Source of the DNA: Corynespora cassiicola
Lineage: Eukaryota; Ascomycota; Dothideomycetes; Pleosporales; Corynesporascaceae
Direction of reading: 5' to 3'
NCBI GenBank assembly: GCA_022059125.1
Contig: JAEUWY010000002.1
Span: 3,038,001-3,102,000 of the forward strand
Length of the DNA stretch: 64,000 bases
The notes beneath the pieces were generated by a model. The model was given only the letters and a program-made list of their open reading frames with translations, ran no database searches and had not been told where the DNA came from. The first letter of the stretch is position 1; each line of letters begins with the position of its first letter. Shown piece after piece: positions 1 to 64,000 of this stretch. A program made the position numbers and the translations under genes.

Positions 1-225
1 AAACAAAAAAAGGCATACCGACTTTTTTTTTTTTAGCCAGAACCACAAAAAGGGCATATGGGAGTGACGAATCCCAACGCGTCCCACCCTGATGGCCATG
101 ACCATCCTGGGTGCTATTGACCGAAGTCCGGCTTACACGCCCCGCTGGCGCATACAACACAATCCTTCGCTTTTATCCACAAATTGCTCTCGGTGCTACC
201 GCGCTCGCAGGCGGCGCATCCCCGC

Positions 226-2556
226 TTATCGCTTATGCATCAGGATGCGCATGTCCTCGTTGCGCAGGAATTCGAACACGCCGTCGTTGAGCCTCTCCAG
301 TCCGTCCTTGAACAGATACTCTGTCCCGTCGGTATTAGTCATTATGGCAAAGGTCCTGCACAGCAAATCCTCTGGCGATAGCCCGTCTTGGCTGCTCATG
401 TTCTTCCATTTCAGGCGCATCGTGCGCAGGTCGTTCATGGCCAGCAGCCGGTCCACCATCTCTGCTGCCGAGACTCCGGGCGCAATCGCCATCGAATGTC
501 GCAGTTGCGTAATCTTGCGCCGCTCCGTGACCCACGAGGACAGAATGCGAGATTGCAGGTCGAAAAGCGGCCCGATTTGGTGCCGGAATGCGGCGCTATT
601 GTACTGCCATAGATACTCGATCCTCTGCAGCACCGCCGCCTCATCCGGTGGCGCAGAAGCCTTGGGGAAGAGATACTGCATGAGCGCTCCCAGCACTTCG
701 CATTGGAGCAGATTGACTTCGACCACGTTGGCGGGCTTCACCTCGAGAGGGTGGCTCTTGAGTATCGGCTGCGATGGAGGCGGCGCGTAGTGGACAGCAT
801 TCTGAGGCACTGCGTGCACGACGGGGTGCGGGGCATGGATCGCATGGGTGACTGGGGGAGGCGGAGGAGGGCCAGATAGCCCCGGCGTATTGGAGCGGCT
901 TGGCGGGTGGTGGATGGAATTGCTGTGAGGGTTACTCGAGCCGCCGGGTGTATGTGACCGGCTTGGAGGCTGGGGCGGGGGGTGAGGGGCAATATTAACA
1001 TGAGAAGAATGCTGAATGACTGGCGAATTGCGGGTGCTGTGCCCATTGACTATGGGAGAATTGATGGCCTGGAAGCCGTGGGCACCACCGGGTGCCGCAT
1101 TCATGGCGCCGGCGGGTGCTGGCGCAGCAGCCAGTACAGGCGCCGGCGCGGAGGTCGGCGTAGAGGCGGGGATAGAGGTACTCTGTGGATGAGAAGTGGT
1201 GGGAGCCGTTGCACCGCTGTAGGGGCTAGAGTAGTTGCGAGCATTAGGCGTTCCTTGAGATGGGGCCTGCGCCGTGACATTGACGGGCGTGAAGTTACCG
1301 GCGCCAGTAGTGTTGACGGCAGTAAATCCGGTGGCAGGCGCAGGGGCAGTAGCAGAAGAGGTGGGAGCAGAGCTGACGGGCCTCACGGCGCCATTCAGGT
1401 CATTGCTCGAGAGGCTTACTAATGGTCTGCCTGGCTCCAAGGTCGAAGGGGCAGGGGGTGCAGACTGGAGTTGCACGAGTCCAAGGCCGTTGGGGTGGCC
1501 GCCGGGGTGTCCGTTGGGATGGCCGTTGGGGTGGCCGTTGGGGTGGCCGTTGGGCGTCTGGCTGCGCTGCGACGGCAGGGGAGGAATATTCTCTGCGCTA
1601 TCGTGGCCGTCGAGCGACTTGAGCGACTTGCGCGGGCTCTTCCTCTGCACGGGCATCGAGTGGTGCTGATAAGGACGCTTGGCCACGGGCGTGTGGGCAT
1701 GCTCCTCGCCGTCGGAAAGCGAGGTAAAAACTGAGCTCTTGCGCTTCTTGCCGGCAATTGATCTTACACCAGCCTCGGCACCTGGAAACGTCGACGAGGC
1801 CAGGGTAGGCGGGGTGGACGACTGAGGAGTGCGGTCAGGTGACTGTGGCTGGCTTAGAATGTTGCGCAGACTAGATGATGACAAGGGCGGGAGGTGTACT
1901 ACCAATTGCGGTTTAGGGCTGGTGGCGGCACTCTCGGCGTCCATGTCAGCGAGCGTGTCGTAATCGCCGGCAGCCGAGGGGCGCTTGAGCTTCATGTTGC
2001 GGATGTAGTAGCATGCCTTGATGATGATCCACCGGTGCAGATGGATTTTCAGACGGTAGGCAAGTTAGTCTCTTATTTCTCTTACTGTGCAATTAATTGC
2101 TTTGGCGGCAGCGGGCGCTTACATTTCTTTGTCCTCGGGCTCCTCGTAAAACAAATGCTTAGTGTACGTCTTCTTGGACGCATCAGGCGACAGCAGACAC
2201 GAGCGATCCGCATCCTTGCCCCAGATGTTGGGACCAAAGGCATTGAGCAGTTCCTCGAGCTCCTCGTCGAGCGAGTTTGGGTCGGCAGCAAAGTCAAGCA
2301 GGGCATCGCGCTCCTTGGGCAGTTCCTTGGACAGCTTGGTGACCTCGCTGCTCAGCTTGCGGTAGTCGGGGTTGTCGAACTTGGGGATGCCGCGGTTTGT
2401 TGTCGAGCTGGAGGCGGAGAGGCCCAGGCCCAGGCACTCGGTTACCTCGCGGATGGTCGGATTGTGGCTGCTGAAGACTGAGATCCAGCGCGGGCGATCC
2501 CAGCGCGTCACTTGCACGTCGTCGGGCGCCTGCGGCGAGTCCTTGGAGAGGCTCAT
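226..2556 (-). CDS. Unrecognised fungal protein, paralogue 1 of a tandem triplet (about 753 aa if spliced)
   Basis: Two coding blocks: 2123..2556 (N-terminal domain of about 145 aa containing an NIWG motif and ending LFYEEPEDKE) and 226..~2053 (a helix with RWIIIKAC, a long Pro/Ser/Ala/His-rich disordered linker, and a helical C-terminal domain from about 760 down to 226). The same plan (N-domain, phase-2 intron, W/KA helix, disordered linker, helical C-domain) recurs in the next two genes, so I treat them as paralogues. The donor GTAAGC at 2122 and a CTAAC branch at about 2063..2067 are clear. The acceptor predicted by phase and paralogy reads CG instead of AG (2054-2055), so the exon 2 start is uncertain. 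The linker carries a run of NGHP tetrapeptides encoded by a 12-bp repeat. I do not recognise the family; function unknown. Confidence 0.7.
1497..1560. repeat. 12-bp coding tandem repeat (NGHP units)
   Basis: About five tandem copies of a 12-bp unit (ggccgttggggt on the plus strand), read on the minus strand as successive Asn-Gly-His-Pro, with one Gly-Gly variant. It lies in the disordered linker of the flanking gene and keeps the frame. Copy number is likely to vary between strains (inference). Confidence 0.8.
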
Positions 2557-4228
2557 GGCGGGCGGCGACAGACGGGGGAGGGGGGGGTGGGAGTGCGAGT
2601 GTGGATGCGATGACAGGACGGACGGGCGGGCGGCAGTGACGTGACGAGGGACAAGACAAGAGAAGGGGAAGGGAAAAAAAAAAGACCAGGGCGCAGAGGC
2701 GCAGGAGACGGACCCAACGGGACTGACGATGGATGGATGGATCCGGCGGATCAGATGTCAGGCGTCGCGCGTCGCCCCACGGTTTGTTGGGGGAATGGGG
2801 GGGTGTGGGTGGGTGAGGGAAAGTACCTGTTCGGCTAACAGAGTGCGCGAGGGACACTAGGAAAGGGGTCGGAGGAAAATGGGAATTGAGAGATGCAGAG
2901 GGTACGTGATTGTCCGACTAGCGTAACCGGCGGCAGAAGCAAAGTTTTCGCTGATGGTCGCAGAGGCCACGTCGGTGGGAGAGGGCGTGGCAGCGGTCGA
3001 GGATGTCGAGGGCGAGGGCGAGGGCGAGGGTGTCGGCAGCAATGCGGCGGGCGGGCAGCCATGCGGAGGTACGAGCAACGGCGGTACAGGAAGCGTATGT
3101 GCGCGCGCGCGCGTGTGTGTAGTGACGAGAGTAGGAAAAGAGGAGAGGGCGCACGCACTGGTACACGCACCCAGACGAGCAAGTCAGTCAGTCAGTCAGC
3201 CAGCCAGCCAGTCGGTCGGTCGGTCAGTCCAGGTCAGGCCAGACGAGACGAGAGAAAAGTTGTAACGTGTAAGAAACCGGTAGCCTGCAGAGAAAAGTTA
3301 CGAAAGTGGGCACGGCGGCGTGCGTGAGACGCGCCTGGGCGATCCATGACTCGCTCTAATTCTAAGGGCCGGGCGTCGATTGGCCGCGGACGCCCTTGCT
3401 TATTCCAATGTACGAGACTTATTGAAGCATTACTCGTTATGCTATCCGATCTATGCACGTAGTCTATCCCGTCCTAGTCAAAATTCCCGATCACTTACTC
3501 AAATTAATCCCCCGGTCCGCCACGCACCAACCGCGAATGAGCCGGCCATGGAAATGGCCATATCGTAAATCTAGCCTAATCAAGCACCCGTCCATGACGC
3601 GCTTACTTTTGATTTGAGTTCTACCTCAACTCTTTGCGAAACACGCCTGGGCACGGCCGCCGCTTCCGATCCCTACCCATGCTGCACCACTCCATGGCGC
3701 GCCCTCTTGCTCTGGCGAGCCCGTACTGCTGCCTCCAGGCCTACCATCCGCCGTATCTGCCGTATCTACCGTGCGTAACCACCCCTACGCGCCATGCTGC
3801 TTTCAGGCGCCCAGCCCCGTCTCGCCCGCCTGCCGTACTCTTGCCCCCCCTTCAGCCTGATTACGCATCAGGCGAATACCTCGCTTGCGACCCAGCGTCT
3901 GACTACGCTCTGCCGACCGATAGACCGAGTAGTGCCTGCTGCTGGTGTGAGCGCGAGTGATGGTCTCCCGGCTGCGCCGCCCGAGTACATTGAACACGGA
4001 TGCGAATACTTCTACCTGCACAAGCAATATTACCTGCGAACTAAACGGGTAAACACTCTCGAATCCTCGCCCAGACCCAAACATTGTAGACGACGCAGAA
4101 GAAGAAAAAGATTAGCCCACGCCCCTCCACCCCCCCCGGCAATTAAACTTTCCACACACACCCTCTCCCTCCCAACGCCCACCCCCGCGCGCGCGCGCGC
4201 TTCCCACTTCCCTTGTTCCCCCCGCCCG
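2557..4228. other. Intergenic, low-complexity and repeat-rich, no gene seen
   Basis: 1.67 kb between paralogues 1 and 2. It holds the upstream region of paralogue 1, GA/GT-rich low complexity, a ggatggatggat run near 2730, an alternating GC/GT tract at 3100..3120, tetranucleotide repeats at 3182..3235 and a (GC)n tract at 4186..4201. Open frames here are short and compositionally odd; I support no gene. Confidence 0.6.
3182..3235. repeat. Tetranucleotide tandem repeat (CAGT / CAGC / CGGT)
   Basis: Runs of cagt, then cagc, then cggt follow each other without a break, like a 4-bp microsatellite whose unit changed by point mutation along its length. Noncoding. Confidence 0.8.
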
Positions 4229-6141
4229 TCAAACCCGGCCCAAGTAATAAAGCCCATCGCCTTCCCTCTTCTCGTCCTCGCGGAAGCTCTCCAGATGCTC
4301 GCTTAGCCAGCTGACCGTGCCCGAGAACTCGACGCTCTTCCACTGCATCTCCACGGCGTACTTTTCCCCCGCCAGCACCACAAAGGCCTGTCGCAGCAGC
4401 TCGTCCTTGTCTACCCCGGGCCCAATGTCCTGCCAGTTGAGAATTAGCTGTTGCGTCGCCCCCATTAGTGTGCGATGCTGCGCAATCCGTCGCTCAATCT
4501 CTGGCGCGCTCGAACCCTCGTTGCGCCAACCTGTTTTTTGGGAAAAGGACCCACGTCAGTTTGGACTAGATGCAGCTAAAAACAGCCCTACGGCTACGGG
4601 GAAGCGAGAGGGTAAAGGTAAAAAAAAAAGTGCGGAAAAAACCTACGTTTGTCGGCACGGTCTAGGTCGGCAAGGTGGCGCTTCAACTCGATCCATGTCA
4701 TGAACGCACGCTCCCTTGCAATAAACAGAGCCGGATCCTGCATGATGCGGTGCTGATCCGTTCTTACATGATCCCTCCACGCCGCCTCGAGCCGTTGTAG
4801 CAGTGCATCCTCATCCACCGAGTGAGCCTCGGCCCCCTCGTAGTAAATGTAGGCGCGCAGGGCTCGCAGCGTGTCGGTATCCAGCCCGCGATTGTGGCGA
4901 GGCAATTCCTCTAGGGACGGCTGTGGCGTGATGGCCGACGCACTAGCTCCCCAACCATTGGCTCTGTCCTGAGAGGGAAAATTTGCGACCAGACTTGCGA
5001 GCTCTGAGCCTAGCTGGCGCGCCGCCGGTTGCGGTGACGCGGTGATTGCTGCTTGCGGTCCTTGGTGCGGGTGGACGTGTATGGCTGCTCGTGATGATGC
5101 GCTTATCGGTGGCTGCGTCGCAATGTTTACGCCGGGTAGTGCTGCAGCGCCGCCGCCGGGCGCTGACTGCGAAGCCACACCGTTTGCGCTTCCCGACGAG
5201 AGGCGATTCCACACGCCCTCGACGATGCTGTGCCCGGGGGCATTGGCCGCGTTGACGGCCGCAAAGGAGCCGTTGTCGCCGTTGGCCATGGCCCTGGCCG
5301 GCACAATCGGGCTCTCGCTCGACTCTGGCGGCGTGAGCATCGACGGCGATATGGGGCTCCCACGTGACGTCGACGCATCAAGCTGAAAGACCTGTACATG
5401 GCGCGCTGCCTCGGCCGGTGCCATGGCAGATGCATTCATCGATGTGTTGAGCGTCGGAAGCGGTGCCGCGGTACTAGGGGCTAGCGCTACAAAGGTTGGC
5501 GGAGTTGCCTCGTGGGGATTCTCATGCTCGAATCTCGCCTTGCGGTTCTCCTCCTTCTTCTTGCGCTCTCGATCCAGCCGCTCTCGCGCGAGGATCACAT
5601 TACATGCCTTGAGGCCAATCCACCAGTGGAGCAGCACTCGTATTCTGGCCCCTTTTGTTAGCGTCCTATCCCCATCCGCAGCCTCTTGCTCCCGTGAGAC
5701 TCACAATTCTCTATCCTCTTCGTTTTCAAAATACAAGTCTCTGGGGTAAAGATAGGCCTCAACATCTGGCTCGCCCGCACTAATCAGATGGTCCCGGTCG
5801 CCGACCCGGCCCCAGATGGAGGCGCCGTGCTTCTGCAGCAGGCCCTCTACTTGCTCTTTCAAACTGCCCGGCTCAGCCAGGAACCTTACCAGCTCGTCCG
5901 ACTCTTTTGGCAGCGTTGCAACCACCTCGCTCATGTCCGCGACCAACTCCCGCACCAGCGGGCTCTCGAAATTGGTCTTGCCGCGCTTGTTGGAACTCCA
6001 TTTGGCGCGGAGTCCCAGGCGCTCAATTAATTCGTGCATGCGCAGCTTGGATCGATTCTTCATTATGTCGACCCAGTCTTTGGCGCCGGCGTACGTTATC
6101 TCGGTGCCGTCCATGGTTGCGCTGAAGCTAGCAAAATGCAA
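4229..6141 (-). CDS. Unrecognised fungal protein, paralogue 2 of the tandem triplet (578 aa, or 569 aa)
   Basis: Exons 5705..6141, 4647..5644 and 4229..4530; total 1737 nt. The first intron is phase 2 with donor GTGAGT, branch GCTAAC and acceptor CCAG, in the same place as in the two sister genes. The N-domain has SIWG and ends DLYFENEEDRE. After the junction comes LLHWWIGLKAC, aligned with the first paralogue's LHRWIIIKAC. A charged RERKKKEE stretch, a disordered Ala/Pro/Ser linker and a helical C-domain with several Trp follow. The ATG at 6114 (MDGTEIT) is an alternative start giving 569 aa. The second intron (4531..4646, 116 nt) is unusually long for this locus and pyrimidine-rich. Function unknown. 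Confidence 0.75.
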
Positions 6142-6706
6142 AAGTCGTGGGGATAGACGAGAGACTCGGGAACATGACCAGGTAGAGATGCAAACAGGTT
6201 GCGAGTTCCCGGATTACATGTAAGACGTGTGCTTACTGTACGAAACAAACGATTGCGCAACCGGAGCCAAGATATGGCCTGGAGTGCCCCTGGATAGGCC
6301 TAAATGCGAATGCGAATTACAGTCGTGTGATGGAAAACGGCGCCGGGGTCGCATTGGCGGATGATGTTGAGAAGGTGAGTGTAGGAGACTCGACGGCTGG
6401 AACCACGGCGCGTTTGAAGGTTTCGCGACGATCGGCGACTAATCACCGCGCAAGCCACACGCACGCACCGCCACCCTCTCTCCTTTCGGAAACGATTACT
6501 CCCCCCCCCCACATCCCGCCGCGCCTACTCCTGAATACCTATGCCTTTACACATACACATGCGTCTGCATGAGCCAACCCCCTTCCGCAGTGTTACATCA
6601 CACCCATTGCGCCAACCCCGTTGCCAGCCCGTTGCCGTCATTAATGCCCCGCTCCCTCCCTGCTCTCAATGCCGAGGCAACGCAGCCATGGAATGCCGCC
6701 TCCCTC
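6142..6706. other. Intergenic between paralogues 2 and 3
   Basis: Upstream region of paralogue 2 and 3' region of paralogue 3. A C-run (6501..6510) and CA-rich stretches are visible; no gene. Confidence 0.5.
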
Positions 6707-8303
6707 CTACCGTCTGTGCTGCAGCATCTGGAAATCCGCGCCCCAAGCGAACATCTTCTTGTTGAAGTCGGCGACCGACTGCTCGTAGTTTCTCGCTCCT
6801 AGCGGGTGCTTCGTCACACATGCCAGTACCGCCGCCAGCCTAGCCGCCAGACCCCTTGTGTCGGCTGTGGCTTCGACCCTCGCTTGAAGGCCGATCAGCT
6901 GCAATTCCAGCTGTGCGACGGCGTCTCTGCTGCCAAGCCTCCCGATCCATTCGTCGTAGGTGAGAGCTGGTAGCGGCGCATTCTCGTTGTAGTGTGCATT
7001 GGCTGCCCGGCCCAACGTCATGATTGTACATCTGCATTCGAGCCAGTGTTCCAGGGCCTCTTCCAGCTTCGAGTACTGCTCCTTGCCCTGCTCCCTGATA
7101 GCCTCCTCCTTTTCCATCTTCCACAGCGCGGCCAGTGATTGGTCGAGTTGGGCAGACTTGTCCCACCTGTCGAGTGCTCCAGTTGGCTGCGGGTGGGCTA
7201 TACCGTAGAGTTCGCCAAGGAGCATCGCCCTCAACCCCCGACGCATGCGAGCTTGGTCCCCCATTGGGATTTCATTTTGCCCTTGTTCACCAATGTCGCG
7301 AGCTGCATCCCGGTTCTCACTCGGTGTGGTCTCCCGAGGCGAAGACAGGGGCGAAGAGGTTGGCTGGTGCTGGGTCTCGAAATGACGCCGCTGAACCGTG
7401 TCCAAGTGGATCTGACGATCGTCATAGCCGCGACGCGTGCCATTTGGAACCGTCGAAATATCAGGCTGACTTGGCAGCATATTGGGGACTGTACTCTGGG
7501 GTTGCGTATTTCGCCTCAAGTAAAGAGGCTGGTTCTCGCCCTCGCTGTCACCATCGCTCGAATCAACAGCCTGACGGTCACGAGATCGATACGCTAGGTC
7601 TTCATGTGCATCCGGATGGTGCTTACGCTTGGCAGGTTGTCTGAGCGACGACTCTAAATCGAGAGTGAGCAATTTGTCTGGGGGCATGTGCAAAGCAACA
7701 ATACGTGTGTCTGCCTTACCCTTCTGGCTGTCGTCGTTTACCGTGCCCAGATCGTTTTTTCGTCGATTATAAAAGTTGGTCTTTGCTCTTATAAACAGGA
7801 GATGCTCGAGTTGGAGGGCAATACTATGAGGTGGTCAGTGATCATGGCATTGTGAATGATGAGGCATCGACTCACTACGCTCGATGATTTCCGAGATCAT
7901 AGAAGAGGTTGGTCTTGTAGAAATCGCTCTCGCCCACGATCAACAACGGGGATTCTGGATTTGACTGAGGCCTCCGAACGTCCATTGCTTCGCCCCAGAT
8001 CTGCATGCCAAACTTGCTCAGCAGATGCCAAATGTCGGCTTGGTAGTGTCCCTCATTCCAGGCAGTATGCAGCTCGTCCTGGTTCGTAAACTGCAACTTT
8101 TCCCTCACCAGCTTTTCGATGCAACGGTAGAGTTCTCCGACAGGCTTGCTGAAGAAAACGGGACATCCTTTGCCGGTCTTGGCCTCGCGGAAGCCCAGTG
8201 CCTGCCGTACAGGCCGATTGTATAGGCATTTGTTTATGTTGCTTGTGAATATGAGCTCACGCGAAGTGCTCTCGATGCTGAGAGCACGCCTGAGGTCCTC
8301 CAT
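6707..8303 (-). CDS. Unrecognised fungal protein, paralogue 3 of the tandem triplet (513 aa)
   Basis: Exons 7879..8303 and 6707..7823; total 1542 nt. The intron (7824..7878, GTAGTG..CATAG) is phase 2, matching paralogues 1 and 2. The N-domain has MQIWGEAMD and ends TNLFYDLGN, equivalent to the IWG and LFYE/LYFE signatures of the sisters. Exon 2 opens with a helix (LEHLLFIRAKTNFYNRR) where the sisters have the HWWIGLKAC-type helix. A polar, disordered middle and a helical C-domain rich in Leu/Ala follow. It is the most diverged copy. Function unknown. Confidence 0.75.
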
Positions 8304-8873
8304 TATGATGACCTGCGTGGTACTGCAAATGGTTAGTGCTTGGCCAAGATGGAGAAGAAGAGAAAGACGCGGGCCGTCAGTCTAGATCTATCCTGGGAAT
8401 CGCTGCCGCTCATTCCAAAGCTTTCGAGAGCGTGGCAGGAGAAAAGTGGTGTCTCGGAGTGGTGAGAGACAAAAAGGCGGTGTCACCAAAGGCGCGGGTG
8501 AGACGGCGGCGGCCTGCAGACGGGGAAGGAGCAGCAGCCGAGTTGTCACTTTGCTGCAAAGATGTCAGAAAGACGACCCATAGCAGCTTTAGGGTGTTGA
8601 GAATTCATACAATGGAGTGGTAGAGGACCAGGTGAAGAGCAAGCGGTGCCTGCACTGCTTCGTTTGTCGGCGCTGGTAGAGTGAAGGCAGGTAACCGGCA
8701 CAACGGATCACAAACAAAGCACTGTCACTTGTGCACTTTTCATCATTGTTTACCTTCCTAGGTATCCAATACCGAGTGGCCTGATGGTGATGCTATCGTG
8801 AACCATTAATACTACATCCCAATGCTCAAGGCATCAAACCCCCAACTCCAACCTTTCATGCAGTAGATAAAAT
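8304..8873. other. Intergenic, no gene seen
   Basis: Upstream region of paralogue 3 and 3' region of the DUF3433 gene. No convincing coding signal or repeat. Confidence 0.5.
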
Positions 8874-11583
8874 CTAATAGTGTTCCCAGGTACCTATCTG
8901 GCTTCCCAGGACACGCGTTTTTGCCCAGTCGACCCCATACTTGTACGGCGCCAGCATCGGCTCCTCGTCAATGCCACAGTGGTCCTCGCCATCTCTACCC
9001 TGGAACCATCCCAGGGCATACGTCTTGCCATGCTTCGTCAAATGACGCGTCATCTGCGCACTGTTGAACTTCTCCGTGTCGACAAAGCTGACCAGCATCT
9101 TGGACTGGTGAATAAAGGCCAGGACACTCGCCATGGTGCCGATTTGACGGGGCATAAACTTGTGTGCCCGTCGGGAATACACAGAGCATGCGACGGCTAC
9201 AAGGAAGATCAGGATAAGCATCGTGAGAGCGAAAGAGGCCCAAAAGGAGCGAAACGTCTGATCAGTATTGTACCGGTCGTGGGCGTCGTCCAAAAGGTCG
9301 TCCTCTCCCCCTTGCCCGGGAATGAACTTTTTGCCATCGACGGAAAAAGACGAGACACAGACCACCAGCACCTCACACAGTATGGCCCCTACTCCTACAA
9401 TGGAAACCAAGTAGTGTCTATTCAAAAGAGCTTTGAAAGGAAGAAAAATTGGATTCGTCCCCGTATAGTCCAATGTGAGCGTCTTTGCAGGGGCGTGGCG
9501 TTGGGCGAGAATATAAAACGGCTCCAGCATGCGGACATCGCTGCTCATGGTCCCCCAGAGGAGCTTGACGATGGATGCCAGGCCCGTCATGAGAAAAGGC
9601 AGCTTCTCGGTGACTGTATCGGCTCCCTCGACAAACATGAAGATTGGAATGGAAATGGCAAAGAGGATAATGTACGCAACGTACGGAACGCCAGCCTTGA
9701 GGCGCAACATGACAGGCCTCGGGTCACTCCCGTAGTCGTGGCTCTTCTTGGTGCTGTTTCGAATGTACTCTCCCTGCCACAGAGATGACTTGTGTAGGAT
9801 GTATCTCCGGTGCCGCAGCTTCTTGTGAATCTTCTCCAAAGGCTGCGTATCCATGCCCTCAAAGTCCATCATGATGTGGCTTTTTGTGGCCATGGCGGCT
9901 ATACCCGCTATTCCGTTGGGGTCAGAGAGTAGACCACTTTTGCGTCGCATCTCGTATGCGAGGACGCCTCCGGATATGGCCACAAAGACTAGACATCCAG
10001 TCACTGCACGGGACCACGGTGGATCGATGCGAATGGACTTGAATTCGTCGGCTTTCCGCTTGGACTGTGGTGGGTACATGTTGATTGAGGCCGACTGCAG
10101 AACAGGGACCAAGCTGCTGGCAATCAGCGTAGCCAGAGAGCTGTAAATGACTGCATATTGCTTGTGTCGCAGCGCCCGCAGCGGTACAAGCCAGCTCATA
10201 AACGTCAGATAATCCATGTTGAGCGACTCGGCGGCCGTTGCGCCCGTCTTCTTTGAGAGCTGATAGAATGGCTCCAGACGCTTTACCTCAAAGTCGGTCA
10301 TTTGCCATAGGATGCCGTACAGGACGAAGAAGATGATGGGCGCATACTTCCAAACAAAGTAAATCGTGATGGACAGATCGCCCGGCTTCTTGAATTTGAT
10401 CAAACCGTCATTCTCCCTGGCCCGCTTCATGGAAAGCTGGCAAAGATATTCTTGTAGACCAGCCAAGAGGAGCGCCACGATGATCAGAAACGAAATCCAG
10501 GGCCATCCCATGGTAACTGGGCGCCAGGCGGGCATATCGGGGTCTATACGCGATCAGCACCGAGTCAGCGGCTCAAAATGAAGCAAACCTACCGGGCGGG
10601 AAGTAGTAGCTGGTCTGTGAGCCGTCCTTGTCTGCGCCACCGGTAGTCAATACACTGCGGGTCTCCAGATCGGCACCAACAAACGACTCGCTGATATCGA
10701 CGGGAATCTCCGAAACGGCAACGATGCCGCCCGTCTTCTCGGCTTCTTTTTGTGCATCGTTGGCTGCATTATCTGGAACGTCGAGGCTTGACAAGCCGCG
10801 CCGATGCCCGATCCCGCGGCTAGCTTCCTGGCGGGCCGGTGCGTCCTTGTGTGTAAAGGGAACTTCCATGATGGAAGACATGCCAGCGCCCAGTTGCGAT
10901 TCAAGCCTCTCGTACTCTGCCGCAAAGCCGGCCTCGCTCAAGTGCCGCTCCTGCTCCATTGCATCGGCGGCGCTCGTCATCTTGTTGGGTTCAAACTTGT
11001 TCATGGGCATGCCAGCCAGACCGCTCAGGTCGTAGCCAACGGCTTCCTCCGCCTCGTCTACATTCTTGAGTGGCCGCCTGCCTGATCCCGACTCTTCGTC
11101 GCCCAATTGGTTGTACTCCGATCCTCTTGCCCTCCCACTCCGAAGCGTAGCGAGCCGATTGAGCAATCTCTTGGTGCCGCCATGGCTCTTGAGCGCAGAG
11201 TGCGCCCCTTGGTGCTCGAATGGGTCGGGTGTGTTGCTATACGACGTATCATCGGAAAAGGAAGGAGGCGCCGGTGCGCGAGGTATCCGATAAGAGGGCT
11301 CCGCAGGGGCAACAAGAGGTGAGGGATAGGATCGGCGTCGCGACCCCGGCGTCTCATCTGGACTGATTGACACGACCGATGCAGGACGAGAAGGAAAGAG
11401 CTGCGAAAGTCGGTCTGATCCTGAGGTGTTCTTTCGTCGGAGTGGGGGGCGTTGGGAGGTGAATGGTTCACCACGCTCGACCACTGGAGAGCCAACACGC
11501 AGCGACGAAGGAATGGATTCAACCGATGGCCTCTTCGCCACTGCTGGGGAACCAACTCGGAGGGGGGAAGGAACCTCTTCCAT
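8874..11583 (-). CDS. DUF3433-type multi-pass membrane protein (886 aa)
   Basis: Exons 10593..11583 and 8874..10543; total 2661 nt; intron donor GTAGGT, acceptor GTATAG. The first ~350 residues are polar and disordered (Ser/Pro/Arg-rich, predicted cytosolic). The rest holds two copies of the same membrane module: several hydrophobic segments followed by a conserved RLEPFYQLS-type motif in the first half and MLEPFYILA in the second, diagnostic of fungal DUF3433 proteins. Another ATG 120 nt upstream is in frame (11703), but the MEEVPSPL start at 11583 is preferred because the 40 residues before it look like translated leader. Role unknown; probably a plasma- or endomembrane protein. Confidence 0.85.
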
Positions 11584-12840
11584 GGCTGCTCCCCTCTCGG
11601 CACTAATTCTCAGCTGAGCAATGGTAAGAGTCGTTGGGTCGCATATGATTGCCGCAACACAATGGCAGGGGGGCCAAAACTGAGAAAAGAGGTGAATGGG
11701 CAAGGACGCTCAGGGATAGCAAAGTGAGGAGTGAAATTGGTGGGAAGGATGTTTGTTATGGGCGGTTGGATGCCTTGGAACCTAGCCATTAGCATAATTC
11801 AGCCTCGTCGCATCTCAGCTCCACGCACAGCTGGCGAGCCGCTGGTTTCGAGCGTGCAGCGCCCCGCTAGGCAATCCCAAGCTTGACCGGAGCTCGCATG
11901 CACAGCAGAGAGCCAAACAAAGAAGGGCGCAATGCACGCAATTCAAGAATGGCAGCGACAGGCGCGTCCTCGTCGGTGGCCCTGTGGGTATGCGACGCCG
12001 CGGTCGGCCCGAGCGTATGGCTGAGATGACGGGGGATCCGCAGGCGTTCCGAGCTGGCGGATCAGGGCAGGTGGAGCGCCAGCAGTTTGCAAAGAAGAGG
12101 GCGTAGTCCGCAGCGACACCGCGAGACGGCGAGGAGAGAGGAGGTTTGGAGGTTCGGATGGCAGCGCTGCCTTGACGGCCGCTTCTCCGCCACGACTTCG
12201 CGTGACCGTCACGCTCTGGTGCTAGCATCTAAAAATACGACCATGGCGTCGACGGTCGCTAACTTTTGCCCGGTATGGCGGGGTACGCTGGCGAGAATGG
12301 GGGCTGAAACCTGCAGGTACCGGGTCGCACAGCGTGCAAGACATGGTGTAGAGGGTCTCTGGCGTGCGAATTCGGAATGAGAGGAGGGAGCAAGGCCAGA
12401 TTGATGGCCGGATGACGGACGCAAGCATGTCTGATGGGGGGGAGTGTGCCCAGGCGGATAGGCCGTAGTCCAGCCCGCCCTGCCCTGGCCTGCCTACACG
12501 AGATTTTGGCGAGAGCCCGGCGGAATGTCACGCTGGTGCTTTTCCGCATCCCATGCGAGGGCCGATGGATGTTGCTTACTCCAAGCAAGAGTAATCCTGA
12601 ATGCTTGTGTTGAAGGGCGGTCCAGCGACCGCACAGCCCCGGCTACCGCCTGGAACACGAACGAGGGCTGAGGGCTGGAAAAGGGCGGAACGACGCCTCT
12701 TGCCAGTAACCGGGCCTGCGCATTGAAAAGAAACCCACGCTCTTCATCTACTGCCGTGCAGAGAGCATGTAATTGCAGACATCGAGCGCGCCTGCCAGCA
12801 CTGGTGTATGCCCACGTCTGCACCCCGGAGCGAACCCAAA
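11584..12840. other. Intergenic divergent region, no gene seen
   Basis: 1.26 kb between divergent genes (DUF3433 protein, minus; DUF4291 protein, plus), so it should hold both promoters. Open frames on both strands are Arg/Ser/Pro/Cys-rich and lack family features. Confidence 0.5.
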
Positions 12841-13500
12841 ATGGAAGCCACGCCCAGCCTACCGCCCCCCTACCGCCAAATCCGCGCCAAGTACGACGAC
12901 GCCACCCTCACCGTCTACCAGGCCTACAACCACGGCATTGCGACCGCCGCTGTCCGAGCCCAGCGGCTCGACGCTTCCTCCAGCTTCAGTACCACCCGCA
13001 TGACGTGGATCAAGCCGTCCTGGGCATGGATGCTGTACCGCAGCGGCTACTCGTACAAGGACCCTGGCCAATCCAACATCCTCGCCCTTGACCTCAAACG
13101 AGACGTCTTTCTCGGCCTGCTGCGCAAATCCGTCGTCGAGCGCGGCCAAGTTGGGCAGAGGAAAGGTGTGGCGGAGAGGAAGAGGAGCGAGAATGTCAGG
13201 GTGCAGTGGGACCCTGAGCGAGATGTGCGGCTGGAGAGGCTGCCGTACAGGAGCATCCAGATTGGGGTTCCTGGTGCGCTGGTCGGCGAGCTGGTTGATG
13301 GCATTGTCAAGATTGAGGATGTCACCGAAGTCGCACGGGAATTGAAGAGGCTGTTGGACGATACAGAGACTGGTCAGTGGGTTGATACGGAGCTTGTTAG
13401 AAGAGGTCTTGTGCCCGAAGAGGAGGAGTTCGTGGTCGATGCAGAGCTGAAGAAACTGCTAAGGATGGAGCGGGAAGAGGAGGTTGAATTGGATTCTTGA
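12841..13500 (+). CDS. DUF4291 family protein (219 aa)
   Basis: Single exon. The N-terminus has the family core: PYRQIRAKYDD, then VYQAYNHGIA, AAVRAQRLDASS, and TTRMTWIKPSWAWMLYRSGY. The middle reads VRVQWDPERDVRLERLPYRSIQIGV, also typical. I recall DUF4291 being placed near the ADP-ribosyltransferase-like superfamily; that is from memory and no activity is shown here. The ATG at 12841 sits in a good context (aaaATGG) and is preferred over the in-frame ATG at 12808, which has a poor context. The C-terminus is acidic. Convergent with the FAD oxidase, with a 163-bp gap. Confidence 0.85.
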   Translation: MEATPSLPPPYRQIRAKYDDATLTVYQAYNHGIATAAVRAQRLDASSSFSTTRMTWIKPSWAWMLYRSGYSYKDPGQSNILALDLKRDVFLGLLRKSVVERGQVGQRKGVAERKRSENVRVQWDPERDVRLERLPYRSIQIGVPGALVGELVDGIVKIEDVTEVARELKRLLDDTETGQWVDTELVRRGLVPEEEEFVVDAELKKLLRMEREEEVELDS

Positions 13501-13663
13501 ACTTCCATAGCTGGACCGACACAAAACCTATTTTATGATGGCCATCTTTAAAGATTATACAAACACAAGGGATATGAATCCAAGGACAAGATGTACTATC
13601 CCTACTCCGATGTATCCATGCCAGGCTCAGCTATGGCTCACAAGTATTACAATCTGCAACCAA

Positions 13664-15503
13664 TCAGGCTGGCTGGAGGCCGATTTCAGTACCCGGAGCC
13701 GGATAGGTATTTCCAGTCAACTCCTGCGAGCCAAACAAGAAATCACGATCCACCGTCAAATCCGCCAGATGCCAGCGCTCAGTCGGCGGCGGGAGCAGAC
13801 TCGCAGTCAACGGCCGCGGTTCTACCAAACACGCCCGACCATCCACAACGTGCATGTGGTCGGCATTGATGCCTGGACTGACCCAGAGCGTCATGTTTGG
13901 GTCGTATTTGCGCTTGATCTCCGAGAGACGGGCGTAGTTGCTTCCCCAAAACGCAGACGACCAATTTTCCTGGGTCACGCTGGCCTATGGACTGGTTAGC
14001 GGTCGGTTTCTACGAGTGATAAGAGGCTTCTTGCCTCATTAATGTAGGTGCCCATGTCGGGAGCGAGCTCCCTTAGCCCGTCGGCGTTCGTCGTGTTGGT
14101 CTTGTAGGCAATCACCAGCGCTGCCGCTCGCCTCCAACCTGGATTCGCCGCCACATCCGTCCCGTCCCCAACGTTTTGGCCCGGTGCCATGATTTGCACG
14201 CCGAGACTGCCACCCGTTGTGCGGAGCGCATACGTAATGTTTGGGCTAGTCAAGTGCTCCGGTGCCAGGAGGCGGCTGTCGTACGGAATCAAGCCGCGGT
14301 CGTATCGATGCTCCGCCGACGTAGGCTGACTCACGAGCTCGCCATAGGTCCCTTCGAAAAACTCCCTGTAGCTGGAAAATTCAAAGGGTCGGGTTTGAAA
14401 AGGGGTCATACCGGGCATACTCTGGACTTTGTCGAGAATAGGGCCCCAAAACTCGTTTGCGTTGGCGATGCCGGACTGCTTGCCTGGGTGAATCGCAAAG
14501 CATCGCATATGCGTCGGAAAGACATAGTAGGTTGCACTGATGCCGTGCTCATGGAGGACTGGCGCTTGACTGAGGAGATATTCGAGTGCAGCGCTCATGG
14601 GCGTGAGTCCGGTCGTGGGATCTGTCTCGTTCAGTGTGGAGTTGATGTACCAGTTGAAGCCGGTGATTGGAACGACCGGGTGCGCCTTCCAAGTCGCCTG
14701 CACGACAACTCCAAACGTGCCACCACCACCGCCGCGAATGGCCCAAAACAAATCGCTATTGACTTTGCTGTTGGCCACACGAAGCTTGCCATCGGGCGTG
14801 ACAACCCACGCTTCGAGCCACTGGTCGACGCCCAGCCCATACTGCGCAGTCATGGGCCCGTAGCCGCCGTTTTGTCCCCATCCTCCGCCGACGGCAACGG
14901 TAGCTACAGGTCCAGTTAACATTTGTAAGCAGGTAGCAAACCACAAGACTTACCAGCTCCACCGCTTACAGTGAAGAGTCCAGACGGCGATACCGCATAG
15001 TTTAGAGGAAGCCCAGCGAGGGCCGGCCCAAACGAGACCGCGGCTTGCACGCCATCCATTGGAGTAATGACATTCGCCTCGCCTTCAAGCGCCACGAAAG
15101 GAAGACCTTCCTCTGTGGCCTCATATGATTCCATCACATGAGCCCCCTGGAACAACGAGAGGTCGATCATGAGACCGGAGCCTGCATCGCTGCGAGCAAG
15201 CTGGTCGTGACCGGTCGTCAACACCGTAAGGCGAACGTTGTGCTCAGTCGCAAAACGGACGGCACTCTGCACATCGGCGACGCTCTTGGCCTGCAGACGG
15301 TAGTTGACTGTTGGCCCCCATCGATCGCTGCCGTTGGTCGCGACAACGCCCGGTAGCGCGGCCTCCCACACTTCCGGGGCGGGCCAGTCAACGTCAGTGT
15401 TGAGTTTCCGGCATCCGGGTGGTGTTGTGGTCGTGTTTGGCTGAGCATGTAAGGACTGTGAAAAAAAGATTGTTGCAACTTGCAACAGATGAGAAAGCTT
15501 CAT
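13664..15503 (-). CDS. Secreted FAD-linked oxidoreductase, berberine bridge enzyme type (579 aa)
   Basis: Exons 14954..15503, 14035..14903 and 13664..13984; total 1740 nt. There is a hydrophobic N-terminal signal peptide (MKLSHLLQVATIFFSQSLHA). A FAD-binding domain with TTGHDQLARSDAGSGLMIDLS follows (the His of GHD is the likely covalent FAD link) and then AVGGGWGQNGG. The middle has WAIRGGGGGTFGVV, a hallmark of the PCMH/BBE family. The last exon has the BBE C-terminal signature SAFWGSNYARLSEIKRKYDPN. Such enzymes oxidise small molecules, sugars or alkaloid-like substrates outside the cell; the substrate cannot be told here. The second intron (13985..14034) uses a GC donor (GAG|GCAAGA) with a normal CATAG acceptor. 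A TATA-like sequence lies just upstream of the ATG. Confidence 0.88.
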
Positions 15504-15553
15504 CGTGTGGGTCTGTCCGCCACTGGTGGAAGTAGATCCGGATACAAGATGCT

Positions 15554-15563
15554 GCTTATATAG
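15554..15563 (-). promoter_or_regulatory. Probable TATA box of the FAD oxidase gene
   Basis: CTATATAAG on the minus strand, about 55 bp upstream of the start codon at 15503. The position suits a core promoter with a short leader. Confidence 0.45.
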
Positions 15564-16141
15564 AAACAGTCTTGGTACATGTATGAGTTCATATCGACGG
15601 TGATCTTACCCTGGACTGGAATAAAAATAACCCTTTCGGTTTCGCTCTCGCTGTGCTGCCATGTGTCGTCATTTCGGCCCTTTCAATGAAGACTGCTAAC
15701 AACTAGATATGCACAGCCTTCAATTAAGCTGACTTTTTTTTTTTGTTAAGATTGCAGGTAGTAAAGGCGGCTGCCAGGGCACAACATTTGCCATGAAACG
15801 TCCATGGGAACCACACGTTGATTCTACATTTCGATAACCCCAAGCGACTTCTGTGTGGACAAAAAGGTATGGAAGCTATCAAGAATGTCCATACTGATAG
15901 GGACTATCAATTAATATTCCTCATGGAGTGCTGCCTTTGGCCTCCAGTGTGAACGATGCCTGTACAAACGAGGAGTCGCAAAGGGGGTGGAGCTAACAAC
16001 CACGCGCTGCGCTAATACATTGAGACAAGCTCGACAAGCAAGACAAGACTTACGCAAACAACCAGAAAGCTTGCTAGGTTTGGCAGCCAATGAACTAATA
16101 ATGCAGGGCCTGTCTTCTCCATAACGGCAGCACTCGGCAAT
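15564..16141. other. Intergenic upstream region of the FAD oxidase, no gene seen
   Basis: Contains a T-run (15734..15744). A short minus-strand open frame reaching 15911 shows no family feature. Confidence 0.45.
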
Positions 16142-16793
16142 TAGCTGGTGAGTGTTGAACGAATTTCCGTTTCCTTCCGTACCATCCTCCATGCCAGGTT
16201 CATGAGATCTTCACAAACCGATCCTTTCTTTAAACAAAACTCGCATGGGTATGCTTGGGGTTTCTCACACACCAGCACATCCCCCGCCTGGATTGTCGAA
16301 AAACAGTGTTGATCCGGTCTCGCACTCGGTCTCGCTCGGTTTACACCAGCTCCCCTTTGCTGCCTAAGCGTTTCCCACTTACAAATGATTGACCGGACCC
16401 GGATGCTTTTGTTTTCCGAAAAAATAATAATGTAAATCCAGATCCAGCTCGTTACCTGACAGCGAGGTAGCAACTCCAGAGTTCATTTGAGGCTTATCGG
16501 AAAGATTCCAAGCAAAAGAGACGCACTTGAATCATCAAACAAGGCCACCTAATTAGGTACAAGATGGGATGTACCATTTGAGATTTTGGCTTAACGATGC
16601 ACATTCCTCGCAACACGCCCTCTCGAGAATTGAAAAAGCGCAGTGCTGGAAACATGGCATTCTTTTGGGCTGTTTCCTCATCTACCAAAAGATGCTCATC
16701 GGACTCAGTAAGCGTTGGCTTGAGGCCAGAGCAGATCTGGTACAGGTTCCAGGCCTCCGAAACGGGAATAGCGTGGGACATCGGCACGATCAC
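16142..16793 (-). other. Possible small or degraded gene, low support
   Basis: Two minus-strand stretches look more gene-like than chance. At 16793..~16570 an ATG opens a polar, balanced sequence (MIVPMSHAIPVSEAWNLYQ...). At about 16142..16290 there is a Cys-rich stretch, VCEKPQAYPCEFCLKKGSVC, ending TLTS and stop. They lie in different frames and would need one or two introns (a GTACAT donor at about 16570 is possible), but I found no convincing full model. It could be a real small gene with a zinc-binding motif, or a relic. Confidence 0.22.
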
Positions 16794-17224
16794 CTGGGCC
16801 GAGAGCTAACGCAGGGCGCTTCGGGCTGACCTACAACAACAACATCACCTCACCCCAAGCATCTCCAGACGATCCGACCTAAAGTGCGGGTAGTGCACCG
16901 GAATACGCATCCCTAGCCTTTCTATACACGCCGCCACGGAGTACCCGAGCCCTCGTGGCCGATGAATTAGGCACGGCCCGTTGTGGCAAAGCTGTGCCGC
17001 TTGCTATCCTGCTTTGCTCTACTCAGCCTTTTCAAGTTTGTTTTTGTTTTCCATGCCTGAAAATCTACAAGCACCCCCTTTTTCCGATTGAGGACTGTTT
17101 TCTTTCTTCTCCATCAGCCCATTTTCGCCTGGCATCCTCCAAAGGGTACGCCACGTAACCTTTGTTCGGCGCACGGCTCCCTGCATCGCATGCACCAGTC
17201 CTGGTGCATCTTGGTCTCGCAATA
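16794..17224. other. Intergenic, no gene seen
   Basis: Upstream region of the following plus-strand gene; pyrimidine-rich close to its start (tttctttcttctcc at 17099..17112). Confidence 0.4.
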
Positions 17225-18549
17225 ATGTCGGCCGCGGAAACATACGCATGCTTCAATAAGCATGGGAAGCGGAATGGCCACTACTTTTCGGCCATGCACC
17301 TCTACGACTGCGGCGTATGGATCGGTTACCTAGCTCCCGAACGCCATGGGGAACGATTCAAAAACTTGCCCTCTTTCAACGAGCTCAAAACAAACTCCAA
17401 AAGATACCAGGATGCTTATCCTCCTGCCATCCCGGGTAAGGTGACAGAGGGGCGGCGAGAGGCCATCTGCCGAGCGTGTTTCACAGAACAGCCGGCCACC
17501 ATAGAATTGATGGAGATATCCTTCACCCCCAGAAATGTAGGCACATGTAAACCCCACATCCGAGAGCTTTCTGACATGTGCTCACGAAGAAACTCGTCAT
17601 CATGCGTCTGGATGGCACGGACAAGGACGGGATGTTTTGCATCCTCGTCCCTCAACCCAATGACCGGTCCTTGGCCGGATTGCAGCCCTACCGGCCCTAC
17701 GAAATAACCAATGATGGCAGAGGCTACGACCTTGTAAACAATTTTTGCCTCTTGGTTCTCCGTAACAAGAGCCAGCATCTCGGCTTGCTCGAGACGGCCA
17801 ACGAAGTGCTCACCAACCAGGCTCCCAGCATCCCGGAAACCGAAGAGTCAACCGAACGGACCAACAGCATTTCCCCTATCCCTTCTCACATCTTATCCGA
17901 CATGGTTTCGCCTGCAGTAGCCCAACCGATACCCTCTGTGGGCTCCTCTATAGCCATACCCGTGTCCATTCCTGAGCCCCAACCTATGCCTTCTCCCATG
18001 CCCTCTGTGGTTTTCACCGAGCACACCATCCGCGTCCCCGAAACCAATGGTAATAACAAGCGCCCGGCCCCGCAAGACGACGACCAAAACGACCCCCCAC
18101 TAAAGCGTCACGACGGTGAAGTTACGCCCGTCTCTAAGCGCACCACGCAACCACCGGCCACGCCCATTTCTACAGAGACGACGGCAATTCCTCCGAACCG
18201 GGATCTTGTGGCCTCTCAGTCCCAGCGCGTGCGCATAATCTGGAACCAGGTCATCGACGACACTGAATACGAGTACATCCACACCATGTACGAGTGTGAC
18301 GACTTCAAGGGCCTGCAGCGCTTGCTGGCCGAGGACTCGGAGCATGAGCCAGAGGCCGCCCAGCTCCTGGCCGAGGCAAGGCTGTGGCGTTTTGCGTTCC
18401 AGCTGCCGGGGGCTAGGAAAAAAGTCACTACCCTTCGCACGGAGAGCGAGGTGGGATTTGAGCGCCTGCAGGATTTGCTGGCGAAGAGCTCGGCGCTCGA
18501 GGCTGATTTGAGATTGCAGATCGACTTGCAATTGACGATTCTGAAATGA
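17225..18549 (+). CDS. Orphan fungal protein (423 aa)
   Basis: Exons 17225..17536 and 17590..18549; total 1272 nt. The apparent frame change near 17577 is explained by a 53-nt intron (GTAGGC donor, CTGAC branch at 17571, AAG acceptor). The N-terminal ~190 residues look folded and contain ICRACF (CxxC), YDCGVWIGYL, and LVIMRLDGTDKDGMFCILV. The middle is Pro/Ser/Thr-rich and disordered, with a basic KRPAPQDDD stretch. The last ~110 residues are predicted helical and charged, with Leu heptad-like spacing, so a coiled coil is possible. I do not recognise the family. It is convergent with the Ish1-repeat gene. Confidence 0.65.
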
Positions 18550-19642
18550 GGTGTCGGACAGAAGTACATTCTTGTATGTCATCGAATAGGGAGTGGATAG
18601 AGGGCTCCGTGGAGGGCGAAAGGAGGACGCGCCAGACTAGCCCCGTCCGTCAAGCAACCTCGACGGGGGGTACCAAGGATATAACCAGCACCCCGAATCC
18701 ATCCACGCAGCCACGACACCAGTTTGACGGGTAGTATGGGCGACTGCAGAGAAAAATTCCACGCTGGTAGGCCTGGAGAACCATGCCCTTCTCTGGGTCA
18801 GCGCTGCATCTGCCTCTCAACCAGCACCTGACGGGCAGCGTCCGGCACACAATCACAACGCCGGTCAATCCCGAAGCTGATCATCCGACCAGAGAGGTTT
18901 GTGTATACGGATGTCAAAGAAGCAGGACAGACGAAACGCCTTTTGTACATCAGGGCCTCTACAGACAAGGTGGTTCTCCAACAGCGGGAAGAGAAAACAA
19001 CCGAGTCAGCTAGGGTTGAGAACTCGCGCGAGTCGCATATATGTATCCATGTGTAGATGTACGCTCAAAACCCCATTTGACACGACTATGATCAAGAATC
19101 TTCGTCACTTTTCGTAGCTCACACACGGTAGCATCCATCATTATCATCATGATCCATAAATGATCCATTCCAAACGTCAGGCACAGCACGGCGCAGCACA
19201 GCTACGACGAGCCAAGCCAAGCTACATACGCCCATCCCACCACGCACGCTCAGAAAACAAACCTAGGAGGAGAAAAAGGGACAAGAAGACAAGAAGAAGA
19301 AGAGAGAAGAAGAGTAAGAGGTGTCCCACGAAACAGGGACGTTGCTAAAGCCCGTAGAGCCCACCCATCCATCCCATCCCATGTGACAACACTGAATAAT
19401 AATGAACCTTTTTGTTGCCTGCAGACTAGTCATACAGAGAAAAGCCCCTCACGATCCATTCATTCCACCCTCGAAGAAAAGAAAATTGCCAAAATCATCG
19501 TAATCACATCAAGAATCCACGCCGGGGACAGTCGCGGTGACGGTCTCACCTCTTTCAAAGCTAGTAGGAGGCTATAACGGCCGACGGCAACAGATAGCGC
19601 ATGTCAAGTCGACCACCGTCTCGAGACACGGCGGAGAAGCAC
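18550..19642. other. Intergenic between convergent genes, no gene seen
   Basis: 3' regions of two convergent genes. Contains a purine-rich tract (19263..19320, aagaagaaga type). Open frames are short and compositionally unlikely. Confidence 0.5.
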
Positions 19643-20970
19643 CTACAACTCCTCCTTGACGCGGTCGGTAGCCGCCTTTGCGCTCTCGGCGGCAGCATCG
19701 TAGGCCTTTTGGCCGGCCTTGGAGGCCTGAGACGAGGCGCTCGAGGCCGACGCAGAGGCAACCGACGACGCAGACGAAGCCGAGGCAGAGGCCGAAGCGG
19801 AGATGCTGCTGGCGCTGGCCTCGTAGCCTGTGGCCAGACCAAGCTGAGCCTTGACCCAGTCGGTGTAGCCGGCAAAGCCGTTGGTAGCCTGGGCCTGGGC
19901 ATTGCCGGCCTTGGAGGTGGCAGCTCCGTAGGCGCTGGCGGCCGAGGCGGAGACGTTGTCGCCCCAGAGCTGGGCGCGGTGCTTGCGGGCGAGGGCGAGG
20001 AGCTCGTTGCGCTTGGAGCCCTGGGGCACCTTTACGCCGTTCTTGTCACACCACTCCTTGATCTGGCTGTCGGACCACGAGTCGAGGAGGGCGTCGCTGA
20101 GGCTCTTCTGGGCGGCCTGGGCCGAGGCGGCGGCGGAGCTGTAGGCAGCCTGGGCGTTGAGGCTGGCCAGGCGAGAGTTGCGGCGGATGTTGGCGATGAG
20201 GGCGTCGCGCTGCGACGGCTGTGGCACCTTCCAGCCGCGCTCGTCGAACCAGGCCTTGAGCTCCGAGTCGGACCAGGACTCGTACAGCCAGTCGCCGGGG
20301 TAGGAGGTGGTCTCTGAGAGCTTGTTCGCGGCGGACTGGTAGTTCTCGCGGACAGCCTTGAGAAGAGTATCACGCTCACGGGGCTGGGGGACGGGAATGC
20401 CATGCTTGTCGGCAAAAGTCTTGAGCTGGGAGTCAGTCCATCTGGAATGGATTAGTAAACTGCACACTCGAAAATGTGATAAAAGATACGCACGAGTCGA
20501 AAATCCATTCGCGGACGTTGCCATAGGCCTGGTTGGCCGACTCCTCAGTCTCGGTCCAGTACTCCTTGACCTGCTCGGCCAGGCTGGCCGCGTTCTTCTC
20601 GGTGCCCTTCTTCGCCTGGGAGCCCTTGAGGGTGAGGTAGTTTTGCAACGTCTGGGCGTCCCAGCTGTTGTAGGGCGTCACGACCTTGTCGTTCCAGTTG
20701 TTCTTTACCAGGTTCTCCAGGTCCTTGCGGTCTGCAGGCGTGGGGTAAGGCACATTGTGGTCGGACAGCCAGCGCTCAAGCTCCGTCTCGTGCCACTTGT
20801 TGTACACTGCTGACGGGGGTTAGCAGGCTGCCATGGTGAGACGCACGGTTGGCCGTGACATGGGAAAAAGTGACCGTACGGTACGCACCAGCTTTACCAA
20901 ACCAAGTGCTCGCCACGGCACCCTGCGCGGCGAGACCCACGACGAGCGTGGAGGCGAGTGAGAACTTCAT
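19643..20970 (-). CDS. ISH1: Ish1/Msc1-type stress-response protein with five Ish1 repeats (397 aa)
   Basis: Exons 20889..20970, 20494..20806 and 19643..20441; total 1194 nt. Signal peptide MKFSLASTLVVGLAAQGAVA. Five ~40-residue Ish1 motifs follow, each opening with W-x-[DE]-[ST]-[EQ]-[LI]: WHETELERWL, WDAQTLQNYL, WTDSQLKTFA, WSDSELKAWF and WSDSQIKEWC, four of them with a V-P-x-P or similar turn. These are SAP/HeH-like modules found in S. pombe Ish1 (nuclear envelope/ER, stress-induced) and yeast Msc1. The C-terminal ~110 residues are extreme Ala/Ser low complexity, then an amphipathic KAGQKAYDAAAESAKAATDRVKEEL helix. The product should enter the secretory pathway (ER or perinuclear space). 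Convergent with the orphan gene ending at 18549. Confidence 0.9.
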
Positions 20971-21813
20971 GCTGAGGGTGAGTACGAATTGCGGACAAAT
21001 CAATTGAAAAAAGGGTGAGAGGCTGCAGAAAGGAGCAGGAAGGTCGAGAAAAGTGAACGAGTGTGGGAGGGGAGCGCGTCTTATGAGGGGGGACAAAGCT
21101 TCAGCTCACTGACGTAGTTGTCACGTTTGAGCGGGCAGAGGGCGTAGCTTGTGTGCACACAAACAAGGCGCCTGCAGCTTGCGGACTCGCCAATGGAGGG
21201 CCCCCACCATGGCCAATGAGCCAGCCGGATCGCTCCTTGTTTCGCGTCGTTGGCCTGCGGAGTGCTTCGAGGTCACGATCGCGTCAGTGTACCGACAGGG
21301 TCCCGTCTCCACTGCGATCCGGCGCGCGGGCTGGAACGGCTGGATGACGCCGTGACGTCCTCTTTTTTTTTTTGCCTCGCGCGACGGGCAGCGAGGGCAG
21401 AGCCTGCCGGTGACGCCGCAACTGCTGTCGTGGGCGTGCTGTGCTGTGGCCCCCAAATGGCGTCGCTTACCATGGCATTTTGAAAATTCCCATCTGTCAT
21501 CGCGTTTTGCGGGGATGGCGCTAGCCACTGACATCATCGCCCGGCAAGCTCCACTTTGTTTGCACCGCGTCAGATCACTCTTTTTTTGTGCAACAGCCAT
21601 ACCGTCGTATGTGTCGCTGGATAGTATTGTCAACACCATGCACGCAACGTGTGTTTCTGAATTGATGAACACTGGCAAAAAAAAATCATCTCATTGATTC
21701 GCGTACTTCCTGTGCATGCAAAGACTACACCCCAGTCAAAAAGACTAGCCTCGGGGATCGGAAACTCTCCAATTCGCGCCAATCCATTCAATCCAAAACG
21801 TACTCACCCAACC
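20971..21813. other. Intergenic, no gene seen
   Basis: Promoter side of the Ish1-repeat gene and 3' side of the next minus-strand gene. Short T/A runs only. Confidence 0.5.
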
Positions 21814-22407
21814 TCAAGGCTGATTGTCTCGTCCACCTTGACCTGTTCTCACGTTAGCCTCCTTCCACGCCGGCATCAAGTATCACTACTACTCACCCGC
21901 CCAAAACCCCTTCGACACCTTGTCTTTCCGTGCATCCTCATTGCTAACCTGCTCATGCGCCCTCTCAGCCCTCTGCTCCATCTCTTCATTGTGCTTTCTG
22001 ACCCCTTCATCCCGCTCCCCCGGGGGGTTCTCATTCAGGATCTTGGGCTGCGCACCTTTGACTGATCCACTCCCCGAGCTTTGCTCTTGCTTCTGGCTCC
22101 CTCCCTTCTGCGACGACGACGACGACGACGAAGACGATGGAGAACCCTTCTCGTTGGGCGAGGGGCTCTTTCCCTGGCCGACCTTGGGTGGCGGCGGGCC
22201 CGGGTGCTCGAGGTTCTCTGATGGATTCTTGCCCTGCTTCTGCGGGTTTTCGCCGGCGGGGTTGCCCTCTCCGCTGCCGTAGTCTTGGTGCGCCAGGCGC
22301 GTCTGGATGCGGGCTCGTGGGGCCGTCGACAGTACTGGCCTGAGGGCCGCGGTGCGGAACATGGTCGTGGGTCGGAGGAAAGACATGGGGGGCTTGTCCT
22401 GGTGCAA
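21814..22407 (-). CDS. Small mitochondrial-type protein of unknown function (179 aa)
   Basis: Exons 21897..22407 and 21814..21842; total 540 nt. The intron (GTGAGT..AACAG, 54 nt) is supported because it joins KGFWAG to QGGRDNQP and stop, a C-terminal ending I associate with a conserved fungal family. The N-terminus is basic and Arg/Ser/Ala-rich without acids (MFRTAALRPVLSTAPRARIQTR), a likely mitochondrial presequence. Starts at 22407, 22386 or 22362 are all in frame; either of the last two leaves the presequence at the very N-terminus. The middle is Gly/Pro/Lys-rich with a nine-Ser run. Function unknown. Confidence 0.7.
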
Positions 22408-22849
22408 TCGATGGGGGGATTGAAATCTGGGGTCGAACTGGGCGGGAACTGGAGCTATGTAAGTGTCGTGGTTTGTTCTGGGCTAGAGTCGAGCTATGCT
22501 GGAGCTTGCGACGTTCGATTCGATATACATGACATCATCATGTCACCATTCACGCCAAGAGGGAAGGCGTGGAGATCTCCAGCACCTCCATCGCATCACA
22601 ACGTCACTTCGGTTTCACAGACTCGCTCCTGCCAATCGTGTCAACGCCAGTCCAATTAAGATGAGTAGTGACTAAGCTCAGCTCGCTGTATCAGGGGTAT
22701 CGTGCTCGAGCGTAACTATCCAAGAGGTATCCAAATCATTATCCCAAAAGTCCCAAAATATCGAAGCAAAATGCCTTGCCCCCCGGATACCCATATCATG
22801 TCGTTCCTTACCGATATGTACCAAAATGTACAGAAAATTAACACATGGA
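22408..22849. other. Intergenic, no gene seen
   Basis: Promoter of the preceding gene and 3' region of the RBR ligase gene. Nothing else recognised. Confidence 0.5.
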
Positions 22850-24966
22850 TCAATCGATACCAACCATTGATCCTTCAATCGACCACGCGTCCAGCTCCAC
22901 GCCCCGCGGCGCCGTGGCGATTGCGTCGTGGTCGATTTCGACGTGGTTCAACCACGTACCGACTCTGTTTGCGCCGCGCTTGGTGCCGTCGCGCGACAAT
23001 CCCGCCATGGTCGAGGCCGTGACGACGGCCACGGGGCGAGGGGCAGGGGCGCGGGCCGGCTCACGAACGAGGCGGCGGCCAAAAAAGGACGTCCTCTGCG
23101 GCTGTCGCGGGGCAGCACGCGCTGCTGTGTTGGCAACGGGCCGCACGGCATACGAGTCATTCATGTGGTGACCTCCGGCATTTCCGTACGCCAGTATGTT
23201 AGGGTCGCTGCGAGGACGCTCGGATGCGTTGGGGTCAAGTCGCATCTGGTTCTGTAGATGTGTTGCCAGCGCTTCGTCTGCACGCTCCAGATCGCGATCA
23301 CGAGTCCGGCGGCTGCGGGTGCTCGAGCGGCGGACTGGCGGCGGCGCTGGCTCTGCGACCATCTCTACCACCTCGACGACATCGCGCTGGGGGGCATGGG
23401 GCACCCGCATGTCGTTGAGCCGGTCGCCGTCCTCGACGTGTGAGTAATCGAACCAGGGGCAGTTGCATGTCTTCCAAGGTGCTGCGCAGACCATGCAAAA
23501 CTGAGCGGAACAACGGCTGTCCATCTGTTAGCGGCCATCTGGAGGAGAAGAAAAAGTAAAGGGTTAGCCTACCAAGTCATGTGGTTGCAACCTTCTTTAA
23601 GTTCAACCACTGCCTTGCAGTTATAACACCTCTGCCAGCCCTGCTCCTTCGCCATCTCCACCAGCCTGTTCGTTTCCTCGTCCTTGGGGCACTCGCGGCG
23701 CGTGTGGAACTTTTTGTTGCACAGCACGCATACCTTGGTGTTGCAGCGGCCACACCGAGCATACTTCATTCCGTACGTCAGGTCCATTCGAATCTTGGAC
23801 GGCTTGATCCACTCTCCGCATCCTTTGGATGGGCAGTACAGGCGGTTGGCCGTCTTGTATTCTTGGTACTTCTTGTTCCACTGCCTCTTGAACTTGTCGT
23901 CAAAGAGACGCTCCACATGCTTGAGGGGAATGTGCTCATGGGTACAGCACCTGGGCGGCATATGCCTGGGGTCAGTGACGGAGAGGGTGAATTGTCGCTT
24001 GAGGCAGTGGTGACACATGCGATGGCCGCAGCCAAGTTTGGCAGTCTTGTTGGCAGGAAGATCATCGGCCATGCAGACGAGGCATTCGACCCTGAGAGAC
24101 GAGTGAGTACGATCAACTACACGACGATGCAGGCCGGCAACATACCTTGGAGCCTCCTTGTGCGACACGGGGGCTGGTCGTGGCGGGGCCCGGAACAGGC
24201 TGGCGAAGATGCCCCCGCTCTTGCGAGGGGGGTTCTCACGGACCGAATGCGACCGCGAGACGGGAGCAGCGGCGGGCAATTTTGCAGTGCTGCTGCGCCG
24301 TAACGAAGGCCGCGACGACATGAAGTCTCTGGTGGACGGTTCTTTGGCCGAGACGCTCCTGGGTTGTGTGAGCGGTGTGAGAACAGGGGCGTGCAAAAAG
24401 CAACACACTAACCTGCCAATTTTTGGCGATTCGATCCGGTGTGAAGAGACGGTCCTCGAGCCGGAACGGGGAGTGTATGCGGTCCTGCTCGACGAGCCGT
24501 GGGATCTCTTCACGGTGACCTCCTCGACCATGCCTCGGCGCCCGTAAACGTAATCATCGTCGCTCCTGTCGTCCGGGACCGTGTCTCTGCGCTTCTTGCG
24601 TCTCGTGCCGTCCCGTCTGACCTCTCGACTGCTCCGTGATTTTTTCTCCTCCCGCGGCCGCTCCCTCTCGGCGCGGACTGCGTGTGCCATGCGCTCCGAG
24701 TCCCGTCGTCTCTCAGGCTCGTGCCTGGAGTAGTACGAGCCTCGCCGCTCTCTCAATTCATCAACCTCTGCCTCGGCTTGCCGTCGGGCGTCGTCTGCGA
24801 GGCGGCGTTCTCTGCGCTCTCGCTTAGCAGCGTCGTCGTTGTCGTCGTGGTGTCGATGGCTGTGGCTGTTGCGGCGGCGATGTCGGCGCTCTCGCTCTCG
24901 CTGGCGCTCGTCCTCCTCGTAGTCGTAGTAGTGATACTGGGGAGGCTCATAGTAGTCTCTGGCCAT
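22850..24966 (-). CDS. RBR-type (RING-IBR-RING) E3 ubiquitin ligase (650 aa)
   Basis: Exons 24413..24966, 24146..24358, 23573..24091 and 22850..23516; total 1953 nt. The first ~180 residues are strongly charged, Arg/Glu/Asp-rich and disordered. RING1 starts at Cys259 (CLVCMADD, then CGHRMCHHC). An IBR region with CPSKGCGEW and CGRCNTKVCVLC follows, then RING2 starting CYNC near 411. The catalytic Cys of the GCNHM motif is present (about Cys424), followed by CRCSAQFCMVC across the last exon junction. RBR enzymes pass ubiquitin from an E2 to the substrate through this cysteine. The C-terminal 190 residues are disordered. The first two introns are each 54 nt with no in-frame stop, so retention would keep the frame. 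Confidence 0.93.
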
Positions 24967-25597
24967 TCCTGGGGTCTCGGCGGGTATTTACGGGGTGCCC
25001 GGGTGCCAGCCTAGCAAGTCACGGACGCTGGCAGACACTCAGGCAGCGGCGCAGGCGGACTGTGCAGAACGGGGGCGACTGGGGCGCTGAGTGGAGAGTT
25101 GCGGTGGGCGGTGGTGGGTGACAGCGTGCACCTGCAGACAGGCGGCCTTGGATGGGACGAGAGCTGACCAGCACACGCAGGCGAGTCAAGCCTTTCTTGG
25201 GCTCCCCAGAGGCGCCAGTGTGCCGTCGGGCGGTGAAGGTCGAATGGCGAGCGGAGTGCCTGTTGATCAGTGCGACGAGAGGCTCGCGTCCGCTGGCCCA
25301 GGGCTGGATCAGGGCTCGCTAGACTCGCCTTAGATTGCCTAGTGGCGGCAGGGGCAGGGAGGGACCCAACGTCAGGCGGCGGAGAGGCAAGACTGCCAGT
25401 TGTCTCACCCCAGAAGCATATGATGTCGTGCCGGGACGGCAAACGTTGTGCATTTTGTTGGGTGCGGGCAGCCTTTGTACTGGATGCCCTCGGGGAATCG
25501 GTCAGACGCTGCGCACTGCCTCTTTGGACGGCCGACCACCACGACGCTCGCACGAGGGCGTATACCGAGAAACTCGTCTATTGGCTTGCGATAGTCC
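24967..25597. other. Intergenic, no gene seen
   Basis: Promoter of the RBR ligase and 3' region of Zrg17. Open frames on both strands are Arg/Ser/Ala-rich and unlikely to code. Confidence 0.5.
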
Positions 25598-27149
25598 CTA
25601 GTCCTTCTCCAGCGTGATCTGTGTCGACACCTCCCACTTCTGTCCTCCGCTGCCATACCCCCCTCCGAGCCGATTCCGAACCATACTTCCGATTCGGTCG
25701 CGCAGTCGGCCCATTTCCTCTAGATTTCGCACCCGCAGCTTCAGATTTGCCTGGCACAGTCCATAGTGCACCTGCCAGAACTTGGCCTCCTCGACTGCGC
25801 TCACGGCCGGGTCCGTCTCAATATCGTACATGACTGCTGAAACGCCGGGACCCGAATAAGACATCATCAGCATCTTGCCCAGCGTCCACCCCTGGATCCA
25901 CCCCAACGCAACCATGGCGATTGCCACCGAGAAGGACAGCGTACGGTCCAGCCAGACGTACATTTGGATGCTGAGGAGGGGAAGCAGGAGTAGCAGCGTC
26001 GAGCATGAGAGGGTCAGAAAGTGAGAGGGGTTGCTCAGGACCGAGGGCAGATTCGCTATGGCGCCCAGTCGCATCACCTTGCCGATGCGAGCGTGGTTTT
26101 TGAGCAGAATCGCCGAGACCACCGTGGACACGATGCCACTGAGTGCGGCCAAATCGATGCTGCCCGGAGAGACGCGCTCGTGGGCGTGCGAAGAGCTAGC
26201 ATGGTGCGGTGTATGCCCTCCTTTGTCCTCGAGCGCGTGCGTCAGGCCGTGTGAGATCAAATCCAATCCCATGAACAGCAGGCCAACCGACATGCCGAGC
26301 CCTGCAATGACCTCTGAACGCTCGAAGCCAAAGGGGTGGCGGATGGTCGACCGTTTCCAGACCTCAAAGTTGGAGCCCACGTCCACGCCCACACACAAGA
26401 ATGCGCCGAGCGCATCGTAAAAGATCAGACGAGAGAGCACAGTGAGGGCAAGCGACTCGTGGGCGGTCCACTGCACGAGGCCTGCGACGGACAAGTGACA
26501 AAAGCACCAGGCCAACCTCAGCCGCTGCTCTCTGGTGATGCTGGAGCGGTACTCCTTGAACGTGGGGATAGGGAGGGAGGCGGGGAGCTGCAGAGGGGCG
26601 CGCGGCGGAGGCTCGAGGAAGATTTGGTGCGAGACGCTGCTGTGCTTGTATTTGTGACCTCGTCTTCTCCCCACATCCTATTCTTATCAGTACCATGACA
26701 CGCGCGCCGATAAGGGACCACAACCACGACTGCTACGACTTGGAGATACTTACAGGCTTGGTTGGCAGCGAGTTTCCGGGCTGATAGCTGACAGGCTGAA
26801 AGTTGAAGGGATTGCGCACGTCTTCGGATCCGCTCAGCGAGGGGGCGCCATTGTCGGTGGTTGCGCTCACGGCGCTCGCGGGTGTGTACGGAAAGGTAGC
26901 GCTTGTCGGGCTGTAGACGGTGCTCGGAGTGGCCTTTTGCGAGAGCGAGTCGCTGGGGCCGAGGGTGCCGTATCGCTCAGAGGGGAAGCCTGCAGACATG
27001 GGCGAGAGGGCGTTTGGATTGAAGCCCAGCTTCGAGGGCGAGAGCTGGTTTTCAAACCCGAGGCCCACGGACTGCGGTTGCGTGGACCCATCGTCAGGAG
27101 GCGGCGTTGGGGTCCGTGGGGGGAGGGGGACTGGCATTTCAGACGCCAT
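25598..27149 (-). CDS. ZRG17: Zrg17-type cation-diffusion-facilitator family protein, ER zinc transport subunit (491 aa)
   Basis: Exons 26754..27149 and 25598..26677; total 1476 nt; phase-0 intron GTAAGT..AATAG. The N-terminal ~150 residues are Pro/Ser/Thr-rich and cytosolic. The rest has the CDF plan of about six hydrophobic segments. Between the second and third segment is RHPFGFERSEVIAGLGMSVGLLFMG, the Zrg17 version of the CDF HPYGxxRxE loop. A short His-bearing loop (HTPHHASSSHAHE) sits between later segments, and a C-terminal cytosolic domain ends the protein. In yeast and S. pombe, Zrg17 pairs with Msc2/Cis4 to move zinc into the ER. Divergent from the PIG-Y-like gene. Confidence 0.85.
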
Positions 27150-27533
27150 GGTGGAGTGCGAAAGAATGGACTAGAGGGGGCAGCTGTTCTATGTTAATAT
27201 CATGGTGAGGCAGAGAGACGGAGGCTGAGGCAGCAAGAGAGGCTCGGCTGGGAGCACAGGGAGCGTCGCCGTGTGCGGTGGAGGGGACATGGACATTGGC
27301 AGGAGGTGCCTAATGCGGACTAGACAAAGACGCGCGGACGGGGTCTCGTCGGCCAGGCGTGGCCAATGACGCCAGGGCCTGCGCTGCACACGGCTGGCCC
27401 CAGGAGCAGCGCGACTCCAAACCACACCTCGCCCTGCTGCGAGTAGATTGACCAGACGCCGTCTGCATAAACATGGCGCCCCTCGCCTGACCGCACGACC
27501 GCACGCCCGCCGGAGGCACCGCAGGCGCAGACC
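27150..27533. promoter_or_regulatory. Shared divergent promoter of ZRG17 and the PIG-Y-like gene
   Basis: 384 bp between the two start codons. Both products are predicted to act in the ER membrane, so shared control is plausible (inference). No specific binding site stands out. Confidence 0.4.
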
Positions 27534-28739
27534 ATGGACGATGCGACGACCCCGCGACGACACGGACACGGCCCCCACGCACCAGCAAAAGGAGGAGCGA
27601 ATGGAGGGGGAGGGAAGAATGGCGGCGAGGAGAATGGCACGGCCAGCCACAGGCGGAGCATATCGGGCAGTCTGCTGAACAGCCTTTCTTTTCTGCGATC
27701 CTCGTCGGCAAGAGAGGCGCCCGAGCCACCGCCCAGACCCGACGACCAAGACGACGAAGAAGAACAGCACGGCGAAGGCGCAGAGGGCTCGAGGCGCGGC
27801 TCTGCACTCGCAAATGCGCTGCGCCAGAGCCAGGGCAGGAGGCGCAAGGGCTCGTTGAGGAAGACGGCCATCCTCGGTACCAAGACAATGATGCGAGAGC
27901 GTCGCAACTCGTTCCTCAAGGAACGCGCATCCTCGTCGACCACCACCGCCGCCGCCGCCAGAGCGCCCATCATCAACATCGACCCGCACGCCCAAATGCC
28001 GCCCGCATCGCCTGCCGCCGCCGCCGCCGCCGCTGCCGACGACGACGACGACGACGACGCAACCCCCCGCCGCTTTAGCTACGAGAATGGCCCGCTCAAT
28101 TCGTCCTCGGACAGCGGCTGGCCGCCCCAGGGGAAGCTGTCCGTGTCTACCATGGCCGGCGGCAGCAACAACAGCATCTACAGCCACGAATTCGACCACA
28201 CGAGCCCCCAGCACACCACGCCCCGCATGCTTACCTCGCCCATCACGAGCCCCGGCGGCCAGTACGCATCCACGACTGACGACGACGAAGCCCTGTCCTT
28301 CTTCCGCCCGTCGGCCTCGAGCAGCTCCTCGTACAATGCCGTCCAGCCCGCCTCGGGCTCGTCGCTGCAGCGCCGTCGCTCCACCAGGGCCGCCCAGCAC
28401 TCGTCATTGACCATTGTGCAGACGTCTGCCGACCTCGCGCTGGACGACGAGTGGGACTATAGCGAGACTGAGTGGTGGGGGTGGGTGGTACTCGTCGCGA
28501 CCTGGGTCGTCTTTGTCGTGGGCATGGGCTCGTGTCTGGGTGTGTGGAGTTGGGCATGGGACGTGGGGGAGACGCCGTACGCCCCGCCGGAGCTAGAAGA
28601 CGACGCCACGCTGCCCATCACAGGCTACTATCCTGCATTGATGCTATGTACAGCCGTCATGGCCTGGGTATGGGTCGTGGTGGCCTGGGTGGGCATGAAG
28701 TACTTCAGACATGCCAAAGTGGTGGGAGACGACACCTAA
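27534..28739 (+). CDS. PIG-Y/Eri1-like two-pass membrane protein with a long disordered N-terminus (401 aa)
   Basis: Single exon. Residues 1-310 are disordered, basic and Ser-rich, with an Ala8-Asp7 low-complexity stretch. Two hydrophobic segments follow: about 315-338 (WWGWVVLVATWVVFVVGMG) and about 366-388 (YPALMLCTAVMAWVWVVVAWV), ending in GMKYFRHAK. The short loop, a GYYP before the second segment and the terminal W-x-G-[MI]-K-x-F-R-H motif resemble PIG-Y, a small subunit of the enzyme that makes the first GPI-anchor intermediate (GlcNAc-PI) on the ER. PIG-Y is much shorter, so the long N-terminal part is extra. The identification rests on the last ~90 residues. Confidence 0.65.
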   Translation: MDDATTPRRHGHGPHAPAKGGANGGGGKNGGEENGTASHRRSISGSLLNSLSFLRSSSAREAPEPPPRPDDQDDEEEQHGEGAEGSRRGSALANALRQSQGRRRKGSLRKTAILGTKTMMRERRNSFLKERASSSTTTAAAARAPIINIDPHAQMPPASPAAAAAAAADDDDDDDATPRRFSYENGPLNSSSDSGWPPQGKLSVSTMAGGSNNSIYSHEFDHTSPQHTTPRMLTSPITSPGGQYASTTDDDEALSFFRPSASSSSSYNAVQPASGSSLQRRRSTRAAQHSSLTIVQTSADLALDDEWDYSETEWWGWVVLVATWVVFVVGMGSCLGVWSWAWDVGETPYAPPELEDDATLPITGYYPALMLCTAVMAWVWVVVAWVGMKYFRHAKVVGDDT

Positions 28740-29309
28740 CGTGTTCGCCCCGCGTCACACACTACCCTCTCCCCCTCCTCATAGAACCGTTGGAGTAATC
28801 ATCTCGCTTCTCTGAGCATGGCGCCGCCGTTGTCTTAGCCCTCGGGTTATCGACGACATATGAGCCGCTCTGAAACACTAAGCCATAATGCCCTCTGTTA
28901 AGACGCCCGCATCTTTCCTTTGCGCTTGGCCGCAGCACGGCGGGCAGCCCCAGGGCCCCGTTTTCCCAATGGTACGCCATAGTCTGCCTTGCCGTCATTG
29001 TCAAGCGCGTGCGCCGCGCCGCCCAAATATCCGACGCCGGACCTTTGTCGTTCCCTCACCACCGTCTCTTTGGCGCTCTCCCCCGACGCTCGGTCCACCC
29101 GGCTTCTGGGTCTGGCGGCCCTTCATATTGCGACATGGTCCGAATTCCCAGGAGCCCTCGTAGCGTGTCCGGCCCACCTTCCGTGCGCTGTGTCATGAGG
29201 GATGTTGCCTGCTGCTGCAATATCGTCCAGGTACCTCGGGCTATATCTTTTGGGACAGTGCAATTTGGAGGGGCGAATATCTAACGCCGCGTAGATCCAG
29301 CACTTCTAC
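28740..29309. other. Intergenic; may hold a 5' exon of the next gene
   Basis: A good intron candidate (GTACCT at about 29232 to GCGTAG at 29294, with a CTAAC branch) would join an open upstream frame, phase 0, to the ATG region of the next gene. It could be a 5'-UTR intron or an N-terminal extension (CCCNIVQ joined to IQHFY). Confidence 0.4.
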
Positions 29310-30368
29310 ATGTCGATGATGGCGCTGCGAAGGAACCCGCTGCGGAAGTGCAAGTCCGAGATGATGGCGCCTGCGCCTGCGCCGGAAGTGGTGGATAGTG
29401 AAGGAGAGGAGGAGCAGCAGCAGCAGCAGCACATGGAAGTGGAAGAGGAGATTAGGGATTCCCCAAGGACATCACGCGTCGTCCAGTACGTTTATGCGCC
29501 CTCTGCCCCCCCTAGGGACGGATACTGACATGCGGCATCACAAAGGCGGAGAACACCACCGGTCCGCCGCCCACAGTCGAGCGCCAATGCGGATGGACCG
29601 TTCCGCTTCTTCGACCTCCCCCGCGAAGTCCGCGACCACGTATATTCGTACCTGGTGGTGCGGCGGGGCAAAAAGTGCGGCGTCATCGAGGCCAAACCCA
29701 TCCTCCGGGGCCAAAAGAAACGCCTCTCCGCGCTGCGAACCCGCGAGCGGCTGAACCAGAAGCGCGCCCTCGACGGCCGGCGGCCCATTGTGCCCCGCGA
29801 ACCGCCCGCCGACCCCGTCGTCCACCTCGCCATCCTCCAGGCCTCGCGCCTCCTCCACTACGAGGCGAGCGACTGCCTGTACAAGAACAACTGGTTCGCC
29901 CTGTCGCTGGACAGCTTCCCGGCCATCACCGCGCCCGAGGCGCCCCCCGGGTGGGACCCCCACCGCATCTCGCGCATGCAGCTCGAGCTGCAGCTCAAGG
30001 ACGCGCAGCGCATGAACGGCTACGTCGACTGGGCGCCCTTCTTCGCCTCGTTCCCCTCCCTGCGCTTCCTGCGCGTCGTCCCCACCTTCCACGTCCGCTA
30101 CTACGAGTGGGCGTCGACGGAGCTGCGCGACTGGCGCTCCGCACACTACGTCTTTCGCGCCTTCTTCAGGGAGCTGCTGGCCTCGGTGCCCGAACACATT
30201 GCGCTGAGGATGGGCGCCGCGCGGGATCCGCAGAGGGGCATGCAGCTCGAGGGGAGGGCGCTGGTGGATCGCAAGGTGCTGTGGGATTGCTATGCAGAGC
30301 TTGGGGCGAGGCGAGACGTCCACGGGAGCGGGAGGTTCATCCCCATTGACCGGGTCGTCGAGTGCTAG
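29310..30368 (+). CDS. F-box-like fungal protein (332 aa)
   Basis: Exons 29310..29485 and 29546..30368; total 999 nt. Intron GTACGT..ACAAAG. The N-terminal ~60 residues are acidic with a poly-Gln run. Exon 2 opens with PFRFFDLPREVRDHVYSYLVV, which matches the F-box-like helix common in Pezizomycotina. It continues with ILQASRLLHYEASDCLYKNNWFAL and a FASFPSLRFLRVVPTF segment seen in the same group. Such proteins may be substrate adaptors for SCF ubiquitin ligases, but most are uncharacterised. The start may lie in an earlier exon (see the preceding region). Confidence 0.75.
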
Positions 30369-32003
30369 TCCTCGGGAGCTATGGCGGCGGTGGTGGTTTG
30401 ATATCCGGATTTGGCACCAACGAGACGCCCGAATGCGGCGAAGAGACGTAGTTCGGCAGGGCTGTTCGGAGCGGCGCGGTGCCACGGATCCGGGCGGGCG
30501 TTTGTAGGGATCTTTCTGCGCGGCTCACCTGGAAAAGGATGGGCCAGAGACGGAAACGGGGATACACCCAGTCTCGCAATCTAATATGATAATCTAGTTA
30601 TTTACACCTCTCTCTGCAGACCTTCATCCCACCACTCTGGACCGCTGGGTACACACAGACGCTTTCTTGGTCTTCATTTCTCATGCGCAGAGTTTTTCCG
30701 TTCCTTTTTTTTTTCCTGCCATCTTCTCTTGGTCTTTGCTCTGCTTTACCTTGCGGAGCCGCACGAGGGCCCTGCTGGCGCCGCCATGCTTGCCGTTTCC
30801 GTCGTCTCTTTGCGGCCATGCCGAGGGCGAGATGGAAATGAGAGTACCGCGAGTGCCACAAGGAACCGTACCTACGCCGCCCAGCTCGGAGGAACTGTGG
30901 AAATGAAGTGTCTGAACGATTCACTGGATGTGCTTAGCCATCTACACACTGAATCGAGCAGAGCGAGGGCCGAGCGGTCCGGCTGCACTTGCTTGCTCCA
31001 CCTGCCAGAACCAGGCGACGTCGAATCTCGCGTCGAGTTATCCCAGGCTCGGATCAAACCGAGGGGATGGGGATTGAGATGAACGAGGGAGGGATTGATA
31101 GTACGGCCAATTTCCAAAGCGGTTCCTTTTTTTCCTCTTTTTTTTCTTTCCTTTTCATGGCATTCTTGGTTTCTGGGTGTTTGGCCGTTTTTTTTCTTAT
31201 TTTGCCGGTTCATGCTGGAGAATTGGACAGGGTGGTGGTGCTGAGCCTCAACACTGTCCATGCGTGCAGCCCGGTCCGTCATTCTGGATGGCCCTCCCTC
31301 ACTCTTTTCCCCCCGACTCGCTTATCGACGCCCTCGCCGGCTCGTATACGCATCTCTAAATCATCCCACACCCCGTATAGCCAGATTGTACCAGCTCTCC
31401 CGAAAAAACGAGGCCCAAACGCCGAAAGAGCGGGAGGGGTCGAAAGTGGGGGCCGTGCCCTGCCCTATATGTGGGCGATCCTGGCCCTTAGTATGACAAC
31501 CCTCCATGAGCATTTTTCTTTCGGCAGAGGCGTGTTCGCGTTTCAGGACGGGGACACGGCATTGATGGGGATGCGGTGCTCCTCACCGCTTGGCTGCACG
31601 GCGATATGTCATGGTCATGCTGGTGGTATATGGTACGGTGTGGTATTGGAGATGTGGGTTTGGAGGAGGTCAGATGACCATGGGATTGCGCGGCGCTTTG
31701 TGACGGGGATGGGGCATGAATGGCGATGATTTTCAGGGCGTATCTTTGGGTATATGTTTGATCGAATCTGAAGATTTAGGAATACGCGCGTATTTGATTG
31801 ATCAATCATTGGCCTAGCCTGGAAGCTCAACGTACTGTCCCTTGAAGGATAAAAAGATGGCAAGGTTCGGACATGGATACGCTCTGTTTGTTTTACGGGT
31901 TTTCCCTCGCAGACAGGAAGTGTTGGATAACCTGTCCATGATCCTAGAAAGCAAGAAATGGTATCTAAATCCCCGCACAAACGTTGGCAATTTACCATAA
32001 TTC
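30369..32003. other. Intergenic between convergent genes, no gene supported
   Basis: 1.6 kb with long T-runs (30709..30718, 31126..31150) and CT-rich stretches. A plus-strand open frame at 30989..31729 crosses T-runs and lacks any domain, so I do not call it. Confidence 0.5.
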
Positions 32004-33434
32004 TCATGGCACAGAGTCCGTGCCTGTCTTCTTGGATATTACTCTCAACCGCCGCTTCCAGCTGGTCCATTTGGTAGCTGTTCCTGGATCTAAAGGCCGC
32101 CCGCCAGTCCCCGATGCGGAAGAGAATTGACCGCTCAATTGCGGTATAAACGTCTGGTTCCATCTGCGCCTCGTTTCGTCTTCTCTTTCCCATGCATCCT
32201 TCCTCATTTGCTCAGGCAGTGCATTGATGCGCTCTTCCTCAGCCAGCTGACGGGCTACCTCGTCATCAAATGTACGCTCGGCTTTTCTTACGAGCCCCTG
32301 GTCTTCCATTCGAGCTCTGGACGACTTGGAACGAAAACAATCGGCCACTGAATCAATGATTGGCTTCCGACCCGTTCGGTCCATGATGACGCACAGCGAT
32401 GCACTCTGGTTTTTTGTACATTGACTCTTCTCTTCATCAAGAAAATAATCAGAGTTGCTGTATGCATCATTCTCAAATAAGATCTCGTTGCTCAGGATCA
32501 GGCTACATTCGAGGTCGCGAACAACCTGGAGATCGACTCTGATGGCCTCGGCATGGGGGTTGCTGCCAAACCGCCAATCTGCGCCTAGTACCGCACCATC
32601 GGTGAAAATTTCCTCTCCATCAATGAACTCGAGCGTTTTCCTGTGAGATACGTCTGTGTTTATATGTAGACCTAATCTCTCTGCCTCTTTCCAAGATATT
32701 ACCATCACATCTGATCCGGTATCATCCATGGCGGTAGCAGGTATGCCATTGATGGAGCCCACCACTCTTTCTGCTCCAGATCCAAGCAAAAGCAGTCTCC
32801 CCATCCGAGAGGATATGTCCACGAGTCGCGATTTGATTCGATGCGCGAACGTGGTCAACGTTTGCGTCTTGTCCAAGAGCGACTTTCCCAGTATTATGTC
32901 ATGAACCGTCCTTTCCAGTACGTGAAACTTTCGTTTATAGTTTGATGATCCCGTGAAGAACGAAAAGCCAAGATCAACCGTCCCAAGGGTCATGATTTTG
33001 CGGCCGGTTGGTTTGCGAACAGGCCGCGCCTGTGATGTATCCAGAAACAAACCAAATTTGTGGCATAGACTTTTGGAGATGATATTCAACTCGGAACCAG
33101 TGTCGGGAAACGCCTCAACATATCGTCCTTCGACAGCCAGAGGGACAAATTTCTCTGATATCTGTCGTGCTGTTTTGCTGAGAATTGGGACATCATAATC
33201 ACTCCTAGTCCGCCCCCAGTTGCCGTAAGGAGGGTATTCCCAAGGATCGTTTGTCCCTGCATCCGATGGCCTAACATGCTGATAGATTTCCCGATAATAA
33301 AGTTCCAGTATGGAGTCCGGAAAGAATGGTCTATTGAAATATTTCGCGTCAGATTCAATAGGAGTCTCCGGGTTGTAAGGAACAGATAAGTCACTTTCAA
33401 CAGGGTCATTTCCAAGAAAGGCGTCCATTTTCAA
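32004..33434 (-). CDS. Protein with two retropepsin-like aspartic protease domains (476 aa)
   Basis: Single exon. Domain 1: FPDTGSELNIIS with catalytic-type Asp111, closed by VHDIILGKSLL (the hydrophobic-ILG motif of retropepsins). Domain 2: MDDTGSDVMVIS with Asp238, closed by a degenerate LECSLILSNEILF. About 125 residues separate the two Asp, the expected size of one lobe. Retropepsins (family A2) act as dimers, so two lobes in one chain could pair within the molecule (inference). The C-terminal third is charged, with a helical AERTFDDEVARQLAEEERI stretch. No reverse transcriptase or integrase lies nearby, so this is not an intact retroelement; it may be a domesticated or DDI1-like host protein. 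Divergent from the DUF6594 gene. Confidence 0.78.
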   Translation of the reverse strand: MKMDAFLGNDPVESDLSVPYNPETPIESDAKYFNRPFFPDSILELYYREIYQHVRPSDAGTNDPWEYPPYGNWGRTRSDYDVPILSKTARQISEKFVPLAVEGRYVEAFPDTGSELNIISKSLCHKFGLFLDTSQARPVRKPTGRKIMTLGTVDLGFSFFTGSSNYKRKFHVLERTVHDIILGKSLLDKTQTLTTFAHRIKSRLVDISSRMGRLLLLGSGAERVVGSINGIPATAMDDTGSDVMVISWKEAERLGLHINTDVSHRKTLEFIDGEEIFTDGAVLGADWRFGSNPHAEAIRVDLQVVRDLECSLILSNEILFENDAYSNSDYFLDEEKSQCTKNQSASLCVIMDRTGRKPIIDSVADCFRSKSSRARMEDQGLVRKAERTFDDEVARQLAEEERINALPEQMRKDAWEREDETRRRWNQTFIPQLSGQFSSASGTGGRPLDPGTATKWTSWKRRLRVISKKTGTDSVP

Positions 33435-33872
33435 GTTTGCTGACGAAAAGAAGATGGAAAGGGCTGGGAAAAGGACATGCGACCTTTTTTGTAAAGCAAG
33501 GTTAGATTAGATGCCTTGATGCTGACCGCTCACCGGTCAAGGGCTTCAGCCACACCAACACATCATCCCAAAGATACGTGGCAGAACGAGAACGAAATGC
33601 TGTTTCATCCCTGGCATAAAACCAACCAAAAGTGAGGCTGACGGTTATCTTCTTCCCAACTTGGTGCGGAAAGATACTTGCGATAGGAAGAAAATCAAGA
33701 CCGTTTTGATCGGACTTTGCATGGATCCGATTCTTGAGGGGTGCATGTCAGCCTTCCTGGGAGGCCAGCCTTGTACGTTCAGGAAATCTTATCTTCTGAA
33801 CGGAATTGAATATTCTATTTGCGTGCGTCCTAGCCTCATGAACTCACCAGCAGGCGTGTTTACGCGTTTCAC
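33435..33872. other. Divergent promoter region, no gene seen
   Basis: 438 bp between the retropepsin-like gene and the DUF6594 gene. No recognised site. Confidence 0.45.
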
Positions 33873-34865
33873 ATGCCCCGCAAGCAGCGCCGTAATGACA
33901 GAGCACAAGAGAACACACTGGCTACTTCTCGAGGGGGCTACGATTCTCTGGCGGCATGGATGACCCTCGACACCGATAAGGAAGCTCTTGTATTTCGCAA
34001 ATTCGATTATCTTGGCACACGACGTACGCTGCACCTTCAAAGCAAAATTCTGGAGCTGGAGCACCAGCTGCGCGATCTGGATGCTGAAGTCAGCAAGAAT
34101 GTCGAGTCAAAGAAGAGTTTGCGAAAACACGAGCTGTTCGAAGAGAGAGCAAAGATTTTGGGATCGGCAGACGAACGGAGAATGAAGTTGTTGGATGAAA
34201 TACACATCCGGCTTACTGATTATCGTACGACCTCTCTCCCATCTGTTTGACAGTGAATATTGAACTTTTTGTACCAGATGAAACCTTGCTGCGGCAGTCG
34301 CAAATCGCAGGTCTGCACAAGCCTCGATCCGAGGCACTAAAAGCATTCCGATCCTACTTTCACGGCAGTGGACCTGGCGAGTCCATCGTATTCGGGAAAG
34401 CCAGGAACATGCTCGACAATGAAGACGACCTTGCAACTTTGAACCCTCCGCCTGATGTCGACATTTTGTCCAAGTTTATTCGCAACCACTGGCCAAGCTG
34501 TGTACGTAGATCCTGAGCATGGCTGCAGACCTATGGCTAATTGGAGCTAGTTTGGAAATGGAAGGCTGCCCTTTGTAGAGACAACGCTGCATTTCAAAGA
34601 GAAGCAGGTTCAATTCGTTGTCGGCTTGATCAACATTCTGGTGGCTGCGATTCTGATCATTGGAGCTGTTGTCAGCCTGTTTTATCTGCGGTCCGAGCCT
34701 GACCCTGTCCGACTCGGTATGATAGCAGCCTTTACCGCACTCTTTGCTGTCAGTGTAGGACTTCTTACGAATGCCAAGAGGGCAGAGATATTCGCAGGTA
34801 CAGCAGCGTACGCGGCCGTTCTTGTGGTGTTTGTATCGGGAGATTTGGGCGGAAGTAGTAGTTGA
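33873..34865 (+). CDS. DUF6594 family membrane protein (304 aa)
   Basis: Exons 33873..34224, 34254..34501 and 34551..34865; total 915 nt. The first intron is only 29 nt (GTACGA..GACAG), very short, but phase and family alignment support it. The N-terminal signature GGYDSLAAWMTLDTDKEALVFRKFDYLGTR is typical of DUF6594. A coiled-coil-like helix (LQSKILELEHQLRDLDAEV) follows. The C-terminus has three hydrophobic segments (INILVAAILIIGAVVSLFYL, LGMIAAFTALFAVSVGLL, IFAGTAAYAAVLVVFVSG). Widespread, expanded and uncharacterised in filamentous ascomycetes. Confidence 0.85.
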
Positions 34866-35130
34866 CTCTGGGGTATTTATTTTCTCCAAATTCTCCCTGT
34901 AAACAATAATCAGATCAAGATGATACGAGTCAAAAAATTCAATGCCGTAATCTTGTCCAGTGATGTGGAGGATGACTTCAGGCTGTTGTTTTATGCGAGA
35001 TGCGTGGTAGCTTCGTGTCTTATCGATAACCCGATAGAGACTAGCAACCGAGCTTCAAGCCCGCCCCAGCTCTTGTTGCAAGCTGCATGCGACAACCACG
35101 ACGACTCCACAACTCCTTGAGCACTCGCGC

Positions 35131-36063
35131 ATGATGCACATCTCACCACTTGCCAATCCTCTGGCTACAATAGCTCAGCTGGAAACCTCTGGATCGCGCC
35201 TGGATGGGATTCCGCCGGACCTAGAAAACTCGATTCGCTTCGCAGGAGCGCGACTGACACAGGCGGCGGGGATACTCCTAAGGCTGCCCCAGGAAGTCAT
35301 TGCACAGGCAACCGTAGTGTTTCTACGCTTCTGGGTGGGGCCAGAGGGTGGCAGTCTGGCTGAGTCGAGCGCCGAGGTGAGGCTGCTTTGAAATCAAAGG
35401 CACGAAACATATTAAGACGGTTTGCAGCATGTATCAGCGGGCTCCATCTACCTCGTAACGAAGTTATCTGCATACCCTACGTCGCCACGGAGCATTATCA
35501 ATGTCTACGCCTATCTCAAATCGCTTCCCACGTTCGTCGAGCCCGACCAGCTGCATGATCGCGACACCGACAAACACTACGTCTCCGAGGGTACATATCA
35601 AACGCGCAAGACGATACTGTTCGATACGGAGCAGCGGATCCTAAAGACTCTAGGCTTCCAGGTCCAGGTGACATTGCCGTATACTCTCTGCATTACATAT
35701 TTGCAGACACTGGAGGTCTTGAGCCATCCCCGGGGCAAAGAACTGGCCAAGAAGGCGTGGGCGCACTTAAACACAGCTTTGCTAAGCCCACAGCTCCTCT
35801 ATCTAACTCACCAGCCCCCTTCTTTGGCGACTGCTGCAATATATCTCGCAGCGAAAGAGACTGGAATCAAGCTACCCGATGTCGACTGGTGGGAGGTGTT
35901 TGACACTGACAGAGAGGAGCTGGGATTCTTGGTGGTAGGGCTGCTGAGTGTAGAGAAGTTTGTGGCCGAGGAGAAGAACATATGGGGTAATGGCAGAGTG
36001 CCACTGACGGTCGACGAAGTGGTTGCCGAGGTCAACAGGAGGAACGCCAGTGAAGATGCGTGA
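35131..36063 (+). CDS. Cyclin, L/C-type (transcription or splicing-associated) (293 aa)
   Basis: Exons 35131..35376 and 35428..36063; total 882 nt; intron GTGAGG..TTGCAG, phase 0. The cyclin box runs across the junction: ATVVFLRFWVG, then SAGSIYLVTKLSAYPTSPRSIINVYAYL, which matches the L-type cyclin pattern. A second helical fold includes QRILKTLGFQVQVTLPYTLCITYL and PSLATAAIYLAAKETGIKLPD. The partner would be a CDK10/11-like or CDK9-like kinase acting in transcription or pre-mRNA splicing (family knowledge). The second in-frame ATG is one codon downstream. Confidence 0.87.
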
Positions 36064-36507
36064 AAAGACTTGTGAGGTCACCGCTTCTGGTCGACCCCTA
36101 ACACTCAAGAGCCCGAATTCTGCTCGCCCATGAATCTTCAAGGAAACCGCAACAACAAGCAAAAGATGGCACGATAGATTTTCATCTCGATGGACTCTTT
36201 CGCGTTTTTGGACGCGAATGCCGGTCACAACGTTTACGTTGTCCCACAAGTCACGTCAAACCAGGCACACCGATAAAGGGGTCTGTACGAACGATTACGA
36301 ACGATAGAATCGTCATGACAGTACCTGAACAGTACCCATCACTAGAGCAATCGCGGTCCACAATGCCTCTACGTAAACACCATTGTTTGTTCTTACCGGC
36401 CGCTTCTTATCGCTTCACAATGCTATTGTTTTGCCATCGGTTGTACTAGATTATAAAATCCAATCGGCGCCTTTGTTCATCCAAGAAAGCAGTGCTGTCA
36501 TTTTGTC
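36064..36507. other. Intergenic, no gene seen
   Basis: 3' region of the cyclin gene and promoter of the next gene; a possible TATA-like ttataaaat at 36451..36459. Confidence 0.4.
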
Positions 36508-37617
36508 ATGGTCAAGATGGACACCGCGCAGCAGCGACGATACGAGTCGCACTACCCACGTTCTGGGTCAGAAACCTCCTCAAATCACCCCGAATACGCC
36601 TTTAGTCCATTGACCCGGTTCACGCGAGATGAAGATGGCCGCCGATTGTCTCCGTTATCCCAACTCAACACACGCACAGGGCGGCAACTTGCCGCGACTG
36701 AAGAATCATGCAACTCTTCTGTTTGCCCAACAGAATTCAGCGCGGCTGATAGGCCAACAGATCGCGACCTTCTTCCCTCTCAAAAGTCTAGGTTTAACCC
36801 ATCGCATCTCTTGGATCAGGCTTTCCCTCAAGGTGATGGGCCACTGGGTACTTCAATGGATGATGGCTCACCTACTCTAATTGAAAGTATGTCATCAGCC
36901 GCTTCATCGGAAGACGCCCAGTCCACTTCTTCATTGGGAGATGCTCGTTCAGCAGCACCCAGTCCCCCTCTTGAGCAAGCCTGCATAGAATGTGGTCAGA
37001 TTCCTTCCAAAAGCTACTCTGGAAGTAGAGTGAGCCATGTTTGCCCTGCATGCAAGCTATTTGTTCCGGTGATTTCTGCCACAGCCATTCAATCATCGCC
37101 TTTACCGAGCGAACCAGAGTCGAGTGACACTGATGATGATGCTTTGGTGCCCACGCGGCCTCTGAAATGCATGACTTGTCGTGCCATACCCAAGCTCATT
37201 TACGCAGAATGGCGCCAGTTCTTTCCCGTTTGTTCGGACTGCGGATGCATGCTGGAACAGACCTTTTTCGAACTGGTAAAGAATAAGGGAGAAGTACATG
37301 GGCTAAAGGACGACGACGGCCGTTTGTTCCTATCTCCGAGCAAAGATCTTGACGGATTCTGTGTACGCACGTCTCAACAAGGCGACTTTAGCATCCCCAC
37401 AACCTTCGAGATATCGTTCCCTAGAACTACTGGCTCGATCAGATCGACAGCGCTGGGGAGGCGAAATGCGGTTAAAAAGAGTGCTTCAACCAAATCAAAT
37501 CCCGTGCGCCCTACCAAGGCTCCAGCTCAAGGAGATTCGAGAGGCCCGAAACGTGCACGAGCATTCAGCTTTGATATCATACCACGATCCGAACTAGATA
37601 TAGACCCGGCTCTGTAG
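36508..37617 (+). CDS. Orphan protein with two CxxC...CxxC zinc-ribbon-like motifs (369 aa)
   Basis: Single exon. Residues 1-155 are polar and Ser/Thr-rich (disordered). Two cysteine pairs follow: CIECG...CPAC and, about 50 residues on, CMTCRA...CSDCG. Each set of four cysteines could bind one zinc. After the second pair a folded-looking stretch (TFFELVKNKGEVHG, FEISFPRTTG) leads to a basic tail (KKSASTKSNPVRPTKAP, GPKRARAF) that could be a nuclear localisation signal. I do not recognise the family. The next in-frame ATG (36517) is also possible. Confidence 0.6.
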   Translation: MVKMDTAQQRRYESHYPRSGSETSSNHPEYAFSPLTRFTRDEDGRRLSPLSQLNTRTGRQLAATEESCNSSVCPTEFSAADRPTDRDLLPSQKSRFNPSHLLDQAFPQGDGPLGTSMDDGSPTLIESMSSAASSEDAQSTSSLGDARSAAPSPPLEQACIECGQIPSKSYSGSRVSHVCPACKLFVPVISATAIQSSPLPSEPESSDTDDDALVPTRPLKCMTCRAIPKLIYAEWRQFFPVCSDCGCMLEQTFFELVKNKGEVHGLKDDDGRLFLSPSKDLDGFCVRTSQQGDFSIPTTFEISFPRTTGSIRSTALGRRNAVKKSASTKSNPVRPTKAPAQGDSRGPKRARAFSFDIIPRSELDIDPAL

Positions 37618-37809
37618 GTATGTTTGTCTAATATTATGAAATGAATATGAAGGTGGCAACCATTTTTTCTTTCATGGTTCTTGTATCGATGACCTAGCTG
37701 CAACAGCTGTGCTAATATTGGAAAATCTACTCTTTCATACTCATACCAATGTTTTTATTGCTTGCATTTTTATGACATTTTAGTCTCTATCATCTCACCG
37801 TATTCGTCT

Positions 37810-38778
37810 CTAATACTCAAACCTTTCCCCGACCAGTCTCTCCGTCAATACCCACAGCTTCTCGGCATTCTCCTTATCCTGCGCGTACGCCGCAAGCTTT
37901 TCCCCGACTTCCACAACCTGACAATCGGCTAGATAGGCGCCAGCCCGCTCCACAATGCTCGGATCAAGCGCCGCCACCATGGTCGTGGCTGTTCCCTGCG
38001 CGTGCGTCTTGGGCGGAATGCTAATCGTCAAATTCCCCTCTTCATCCATGAACCCCTTGGCCTTGAGATACTCTGGCGTCATGAACCGCGACAAGTTGGT
38101 AAAAACAAGCCCCGGGTGTACGCTAAACGCCTGCACGCCCTTCCCCTTGAGCCTCTCGCCAAGTGCCACAGCGGCTAGGATATTTGCAGTCTTTGACTGC
38201 CCGTACGCCACATCCGCATCGTAGGCCTTGCCATCATCGAAGTTGTGGTCGTCAAAGCGCACGGGGCCGTACAAGTGACCCTCGCTGCTCAGGAAGACGA
38301 CGCGCGCAGAGCCCGCGGCGCGGAGCTTGGGCACGAGCAGGTTCGTGAAGAGCCAGGGGCCCACGTGGTTGGTTGCGAGCTGGCGCTCGATGCCGTCGGC
38401 GGATTTTTCAAAGGGGCACGCCATTATCCCCGCGTTGTTGATGAGGATGTCGACTTTGGGAACGTCAGTCCAGGATAGGACTTTGGACGCGGCGGAGCGC
38501 ACTGTTGAAATGCTGCCGAGGTCTAGTTCGAGGAGTCTGATCAGGCATGTTGGGGATGCGGCTTTGATTTCTGATTCTGCAGCCTTGAGGGTTGACGCGG
38601 AACGGGCGGCGAGAATGAGCAGTGCGGGCGAGTGCGATGCGAGGACTTTTGCAGTGTAGAGGCCGAGGCCGTTGGGAGAAACACCGGTGATGAGTATGGT
38701 CTTGTCCTTGATGGAACTGCTGTAAAGTGTAGCAACGTCCTCGGAAGTCGTGCTGAAACCAAAGTGGGGATTGGACAT
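37810..38778 (-). CDS. Short-chain dehydrogenase/reductase, retinol-dehydrogenase-like (322 aa)
   Basis: Single exon. Rossmann fold with the nucleotide-binding loop TGVSPNGLG near residue 32, NNAGIMACP, a VVFLSSEGH active-site strand and the catalytic YGQSK. The following PGLVFTNLSRF fits classical SDRs. The basic residue in LAARS at the end of the second strand suggests NADP(H) preference (inference). The substrate is unknown; close homologues are annotated as retinol dehydrogenase- or WW-domain-oxidoreductase-like. Convergent with the CxxC protein, with a 192-bp gap. Confidence 0.92.
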   Translation of the reverse strand: MSNPHFGFSTTSEDVATLYSSSIKDKTILITGVSPNGLGLYTAKVLASHSPALLILAARSASTLKAAESEIKAASPTCLIRLLELDLGSISTVRSAASKVLSWTDVPKVDILINNAGIMACPFEKSADGIERQLATNHVGPWLFTNLLVPKLRAAGSARVVFLSSEGHLYGPVRFDDHNFDDGKAYDADVAYGQSKTANILAAVALGERLKGKGVQAFSVHPGLVFTNLSRFMTPEYLKAKGFMDEEGNLTISIPPKTHAQGTATTMVAALDPSIVERAGAYLADCQVVEVGEKLAAYAQDKENAEKLWVLTERLVGERFEY

Positions 38779-40810
38779 GATGAGGTTTTTGAAGCGTTAT
38801 AGAAAGTATAAATCAAGCCGTAAAAGCGGCGAAGGTCTGGTCTTTTTGCAAAGGCTGATGATAAAAAGAGTCGGTTACATGAAGTGTTTATCAACATATA
38901 ATTGTGTTGCCTGGAATCCTTCACGATTAGGCCCCGTTTCAACAATTGCGTTGCCTGAGGACTATGCCCAAATTCACTGAAAAGGATGCGCCAAGTGGTA
39001 GTTTCTTGTACAGACCATACTGTATCTTCTCTCGAACGACACCGGACTCGAAAATCCCCCACTATACAACGACTAGCGAGGCTGAAGGCATATCTTATTG
39101 GTTGGTGTCTTGGGTGGGCCGGCTAGCCCACTATCCCATGCTAGTAACGTAACAAGCGAATATTCGTATAGCCACCTACCGTCCTTGAGGACCATGTATG
39201 TTTCTGTACTGATATTGACCGCGGGAACAGTTCGAAGAATGCTACCAGATGATCCAAAGATGTGAGCTTCCATGAACGACTGTTGTATAACAGCTAACCA
39301 AGTGGGTTTGAATTCGAGGTTATTTGCCCTTAAGAAACTGTTATTTCATGTTTATCTAAGGGACAACTCATCTGCAAAAGATGGGAGGCATTAGTTGTAT
39401 AAAGCATGGGCTTGACGTTGTTTTGACAGACTACTTGGCCGAGCTTAAGCTTCAACCCTATGTATTAATTCACTGTGTGCCCGGGCTTGCAAAGATGCAT
39501 TCATGCTATGCAAGCTGGAATATAGAGTTGAATATCGACTACACAAACCATCAAACTTTCAGGCTCGTGCGGTGTTACCCCTTGTACAAACTTTTTCTGA
39601 AGAAAAGCCTAAAACGCATTCCGAGGAAGGGATCCGAGCAATATAGTGGTCCTGCCACCATCGTTAGCTCGCTCCATGGAGCAAAGATTGACCTCGAATA
39701 CGAAAAGGAGACATTGTTGTAGTGCGGGATATTGAGTGACAATTTTTGGATAAACAAGGTCAGCCTTCTTGCACGACCAGAAGATTCGATATTTTGTAGC
39801 TGCCAATGTCTGGACAATCAACCCTGTCGACTACCGCCGAGAAGCGCCACTTGTCTGGGGAATGCGTCGGCAGAGGAACCGAAGGCCACGCCCGGTGGCC
39901 ATTACTCAGGTCCGCTGCTAGTGCACCGAGGTCCTCCTGAGGGTACCAGCTTCATGCTGTCCGCCTTAATCTAACCACCTCCTGCTTTTTCGTCAATATT
40001 GAAAGTCTTCGTATCGTTAGGTCGACCGGAGTGCTCCGGAGCGAGTGTACATCCAACCCCATTCTCGTGGTGCGCATATGCAACATCTCGCTCAAACATT
40101 GAAGAGTTTAGAAACAAAGGGGTCAGGGCCTAATTATGGGGACGGCGGCATGACGTTACTCTGGGACCCGCGCTTCCTTAGCCACAATTCACGTGACGTT
40201 ACAGCGGGGATGCTAGGGCCATTCGGTACCCAAGTCCGCATCGTGTGTTTGAGTTAGAATGACCAGGCTTCTCTGCAGGAGCGCCACCCTATGTATCGCA
40301 CAATTGATGAACGATGGCATTCTTCAATAGCTGACTGGTTATGAGAGAGTTCGATCGGAAGCGTGGGCGTTGTTCACAAAAAGCTTTGATGTCGCGTGCA
40401 TCGGCCGTGGTACTCCGATGTCCTGTGCGGTTAGGTCGGAAGATCCACATCTCAGGGGTGGGTGTCCTTCAGGAAAACCTCCGCTCTCCGCGTGCAGCCT
40501 AGACACAACGAGAGGCTCTCGGGCCGTCTAGTGTGCTGCCCACTCTCCGATTCGTCGTTGCACAAGGCAGATGGTAAAAATAGGATGACCATGACCATAC
40601 CTCAAGGGCGTATCGCAGGGCGGGCGGCCTCGGCCACCAGGCTCTAGACTCTGGCTTCTCCAGAGCTATAAAGCTGCGCGGTCCGTTTGGCCTCCCATCA
40701 CCACCACCAAACTCAAGTCCTTCGCTATCAACCGTCATTCGCTATCTTTCACGACTTTTAATTAACGACTACAACTCTATCTAATACGTCTTAATATCTA
40801 CCTAATCAAC
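38779..40810. other. Gene-poor 2-kb region, no gene supported
   Basis: More AT-rich than its surroundings and full of short open frames without family features. No transposase, terminal repeats or target-site duplications were recognised by eye. The right end holds the promoter of the secreted protein gene. Confidence 0.5.
40667..40673 (+). promoter_or_regulatory. Probable TATA box of the small secreted protein gene
   Basis: TATAAAG, followed by a CA/CT-rich stretch (40695..40760) typical of fungal transcription starts. It lies 144 bp upstream of the ATG, implying a leader of roughly 100 nt. Confidence 0.5.
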
Positions 40811-41310
40811 ATGCGTTTCGTCGTCTCGTCCGTCCTCTCCTTCGCCGCCATGGCTTCTGCCGCAGCTGTCTCGCATCGTGCCGAGTATGGCTACTGGGAC
40901 TTTACCGGCAACGTCAACTTTCCTGCAAACGGCATGACCTCCTACAACGTCGCCGCCACCTACCACAACGCTGAGCTCGCCGAGCCCATCAAGGTTACCT
41001 GCACCTACCGATACATCCCTGGCGCAGAGCCAACCGAAGAGGCATCATGCACGGACAACTCCTTCTCCTACGACTTTGGTGGTGTCGGTAAGTTTCACAG
41101 CTTCCATGCTCCTTGGACTCGCAGCTAACGAACTGATTTCTAGGCATGGCCGACACCATCTCCAACGTCACTCTCAGGCAGACTGTTGGTCTCTGGGGCG
41201 AGCAGGTCACCGTCTCCGGTACCCAGGAGTTCGACTGGGACTTTAGCGGCGGCTCTGGAAGGAGCGGCGATGCCGCGGGCAAGATCCAGGTCGATTCTGC
41301 TGTTGCTTAA
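40811..41310 (+). CDS. Small secreted protein, Alt a 1-like (AA1-like) fold likely (147 aa)
   Basis: Exons 40811..41087 and 41144..41310; total 444 nt; intron GTAAGT..TTCTAG. Signal peptide MRFVVSSVLSFAAMASAAA. The mature part has YWDFTGNV, VTCTYRYI, ASCTDNSFSYDF, then TLRQTVGLWGEQVTVSGTQEFDW. Spacing of the two cysteines, the SC-x2-NSF motif and the following beta-strand pattern resemble the Alt a 1 family, known from Dothideomycetes as allergens, cell-wall proteins and plant-interaction effectors. Sequence similarity is weak and only two cysteines remain, so the assignment is moderate. It sits in a gene-poor stretch next to a tRNA gene. Confidence 0.68.
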
Positions 41311-41926
41311 GCATTGAATCCTGGGTAAAGGGCTTATGAACCCCAAAATATAAAAATATAAAGATATAAAAATATAACAATACAGTATTCATGACTTATA
41401 AGATGACTCAAGTACATTCTGAAGCTTTGCAAAATGACTTTAGCTCTTCATGGGAGGACCGTCGCAACGAATACCACAATTGCCGTCTCATTCTGCTGGT
41501 ACAATGAGATTATTGAATAGGGGGGATACTAGGGAAGATTTGATTCCTAGAATTGGGATAAAAGCTTTATACCCGTGGTCGTTATGAACGACACGATGTG
41601 GCTTGAGAGAATAACGCATACAGCAGAGTATAGCGGATGTTTTTGTACACGATACCCTCATCTATTGATTTAACGAGTGTTTGATTTGCCTATGGAGTTA
41701 AATCCGCCCTGTTTACCAAGTCAGCGGGTGGCTATAGGCTGGCGAGATGTTCCCATGCAGGTGGAACTACTCCACCTCGCGTAACAGTCGCTTGCTGCTG
41801 CGCCCCGCCAGGCAATTGACAACACATATACCAGAGGGCACTCATCAAATGGTATTGACATATTCTTGCGGTATATATATTTTGTTAAACAATGGTCTTT
41901 CATCGATTACATAATCACAACTCCAA
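41311..41926. other. Intergenic, AT-rich, no gene seen
   Basis: Contains a short tandem array of ataaaaatataaagatata type (41346..41380) after the secreted protein gene. No coding signal. Confidence 0.5.
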
Positions 41927-42060
41927 GGCACTTTGGCGGAGTGGTTAACGCGCTGGCCTGCTAAGCCAGTTCCTTCGGGAGCGTGAGTTCGAGTAAGCTC
42001 TACCCTATACCACACACTTCTGTATTCCTCTCTAACATCCGATAGATCTCACAGGTGTCG
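41927..42060 (+). tRNA. tRNA-Ser (anticodon GCT), interrupted in the T-loop
   Basis: The 5' part 41927..41992 has an acceptor strand ggcactt, an A box (tggcggagtgg), D stem gcg/cgc, a perfect anticodon stem ctggc/gccag with loop ctgctaa (anticodon GCT at 41960..41962), and a serine-type long variable arm with a cTTCGg hairpin. The T arm starts gtgag-ttcga at 41983..41992 and is then interrupted for 53 nt. It resumes at 42046 with at-ctcac (loop ttcgaat, stem perfect), acceptor 3' strand aggtgtc (pairs ggcactt with two G-T wobbles) and discriminator g at 42060. A T7 run follows 18 nt on. Without the insert the RNA is 81 nt and fully foldable. Whether it is functional is open. Confidence 0.8.
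41993..42045 (+). other. 53-nt intron-like insert inside the tRNA-Ser T-loop
   Basis: Starts GTAAGC, has TCTAAC at 42030..42035 and ends GATAG. These are the donor, branch and acceptor signals seen in the protein-coding introns of this window, and the length is the same. Removing exactly GT..AG restores a 7-nt T-loop and splits between tRNA positions 58 and 59. It also interrupts the Pol III B box. Confidence 0.75.
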
Positions 42061-42078
42061 CATAACAACCCAAGAATC

Positions 42079-42085
42079 TTTTTTT
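42079..42085 (+). terminator. RNA polymerase III terminator (T7)
   Basis: Seven consecutive T, 18 nt after the tRNA discriminator base; the right distance for Pol III termination. Confidence 0.6.
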
Positions 42086-42600
42086 GCCCCGCTGTCAGGA
42101 CTCTGCAGCTTCCCATCCTGTCCCTCAATGGACGCTTCAGTCCGTCCCTCTTCCAGGTGACAATTTGATATGATGCAGTATATTTTTTGGACTTGAGACT
42201 GGGCAGAACTTACATTGGCTAAACTATACTCTGGTATCAGGGATGTTTGATTTATTAGGGTGGTCGTTTGTGAATCCCTGGCCACTCTGCTTGTCCAGAA
42301 CAGCAATATGGTGAACAATCCCCATCACCGACAAATATACTACACTCGCTAGTCCAGTTTTGAAGTCAGTCATTGTGATAGCCTGGTAACTCCATTGTCA
42401 CTGTACAACGCTCAATTCACTCATGGCCGAGTATACTACAGACATCCAAGCCCCTATAAATGAATGCACAACTCCAATCTTGTCCAAAAACCCCATGTAC
42501 AGATCCCAGTCTAACCAGCCCAGCACTACACTACACTCCAGTAAGTAAACTTGCCCTCGGAAAAGAAGAAAACACCAAGCCCTTCTTTTCATTTGCCAAA
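42086..42600. other. Intergenic, no gene seen
   Basis: Promoter of the next plus-strand gene. The gtaagtaaac at 42541 could be a donor of a 5'-UTR intron, but no matching acceptor is convincing. Confidence 0.4.
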
Positions 42601-43146
42601 ATGGACCCCCCAACCCCCCGCCTCACAAACCGCCTCTCCGCCCTCCGCACCCTGCTCCAAGACCTCAACGAATCCGCCGACATCCGCGACCTCCTCATCG
42701 ACAAGGCACGCCGAAACCCCGAATACGCCATGCACCTGCCCCGCAACATGAAGTGGAGGGACAAGGCGCAGGCCGACGACCGCCTCATCCGCGTGCTGAC
42801 GCAAAAGGTCGAGGCCGCGGGGGCTAGCGTGGATGCAGAGCTGCTGGTGCAGTGGGAGCGCATGGCGCAGAGGCTGCGCGAGAATACGCTTAATGCGAAT
42901 GATGTTGTGGCGGAGCAGGGAGTGTGGCGTAGGTTCAAGGTTGAGCCTGAGATGTTTGTGGAGGGGTGGTCGTTTGAGGGGGCGGAGGAGAAGGCGAAGG
43001 AGAAGGAGGGGAGAGGAAGTGTTGGGGATAGAGTGAAGGGGGAGGTTGATCCGCATGAGCGCGATATGAACCCTCATGATGATGCGGGGCAGTATGGGGA
43101 GTTGTATAACCGGATAGCCAAGGTTCCAGGTAAATATCTTCCCTAG
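42601..43146 (+). CDS. Small helical protein of unknown function (181 aa)
   Basis: Single exon from ATG 42601 (context caaaATGG). The open frame continues upstream to 42460, but those residues look like translated leader. Mostly helical and charged: RLSALRTLLQDLNESADIRDLLIDKA, DDRLIRVLTQKVEAAGASVDAELLVQWERMAQRL, then an acidic and basic low-complexity tail. The end (HDDAGQYGELYNRIAKVPGKYLP) looks conserved-like. I do not recognise the family. Convergent with the large kinase-HET gene. Confidence 0.6.
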   Translation: MDPPTPRLTNRLSALRTLLQDLNESADIRDLLIDKARRNPEYAMHLPRNMKWRDKAQADDRLIRVLTQKVEAAGASVDAELLVQWERMAQRLRENTLNANDVVAEQGVWRRFKVEPEMFVEGWSFEGAEEKAKEKEGRGSVGDRVKGEVDPHERDMNPHDDAGQYGELYNRIAKVPGKYLP

Positions 43147-43504
43147 TTGATCGCTGAATAGAGACGGGATGTCGGGGTCGGGTGAAGACGGATTTTCCTA
43201 GTTGAAACCGATTGAGAGTAGACCACCAGATTGATTTTTGTGTAGACGAATGTATTGGACTGATTTGACGAGTGCTGCTGGGAAGACGCGCGTGACGGCT
43301 GGTGCAACATGTATGGACGTCACGTTCAAATGACGATAGCTTCATCGCTACTTTGCTAGGCACAAGCAAGAGTGGATTGATCTCGGAGTTGGAAAAGGCC
43401 ATTATTATAGCCATTAATCATTGGATGAGCCCGGGTAAACGGCTACATACCAATCGTTGCTATATTGTCAAATACCCCGACAACTTCGTAGTTGTTTCCC
43501 ACAG
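43147..43504. other. Intergenic between convergent genes
   Basis: 358 bp of 3' regions; no gene or repeat seen. Confidence 0.5.
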
Positions 43505-46500
43505 CTAAAACTTCACCTCTCCACCATAGTCCACATACGACCCTTCAGCCGCCAACAACAGTTGCTTTCCATTTCCTTCACTGAGATCTGCATCATGCAT
43601 TACCACATCAACATCGGCATTGTCGTCCTCCATCTTGATTGCACGCATTGTATCGCGCTCAATGTGTTGGCTACGAGGATCGTCAATGAGAGATGTGCCA
43701 GAATCGTCGGCGGTGCGGTGGGCGTCTTCATCTTGTCGTGTGACGGACGTTGCGTTGGCAAGAAGGCTGGCAACCTTCAAGGAAGAAGAGAGACGGAAAT
43801 GTCCTTCATCCCGCAATTGAGGGCGTGATGTCGAGAGCTCGAGGCCCATCTGCGTAGCGCGTTCCGAGTTTGGAGCGGCTTCTTTCTTGATCCACTGGCA
43901 ATCGCGGAGACGACTAGCTTCAGGGTGGACAATGGGATCCGTACATGGCTTGAGGCAATCCGAGTTGGCACTGGTCAACTCAACTTTGACCGACACGGAG
44001 CGCGTGTGCACCTTCTCCCAGAGGAGAGAAGGCAGACCACGGGGGAATGTCTCGCTAGCCTTTAGCGTGTTGCACTCCCAGTATAGTTGCTCCTCGCCAA
44101 GCCGCAGGAACCGTCGGCTGAGGAGTCGTTCCTGGAAACTCCAGGCGCTTGTATTCCATCCAAAGGCAGGGACCGTGAAGTCGATGGTTGTATCAAGGAT
44201 ACTAGTTGGGGCCGTTGGTACGGGGGCAAGGTCGACAGCTCTCGTCAAAGCGTGAATGGGCGAGAGGTCTGTGGTGGGTTCCGAAACACATGGTCTGGTG
44301 CTCGGAAGGTTGTCTTTGGCGTGCGGCTCTGCGCATTGCAGGCTTGAGTCTGAGCCGCACGGGTGCTTACCATGTCTCCTGTCTTTGGCGACAGACGTGG
44401 TTGGAACGTCGCCGGCGATTGCTTGTTGGGCAACGAGGCACACGTCGGCATTGCGATACACCGAAGCCATGGCTTCGCATTCCCGCTGTTTGTCATCTTC
44501 CGAGTCCTGGAGGATGCATAGGGAGTCGGCCCACATATAGCGGAGTCCCATACCACGCGTGGCAGAGACTGCATCCTTGACGGCCTGGGGCAATACTTCC
44601 TCGCGAACACCCTTGGTCTGCAAACTGTGCAGATTCTTCGATGTCAAATGAAGACGAGACTGGGACCACATGTGGCTGAGTGCCGCGTAACGACTCTGAC
44701 TAGAGCCAGAAGCGATGGCAGAGCTATCCACGACGCGGATGACAGGGCAACCTATTCCTTCAGGAAGCACCTCAATGAGGCGCGTCGGTAGGGACTCGGG
44801 CTCAGTCACTTGCCATACGCAAGCTTCGTGGTCATGCACACATTCCTCGAGCCAATTCTTGCCTTGGTCGAAGGTGTGGTTCCCTCGCTTGACAACATTG
44901 CGGACATGGAGATGCGCGAGTGGGTCGGTGCCGACCCCATTGGCAAACAGCTCGACCTCAGTCATCTCAGCATGGGGCCCAGGGAAAGCAGCATCGTCCT
45001 TTGGCCAGCTGATACAGCAGGGAGCGGGCGTGAATGTCATGGTCAGCAGAGCTGCATTCGGTCGCTCTGCCGGCTCGCTGGAAAGCATCGATTTGACAGT
45101 GTTCACCACCTTGACCTCGGTTGTTGTCTTCGCCTCGTCGACGAACTCAAGGAGCCATGCGTGCAGTCCGGGAACATCCTGCCAGTAGTACTTGTCTTTG
45201 CGACTGCTAAATGTCCGGCGGAAGTCCAGCCACCGCGGGTTGTCCCCATTGAATGCGACAGAGGCCATTTCAGCAAAGACACATCCGAGACTCCAGATAT
45301 CAGCAGCTTGCTCACGCGAGATCTTGTTCAAGACCTCTGGCGCACAGTACTGGCGTGTGAGCGGCTTGGATTCCCCGTGTTGCGAAGCGTCGTCCGACGA
45401 GCTGATACCGAAATCGCTCAGTACCACGTGAGGATACTCGTTGTTGCCTTGGACGATGAGAATGTTCTGGGGCTTGATATCCATGTGCTTGACGACGGGG
45501 CGTTGTTCGTGGAGGTAGCGAACCGACGATGCGAGACAGCCCAGCATGGTAACGATGGTCTGGCGGATGCCTGCGGGGCGCTGTAGGGTGTTTTTGTCGA
45601 GCCATACTGCAAGTGTCATTTCGGCGACGGGCGAGAGCAGGATCGACATCTTGTCTCCCTTGGAGTAGGCGCCGAGGAAGCGGATGATGTGAGGGTGGCG
45701 GAGCTTCTGAAGAACACCGACTTCCTTCTTCAGCTCGTCGATGGCGGATTGATCACGATTCTTGAGTGTCTTTCGACTGACACGTAATTTTGTTTCGCGA
45801 TGGACGACTTCATCGACTGTACTGAAGCCGCCAGTTCCGAGTAGTTTGACGCTGAGGAAGGATTGCGCAGAGCTGACGTCGGCGTGAGATATAGTGTCCT
45901 GTGTGAGGATTAGTGTCTGCGGGGCTTGAGGCGCTGAAGATGGGAGGGAGAAAGAAAAAGTGATAGTACCTGTGTCTTCAGTCTACTGGGTGTAAAGGGC
46001 CCAAAGGTACTAGGTTTGACTTCCTCGGCATGTCTGTCGACTGGCTCGGTCATCTCGACAACGACAGGTTTGACGTCGACGTGCTCGACCTGACAAGCGT
46101 TAGGAACTTGAATAGATCGATCAAAAGTCTCCGGTAGTACCTGAGCGAGCTCAAGCAAGCTCTTCACCGAGTCTGGATTCGTGAGAGGACCATAGCCATG
46201 GTTTACTTCCACACGAGCCTTGACCTGTAAGATATTAGTCTTGAGATGGTTACTGATGAGTATGGTTCCCTACGGTATTCGATGCTTGATCGTTGGCCTG
46301 GTCCTGTTGCGAGGACCGTTCGTGCCGGCGTTGATCATTCTTGCCGGACGCCACCAGCTCAGCACATACGTCCGCAAGCTGCACAGCGAGCTCACTATCC
46401 TTGAAGACAGAAAGGAGACGTTGTTTGAAGAGGTCGACGTTGGCCTGTTGGGTATCCTCGCCAGACTGTTGAACGAGATCCTTTGCGCCCGACTCAGGCT

Positions 46501-48726
46501 CTAAGGATTGAGCATTGACGACATCCCAGGTCGGGGACGGCTTCGGCAGTAGATCCGGTGTCGGGGACGAGACTTCGCCATTGGCAACTACGCATGCCTT
46601 GTCTGTGTTGAGTTGGCGAATAAGCTGGTTTTGTGGGCTGTTGGGGGCGTCCTTGGTCGCGTGCTCGTCTGAATCATATGCGGAAGAAACGCTAGGGCTA
46701 CCCCTCGTGATATCTCGTGATTCGCTCAAGGGCCTGGCGACAACATTTCCGGCCACAGAATGCGAGTCACCTCCCGCTGGCGCATTGTTCCTGCCATGTA
46801 GGTCTGCGTTGGCAATGTATCCCTGTGCATCCGTTGGGCACTTCTCTGGCGTATCGATGCGTTCAAAGGCAGATTGTTGCTCGCAATCGGGGCCGCGGCA
46901 GGAGAAGGAGAGCGCGCTTGATGAGGCCGATGAGGTACATAAAGGTCCAGGAACCCGCGAATCGCTTGATGGGGGTGAGGTCTGACGGTTGGACTCTCCG
47001 CACTGGGCTCCAGATCCATGGGTCTCTCTTTCAAGCTGCTGGAGCTGGAACTGGAAGAAACCAGAGGAAGATTGTTGGTCGCCACCGTTGCTGCTGCCAC
47101 TGCTGCTGCTGCCACCACTACCGCCACCATTGTACTTGGAGCCCGAGCCGCCTTGGCTGCCAGGTGGAGGTTGGAAGAAGGACTGGCCGTCGAAGCCACC
47201 GCTGTCGGGTCGGTGGTCATCATCGTCGTCGTCCATGTTGTCAGAGTCGTTGCTGTCGTCATCGTCATCGTTCCAGTCTAGCATACACTTGCCCTTCTTG
47301 AAGTGATCTGTTGTGAGGTTAGAAAAAGGCATACGCGTATGGTCTATACTACATACCAGCTATGTGGTCGATGCGCTCCTGGCGAGAAGTGAATCGGTAA
47401 GGACAAAAACCGCACTTCCTTGGGAAAGCCGTGTCCGTGTGGACGATGCTCTCCTCCTCATAATCTGCGCAGTTCAGGCCGGGGTGGATGTTCCGGAAAT
47501 GCTGGAGATGGTCAGTAAATACCGAGTGTAGCGATCTAATACAGCTAACATACCTGCGAGAAATGATACTTCCTGAAGCAGGGCTTCACCTTCTCAACCC
47601 CCTGAGTCTTGCACAGGTTGCAAATCCATGACTTGGAAGGATAACCCTCTTCCTCGTTTCTCTTCCAGTCGCACTTACGACCATATCGTTTGCCACACTT
47701 CCGCGTGCACTGGTAGATCTTGTTGGAGTCCCGGCGAAGTAGTTCTGGGTTCTCGGTGGGCACACACCCCTTCTTGCCTCCCCGCAGGGTAGGCTGTGAA
47801 GTGGTTGTGTCGTGGTTGCATGGAGTCTGTTCGGTAGTTGGCTCTGAAGTTGGCTGCTGCTCAGTCCATGTCTGGTCCCCCTGGCAGATACCAGTCTGTG
47901 ACTTGTAAGCAGAGTCGTGGCCTGCCATGCCTTGCCGCATCAACTGGCTGAACCAATTCCTGATGGCCACAGGAGATTCGCCAGTGAGCTGGCTCAGCGA
48001 CTCAATATGACGGTCACTGGATCTCGTTAGATATGCCATTGTGTACATCGAGGGGGCTGCATACCTTGGCAAGACGGCGTATTTTGAGAACCATGTCGCA
48101 CACACATCGGCAGCCTCATCACTCAGGCCAATCATCTCGCATGATGTTGACGCCGATGGAGCAGGAGTTGGCTGGGTCTCGAGCGCCCAGCTCGAACCAG
48201 TTGCGGATGCCGAGGATGTGAAGGGAGATAGGCTGTAGTTTTCATGACGCTTTGGCTGAGGGAAGTCCTGGATGTCGAGCTCCAATGGGCGCTTGCCCAG
48301 TGCCGAGCTCATGGTCGGCTGATATAATGAATCAAAGGACTGCGAGGGAGTAGGTGGGAATGCGCTCAGAGAAGCATCCAATAGACTATCCGCAGTAGGA
48401 ACGAGCTGGTTATGCCATTGTGAAGCCATCATAGTGTTATCCATGGTCTGCTCTGGTTAGTGGTGGTGCCCTCTTCTCGCATGACGGGCATGACATACGA
48501 GAGTCTGTTGCATATCAAAGCTCTGTTCCTGAGAGGTCGCGAACATACTGGGGGCCATGGAGTCATAAGACTGCTGACCAAAGGCACCAGTAGTGGCCGT
48601 ATCGATCCCCTCGTCCCAGAAGGGCTGCGAGGTGTTATCCTCGCTGGGCTTCGTGAACTGCGGCATATCAAAGGCCGCAGCACCAAAGTCAATGGTGCTG
48701 AAGTCGAAATCCGCGCCCTGCGCCAT
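43505..48726 (-). CDS. Homeodomain-like / C2H2 zinc finger / protein kinase / HET fusion protein (1633 aa)
   Basis: Seven exons: 48499..48726, 48065..48447, 47554..48016, 47357..47501, 46274..47307, 45970..46224, 43505..45898; total 4902 nt, all phases agree. Residues ~184-235: homeodomain-like (TWFSKYAVLPSDRHIESLSQLTG, AIRNWFSQLMRQ), joined by an intron that removes 16 residues. ~300-407: Cys/His fingers, incl. CGFCPYRFTSRQERIDHIADH (C-x2-C-x12-H-x3-H). ~410-830: acidic then disordered. ~852-1125: protein kinase with GTGGFSTV loop, SRKTL lysine, KHMDIKPQN (HMD for HRD, Asp976), SDFG (Asp998), CAPE; active-looking. ~1240-1445: HET domain (YAALSHMW, LRYMWADSLCILQDS, CEAMASVYRNAD, AWSFQERLLSRRFL, QLYWEC). 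HET domains drive incompatibility cell death in fungi. No frameshift or stop needs explaining. Confidence 0.88.
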
Positions 48727-49679
48727 TGTTCGACTGTTGAGAAGGGCTTCGTGGGCGTTAGTGCAGATTGTTAGAAATCAAAGGCGGAGGCTCGAAAACT
48801 CGACCTCGGGTATCCTTTTTTGGTGGAAGGGAATGAGTGAAAGTGAGTCAAGAGCCTGAGGCCGGGTTCTGGCTCGACTTTTAGATCCTCAAGGGCGGTG
48901 CACCGGTGAGCAGGCGCTGGGTTGGAGTCATCTCATCCTCAGCCCTTCCAGAAGGGCGGAGCCTGCTAGACCCGTTTTGCAACCCCCGCTAGTCTGCCTT
49001 GGGACGGCAGCCGAGCCCGCGCCTTCTCCACACTGCCGGCCTTTTGGCTCAGCCAACGCTGCGGCTCCCAAGCTTGCCTTGCCCACCGTGGATGCTTATA
49101 GCGCCTTTTGTTTCCCTCGTTTTTCGCGGACGCATCGGCATTCACCACCAGGCTGGCTTCAGCGACCGCAAAGTGCGCTGCCCGTCTGTGTGGGCGCACT
49201 GGACGTTTATCAGTTTCGGCCTGTTCCCCACCAGGTCAGCGCTAAACTTGTGTAATTAGAAAAAGGGCGGAGGTCGAGGATCGCGGCGCAACACGCCAAT
49301 GGAACGTCCGAGCTCGTGGCTGAGCTGCAGGTGGGACTCAGCGCTGCATACGGAGAATGCGAACCTGATCAGCTACCACGCTCTATGCAGATTAGGCCGA
49401 GCAGGTATGACTGGAACATGCATGCGGGCGGGGACAGACGGTTATGGCTGGCGACCGCATTCATGCGAGGGACACCGTCAGCAGTCAAATACCCTCAAGA
49501 GTATGCGCGAAGCCGAATGCATCATCATGCAATTGACCAGTCCCTGCACCCTTCTATCTTCCCCAGGACAGCCTACGTCATGTGAAAAATCCCATATATA
49601 CCCAAATCAGCAAAAGCTTCATCGAAAATGGCAATACATGAAGTGGAAGACTTGCTCGCTCCCTGCTGGTGACTCTCCA
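48727..49679. other. Intergenic, no gene seen
   Basis: Promoter of the large fusion gene (right side of its start) and 3' region of the repeat-protein gene. CCAAT-type motifs are present (for instance aacgccaatgg at 49289); no coding support. Confidence 0.5.
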
Positions 49680-50040
49680 TCATCTCCTTCCAAATTCGCG
49701 AGGAATCGCATCTTCATCGAGGGCACTGATGCTATAGCTCACCGGCCCCTCTGAGACGAGCGCCTCATCACTCTCATCCGGAACCGAATCCTCAAGATCG
49801 CCTCTCTTTCTGAATTCGCGCGGAATGTCCTCCTCGTCGAGGCTGCTGATACTGTAGCTCACCGGCCCTTCAGAGACCAATGCCTCATCACTCTCGTCAG
49901 GAACCGAGTCTTCCAGGTCCCCCCTCTTTCTAAACTCCCGCGGCACGTCATCTTCATCGAGCGTGCCGATGGTATACTCAATCTGACCTTCGGAAACGAG
50001 GGGCTCGTCGCCGTCGGTGCCGTCTTCGTCGTCATCACGG
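49680..50040 (-). repeat. About 120-bp coding tandem repeat, three copies
   Basis: Two nearly identical 120-bp units and one diverged 5' unit, each encoding one acidic ~40-aa peptide segment followed by a dibasic site. The DNA differs mostly at silent positions, so the protein sequence seems conserved by selection or gene conversion. Confidence 0.85.
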
Positions 50041-51063
50041 CGATGAAGTTCAAACTGACGGCCGCTGCATTTCCCGTCGAGACAGTAGAGACCGGGTGCG
50101 CACTGTGAGATATCAGCATTGGTATTTGAGAGGCGGAGCTCGATGAACCTACCTGGTTCCCGCAAACTCCACAGTTTGCGCGGTCGTCAAGTGTGTTGAC
50201 ACATGAGTTTTCGCATTGTGAAAATCCCGCAATGGCAATGCCAGTAGGACAAACTGTGTGGGTCGAAGTAACAGTCCGTGTAGATTCCGTCACAGTTGCC
50301 GCTAAATCCACGTGTCAGGGGAGCGTTCATCTCCAAAGAAGACTGCCTACGTACCTGCAACCCCTAGGCAGGAACAGGCGCTCTGCAAAGCCGATTTTCC
50401 CTCACAACCATCAAACTCGAAAGCTGGAACTACAATGTCCTTCCGAGATACGGTAGCAAATTGTGTAGGGAGGGCATCCCTGCGACCAATGGGCAGTGTG
50501 ATGGTTATTGGCACAGTGGCAACACCGTCTGCGACACGGCTGGCAGTGGAGCTTGAAGTAGAACTTGAAGTAGCGTCGGCTGCTGAAGTCGCCGTCTCCG
50601 ACGTCACGACATCAGTCGTAGAGGACACTTCCACGGCTGCACTTGTTGTTGAAGATGTCTGGACAGGAGTGCTGGATTCGATAATCTCCACAAGCGTACT
50701 CGTCGAAGTAGTTCGCGTTCTTGGTTGACCGCCACGTTGCGCATCGCGACGATGAAGACCGTTCAAAAGGATAGTGCTAGTGACAGTGGTTGTTCTGAGT
50801 TTCGGTATCAGTCATTTGAACAGCCTGAGGGACGGGAATATGTCTTCAACATACTCTGTAGGGGGAAACACGGCAGTAGTCTGGACACGAGCGCACACGT
50901 CAAAATTGACAGCGTATAGGCCTAGACGCGGTATTAACAAGGTCAAGTTGGTATCCAATGGAACAAACTCACACTGGTCATCATGACAAACTGGTCCTTC
51001 TTTCTGGATGGCTCGCGCGGCAGCACCGACGATGGCAATTAAAAGAGCGGCAAGTTTCATCAT
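49680..51063 (-). CDS. Secreted protein with C-terminal Kex2-type repeats (389 aa)
   Basis: Exons 50973..51063, 50855..50921, 50355..50794, 50153..50301 and 49680..50102; total 1170 nt. Signal peptide MMKLAALLIAIVGAAARA. A Ser/Thr-rich, O-glycosylation-prone stretch and CEGKSALQSACSCLG follow, then a Cys-rich module of CPTG, CENSCVNTLDDRANCGVCGNQC and GLYCLDGKC type (Stig1-like spacing). Residues 272-389 are three ~40-aa units, the last two nearly identical: GDLEDSVPDE..., VSEGPVSYSIS, then IPREF followed by KR (GRR at the very end). The lysine-arginine sites (308-309, 348-349) are Kex2 cleavage signals, so three acidic peptides with a central Tyr could be released. This is the layout of Kex2-processed repeat proteins, including RiPP precursors. 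Confidence 0.82.
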
Positions 51064-52605
51064 GTTGGTACTCAAAGGTGCATCAAAACTGAAGATTTGG
51101 TCAAAGGAGGGTGCTTTAAACGTCCAAGATCAGCATTGTCAAGGGAGCTGCTGAGATTAATACACCGGGCGGGTAAAGCTGGCGATACCAAGGTCCGTAG
51201 CAAACCCACATCGGGTGCGCTACTGCGCGGAACCAAAGGTACATCCGCACTCGATCGTGGTGGCCGACACTGGATGATTTCATGCAGAACACAATCTCAC
51301 CCGTGGCGTTGAAGCTAACATAACGTGCTCGACGCTGATCGGCAGGATTGGACAGCTCTAGAATTTCGATAGAATTGCTCTGCAGGCCAAGCGATGATTT
51401 GTTTCACAAATTTAGCATTCAGGTCTTGAAGCTTTCGGTTCGGCTCTCTTCTGCTTATGCCGGTTGAGATAGCGCCGGGTAGACAAAGTATCCTCATCAT
51501 TCCTACCTATGCTGTTGCAGCGTGAGGGGGCGAAGTGCCGACAATTCTTGAGGAATTGGTTGCACAAATCTTTGATGTAGGCGTTCATATGTATAGAGGT
51601 AGCAGAGGTCCAGATGTGATCAACCTTGGGATGCCAGACGACCTGCACGTCAATTTCGGCATCTCCACTCTCAAGCAGATGGAACCGGAGCACGTCACAT
51701 GTCCGGGTTTTGCGGGTATTGGCCATGATCGCCCCTTGTGACGTTTGCTGAATACCAAGGGGAAAGATCCTAAAAATGGGATTCTGTGCTTGATACTTTG
51801 CCTCAACCAGTTTAGCTGGCGGAATGGTGTTGGCGCGAACCTGGGCACTGGAACCAGGCTGGAGCTAGGTCTTAGATCGCGAAACCAATGGAACTCGATC
51901 AATGGCCATGTTCGGAGCGCCTGACGGGACCGTCCGCTGATTTTCCGATGGCTACTTGCCGGCTGTGAGATTGAGTTTGTCAGCTACGATAAGTCGAGCA
52001 GCAACCGTGCAAAACAGCCCAGCAACACGAAGACTTCCAATAATCGAACCGCACGATAGGTATCACATTCTTAATCAGAGTCAAAGAATCTCAAGCCTAA
52101 CCATCGATTGATTGGATGTGAAGCGGGCCGCAGAGGCCGCAGGTCGCGATATCTGGGAGTGCACCGACAGTAGGCTGGCAACGAGCCACATCCGAATCAG
52201 GCCTTGTGGTACGGATTCCGTCATATCTGGCCAGGTCTGTCTTGGTCTAGACTGCTGACTGCACCTTTTGGGTCGTCGGGCCAAGGTCCGTCGAAGCAGA
52301 TGGTGTGTAATTGGGTAGGTCTCTGGTGAGCCTCGATGCGGCACAAACTGTAAAGTAGTAGTAACGTATTTCTGGCAGCTGTTCAACAAATCGAGAGAAC
52401 GTCGCATGAAAATGGGTGCATAAATATGGAAAGGCTGGTGGCACAAGTGTACCTTGATCCCTTTCACTCAGCCCAGTTAACGGGGTATCTATAAGAATGG
52501 AGGGCGTGGAGCAGGAAACCAGGAACGGTAGCGACAGGCGCCTTGCTTTCCAATGAACGCTGAGAAACCGTTGACAGCATAGACGAGGAAAAAAAAGCAT
52601 GCGAC
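51064..52605. other. Intergenic 1.5 kb, no gene supported
   Basis: A minus-strand frame at 51412..51726 (104 codons, MANTRKTRTCDVLRFH...) has fairly normal composition and could be a small orphan gene, but no domain or splice evidence backs it. Other frames here look like chance. Confidence 0.4.
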
Positions 52606-55354
52606 TCAATTAGACCCTTTCATAAACCAATCTGAGCTTGCGTCAACCATGTAATTCGTGATGTTGAATTCGTTGCCTTGGCCTCCATCTTGCATTTGCA
52701 TCGACCCATCTGTAGCTGCATAGCTGGTCGCGCCATCCATCGACACGGGCAGTCGTGGCATGTTGAAAAAGTCAAAGACATCAAGATACTCCAGCTCGTT
52801 CGGGCCAGGCGTTCTGGCGGGGGTGACTGAGGCTGGCCTTGTGTTTGAATGGGGCTTCGGCTGTCTGGAGATTAAGAAGTCCAGATCAAAGGCACATCGA
52901 CGCATGTCGGCAAGGATTTTGACCGTAGACGGCGTGACCCGCTCGCCGTTGGCGCCGGCAGGTGTTCGCTGAGAATCTTGATATTCTTGCAGAACTCGGG
53001 AAAGGAGATTGGCATAGCGTGTCCCGACCTCCCAGTACTGGCCCATCTCTTGCAAGGTGCTGACGAGGAGATTGATAGATTGGTCAACGCGATGATCGAT
53101 GGTGGAACCGTGTACAAGGAGGACGCGAGCCGCGACCCACAGGGAAAAGGCAAAGGGCGGGCCAAGTTTGGAGAGCAGGCCGTTTTCTCGAATGCAAGCA
53201 CAAAGGGCAGTGATGCTCTCAACTGCATTGAGACACCTTTGGCTGGCACTAAAGGAGGGTGTAAAAATCGGAGAGCGATGGGTGGGATATGCTGCTGAGG
53301 AGTGGAGGCGTATCACGGTGCTGATCTATGTCAATGATTGCAGCAACACTGCGAAACGAAACTTACGTGTGGAAAGCTGCATGGAGCATGATCAATCCGC
53401 TGTTGATGTTCTTGTTGACCCCAGGCCCCGAGAACACGCGAGCCGAATTTCCATACTCTGAGGGTAGGTTGTACTTCCACTGTTCAATGGCGTTATCCAA
53501 CTCGCGATATTCTCCCTGCCATTTTTCGACGTCAGATAGAGAGGTAATATCGACGGGTTTCTTGAGAAACTTGTGGATGCGCGACAAGATGCCGAGGATC
53601 TCGACATAGTAGGAAAACGAACCGAGATTCTCCGGCCTATTCATGTTATAATCAGAGCGCGTGGAGGTGTGGAACCATCTCGTTTCAACCGGCACATTGC
53701 GCGAGAAAAGATCGTCGCGGCATGGCAGTCTGCGGTCAATCTCCTTCTCGTCCAGAGCGAATTCGAACGCAGTCGCGACTGTGGCATAGCGGTCCAGGAC
53801 ATAAATCATCCAGAACAGCCTGCGCCTACTTTCCTCGTCTATCCAGTCCTTGGGCTCAGGAAGCACAATGGCCCTCAGCGTGTAGATGGAAGCATACTGT
53901 GGAGCAACCATGGGCGAGTACGTTTCCATGGACAGGCCCAGCTGCACGACGGATCGAGTGATGAGAGCCAGCATGTTCCAGCCCGGAGGGCCATTGGAGC
54001 AACCTACAACGTCCAAGGAGAGAATGACGAGGGCTTGGAGGGACTTGATGGAGCTGTTCTCGATGCCGTACAAGAGTACCTTTTCCTTGGACGTCTGGTG
54101 GTACCTGTTCCGTTTCTCCGGGGTGAGCCGCTGGTCCGTAGAAAACCTCAACGTGGTGGCAACAATGGCATGCAGGATAATGCGATCGGCATCGTCAAGA
54201 CTGCTGTCGCCAAACAGCGAGTTGAGCGTGGTCTGACGGTGCAGGATGGGACACCAGGGATAGATGTGCTTGAAGAACAGGTCGACCAGGCCGTACAAAA
54301 GGTCGTAGGGCGGGAAGTCGGTGTCTCCTTGGCTCAGGGCACCGCCCACAGAAGGCGGCGCAAACCTGTCATTGCTGAAGGAGCCCGGGGTGACTGGGTT
54401 GTAGACATCGCGCTGCATGCCGCCCAGCGAGGACTGCATGTCCTCGGAGGACGCGTGATAGCCGTTGCCGGCCGTGGGCGTCTGGCGGGCATCAGGGCCT
54501 CCGAAATTGGTCTGTATCGACGTCTGCGAGGTAAAAGACGGCTTTTGGATGAAGAGGGCCGTCTCTGGGCGGGGCACGTGGGGTGTCTGGATGATGGGCG
54601 GCGTCCTAAAGACGGGGGCGTCCTGTGGGGAGGCGCCGACGGCGGCCAGCTGGCTGTTGGACAGCTGGTTGATCTGGCTCTGCTGCTGGGCAAGCAGCGT
54701 CTCGAGCTTGTCTGCGATTGCCGTGTGTTAGCCGGTCGGTTCCTTGCTTGCTCTTCTCCACCCCCTCAGTGATCATCAAACATCGGGGCGCCCTGAAACT
54801 CAAAGGCTGCTTGCTGCCATCCATCCATGCATACAGAACCGACAGTCGGTAGCGGAGAACCCCAGAGGCCCAGAGCGCCACCAGGCAGCTGCCCTGCGTT
54901 CTGCGTCGCAAACGGTGTGCCGGTGTGCACCCGGAACCGGCGGCTGAGAGGGAGAAAAAAAGTTCTCCTGAGAGGGCGCGGCGGGCAAAGCGCGCAAAAA
55001 GCAGAAGAGTCACTCACCGAGACGAGCCTCGAGCTCCTTGCCGTAGCCCGCTCGCAGGCCGGGCTTCTTCCTGGGCAGATAGGTGCAGGCCGAGTGGTTC
55101 TTCAGGCACCATCCGCAGGCGGGCTGGCCGCGATCGCACTTGACCTTGCGCTGCTTGCACGTCTCGCAGCTCACAGACAGAGGGCGTTTGCGCTTCGAGG
55201 CGCCGCTCTGGCTGCGGGCGCCCTCGTCGGCGCTGGAGCCGTCGCCGGCGCTCCAGTGGTCGGGGTCATCGTCGGCGGTGGGCGAGTGCTGGGACAGCTT
55301 CGTGTGGGCTTCAGGACTGACATAGGGCTGCACGGCGTTTGCAGACACGTCCAT
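52606..55354 (-). CDS. Zn2Cys6 transcription factor with fungal-specific regulatory domain (798 aa)
   Basis: Exons 55018..55354, 53367..54711 and 52606..53320; total 2397 nt. The zinc cluster is at Cys63, 66, 73, 80, 83 and 90 (CETCKQRKVKCDRGQPACGWCLKNHSAC), after a basic KRKRP. A linker PGLRAGYGKELEARLDKLETLLAQQQ forms a coiled coil across the first intron, consistent with dimer binding to CGG half sites. The middle-homology domain includes DLFFKHIYPWCPILHRQT, RRRLFWMIYVLDRYATVATAFEFALDEKEIDRRLPC. The first intron is unusually long (54712..55017, 306 nt). It is divergent from L-rhamnonate dehydratase, so a role as its pathway regulator (like RhaR of aspergilli) is a reasonable guess. Confidence 0.93.
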
Positions 55355-55872
55355 GGTGTGCGAAGGCGAATGGCGTGGGCAGCGCGCGACACATTGACCC
55401 GAGGACGTTCCACCCCGCTGTCGCCGCCCAGGGGGTTTTTGCCCTCGGCAGCCGCCTTCCCCAGATTTTCGCGCTCCTGGGCCAACGTCGGCACTCGGTG
55501 TCGGGGCGCGCGCCATTGGCCGGCCGGCCTGAGTCAGCGCGTATTGGCCGTAACCAGCCCGCAGAAGCCCCCTAGCGGCACCGCGCGCGCCCGACTCGCT
55601 GCCCATCCTCACCACCTCCCGGCACCCACGTTGAGGATCCACACCTGGGCCCGGAGCATCAGACTTCAATGCTTCGGGGCGCATCGCAGCGAAATGGACC
55701 GAGCAGCAGGCCTGCGACGCGTCTGGCCCATTGTTTTCCCATGTAGACGTCGCTGCCGCCTGACCATCCATTCTATTTAACAATCCGCCCTCCGCTGCCT
55801 TTGCGCCTCACATCCCACTTCCCACCCCTCCTCTCTCGTGCCCCTCTCTGCCTGAAACCCCCCTCGCGCACC
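55355..55872. promoter_or_regulatory. Divergent promoter between the Zn2Cys6 factor and L-rhamnonate dehydratase
   Basis: 518 bp. Contains ATTGG (reverse CCAAT) at about 55515 and 55542 and a palindromic ggccggccggcc at 55518..55529, with CCG/CGG triplets of the kind Zn2Cys6 dimers bind. A CT-rich tract (55811..55870) precedes the dehydratase ATG, as expected for its transcription start. Confidence 0.45.
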
Positions 55873-57311
55873 ATGCCCTCCTCCGTCGACGCCAGCGCCG
55901 CGCGCGGCTTCCCCACCATCAAGCACATCCGCACCTTTGTCACCCAGGGCCCGGGTTCGGGCGGAGACTACCACAATGTGCACGGCGGCCATTGGCTGAT
56001 AGACAGCAAGATTTCGACGCCCATGTCACAGTACGAAGAGTACAGGAAGTCGAGGACCAGCTGGGGAATCAACGTCTTGGGCTCCTTCTGCGTCGAGATC
56101 GAGGCCACGGATGGCTCCAAGGGCTTCGCCACTGGCTTCGGAGGCCCGCCCGCCTGCTGGTTGGTCCAGGAGCATTTTGAGCGTTTCCTCCTCGGAAAGG
56201 GTAAGCCACCAATTCCTCGCTACTCAAAGCCCCCCGATTTCTCCAGTTCGGGGCTCGAAAATTATATCCGGTCATGTGCCGTGGGCTTGCACCCCCGAGC
56301 GTGGTCGGAGCAGCTGGAACCGACGTGCTGACCCCTCTGGCAGACCCCCGAGACACAAACCACCTCTTCGAGCAAATGTACCGTGGATCAATGTTCTATG
56401 GTCGTAAGGGCCTCCCCGTCGCCGTCATCTCTGTAATCGACCTTGCAATTTGGGATCTTCTTGGCAAGATCCGAAATGAGCCAGTCTACAAGATGATTGG
56501 TGGAGCAACTCGTGAGAGGTTGAACTTTTACTGCACCGGCCCAGAGCCCGTCGCAGCAAAGGCCATGGGCTTCTTCGGCGCAAAGGTCCCGCTTCCGTAC
56601 GGGCCTGGCGAGGGCGTCGAGGGCTTGAAGAAGAACGTCGAGTTTCTCCGGAAGCACCGCGAGAGCGTTGGCCCAGACTTCCCCATCATGGTAGACTGCT
56701 ACATGAGCCTGAACGTCCCATACACAATCGAGGTCGTCAAGGCCACCGAGGACCTCAACCTGAACTGGTGGGAGGAGTGCTTGTCTCCCGATGACACCGA
56801 CGGCTTCGAGCTGATCAAGCGTGCTCACCCCAGGATGAAGTTCACCACGGGCGAGCACGAGTACTCGAGGTACGGCTTCCGCAAGCTGATCGAGGGCCGC
56901 AACCTGGACATTCTCCAGCCCGACGTCATGTGGGTGGGCGGTCTTACCGAGTTGCTCAAGATCTCCTCCATGGCCGCGGCGTACGACATTCCCGTTGTCC
57001 CCCACGCCAGCGGACCCTACTCGTACCACTTCGTCGTCAGCCAGGCCAACTCACCCTTCCAGGAGTACTTGGCCAACTCTCCCGACGGCAAGTCGGTGCT
57101 GCCCGTGTTTGGCGACTTGTTCCTCAACGAGCCCATCCCCACCAAGGGATACCTGGATGTCTCCCAGTTGGACAAGCCAGGTTTCGGTTTGGAGCTGAAC
57201 CCCAATGCTCGGCTGATTGACGCAACCCGCATCCTCAACCCAGCGCCCGCCAAGCCCCTCAAGGTCGAGGAGCCAGAGGCCAATGGCGTCGAGGCAAATG
57301 GCCACGCCTAG
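55873..57311 (+). CDS. LRA3: L-rhamnonate dehydratase, enolase superfamily (431 aa)
   Basis: Exons 55873..56200 and 56344..57311; total 1296 nt. The family N-terminal capping domain has SQYEEYRKSRTSWGINVLGSF and ATGFGGPPACWLVQEHF. The barrel carries the metal ligands in MVDCYMSLN (Asp), WWEECLSPDD (Glu) and TTGEHEYSRYG (Glu), then QPDVMWVGGLTE and the catalytic-type VVPHASGPYSYH (His). Bacterial RhmD and fungal LRA3-type enzymes convert L-rhamnonate to 2-keto-3-deoxy-L-rhamnonate in the nonphosphorylated L-rhamnose pathway. The tail of ~25 residues is extra. The intron (143 nt) is longer than usual here. No other rhamnose enzyme is in the window. Confidence 0.88.
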
Positions 57312-57867
57312 GCCAATTCATTGGGGTGAGAAGCTTGTGGTTTGTCGGATTTCGTTTCGCATCCTCTGTCGCAGCTGCGTCAGCTTTATTGCATCGGAGC
57401 GGGCTTTTTGGACGTCGGCGCTCTCGCATCTTCCTTGCCCGACTAGAGGATTCTGGCGTTTGGATACCTTTGCAATTGCAAATTTTTACACGAGCAATGC
57501 GCATGTAGTTGACTAGCTCCATGTTTACAATTAACGTTTTCTGTATCGATTTCCAACTCTATGACTATTTTTAGTGATGATTTTCAGCCGCTTATACATT
57601 TTGGTGAGGTGACGCTGCTCGTTGCCCTGTGCAGCCCTCGGGCGCCGCAGGGACGCGGTGAGAGGCGCAGGAGTGGGGCAGCAAGCTTTAGCTGAGAGCC
57701 CTGCTTTCATTCAAATACACGCAGTGAGGCCACGCCCACCGACTTTTCCCTCTCGATATATTTTGCTTTCATTCAAGTGTCGTCCCCGTTGGCACCTTTT
57801 TAAAACCCCGTATCCTTTTGCATTCCTCTCCTCCGCCACAACACAACCCACCTACCCCTCTTGCCTC
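57312..57867. other. Intergenic, no gene seen
   Basis: 3' region of the dehydratase and promoter of UAP1; a CT/AC-rich tract (57823..57865) precedes the UAP1 ATG. Confidence 0.5.
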
Positions 57868-59503
57868 ATGGAGACCTTGAAGGGCGTCATGAACACCGCC
57901 TTCGAGAAGCTCAACGTCGGCGGCGACCACGCTGCCCCGGCCGAACCCACCCCCGAGCAGGTCAAGGAGTTGCAGTCCAAGTACGACAAGGCCGGCCAGG
58001 AGCAGGTCTTTGCCTTCTACGACAAGCTCTCCTCCGCCGAGAAGGCGGGGTTGTTCCAGCAGCTGTCCAACTTCGACCCCGACTACATCAACGAGCTCGC
58101 CAACAAGGCCCTCCACCCGCCCAAGACCGAGGCCGTCGAGTCCAAGATCGAGCCCCTCCCCGACCATGCCACATCGTCCGTCCTCGACTCCAAGCCCGAG
58201 GACCTGGAGAAGTGGTACAACAGCGGTCTGGAGCTGATCGCGGAGAACAAGGTGGCCGTTGTGCTCATGGCCGGCGGTCAGGGTACACGGTTGGGAAGCT
58301 CGGCGCCCAAGGGTTGCTTCGACATCGGCCTTCCAAGCCACAAGTCGCTTTTCCAGCTGCAGGGTGAGCGAATCGCAAAGGTTGAGATGCTGGCGAAGAA
58401 AAAGCACGGCAAGGACAGCGTCACCGTGCCCTGGTACGTCATGACTAGCGGACCTACACGCGGACCCACACAGGAGTTCTTCGAGAAGAACAACTACTTT
58501 GGACTGAAGAAGGAGAACGTCGTCATCTTCGAGCAGGGCGTGCTTCCCTGCATCTCGAATGACGGCAAGATCTTGCTTGAGAGCAAGTCAAAGGTATGTA
58601 GACATGGCAACGACGCGTAAGGTCTGCTCACTGACGGTTACAGGTTGCTGTCGCTCCTGACGGCAATGGAGGACTCTACCAGGCTCTGATCAAGTCTGGC
58701 GTTGTCGGCGACATGGGCAAGCGCGGTATCCAGCACATTCACGCGTACTGCGTCGACAACTGCCTAGTCAAGGTCGCCGACCCTGCCTTTATCGGCTTTT
58801 CTGCGTCGAAGAATGTCGATATTGCCACCAAGGTGGTCCGCAAGCGCAACGCCAAAGAGTCCGTTGGTCTCATCCTCCAAAAGAACGGCCGGCCGGATGT
58901 TGTTGAGTATTCCGAGATCGACGCAGCCGACGCGGAAGCAAAGGACTCCAAGAACTCTGACCTGTTGAAGTTCCGTGCTGCCAACATTGTCAACCACTAC
59001 TACTCATTCGGCTTCTTGGAGAGCATTCCCGAGTGGGCGAAGAAGCTGCCCCACCACGTTGCCCGCAAGAAGATTCCCTACGTCAACACCGACAGCGGTG
59101 AGACGGTCAAGCCCGAGAAGCCCAACGGCGTCAAGCTTGAACAGTTCGTGTTCGACTGCTTCCCCCTCCTTACTCTGGAGAAGTTTGCTTGCATGGAGGT
59201 CAGGCGCGAGGACGAGTTCTCGCCTTTGAAGAACGCCAGGGGCACCGGTGAAGACGACCCAGACACCAGCAAGAAGGATATTATGACCCAGGGTAAGAAG
59301 TGGGTGCAGGCCGCTGGCGCGACCGTGGTCAGCGAGGGTGCCGATGATGGCATCGAGGTGTCGCCATTGATCTCCTACGTAAGTTTGTCTTGCTGCATGG
59401 TTTGGCCCATGATACTAATTACCACCAACAGGGCGGCGAAGGCCTCGAATTCCTCAGCACCCGCACGCTCAAGGCGCCGGCAGTCATCGAATCGGAGGAA
59501 TAG
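57868..59503 (+). CDS. UAP1: UDP-N-acetylglucosamine pyrophosphorylase (510 aa)
   Basis: Exons 57868..58593, 58644..59378 and 59432..59503; total 1533 nt. The nucleotidyltransferase signature [17 protein letters not shown] lies at residues 133-149. Further family motifs are [54 protein letters not shown] and FVFDCFP. Makes UDP-GlcNAc from UTP and GlcNAc-1-phosphate in the cytosol, the last step before chitin, N-glycan and GPI-anchor synthesis. Length matches yeast Qri1/UAP1 (about 480-510 aa). The last exon encodes only the C-terminal 23 residues. Confidence 0.97.
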
Positions 59504-61121
59504 TCGGGAGAAACGGTTCGAGGTTGTGGATGAGGTTTCCTTGGGATGATGACAAGAACAAAAAGTAACGTGAAATGAGCTCCAGGGTTGGAGAATAGAA
59601 TCAACACATTTGCAAGAGTCGTCTAGACTCGCCGACATGCGACTTGTTTCGTCTGCTTTTCTGTTGTACGGCATTTACCCGGATCTCACGTTGTGTATGC
59701 AGGAACCCAGGACACGGTCCAGAGGTGACGTCGCGCGGGTGACAGTGCCCGACTTGGGCCAAGGCTAACATTTAGGCACTCCGCCACCGCTACCCGACCT
59801 GGAAGCGGGATACCTGAGCCTTCTGGGATGCCCGCTAAAAGAAAAGTGCTCGTGATACTGGCTAGGTACTGCGCTTGGTGGGTGGAAAAGCGGCGCGGGC
59901 TGGAGGCGCCTCATCTCACGACGGATCCAACATGGGATGACGCCGACTGATAGGAGCTAGCAGATGCCGTTAGCAGCATGAGCCCCGCGCCGCGGGCTCC
60001 CTCAGCGCGCGCCCAGGTGGCGCCTGTCTGGGTGTCGGGGCTCGGGCTAGCATTCTTCCAGGCGTCTGGCGGGCACGCTACAGGGCGCAAAAGCAAACAG
60101 GACGAGCTGGAAACGATTCCGATGCATGTGCTCGCAGCATGACAGCTGACGATGCAAGCCAGCTGAACGGAACGACAGTGCGGGATGGGAGGGGGGAAAG
60201 GGGCACAGGCGCCGGGCATTGTGTCATCACGCGGGGGAGCTAGGATGAGGAGGGCAGCTTCTTTCGTGCAGGCGGCAGAGGCGGAGGGGAGGTAATCTTG
60301 GAAGAGGCCCGTTCCGCGCAGCGACAGCCAAACAGGAGGCGCTGGGAAGCGCTGGGAAGGCAGGGCGATAGGGGTGAAAATTCTCTTGGAACCAACGTGG
60401 CAAGTGCAGCACAAGGGCCTTAGCCCGACTCTGCTACGGTGCCTCCAAGACCCTGACCTGTGCGTCGTTTGCGACCTCGGGAGGCCAAAATTGCGCTGCT
60501 TTGCCGAAGCGTGTGTGCAGGGGCCAGGCAAAGAAATCCTCTTTTGCTGCAGCCCGACCCAGCATCCGACCGTTTCTGCAACCCCCCATTCTCACCACAC
60601 GCCCCAACCCCATATACTCCGGAGGACGGTCGCAGCTGCGTCGCTGAGGGAAGGACTGGAGATTTGACCGTACGTACTGCCCGCCCGCCTGCTGCCCCCG
60701 CCGGCGAGCCTCTGCCATCCGCCGAGGCGCACCGTCGAATGCGCCGCCCCTCCTCGCCCTCGTTTCCGCTCGCGCGAGGCCCGGCCGCCCCTGCTCTGCT
60801 GCCCCTCGAGCCCTCCCAGACTCTGCGCGCTGGCTGACCACCCGACCAGGAGAAGGAACAAGAAGAGTGAACGAAGCAGGTACTTGCGCCCGCCCCTCTG
60901 CCCCCTTCACCTGCCGCCCCCTTCACCGCGCGCATTCCCCGCCAGCCCGCACGTCGAACGAGCGAACGAGCGAACGAGCAGGCGACCCGCAAACGCCCGC
61001 GGCAGCCCTCGCCATATCACCCCCCGCCCACCAAGCCCCTTTCCGTCATCTGCCTCCTCCCACACTGCCCGACAGACATACTCATTCTGCGCCAGACATC
61101 CCGCGGAGGACCATAGCCAGC
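59504..61121. other. Intergenic 1.6 kb, no gene supported
   Basis: 3' region of UAP1 and a long GC-rich upstream region of the CCHC gene with CT-rich stretches and an acgaacgagcgaacgagc repeat (60955..60980). Open frames on both strands are Arg/Pro/Ala-rich. Confidence 0.5.
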
Positions 61122-62219
61122 ATGTCTTCTCTATCCCGTCGCGCGTGCTTCAAGTGCGGAAACGTCGGCCACTACGCTGGTGAGCAGGCCCAGTCCCGCG
61201 GGCCCCATGCTGTGCTGCCGTGGGACGGTGCCGGGTGTGCTCGTCGCCAGACGACGCTCCCGCGCCCAGTACCTGCGTCGCGCAGCCCGGGGCCGCGTGC
61301 TACCGCCCTCCAGGGACCTTGCGACTGACCACTGTACAGAGGTGTGCTCTTCGTCCGAGAGGCTCTGCTACAACTGTAAGCCCGAACCCCCCGCCGACCT
61401 CGCACACGGCGCATTCTAACACACTGCAGGCAAGCAGCCCGGTCACGAGTCCAACGGATGCCCTCACCCCCGCACCACCGAGAGTACGTCGACCTTCTTC
61501 ATGCCCACCGAGCAGACGGCCGCCTTCCTCGCCGCCGCCTCGCTGCTCGCGCCCTCCACCGGCTCCCCAGAGGTCGACATGGTACAAAATTCATTGTGCA
61601 TGTAGTCCTGGAGCGGAGGGGGGGAGCCCCGTTCCCTCGGAATATCAGACTGACTGGTGAACAGCGAAGCAGTGCTACCACTGCCAGGGTCTTGGCCACG
61701 TCCAGGCTGACTGCCCCACGCTCCGCCTGAGCGGTGCCTCCACCAGCGGCCGATGCTACAGCTGCGGTCTCACTGGCCACTTGGCCCGTAACTGCCCTAC
61801 TCCCGGTGCCGGCATGGGACGCGGAGCTGGTGCTCCCCGTGGCGGCTACGGAGGAGGCTTCAGGGGCGCCTTCGCTGGTGGCCCCCGCCCTGCCACTTGC
61901 TACAAGTGCGGTGGCCCCAACCACTTCGCCAGAGACTGCCAGGCTCAGGCCATGAAGTGCTACGCTTGCGGCAAATTGGGTATGCAACCCCGGCGCGATT
62001 GGCGTACCCGCACATGACTAACGCCACCCAGGTCACATCTCTCGTGATTGCACTGCTCCCAACGGCGGTCCCCTCAACACCGCGGGCAAGACCTGCTACC
62101 GTTGCGGCGAGGCTGGCCACATTTCCCGCGACTGCACCAACGCCGAGGTCAACGGTGACAACGCTGCTCCCGCCCCTGCTCCCGTTGCCCCCGCTGCCCC
62201 GGCCACCGCTGTCGCCTAA
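61122..62219 (+). CDS. GIS2: CCHC zinc-knuckle nucleic-acid-binding protein, Gis2/Byr3/CNBP type (216 aa)
   Basis: Exons 61122..61179, 61340..61375, 61430..61483, 61665..61979 and 62032..62219; total 651 nt. Seven CX2CX4HX4C knuckles: CFKCGNVGHYAEVC, CYNCKQPGHESNGC, CYHCQGLGHVQADC, CYSCGLTGHLARNC, CYKCGGPNHFARDC, CYACGKLGHISRDC and CYRCGEAGHISRDC. An RG-rich spacer (GRGAGAPRGGYGGGFRGAF) sits between knuckles 4 and 5, as in CNBP. Gis2/CNBP binds G-rich RNA and single-stranded DNA and promotes translation. The N-terminal knuckles are split by introns, which explains the lack of a single long frame. The tail is Ala/Pro-rich. Confidence 0.95.
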
Positions 62220-63293
62220 GTCCTCCACCGGGCGGACCGACACATCACGGCGAGTAACATCGTCGTGGCTTTGATCAGAGCACACTGATATCATAACCTA
62301 CCTTTCTGGATTACCTGCTTTTTTTTTTTGCTTTGTCACTTTACCCCTCATCACAATCGTTTCTTGATCCACTCACCTTCGGCACCATCCGACTTACTTC
62401 ACGCAATCACGAGTTACCATCAAGAAAAGTTTCACGAATCCTACGCTGATACCCACGAACGTTATATCCCTTAAAGCAGAAACCATCATACCCTTACTTT
62501 GAACAAACAACGGCTTGGCGAATTGAGAACGACAATTCTATTTCTTCTTTGTGTTCTGCATTGGTTACCCCCCTCAAACGGGGAGCTGAGATGGACTACT
62601 TGGATAGACTAGAGTTGCCGAGGACCGGAAGGCGGCTGTGGTGGTTTGGATGTGGAAAGTTGACGGAGGGATTGGAATGGGGGCTGGTTGGAGGACTGAA
62701 TATGTTTACTGTGTAGGAGAGGATTGTGTGTGTCTGTCGGAGCTGAGCTGAATGGCAACCCTGTGGCTTGTTCACTTTGTTGGTCTACACTGCCCCCCCC
62801 AATTTTCTTGCGTATTGAAAGGATATGTAGTCCGACAGCTTGCTGTCAATACACGTCGTGAAAAAGAGTGTGGAAGTGTGAGGCTGATGAGACGAGACGA
62901 GACGAGACGAGATGATAGCGCAAAGGTGGGAGGTCTAGCTCGGGGACTGACAGGTGCGTAGGTAGGGCAAAGGTAAAGGAGCGCGCCTTGCTACCATGGA
63001 CTAGCAGAGGCAAGCAGTAATATACCCATGCAATATTGATTCTATTTGAATACTTGTTCGAGATGCTCCTGTCATGTTCTCTGCCATCTTCCCATGGAAG
63101 GCGCTCTCCATGCGCGTGCCTTCCTACATTGGACAGCACGTGTCCACGCGTTTAGTGTACCAGCCGGAGCGTTCTGTGTGATGTTGCAGCCTGGAAATAA
63201 TAGCTCCATCTCTACATCTATCTGCTCAGTATAGAACCAAGTAGGCCATCTTCTTCACGTTCACAGTTCATACTCAAACTCAAACTATCAGCC
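62220..63293. other. Intergenic, no gene seen
   Basis: 3' region of the CCHC gene (T-run 62320..62329) and promoter of DMC1. Contains a pentanucleotide repeat at 62889..62912. Confidence 0.5.
62889..62912. repeat. GAGAC pentanucleotide microsatellite
   Basis: Five consecutive gagac-type units. A shorter run of the same unit occurs near 3241..3252 in the window. Confidence 0.75.
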
Positions 63294-63981
63294 ATGGCCC
63301 CATCATCCGTCGCGTCTGACGACTCCAACAACGATGTGCGCACTTGCTCTCACCTTTCTCTTCGTGTTGGCTCACTTTGAACAGGACGGCTTCATCGTCG
63401 ACATTGATGCCATTCAAGCCCACGGCATTGGTGCTGTCGACATATCCAAGCTCAAAGCTAATGGTTACTATACCATTGCCTCGGTGCATGCATCAACGCG
63501 GCGGAACCTACTCAAGATCAAGGGATTCAGCGAGATCAAGGTAGACAAAGTCAAGGACGCCATCGCCAAGTGCCAACCAGCTGGAGGTGGCTTCCAAACC
63601 GCACATGAGCTTGGTCAACAGCGAAAGCGTGTCACCAAGATCTCTACCGGAAGCAAGCAGTTTGATGCTATTCTCGGCGGGTGAGTCGGCTCTTTGCAGG
63701 GTGGTGTTTATACTAAAGCGATCCAGTGGGTTCCAAACTATGAGCATCAGCGAGGTCTTTGGCGAATTCCGCTGTGGAAAGACGCAGCTCTCTCACACCA
63801 TGTCTGTCATTGCACAGTTGCCCAAGGATATGGGAGGAGCCGAGGGTAAAGTAGCTTATATTGGTCAGTTGATGTCCTTTGGGGTCGAAAGTCATTGTAA
63901 CCTTCCTAGATACTGAAGGTACATTCAGGCCTGAGAGGATTGCACAGATTGCAGAGCGCTTTGGGGTAGACCCGGAGACCA
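63294..63981 (+). CDS. DMC1: Meiotic recombinase Dmc1, 5' part (cut by window end)
   Basis: Exons 63294..63335, 63385..63680, 63727..63863 and 63910..~63981, with a further donor AGTATG at 63982; the gene runs past 64000. The N-terminal helix-hairpin-helix region reads [22 protein letters not shown]...[22 protein letters not shown]. Then come [15 protein letters not shown], the Walker A motif GEFRCGKTQ, and [16 protein letters not shown]. The [15 protein letters not shown] wording and the N-terminus fit Dmc1 better than Rad51. Dmc1 forms filaments on single-stranded DNA for interhomologue strand exchange in meiosis, which implies a sexual cycle in this lineage or its recent past. Confidence 0.93.
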
Positions 63982-64000
63982 GTATGCCCCTCACGTCTCC

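Follow-up and report, generated by a model that had tools for sequence, protein, structure and literature searches.

Spliceosomal-type introns in the T arm of nuclear tRNA genes of Corynespora cassiicola

How does a cell obtain a tRNA from a gene whose T loop is split by what looks like an mRNA intron? The question is raised by a tRNA-Ser(GCT) gene of the ascomycete Corynespora cassiicola, which lies in a stretch of 64,000 nucleotides (GCA_022059125.1, contig JAEUWY010000002.1, positions 3,038,001 to 3,102,000, forward strand) referred to here as the window. Canonical introns of eukaryotic tRNA genes lie at position 37/38 and are removed by the tRNA endonuclease and ligase. In this gene a 53-nt insert with GT, branch-site and AG signals had been predicted between positions 58 and 59; our analysis confirms it and finds the phenomenon to be larger than claimed. 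The reading that we favour, and hold to be very probable from the sequences described below, is that Pol III pre-tRNAs of such interrupted genes are spliced by the major (U2-type) spliceosome.

The interrupted tRNA-Ser(GCT) gene of the window

The elements of the gene, as read from the sequence, are as follows.

41872..41880, plus strand: TATA-like site, about 50 bp upstream of the tRNA
41927..41992, plus strand: exon 1 (66 nt), holding the acceptor 5′ strand, D arm, anticodon arm (GCT) and variable arm, and at its end the T-stem 5′ strand and TTCGA, to position 58
41934..41944, plus strand: A box (TGGCGGAGTGG)
41987..41994, plus strand: B box core GTTCGA plus the intron GT (GTTCGAGT), with the 5′ splice site at positions 59-60, judged against the B-box consensus
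41993..42045, plus strand: spliceosomal-type intron, 53 nt, at tRNA position 58/59
42032..42036, plus strand: branch-site motif CTAAC, whose branch A, at 42035, lies 10 nt from the end of the intron
42046..42060, plus strand: exon 2 (15 nt), holding T-loop positions 59-60, the T-stem 3′ strand, the acceptor 3′ strand and the discriminator G73
42079..42085, plus strand: T7 run, Pol III terminator-like as had been predicted, 18 nt past exon 2

The intron has the form GTAAGC...CTAAC...GATAG and reads GTAAGC...CTCTAACATCCGATAG. Left unspliced, the gene is a weak tRNA to Rfam (30.3 bits against a gathering threshold of 29) and no tRNA at all to ARAGORN, whether or not introns are allowed. Once the 53-nt insert is excised, ARAGORN calls a full tRNA-Ser(GCT). 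The borders were examined with a register test that required a restored acceptor, T-stem and 7-nt TTCRANN loop and left GT/AG free. The T arm is restored in three border registers, of which a single one is GT...AG. The gene combines an interrupted tRNA structure with splice signals, exact restoration of the T arm and a Pol III-like context. It is intergenic, since the single overlapping ORF (at least 60 aa) reaches just its last 12 bases.

The likeness in length to local mRNA introns was also borne out, at 53 nt against a median of 54.5 nt for 32 ORF-inferred introns in the window. In these the branch motif ends a median of 9.5 nt before the intron end; the set was chosen by GTRNG and CTRAY, and therefore just its length and T-run statistics are independent of selection. 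A stricter finder gave 12 mRNA introns, and the looser one (32) was used instead. The claim that the insert breaks the B box is mostly wrong. The core TTCGA is whole and the intron supplies GT at 59-60, a layout common to the other three 58/59 genes described below.

Elsewhere in the window, one ORF (43505-45649, minus strand) has matches to a protein kinase domain as well as to a HET (heterokaryon incompatibility) domain, and a window ORF matches rhamnonate dehydratase 3fxg, an entry from Gibberella zeae, with 587 bits over 292 aa. Together with the short introns, the HET-domain protein and this dehydratase match are what one would expect of a filamentous ascomycete.

Interrupted genes across the genome and the search for intact copies

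The genome (44.35 Mb, 23 contigs) yielded two further tRNA-Ser(GCT) genes. Both are on contig C15 and both are interrupted at the same site as the window gene, by introns of 56 and 53 nt. The original prediction had looked to such a count as a check, and had named a recently killed copy among its explanations. With all three genes interrupted, their exons 100% identical and no intact copy found, a killed copy is unsupported. The introns share 59-66% pairwise identity (shuffled introns: mean 54%, 95th percentile 62%) and the 60-nt flanks 51-62% among the three loci. All three introns keep GTAAG or GTACG at the start, a CTAAC whose A stands 10 nt from the end, and the final AG. None of the three genes (0/3) was found by ARAGORN in unspliced form.

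In total, 16 interrupted tRNA genes of five isotypes (Ser, Leu, His, Lys and Ile) were identified, with inserts at either 58/59 or 53/54. The one Leu(TAA) gene found is interrupted, at 58/59. All three His(GTG) genes found, six of the seven Lys(CTT) genes (at 53/54) and three of the five Ile(AAT) genes are likewise interrupted, and the Lys and Ile genes carry a second, ordinary 37/38 intron besides the T-arm insert. These are minimum counts, since 63 of the 1206 Rfam candidates were scored. The four tRNA-Phe genes have an uninterrupted T arm and, at 37/38, an ordinary intron, and ARAGORN called 57 tRNA genes in the 61 fetched loci with no T-arm excision. The T-arm introns are thus selective.

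The Leu(TAA) and Lys(CTT) cases first surfaced as low-scoring Rfam matches. A search with a 53/54 pattern gave 24 matches against 27 for the reversed control pattern, and so the pattern alone is without enrichment. After excision, ARAGORN called tRNAs in 11 of the 24 matches (six Lys, three His(GTG) and two Ile(AAT)) and none in the remaining 13. Ile3 was added by a query with spliced exons, which also gave the copy counts. Spurious junctions were discarded at loci L013, L031, L037, L044 and L047, all of which ARAGORN calls unexcised. More than one junction was obtained for L010 and for each of the three His loci, with as many as four at L076; the one restoring a 7-nt TTCRA loop was kept. For 15 genes the excised sequence gave a complete tRNA with the correct anticodon in ARAGORN, whilst Ile3 was joined from its locus and checked by the T-arm register test. 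The strict T-arm test is passed by 15 of the 16 genes; Ile1 fails through one T-stem mismatch. An assembly error as the source of the inserts was rejected in view of the three Ser loci, and of 16 genes in all.

Several of the fetched loci have features of their own. At L009 (C6:1322700-1324300, minus strand) the interrupted gene Lys3 is followed 16 nt on by Lys4, both Lys(CTT), and a third interrupted Lys gene lies approximately 590 bp upstream of the pair. A T run comes just after the second gene, so the pair may be one dicistronic Pol III unit. At L101/L103 (C20:1493937-1494200) two tRNA-Ile(AAT) genes, one uninterrupted and one interrupted, stand in tandem, approximately 30 nt apart, offering a natural side-by-side comparison. 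At L037 and L120 (C4:58429-58500) ARAGORN calls Ala(AGC) and the tRNA body matches a tRNA-Pro query (84% over 59 query letters); an anticodon shift is possible. Lastly, at L013 (C18:126303-127043), near the end of contig C18, telomere-like TTAGGG repeats run straight into mitochondrial-looking sequence with a tRNA-Met, which points to either a chimeric contig end or a telomeric NUMT.

For Ser(GCT), His(GTG) and Leu(TAA) no uninterrupted copy was found, a result that rests on five close-copy searches and on the completeness of the assembly. The spliced Ser 81-mer had no full-length match in the genome at E<=10, and matched the three interrupted loci, five Ser(AGA/TGA) genes and nothing else. 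A genome search for the intact 3′ half that allowed at most three mismatches gave no matches for Ser(GCT), none for Leu(TAA) and three for His, all three being interrupted genes in which the intron CAG stands in place of GGG. The spliced-exon query found no uninterrupted His or Leu(TAA) gene, yet did find uninterrupted Lys and Ile genes. Exact exon words had no match in the genome_contigs and viral_contigs databases. A DNA query with tRNA sequences for the missing isotypes gave one match and missed the tRNA-Phe genes, which were found by another search; DNA searching here therefore needs close sequence, and diverged copies can escape it.

By standard decoding the anticodons GCU, GUG and UAA read AGY, CAY and UUA codons. 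Among the 7261 codons of window ORFs at least 350 codons long, these number 201, 228 and 18. Were the interrupted genes dead and also the sole ones, the cell could not translate. This is the strongest argument that we have for removal of the introns, and it hinges on the searches above and on how complete the assembly is. It suggests that the spliceosome is probably obligatory for tRNA maturation in this fungus, with His, AGY-Ser and UUA-Leu codons all in need of spliced tRNAs and the Lys and Ile tRNAs using both machines.

The argument would fail if the interrupted genes were dead or decaying and the real genes lay in assembly gaps or were too diverged for our searches. Short D- or T-arm insertions in eukaryotic tRNA genes are indeed taken as pseudogenes in the part of PMC4090602 that deals with them, and the fraction of Rfam candidates scored leaves room for such genes. 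Moreover, the T-stem mismatch of Ile1 and the variable exon 2 of the Ile genes (81-95% identity among copies) suggest that some Ile copies may be decaying, and since uninterrupted Lys and Ile genes exist, single copies such as Ile1 could be. However, exons are identical within the Ser and within the His families while the introns drift, the splice signals are kept in 16/16 genes, promoter-like sites and terminators are kept also, and three isotypes would need to be jointly absent from a 44-Mb assembly. We therefore give dead copies only a slim chance, and for Ser(GCT), His(GTG) and Leu(TAA) a pseudogene explanation was rejected. The window gene looks like one of three functional tRNA-Ser(GCT) genes; the interrupted genes as a set are real rather than an artefact, and pseudogene status is very unlikely.

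Intron signals, origin and the machinery of removal

All 16 T-arm introns start with GT (GTANG), end with AG and are 48-59 nt long. A CTRAY branch motif is present in every one (CTAAC in 14, CTGAC in one and CTAAT in one), and its A stands 10-14 nt from the end of the intron; 12 of the 16 introns were found partly via this motif, whilst the three Ser introns, the Leu intron and that of Ile3 are independent of it. Each of the 15 genes passing the strict test has two or three registers that restore the T arm, a single one of which is GT-AG; such a pair is expected at a given register approximately once in 256. The His introns (L071, L074 and L076) are 76-90% identical to each other and form an upstream hairpin, closed by CCTC/GAGG in two copies and CCAC/GTGG in the third, and a second hairpin that holds the branch site in its loop. 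With just three copies this covariation is anecdotal.

Could these be recent introner-like mobile introns that landed in tRNA genes by chance, as the original prediction had suggested? That several isotypes and copies were struck at two fixed positions speaks for such an element. However, nine of the 16 introns were searched against the whole genome and all 12 matches fell in tRNA introns, with no other copies, and introns of different families are hardly more alike than shuffled ones (mean identity 0.57 against 0.54). The uninterrupted Lys(CTT) gene provides an empty site, being equal to the Lys2 and Lys3 exons joined at 53/54, and no target-site duplication is visible there by eye. A recent introner origin is accordingly improbable in our judgement. 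Reverse splicing into an abundant RNA, followed by recombination, would fit as an origin; reverse splicing is proposed for intron gain in U6 in the relevant passage of PMC10484740.

Whatever their origin, the inserts might be non-canonical introns removed by the tRNA splicing endonuclease, in the style of red algae and nucleomorphs, with GT, branch site and AG present by chance. T-arm introns in nucleomorph tRNA genes and non-canonical introns in Cyanidioschyzon are described in the passages of PMC4090602 on these organisms, and the Lys and Ile genes here bear 37/38 introns too. Yet no gene (0/16) has a 4-bp BHB central helix in register, the best having 3 of 4 bp in one gene, and in three genes a 4-bp match lies within 2 nt of the BHB register and not in it. 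The inserts, at 58/59 and 53/54, have neither the 37/38 position nor the BHB at the junction by which an endonuclease intron is recognised. Moreover, GT, CTRAY and AG in 16/16 introns, with a single GT-AG register in 15, are far beyond chance, and the Ser introns have diverged outside the splice signals. The lack of an in-register BHB together with the GT, CTRAY and AG signals makes the endonuclease reading a poor one, very improbable in our view, and the spliceosome reading a good one. Folding of the precursors gave mean T-stem pairing probabilities across the intron from 0.00 to 1.00 among genes, a spread that favours no reading over another.

The surroundings of the interrupted genes resemble those of uninterrupted tRNA genes. 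A TATA-like site in the zone from -75 to -25 is present at 12/16 interrupted genes, 43/53 uninterrupted genes and 5.6% of random places, and a CAA motif at 10/16, 29/53 and 6.6%. Four interrupted genes are thus without the first and six without the second. A run of at least five T within 50 nt downstream occurs at 15/16, 49/53 and 3.5%, the exception among the interrupted genes being Lys3, which Lys4 follows. The random comparison consists of 3000 places in the window, and the 53 uninterrupted genes are all ARAGORN calls with enough flank in the fetched loci, one mitochondrial-looking tRNA-Met included. The intron edges abut the B-box core, as GTTCGA/GT in the 58/59 type and AG/TTCRA in the 53/54 type, with splice-site letters replacing box letters. 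Pol III could plausibly still use a B box placed at the intron edge, which would explain the two positions seen.

No T-arm intron contains TTTT (0/16), against 7/32 of the ORF-inferred mRNA introns, a difference that is not significant (Fisher p = 0.079). Shuffled sets of the tRNA introns have no TTTT in 1.25% of cases, and the introns are not T-poor, with 26.5% T against 24.1% in the mRNA set. The absence of TTTT fits what a Pol III transcript would require and is suggestive only. That the tRNAs come instead from Pol II transcripts and are spliced like mRNA, a further suggestion of the original prediction, is the least probable reading: spliceosomes normally work on Pol II transcripts and the introns resemble mRNA introns, but the window gene is intergenic, its TATA-like site, A and B boxes and T run match what uninterrupted tRNA genes show, the T-arm introns are without TTTT, and Pol III transcripts can be spliced, as the section on fission yeast U6 in PMC10484740 indicates.

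Returning to spliceosomal splicing of Pol III pre-tRNAs, we infer transcription, intron removal and the order of steps as follows. Pol III would start from the TATA-like site, the A box and a B box whose TTCRA core sits at the intron edge, read through the TTTT-free intron and stop at the T run. The major spliceosome would then remove the intron in the nucleus and so complete the T arm, which would be needed for export, for modification of the T arm and for trimming of the 5′ and 3′ ends. The 37/38 intron of the Lys and Ile precursors would be taken out separately, by the tRNA endonuclease and ligase.

Relation to known systems and implications

Spliceosomal introns in non-coding RNA are a known kind. 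Rogers is said to have described mRNA-type introns in fungal nuclear rRNA genes in 1993; these are likewise mRNA-type introns in non-mRNA transcripts, but in Pol I rRNA and not in tRNA. We know of no case, however, in which three isotypes seem to come solely from nuclear tRNA genes with spliceosomal introns. Among the open-access PMC papers listed, a scope outside which preprints and most subscription papers fall, none was found to describe such introns in tRNA genes.

The closest parallel is the U6 snRNA gene of Schizosaccharomyces pombe, which according to the passage in PMC10484740 (citing Tani and Ohshima 1989) has an mRNA-type intron. As in the present case, a short intron of mRNA type lies in a Pol III-made non-coding RNA whose product is essential. 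Unlike U6, the RNA here is a tRNA, at least 16 genes of five isotypes are involved and the introns border directly on the B box. Spliceosomal introns in U3 snoRNA are present in the vast majority of Pezizomycotina examined, as stated in the pertinent part of PMC5832005; these too are spliceosomal introns in a non-coding RNA, differing in that it is a snoRNA and not a tRNA.

The T-arm introns differ from the canonical 37/38 introns, which are also found in nuclear tRNA genes including the Lys and Ile genes here, in position, length, splice signals and the lack of an in-register BHB-like helix. Non-canonical introns, including some in the T arm and several per tRNA, also occur in Cyanidioschyzon merolae and cryptophyte nucleomorphs. 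The sections of PMC4090602 and PMC3978253 on these systems associate the ectopic introns of C. merolae with a BHB and the splicing endonuclease; those of the Guillardia nucleomorph are 3-24 nt long, many without a defined BHB, and their splicing is left unexplained. In contrast to the T-arm introns here, those sections describe no GT-branch-AG signals.

If our reading is right, two general statements would need to be amended. A 2026 review treats tRNA splicing as spliceosome-independent in its relevant part (PMC13149111), a rule that is seemingly broken in at least 16 genes here. The tRNAscan-SE 2.0 paper, in the passage concerned, limits eukaryotic tRNA genes to one intron (PMC8450103), which is seemingly broken in nine genes (Lys and Ile). 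The case also illustrates how gene finders can report essential tRNAs as missing, as ARAGORN did for Ser(GCT).

Three isotypes of C. cassiicola apparently depend wholly on mRNA-type splicing. The U2 spliceosome would then be able to act on Pol III transcripts of tRNA size whose last exon measures 15-21 nt, and these genes would allow splicing without Pol II, as well as the gain of introns by abundant RNAs, to be tested in a natural setting. Moreover, the T-arm introns would form a third class of nuclear tRNA intron, and the translation capacity of the fungus would be tied to its splicing capacity.
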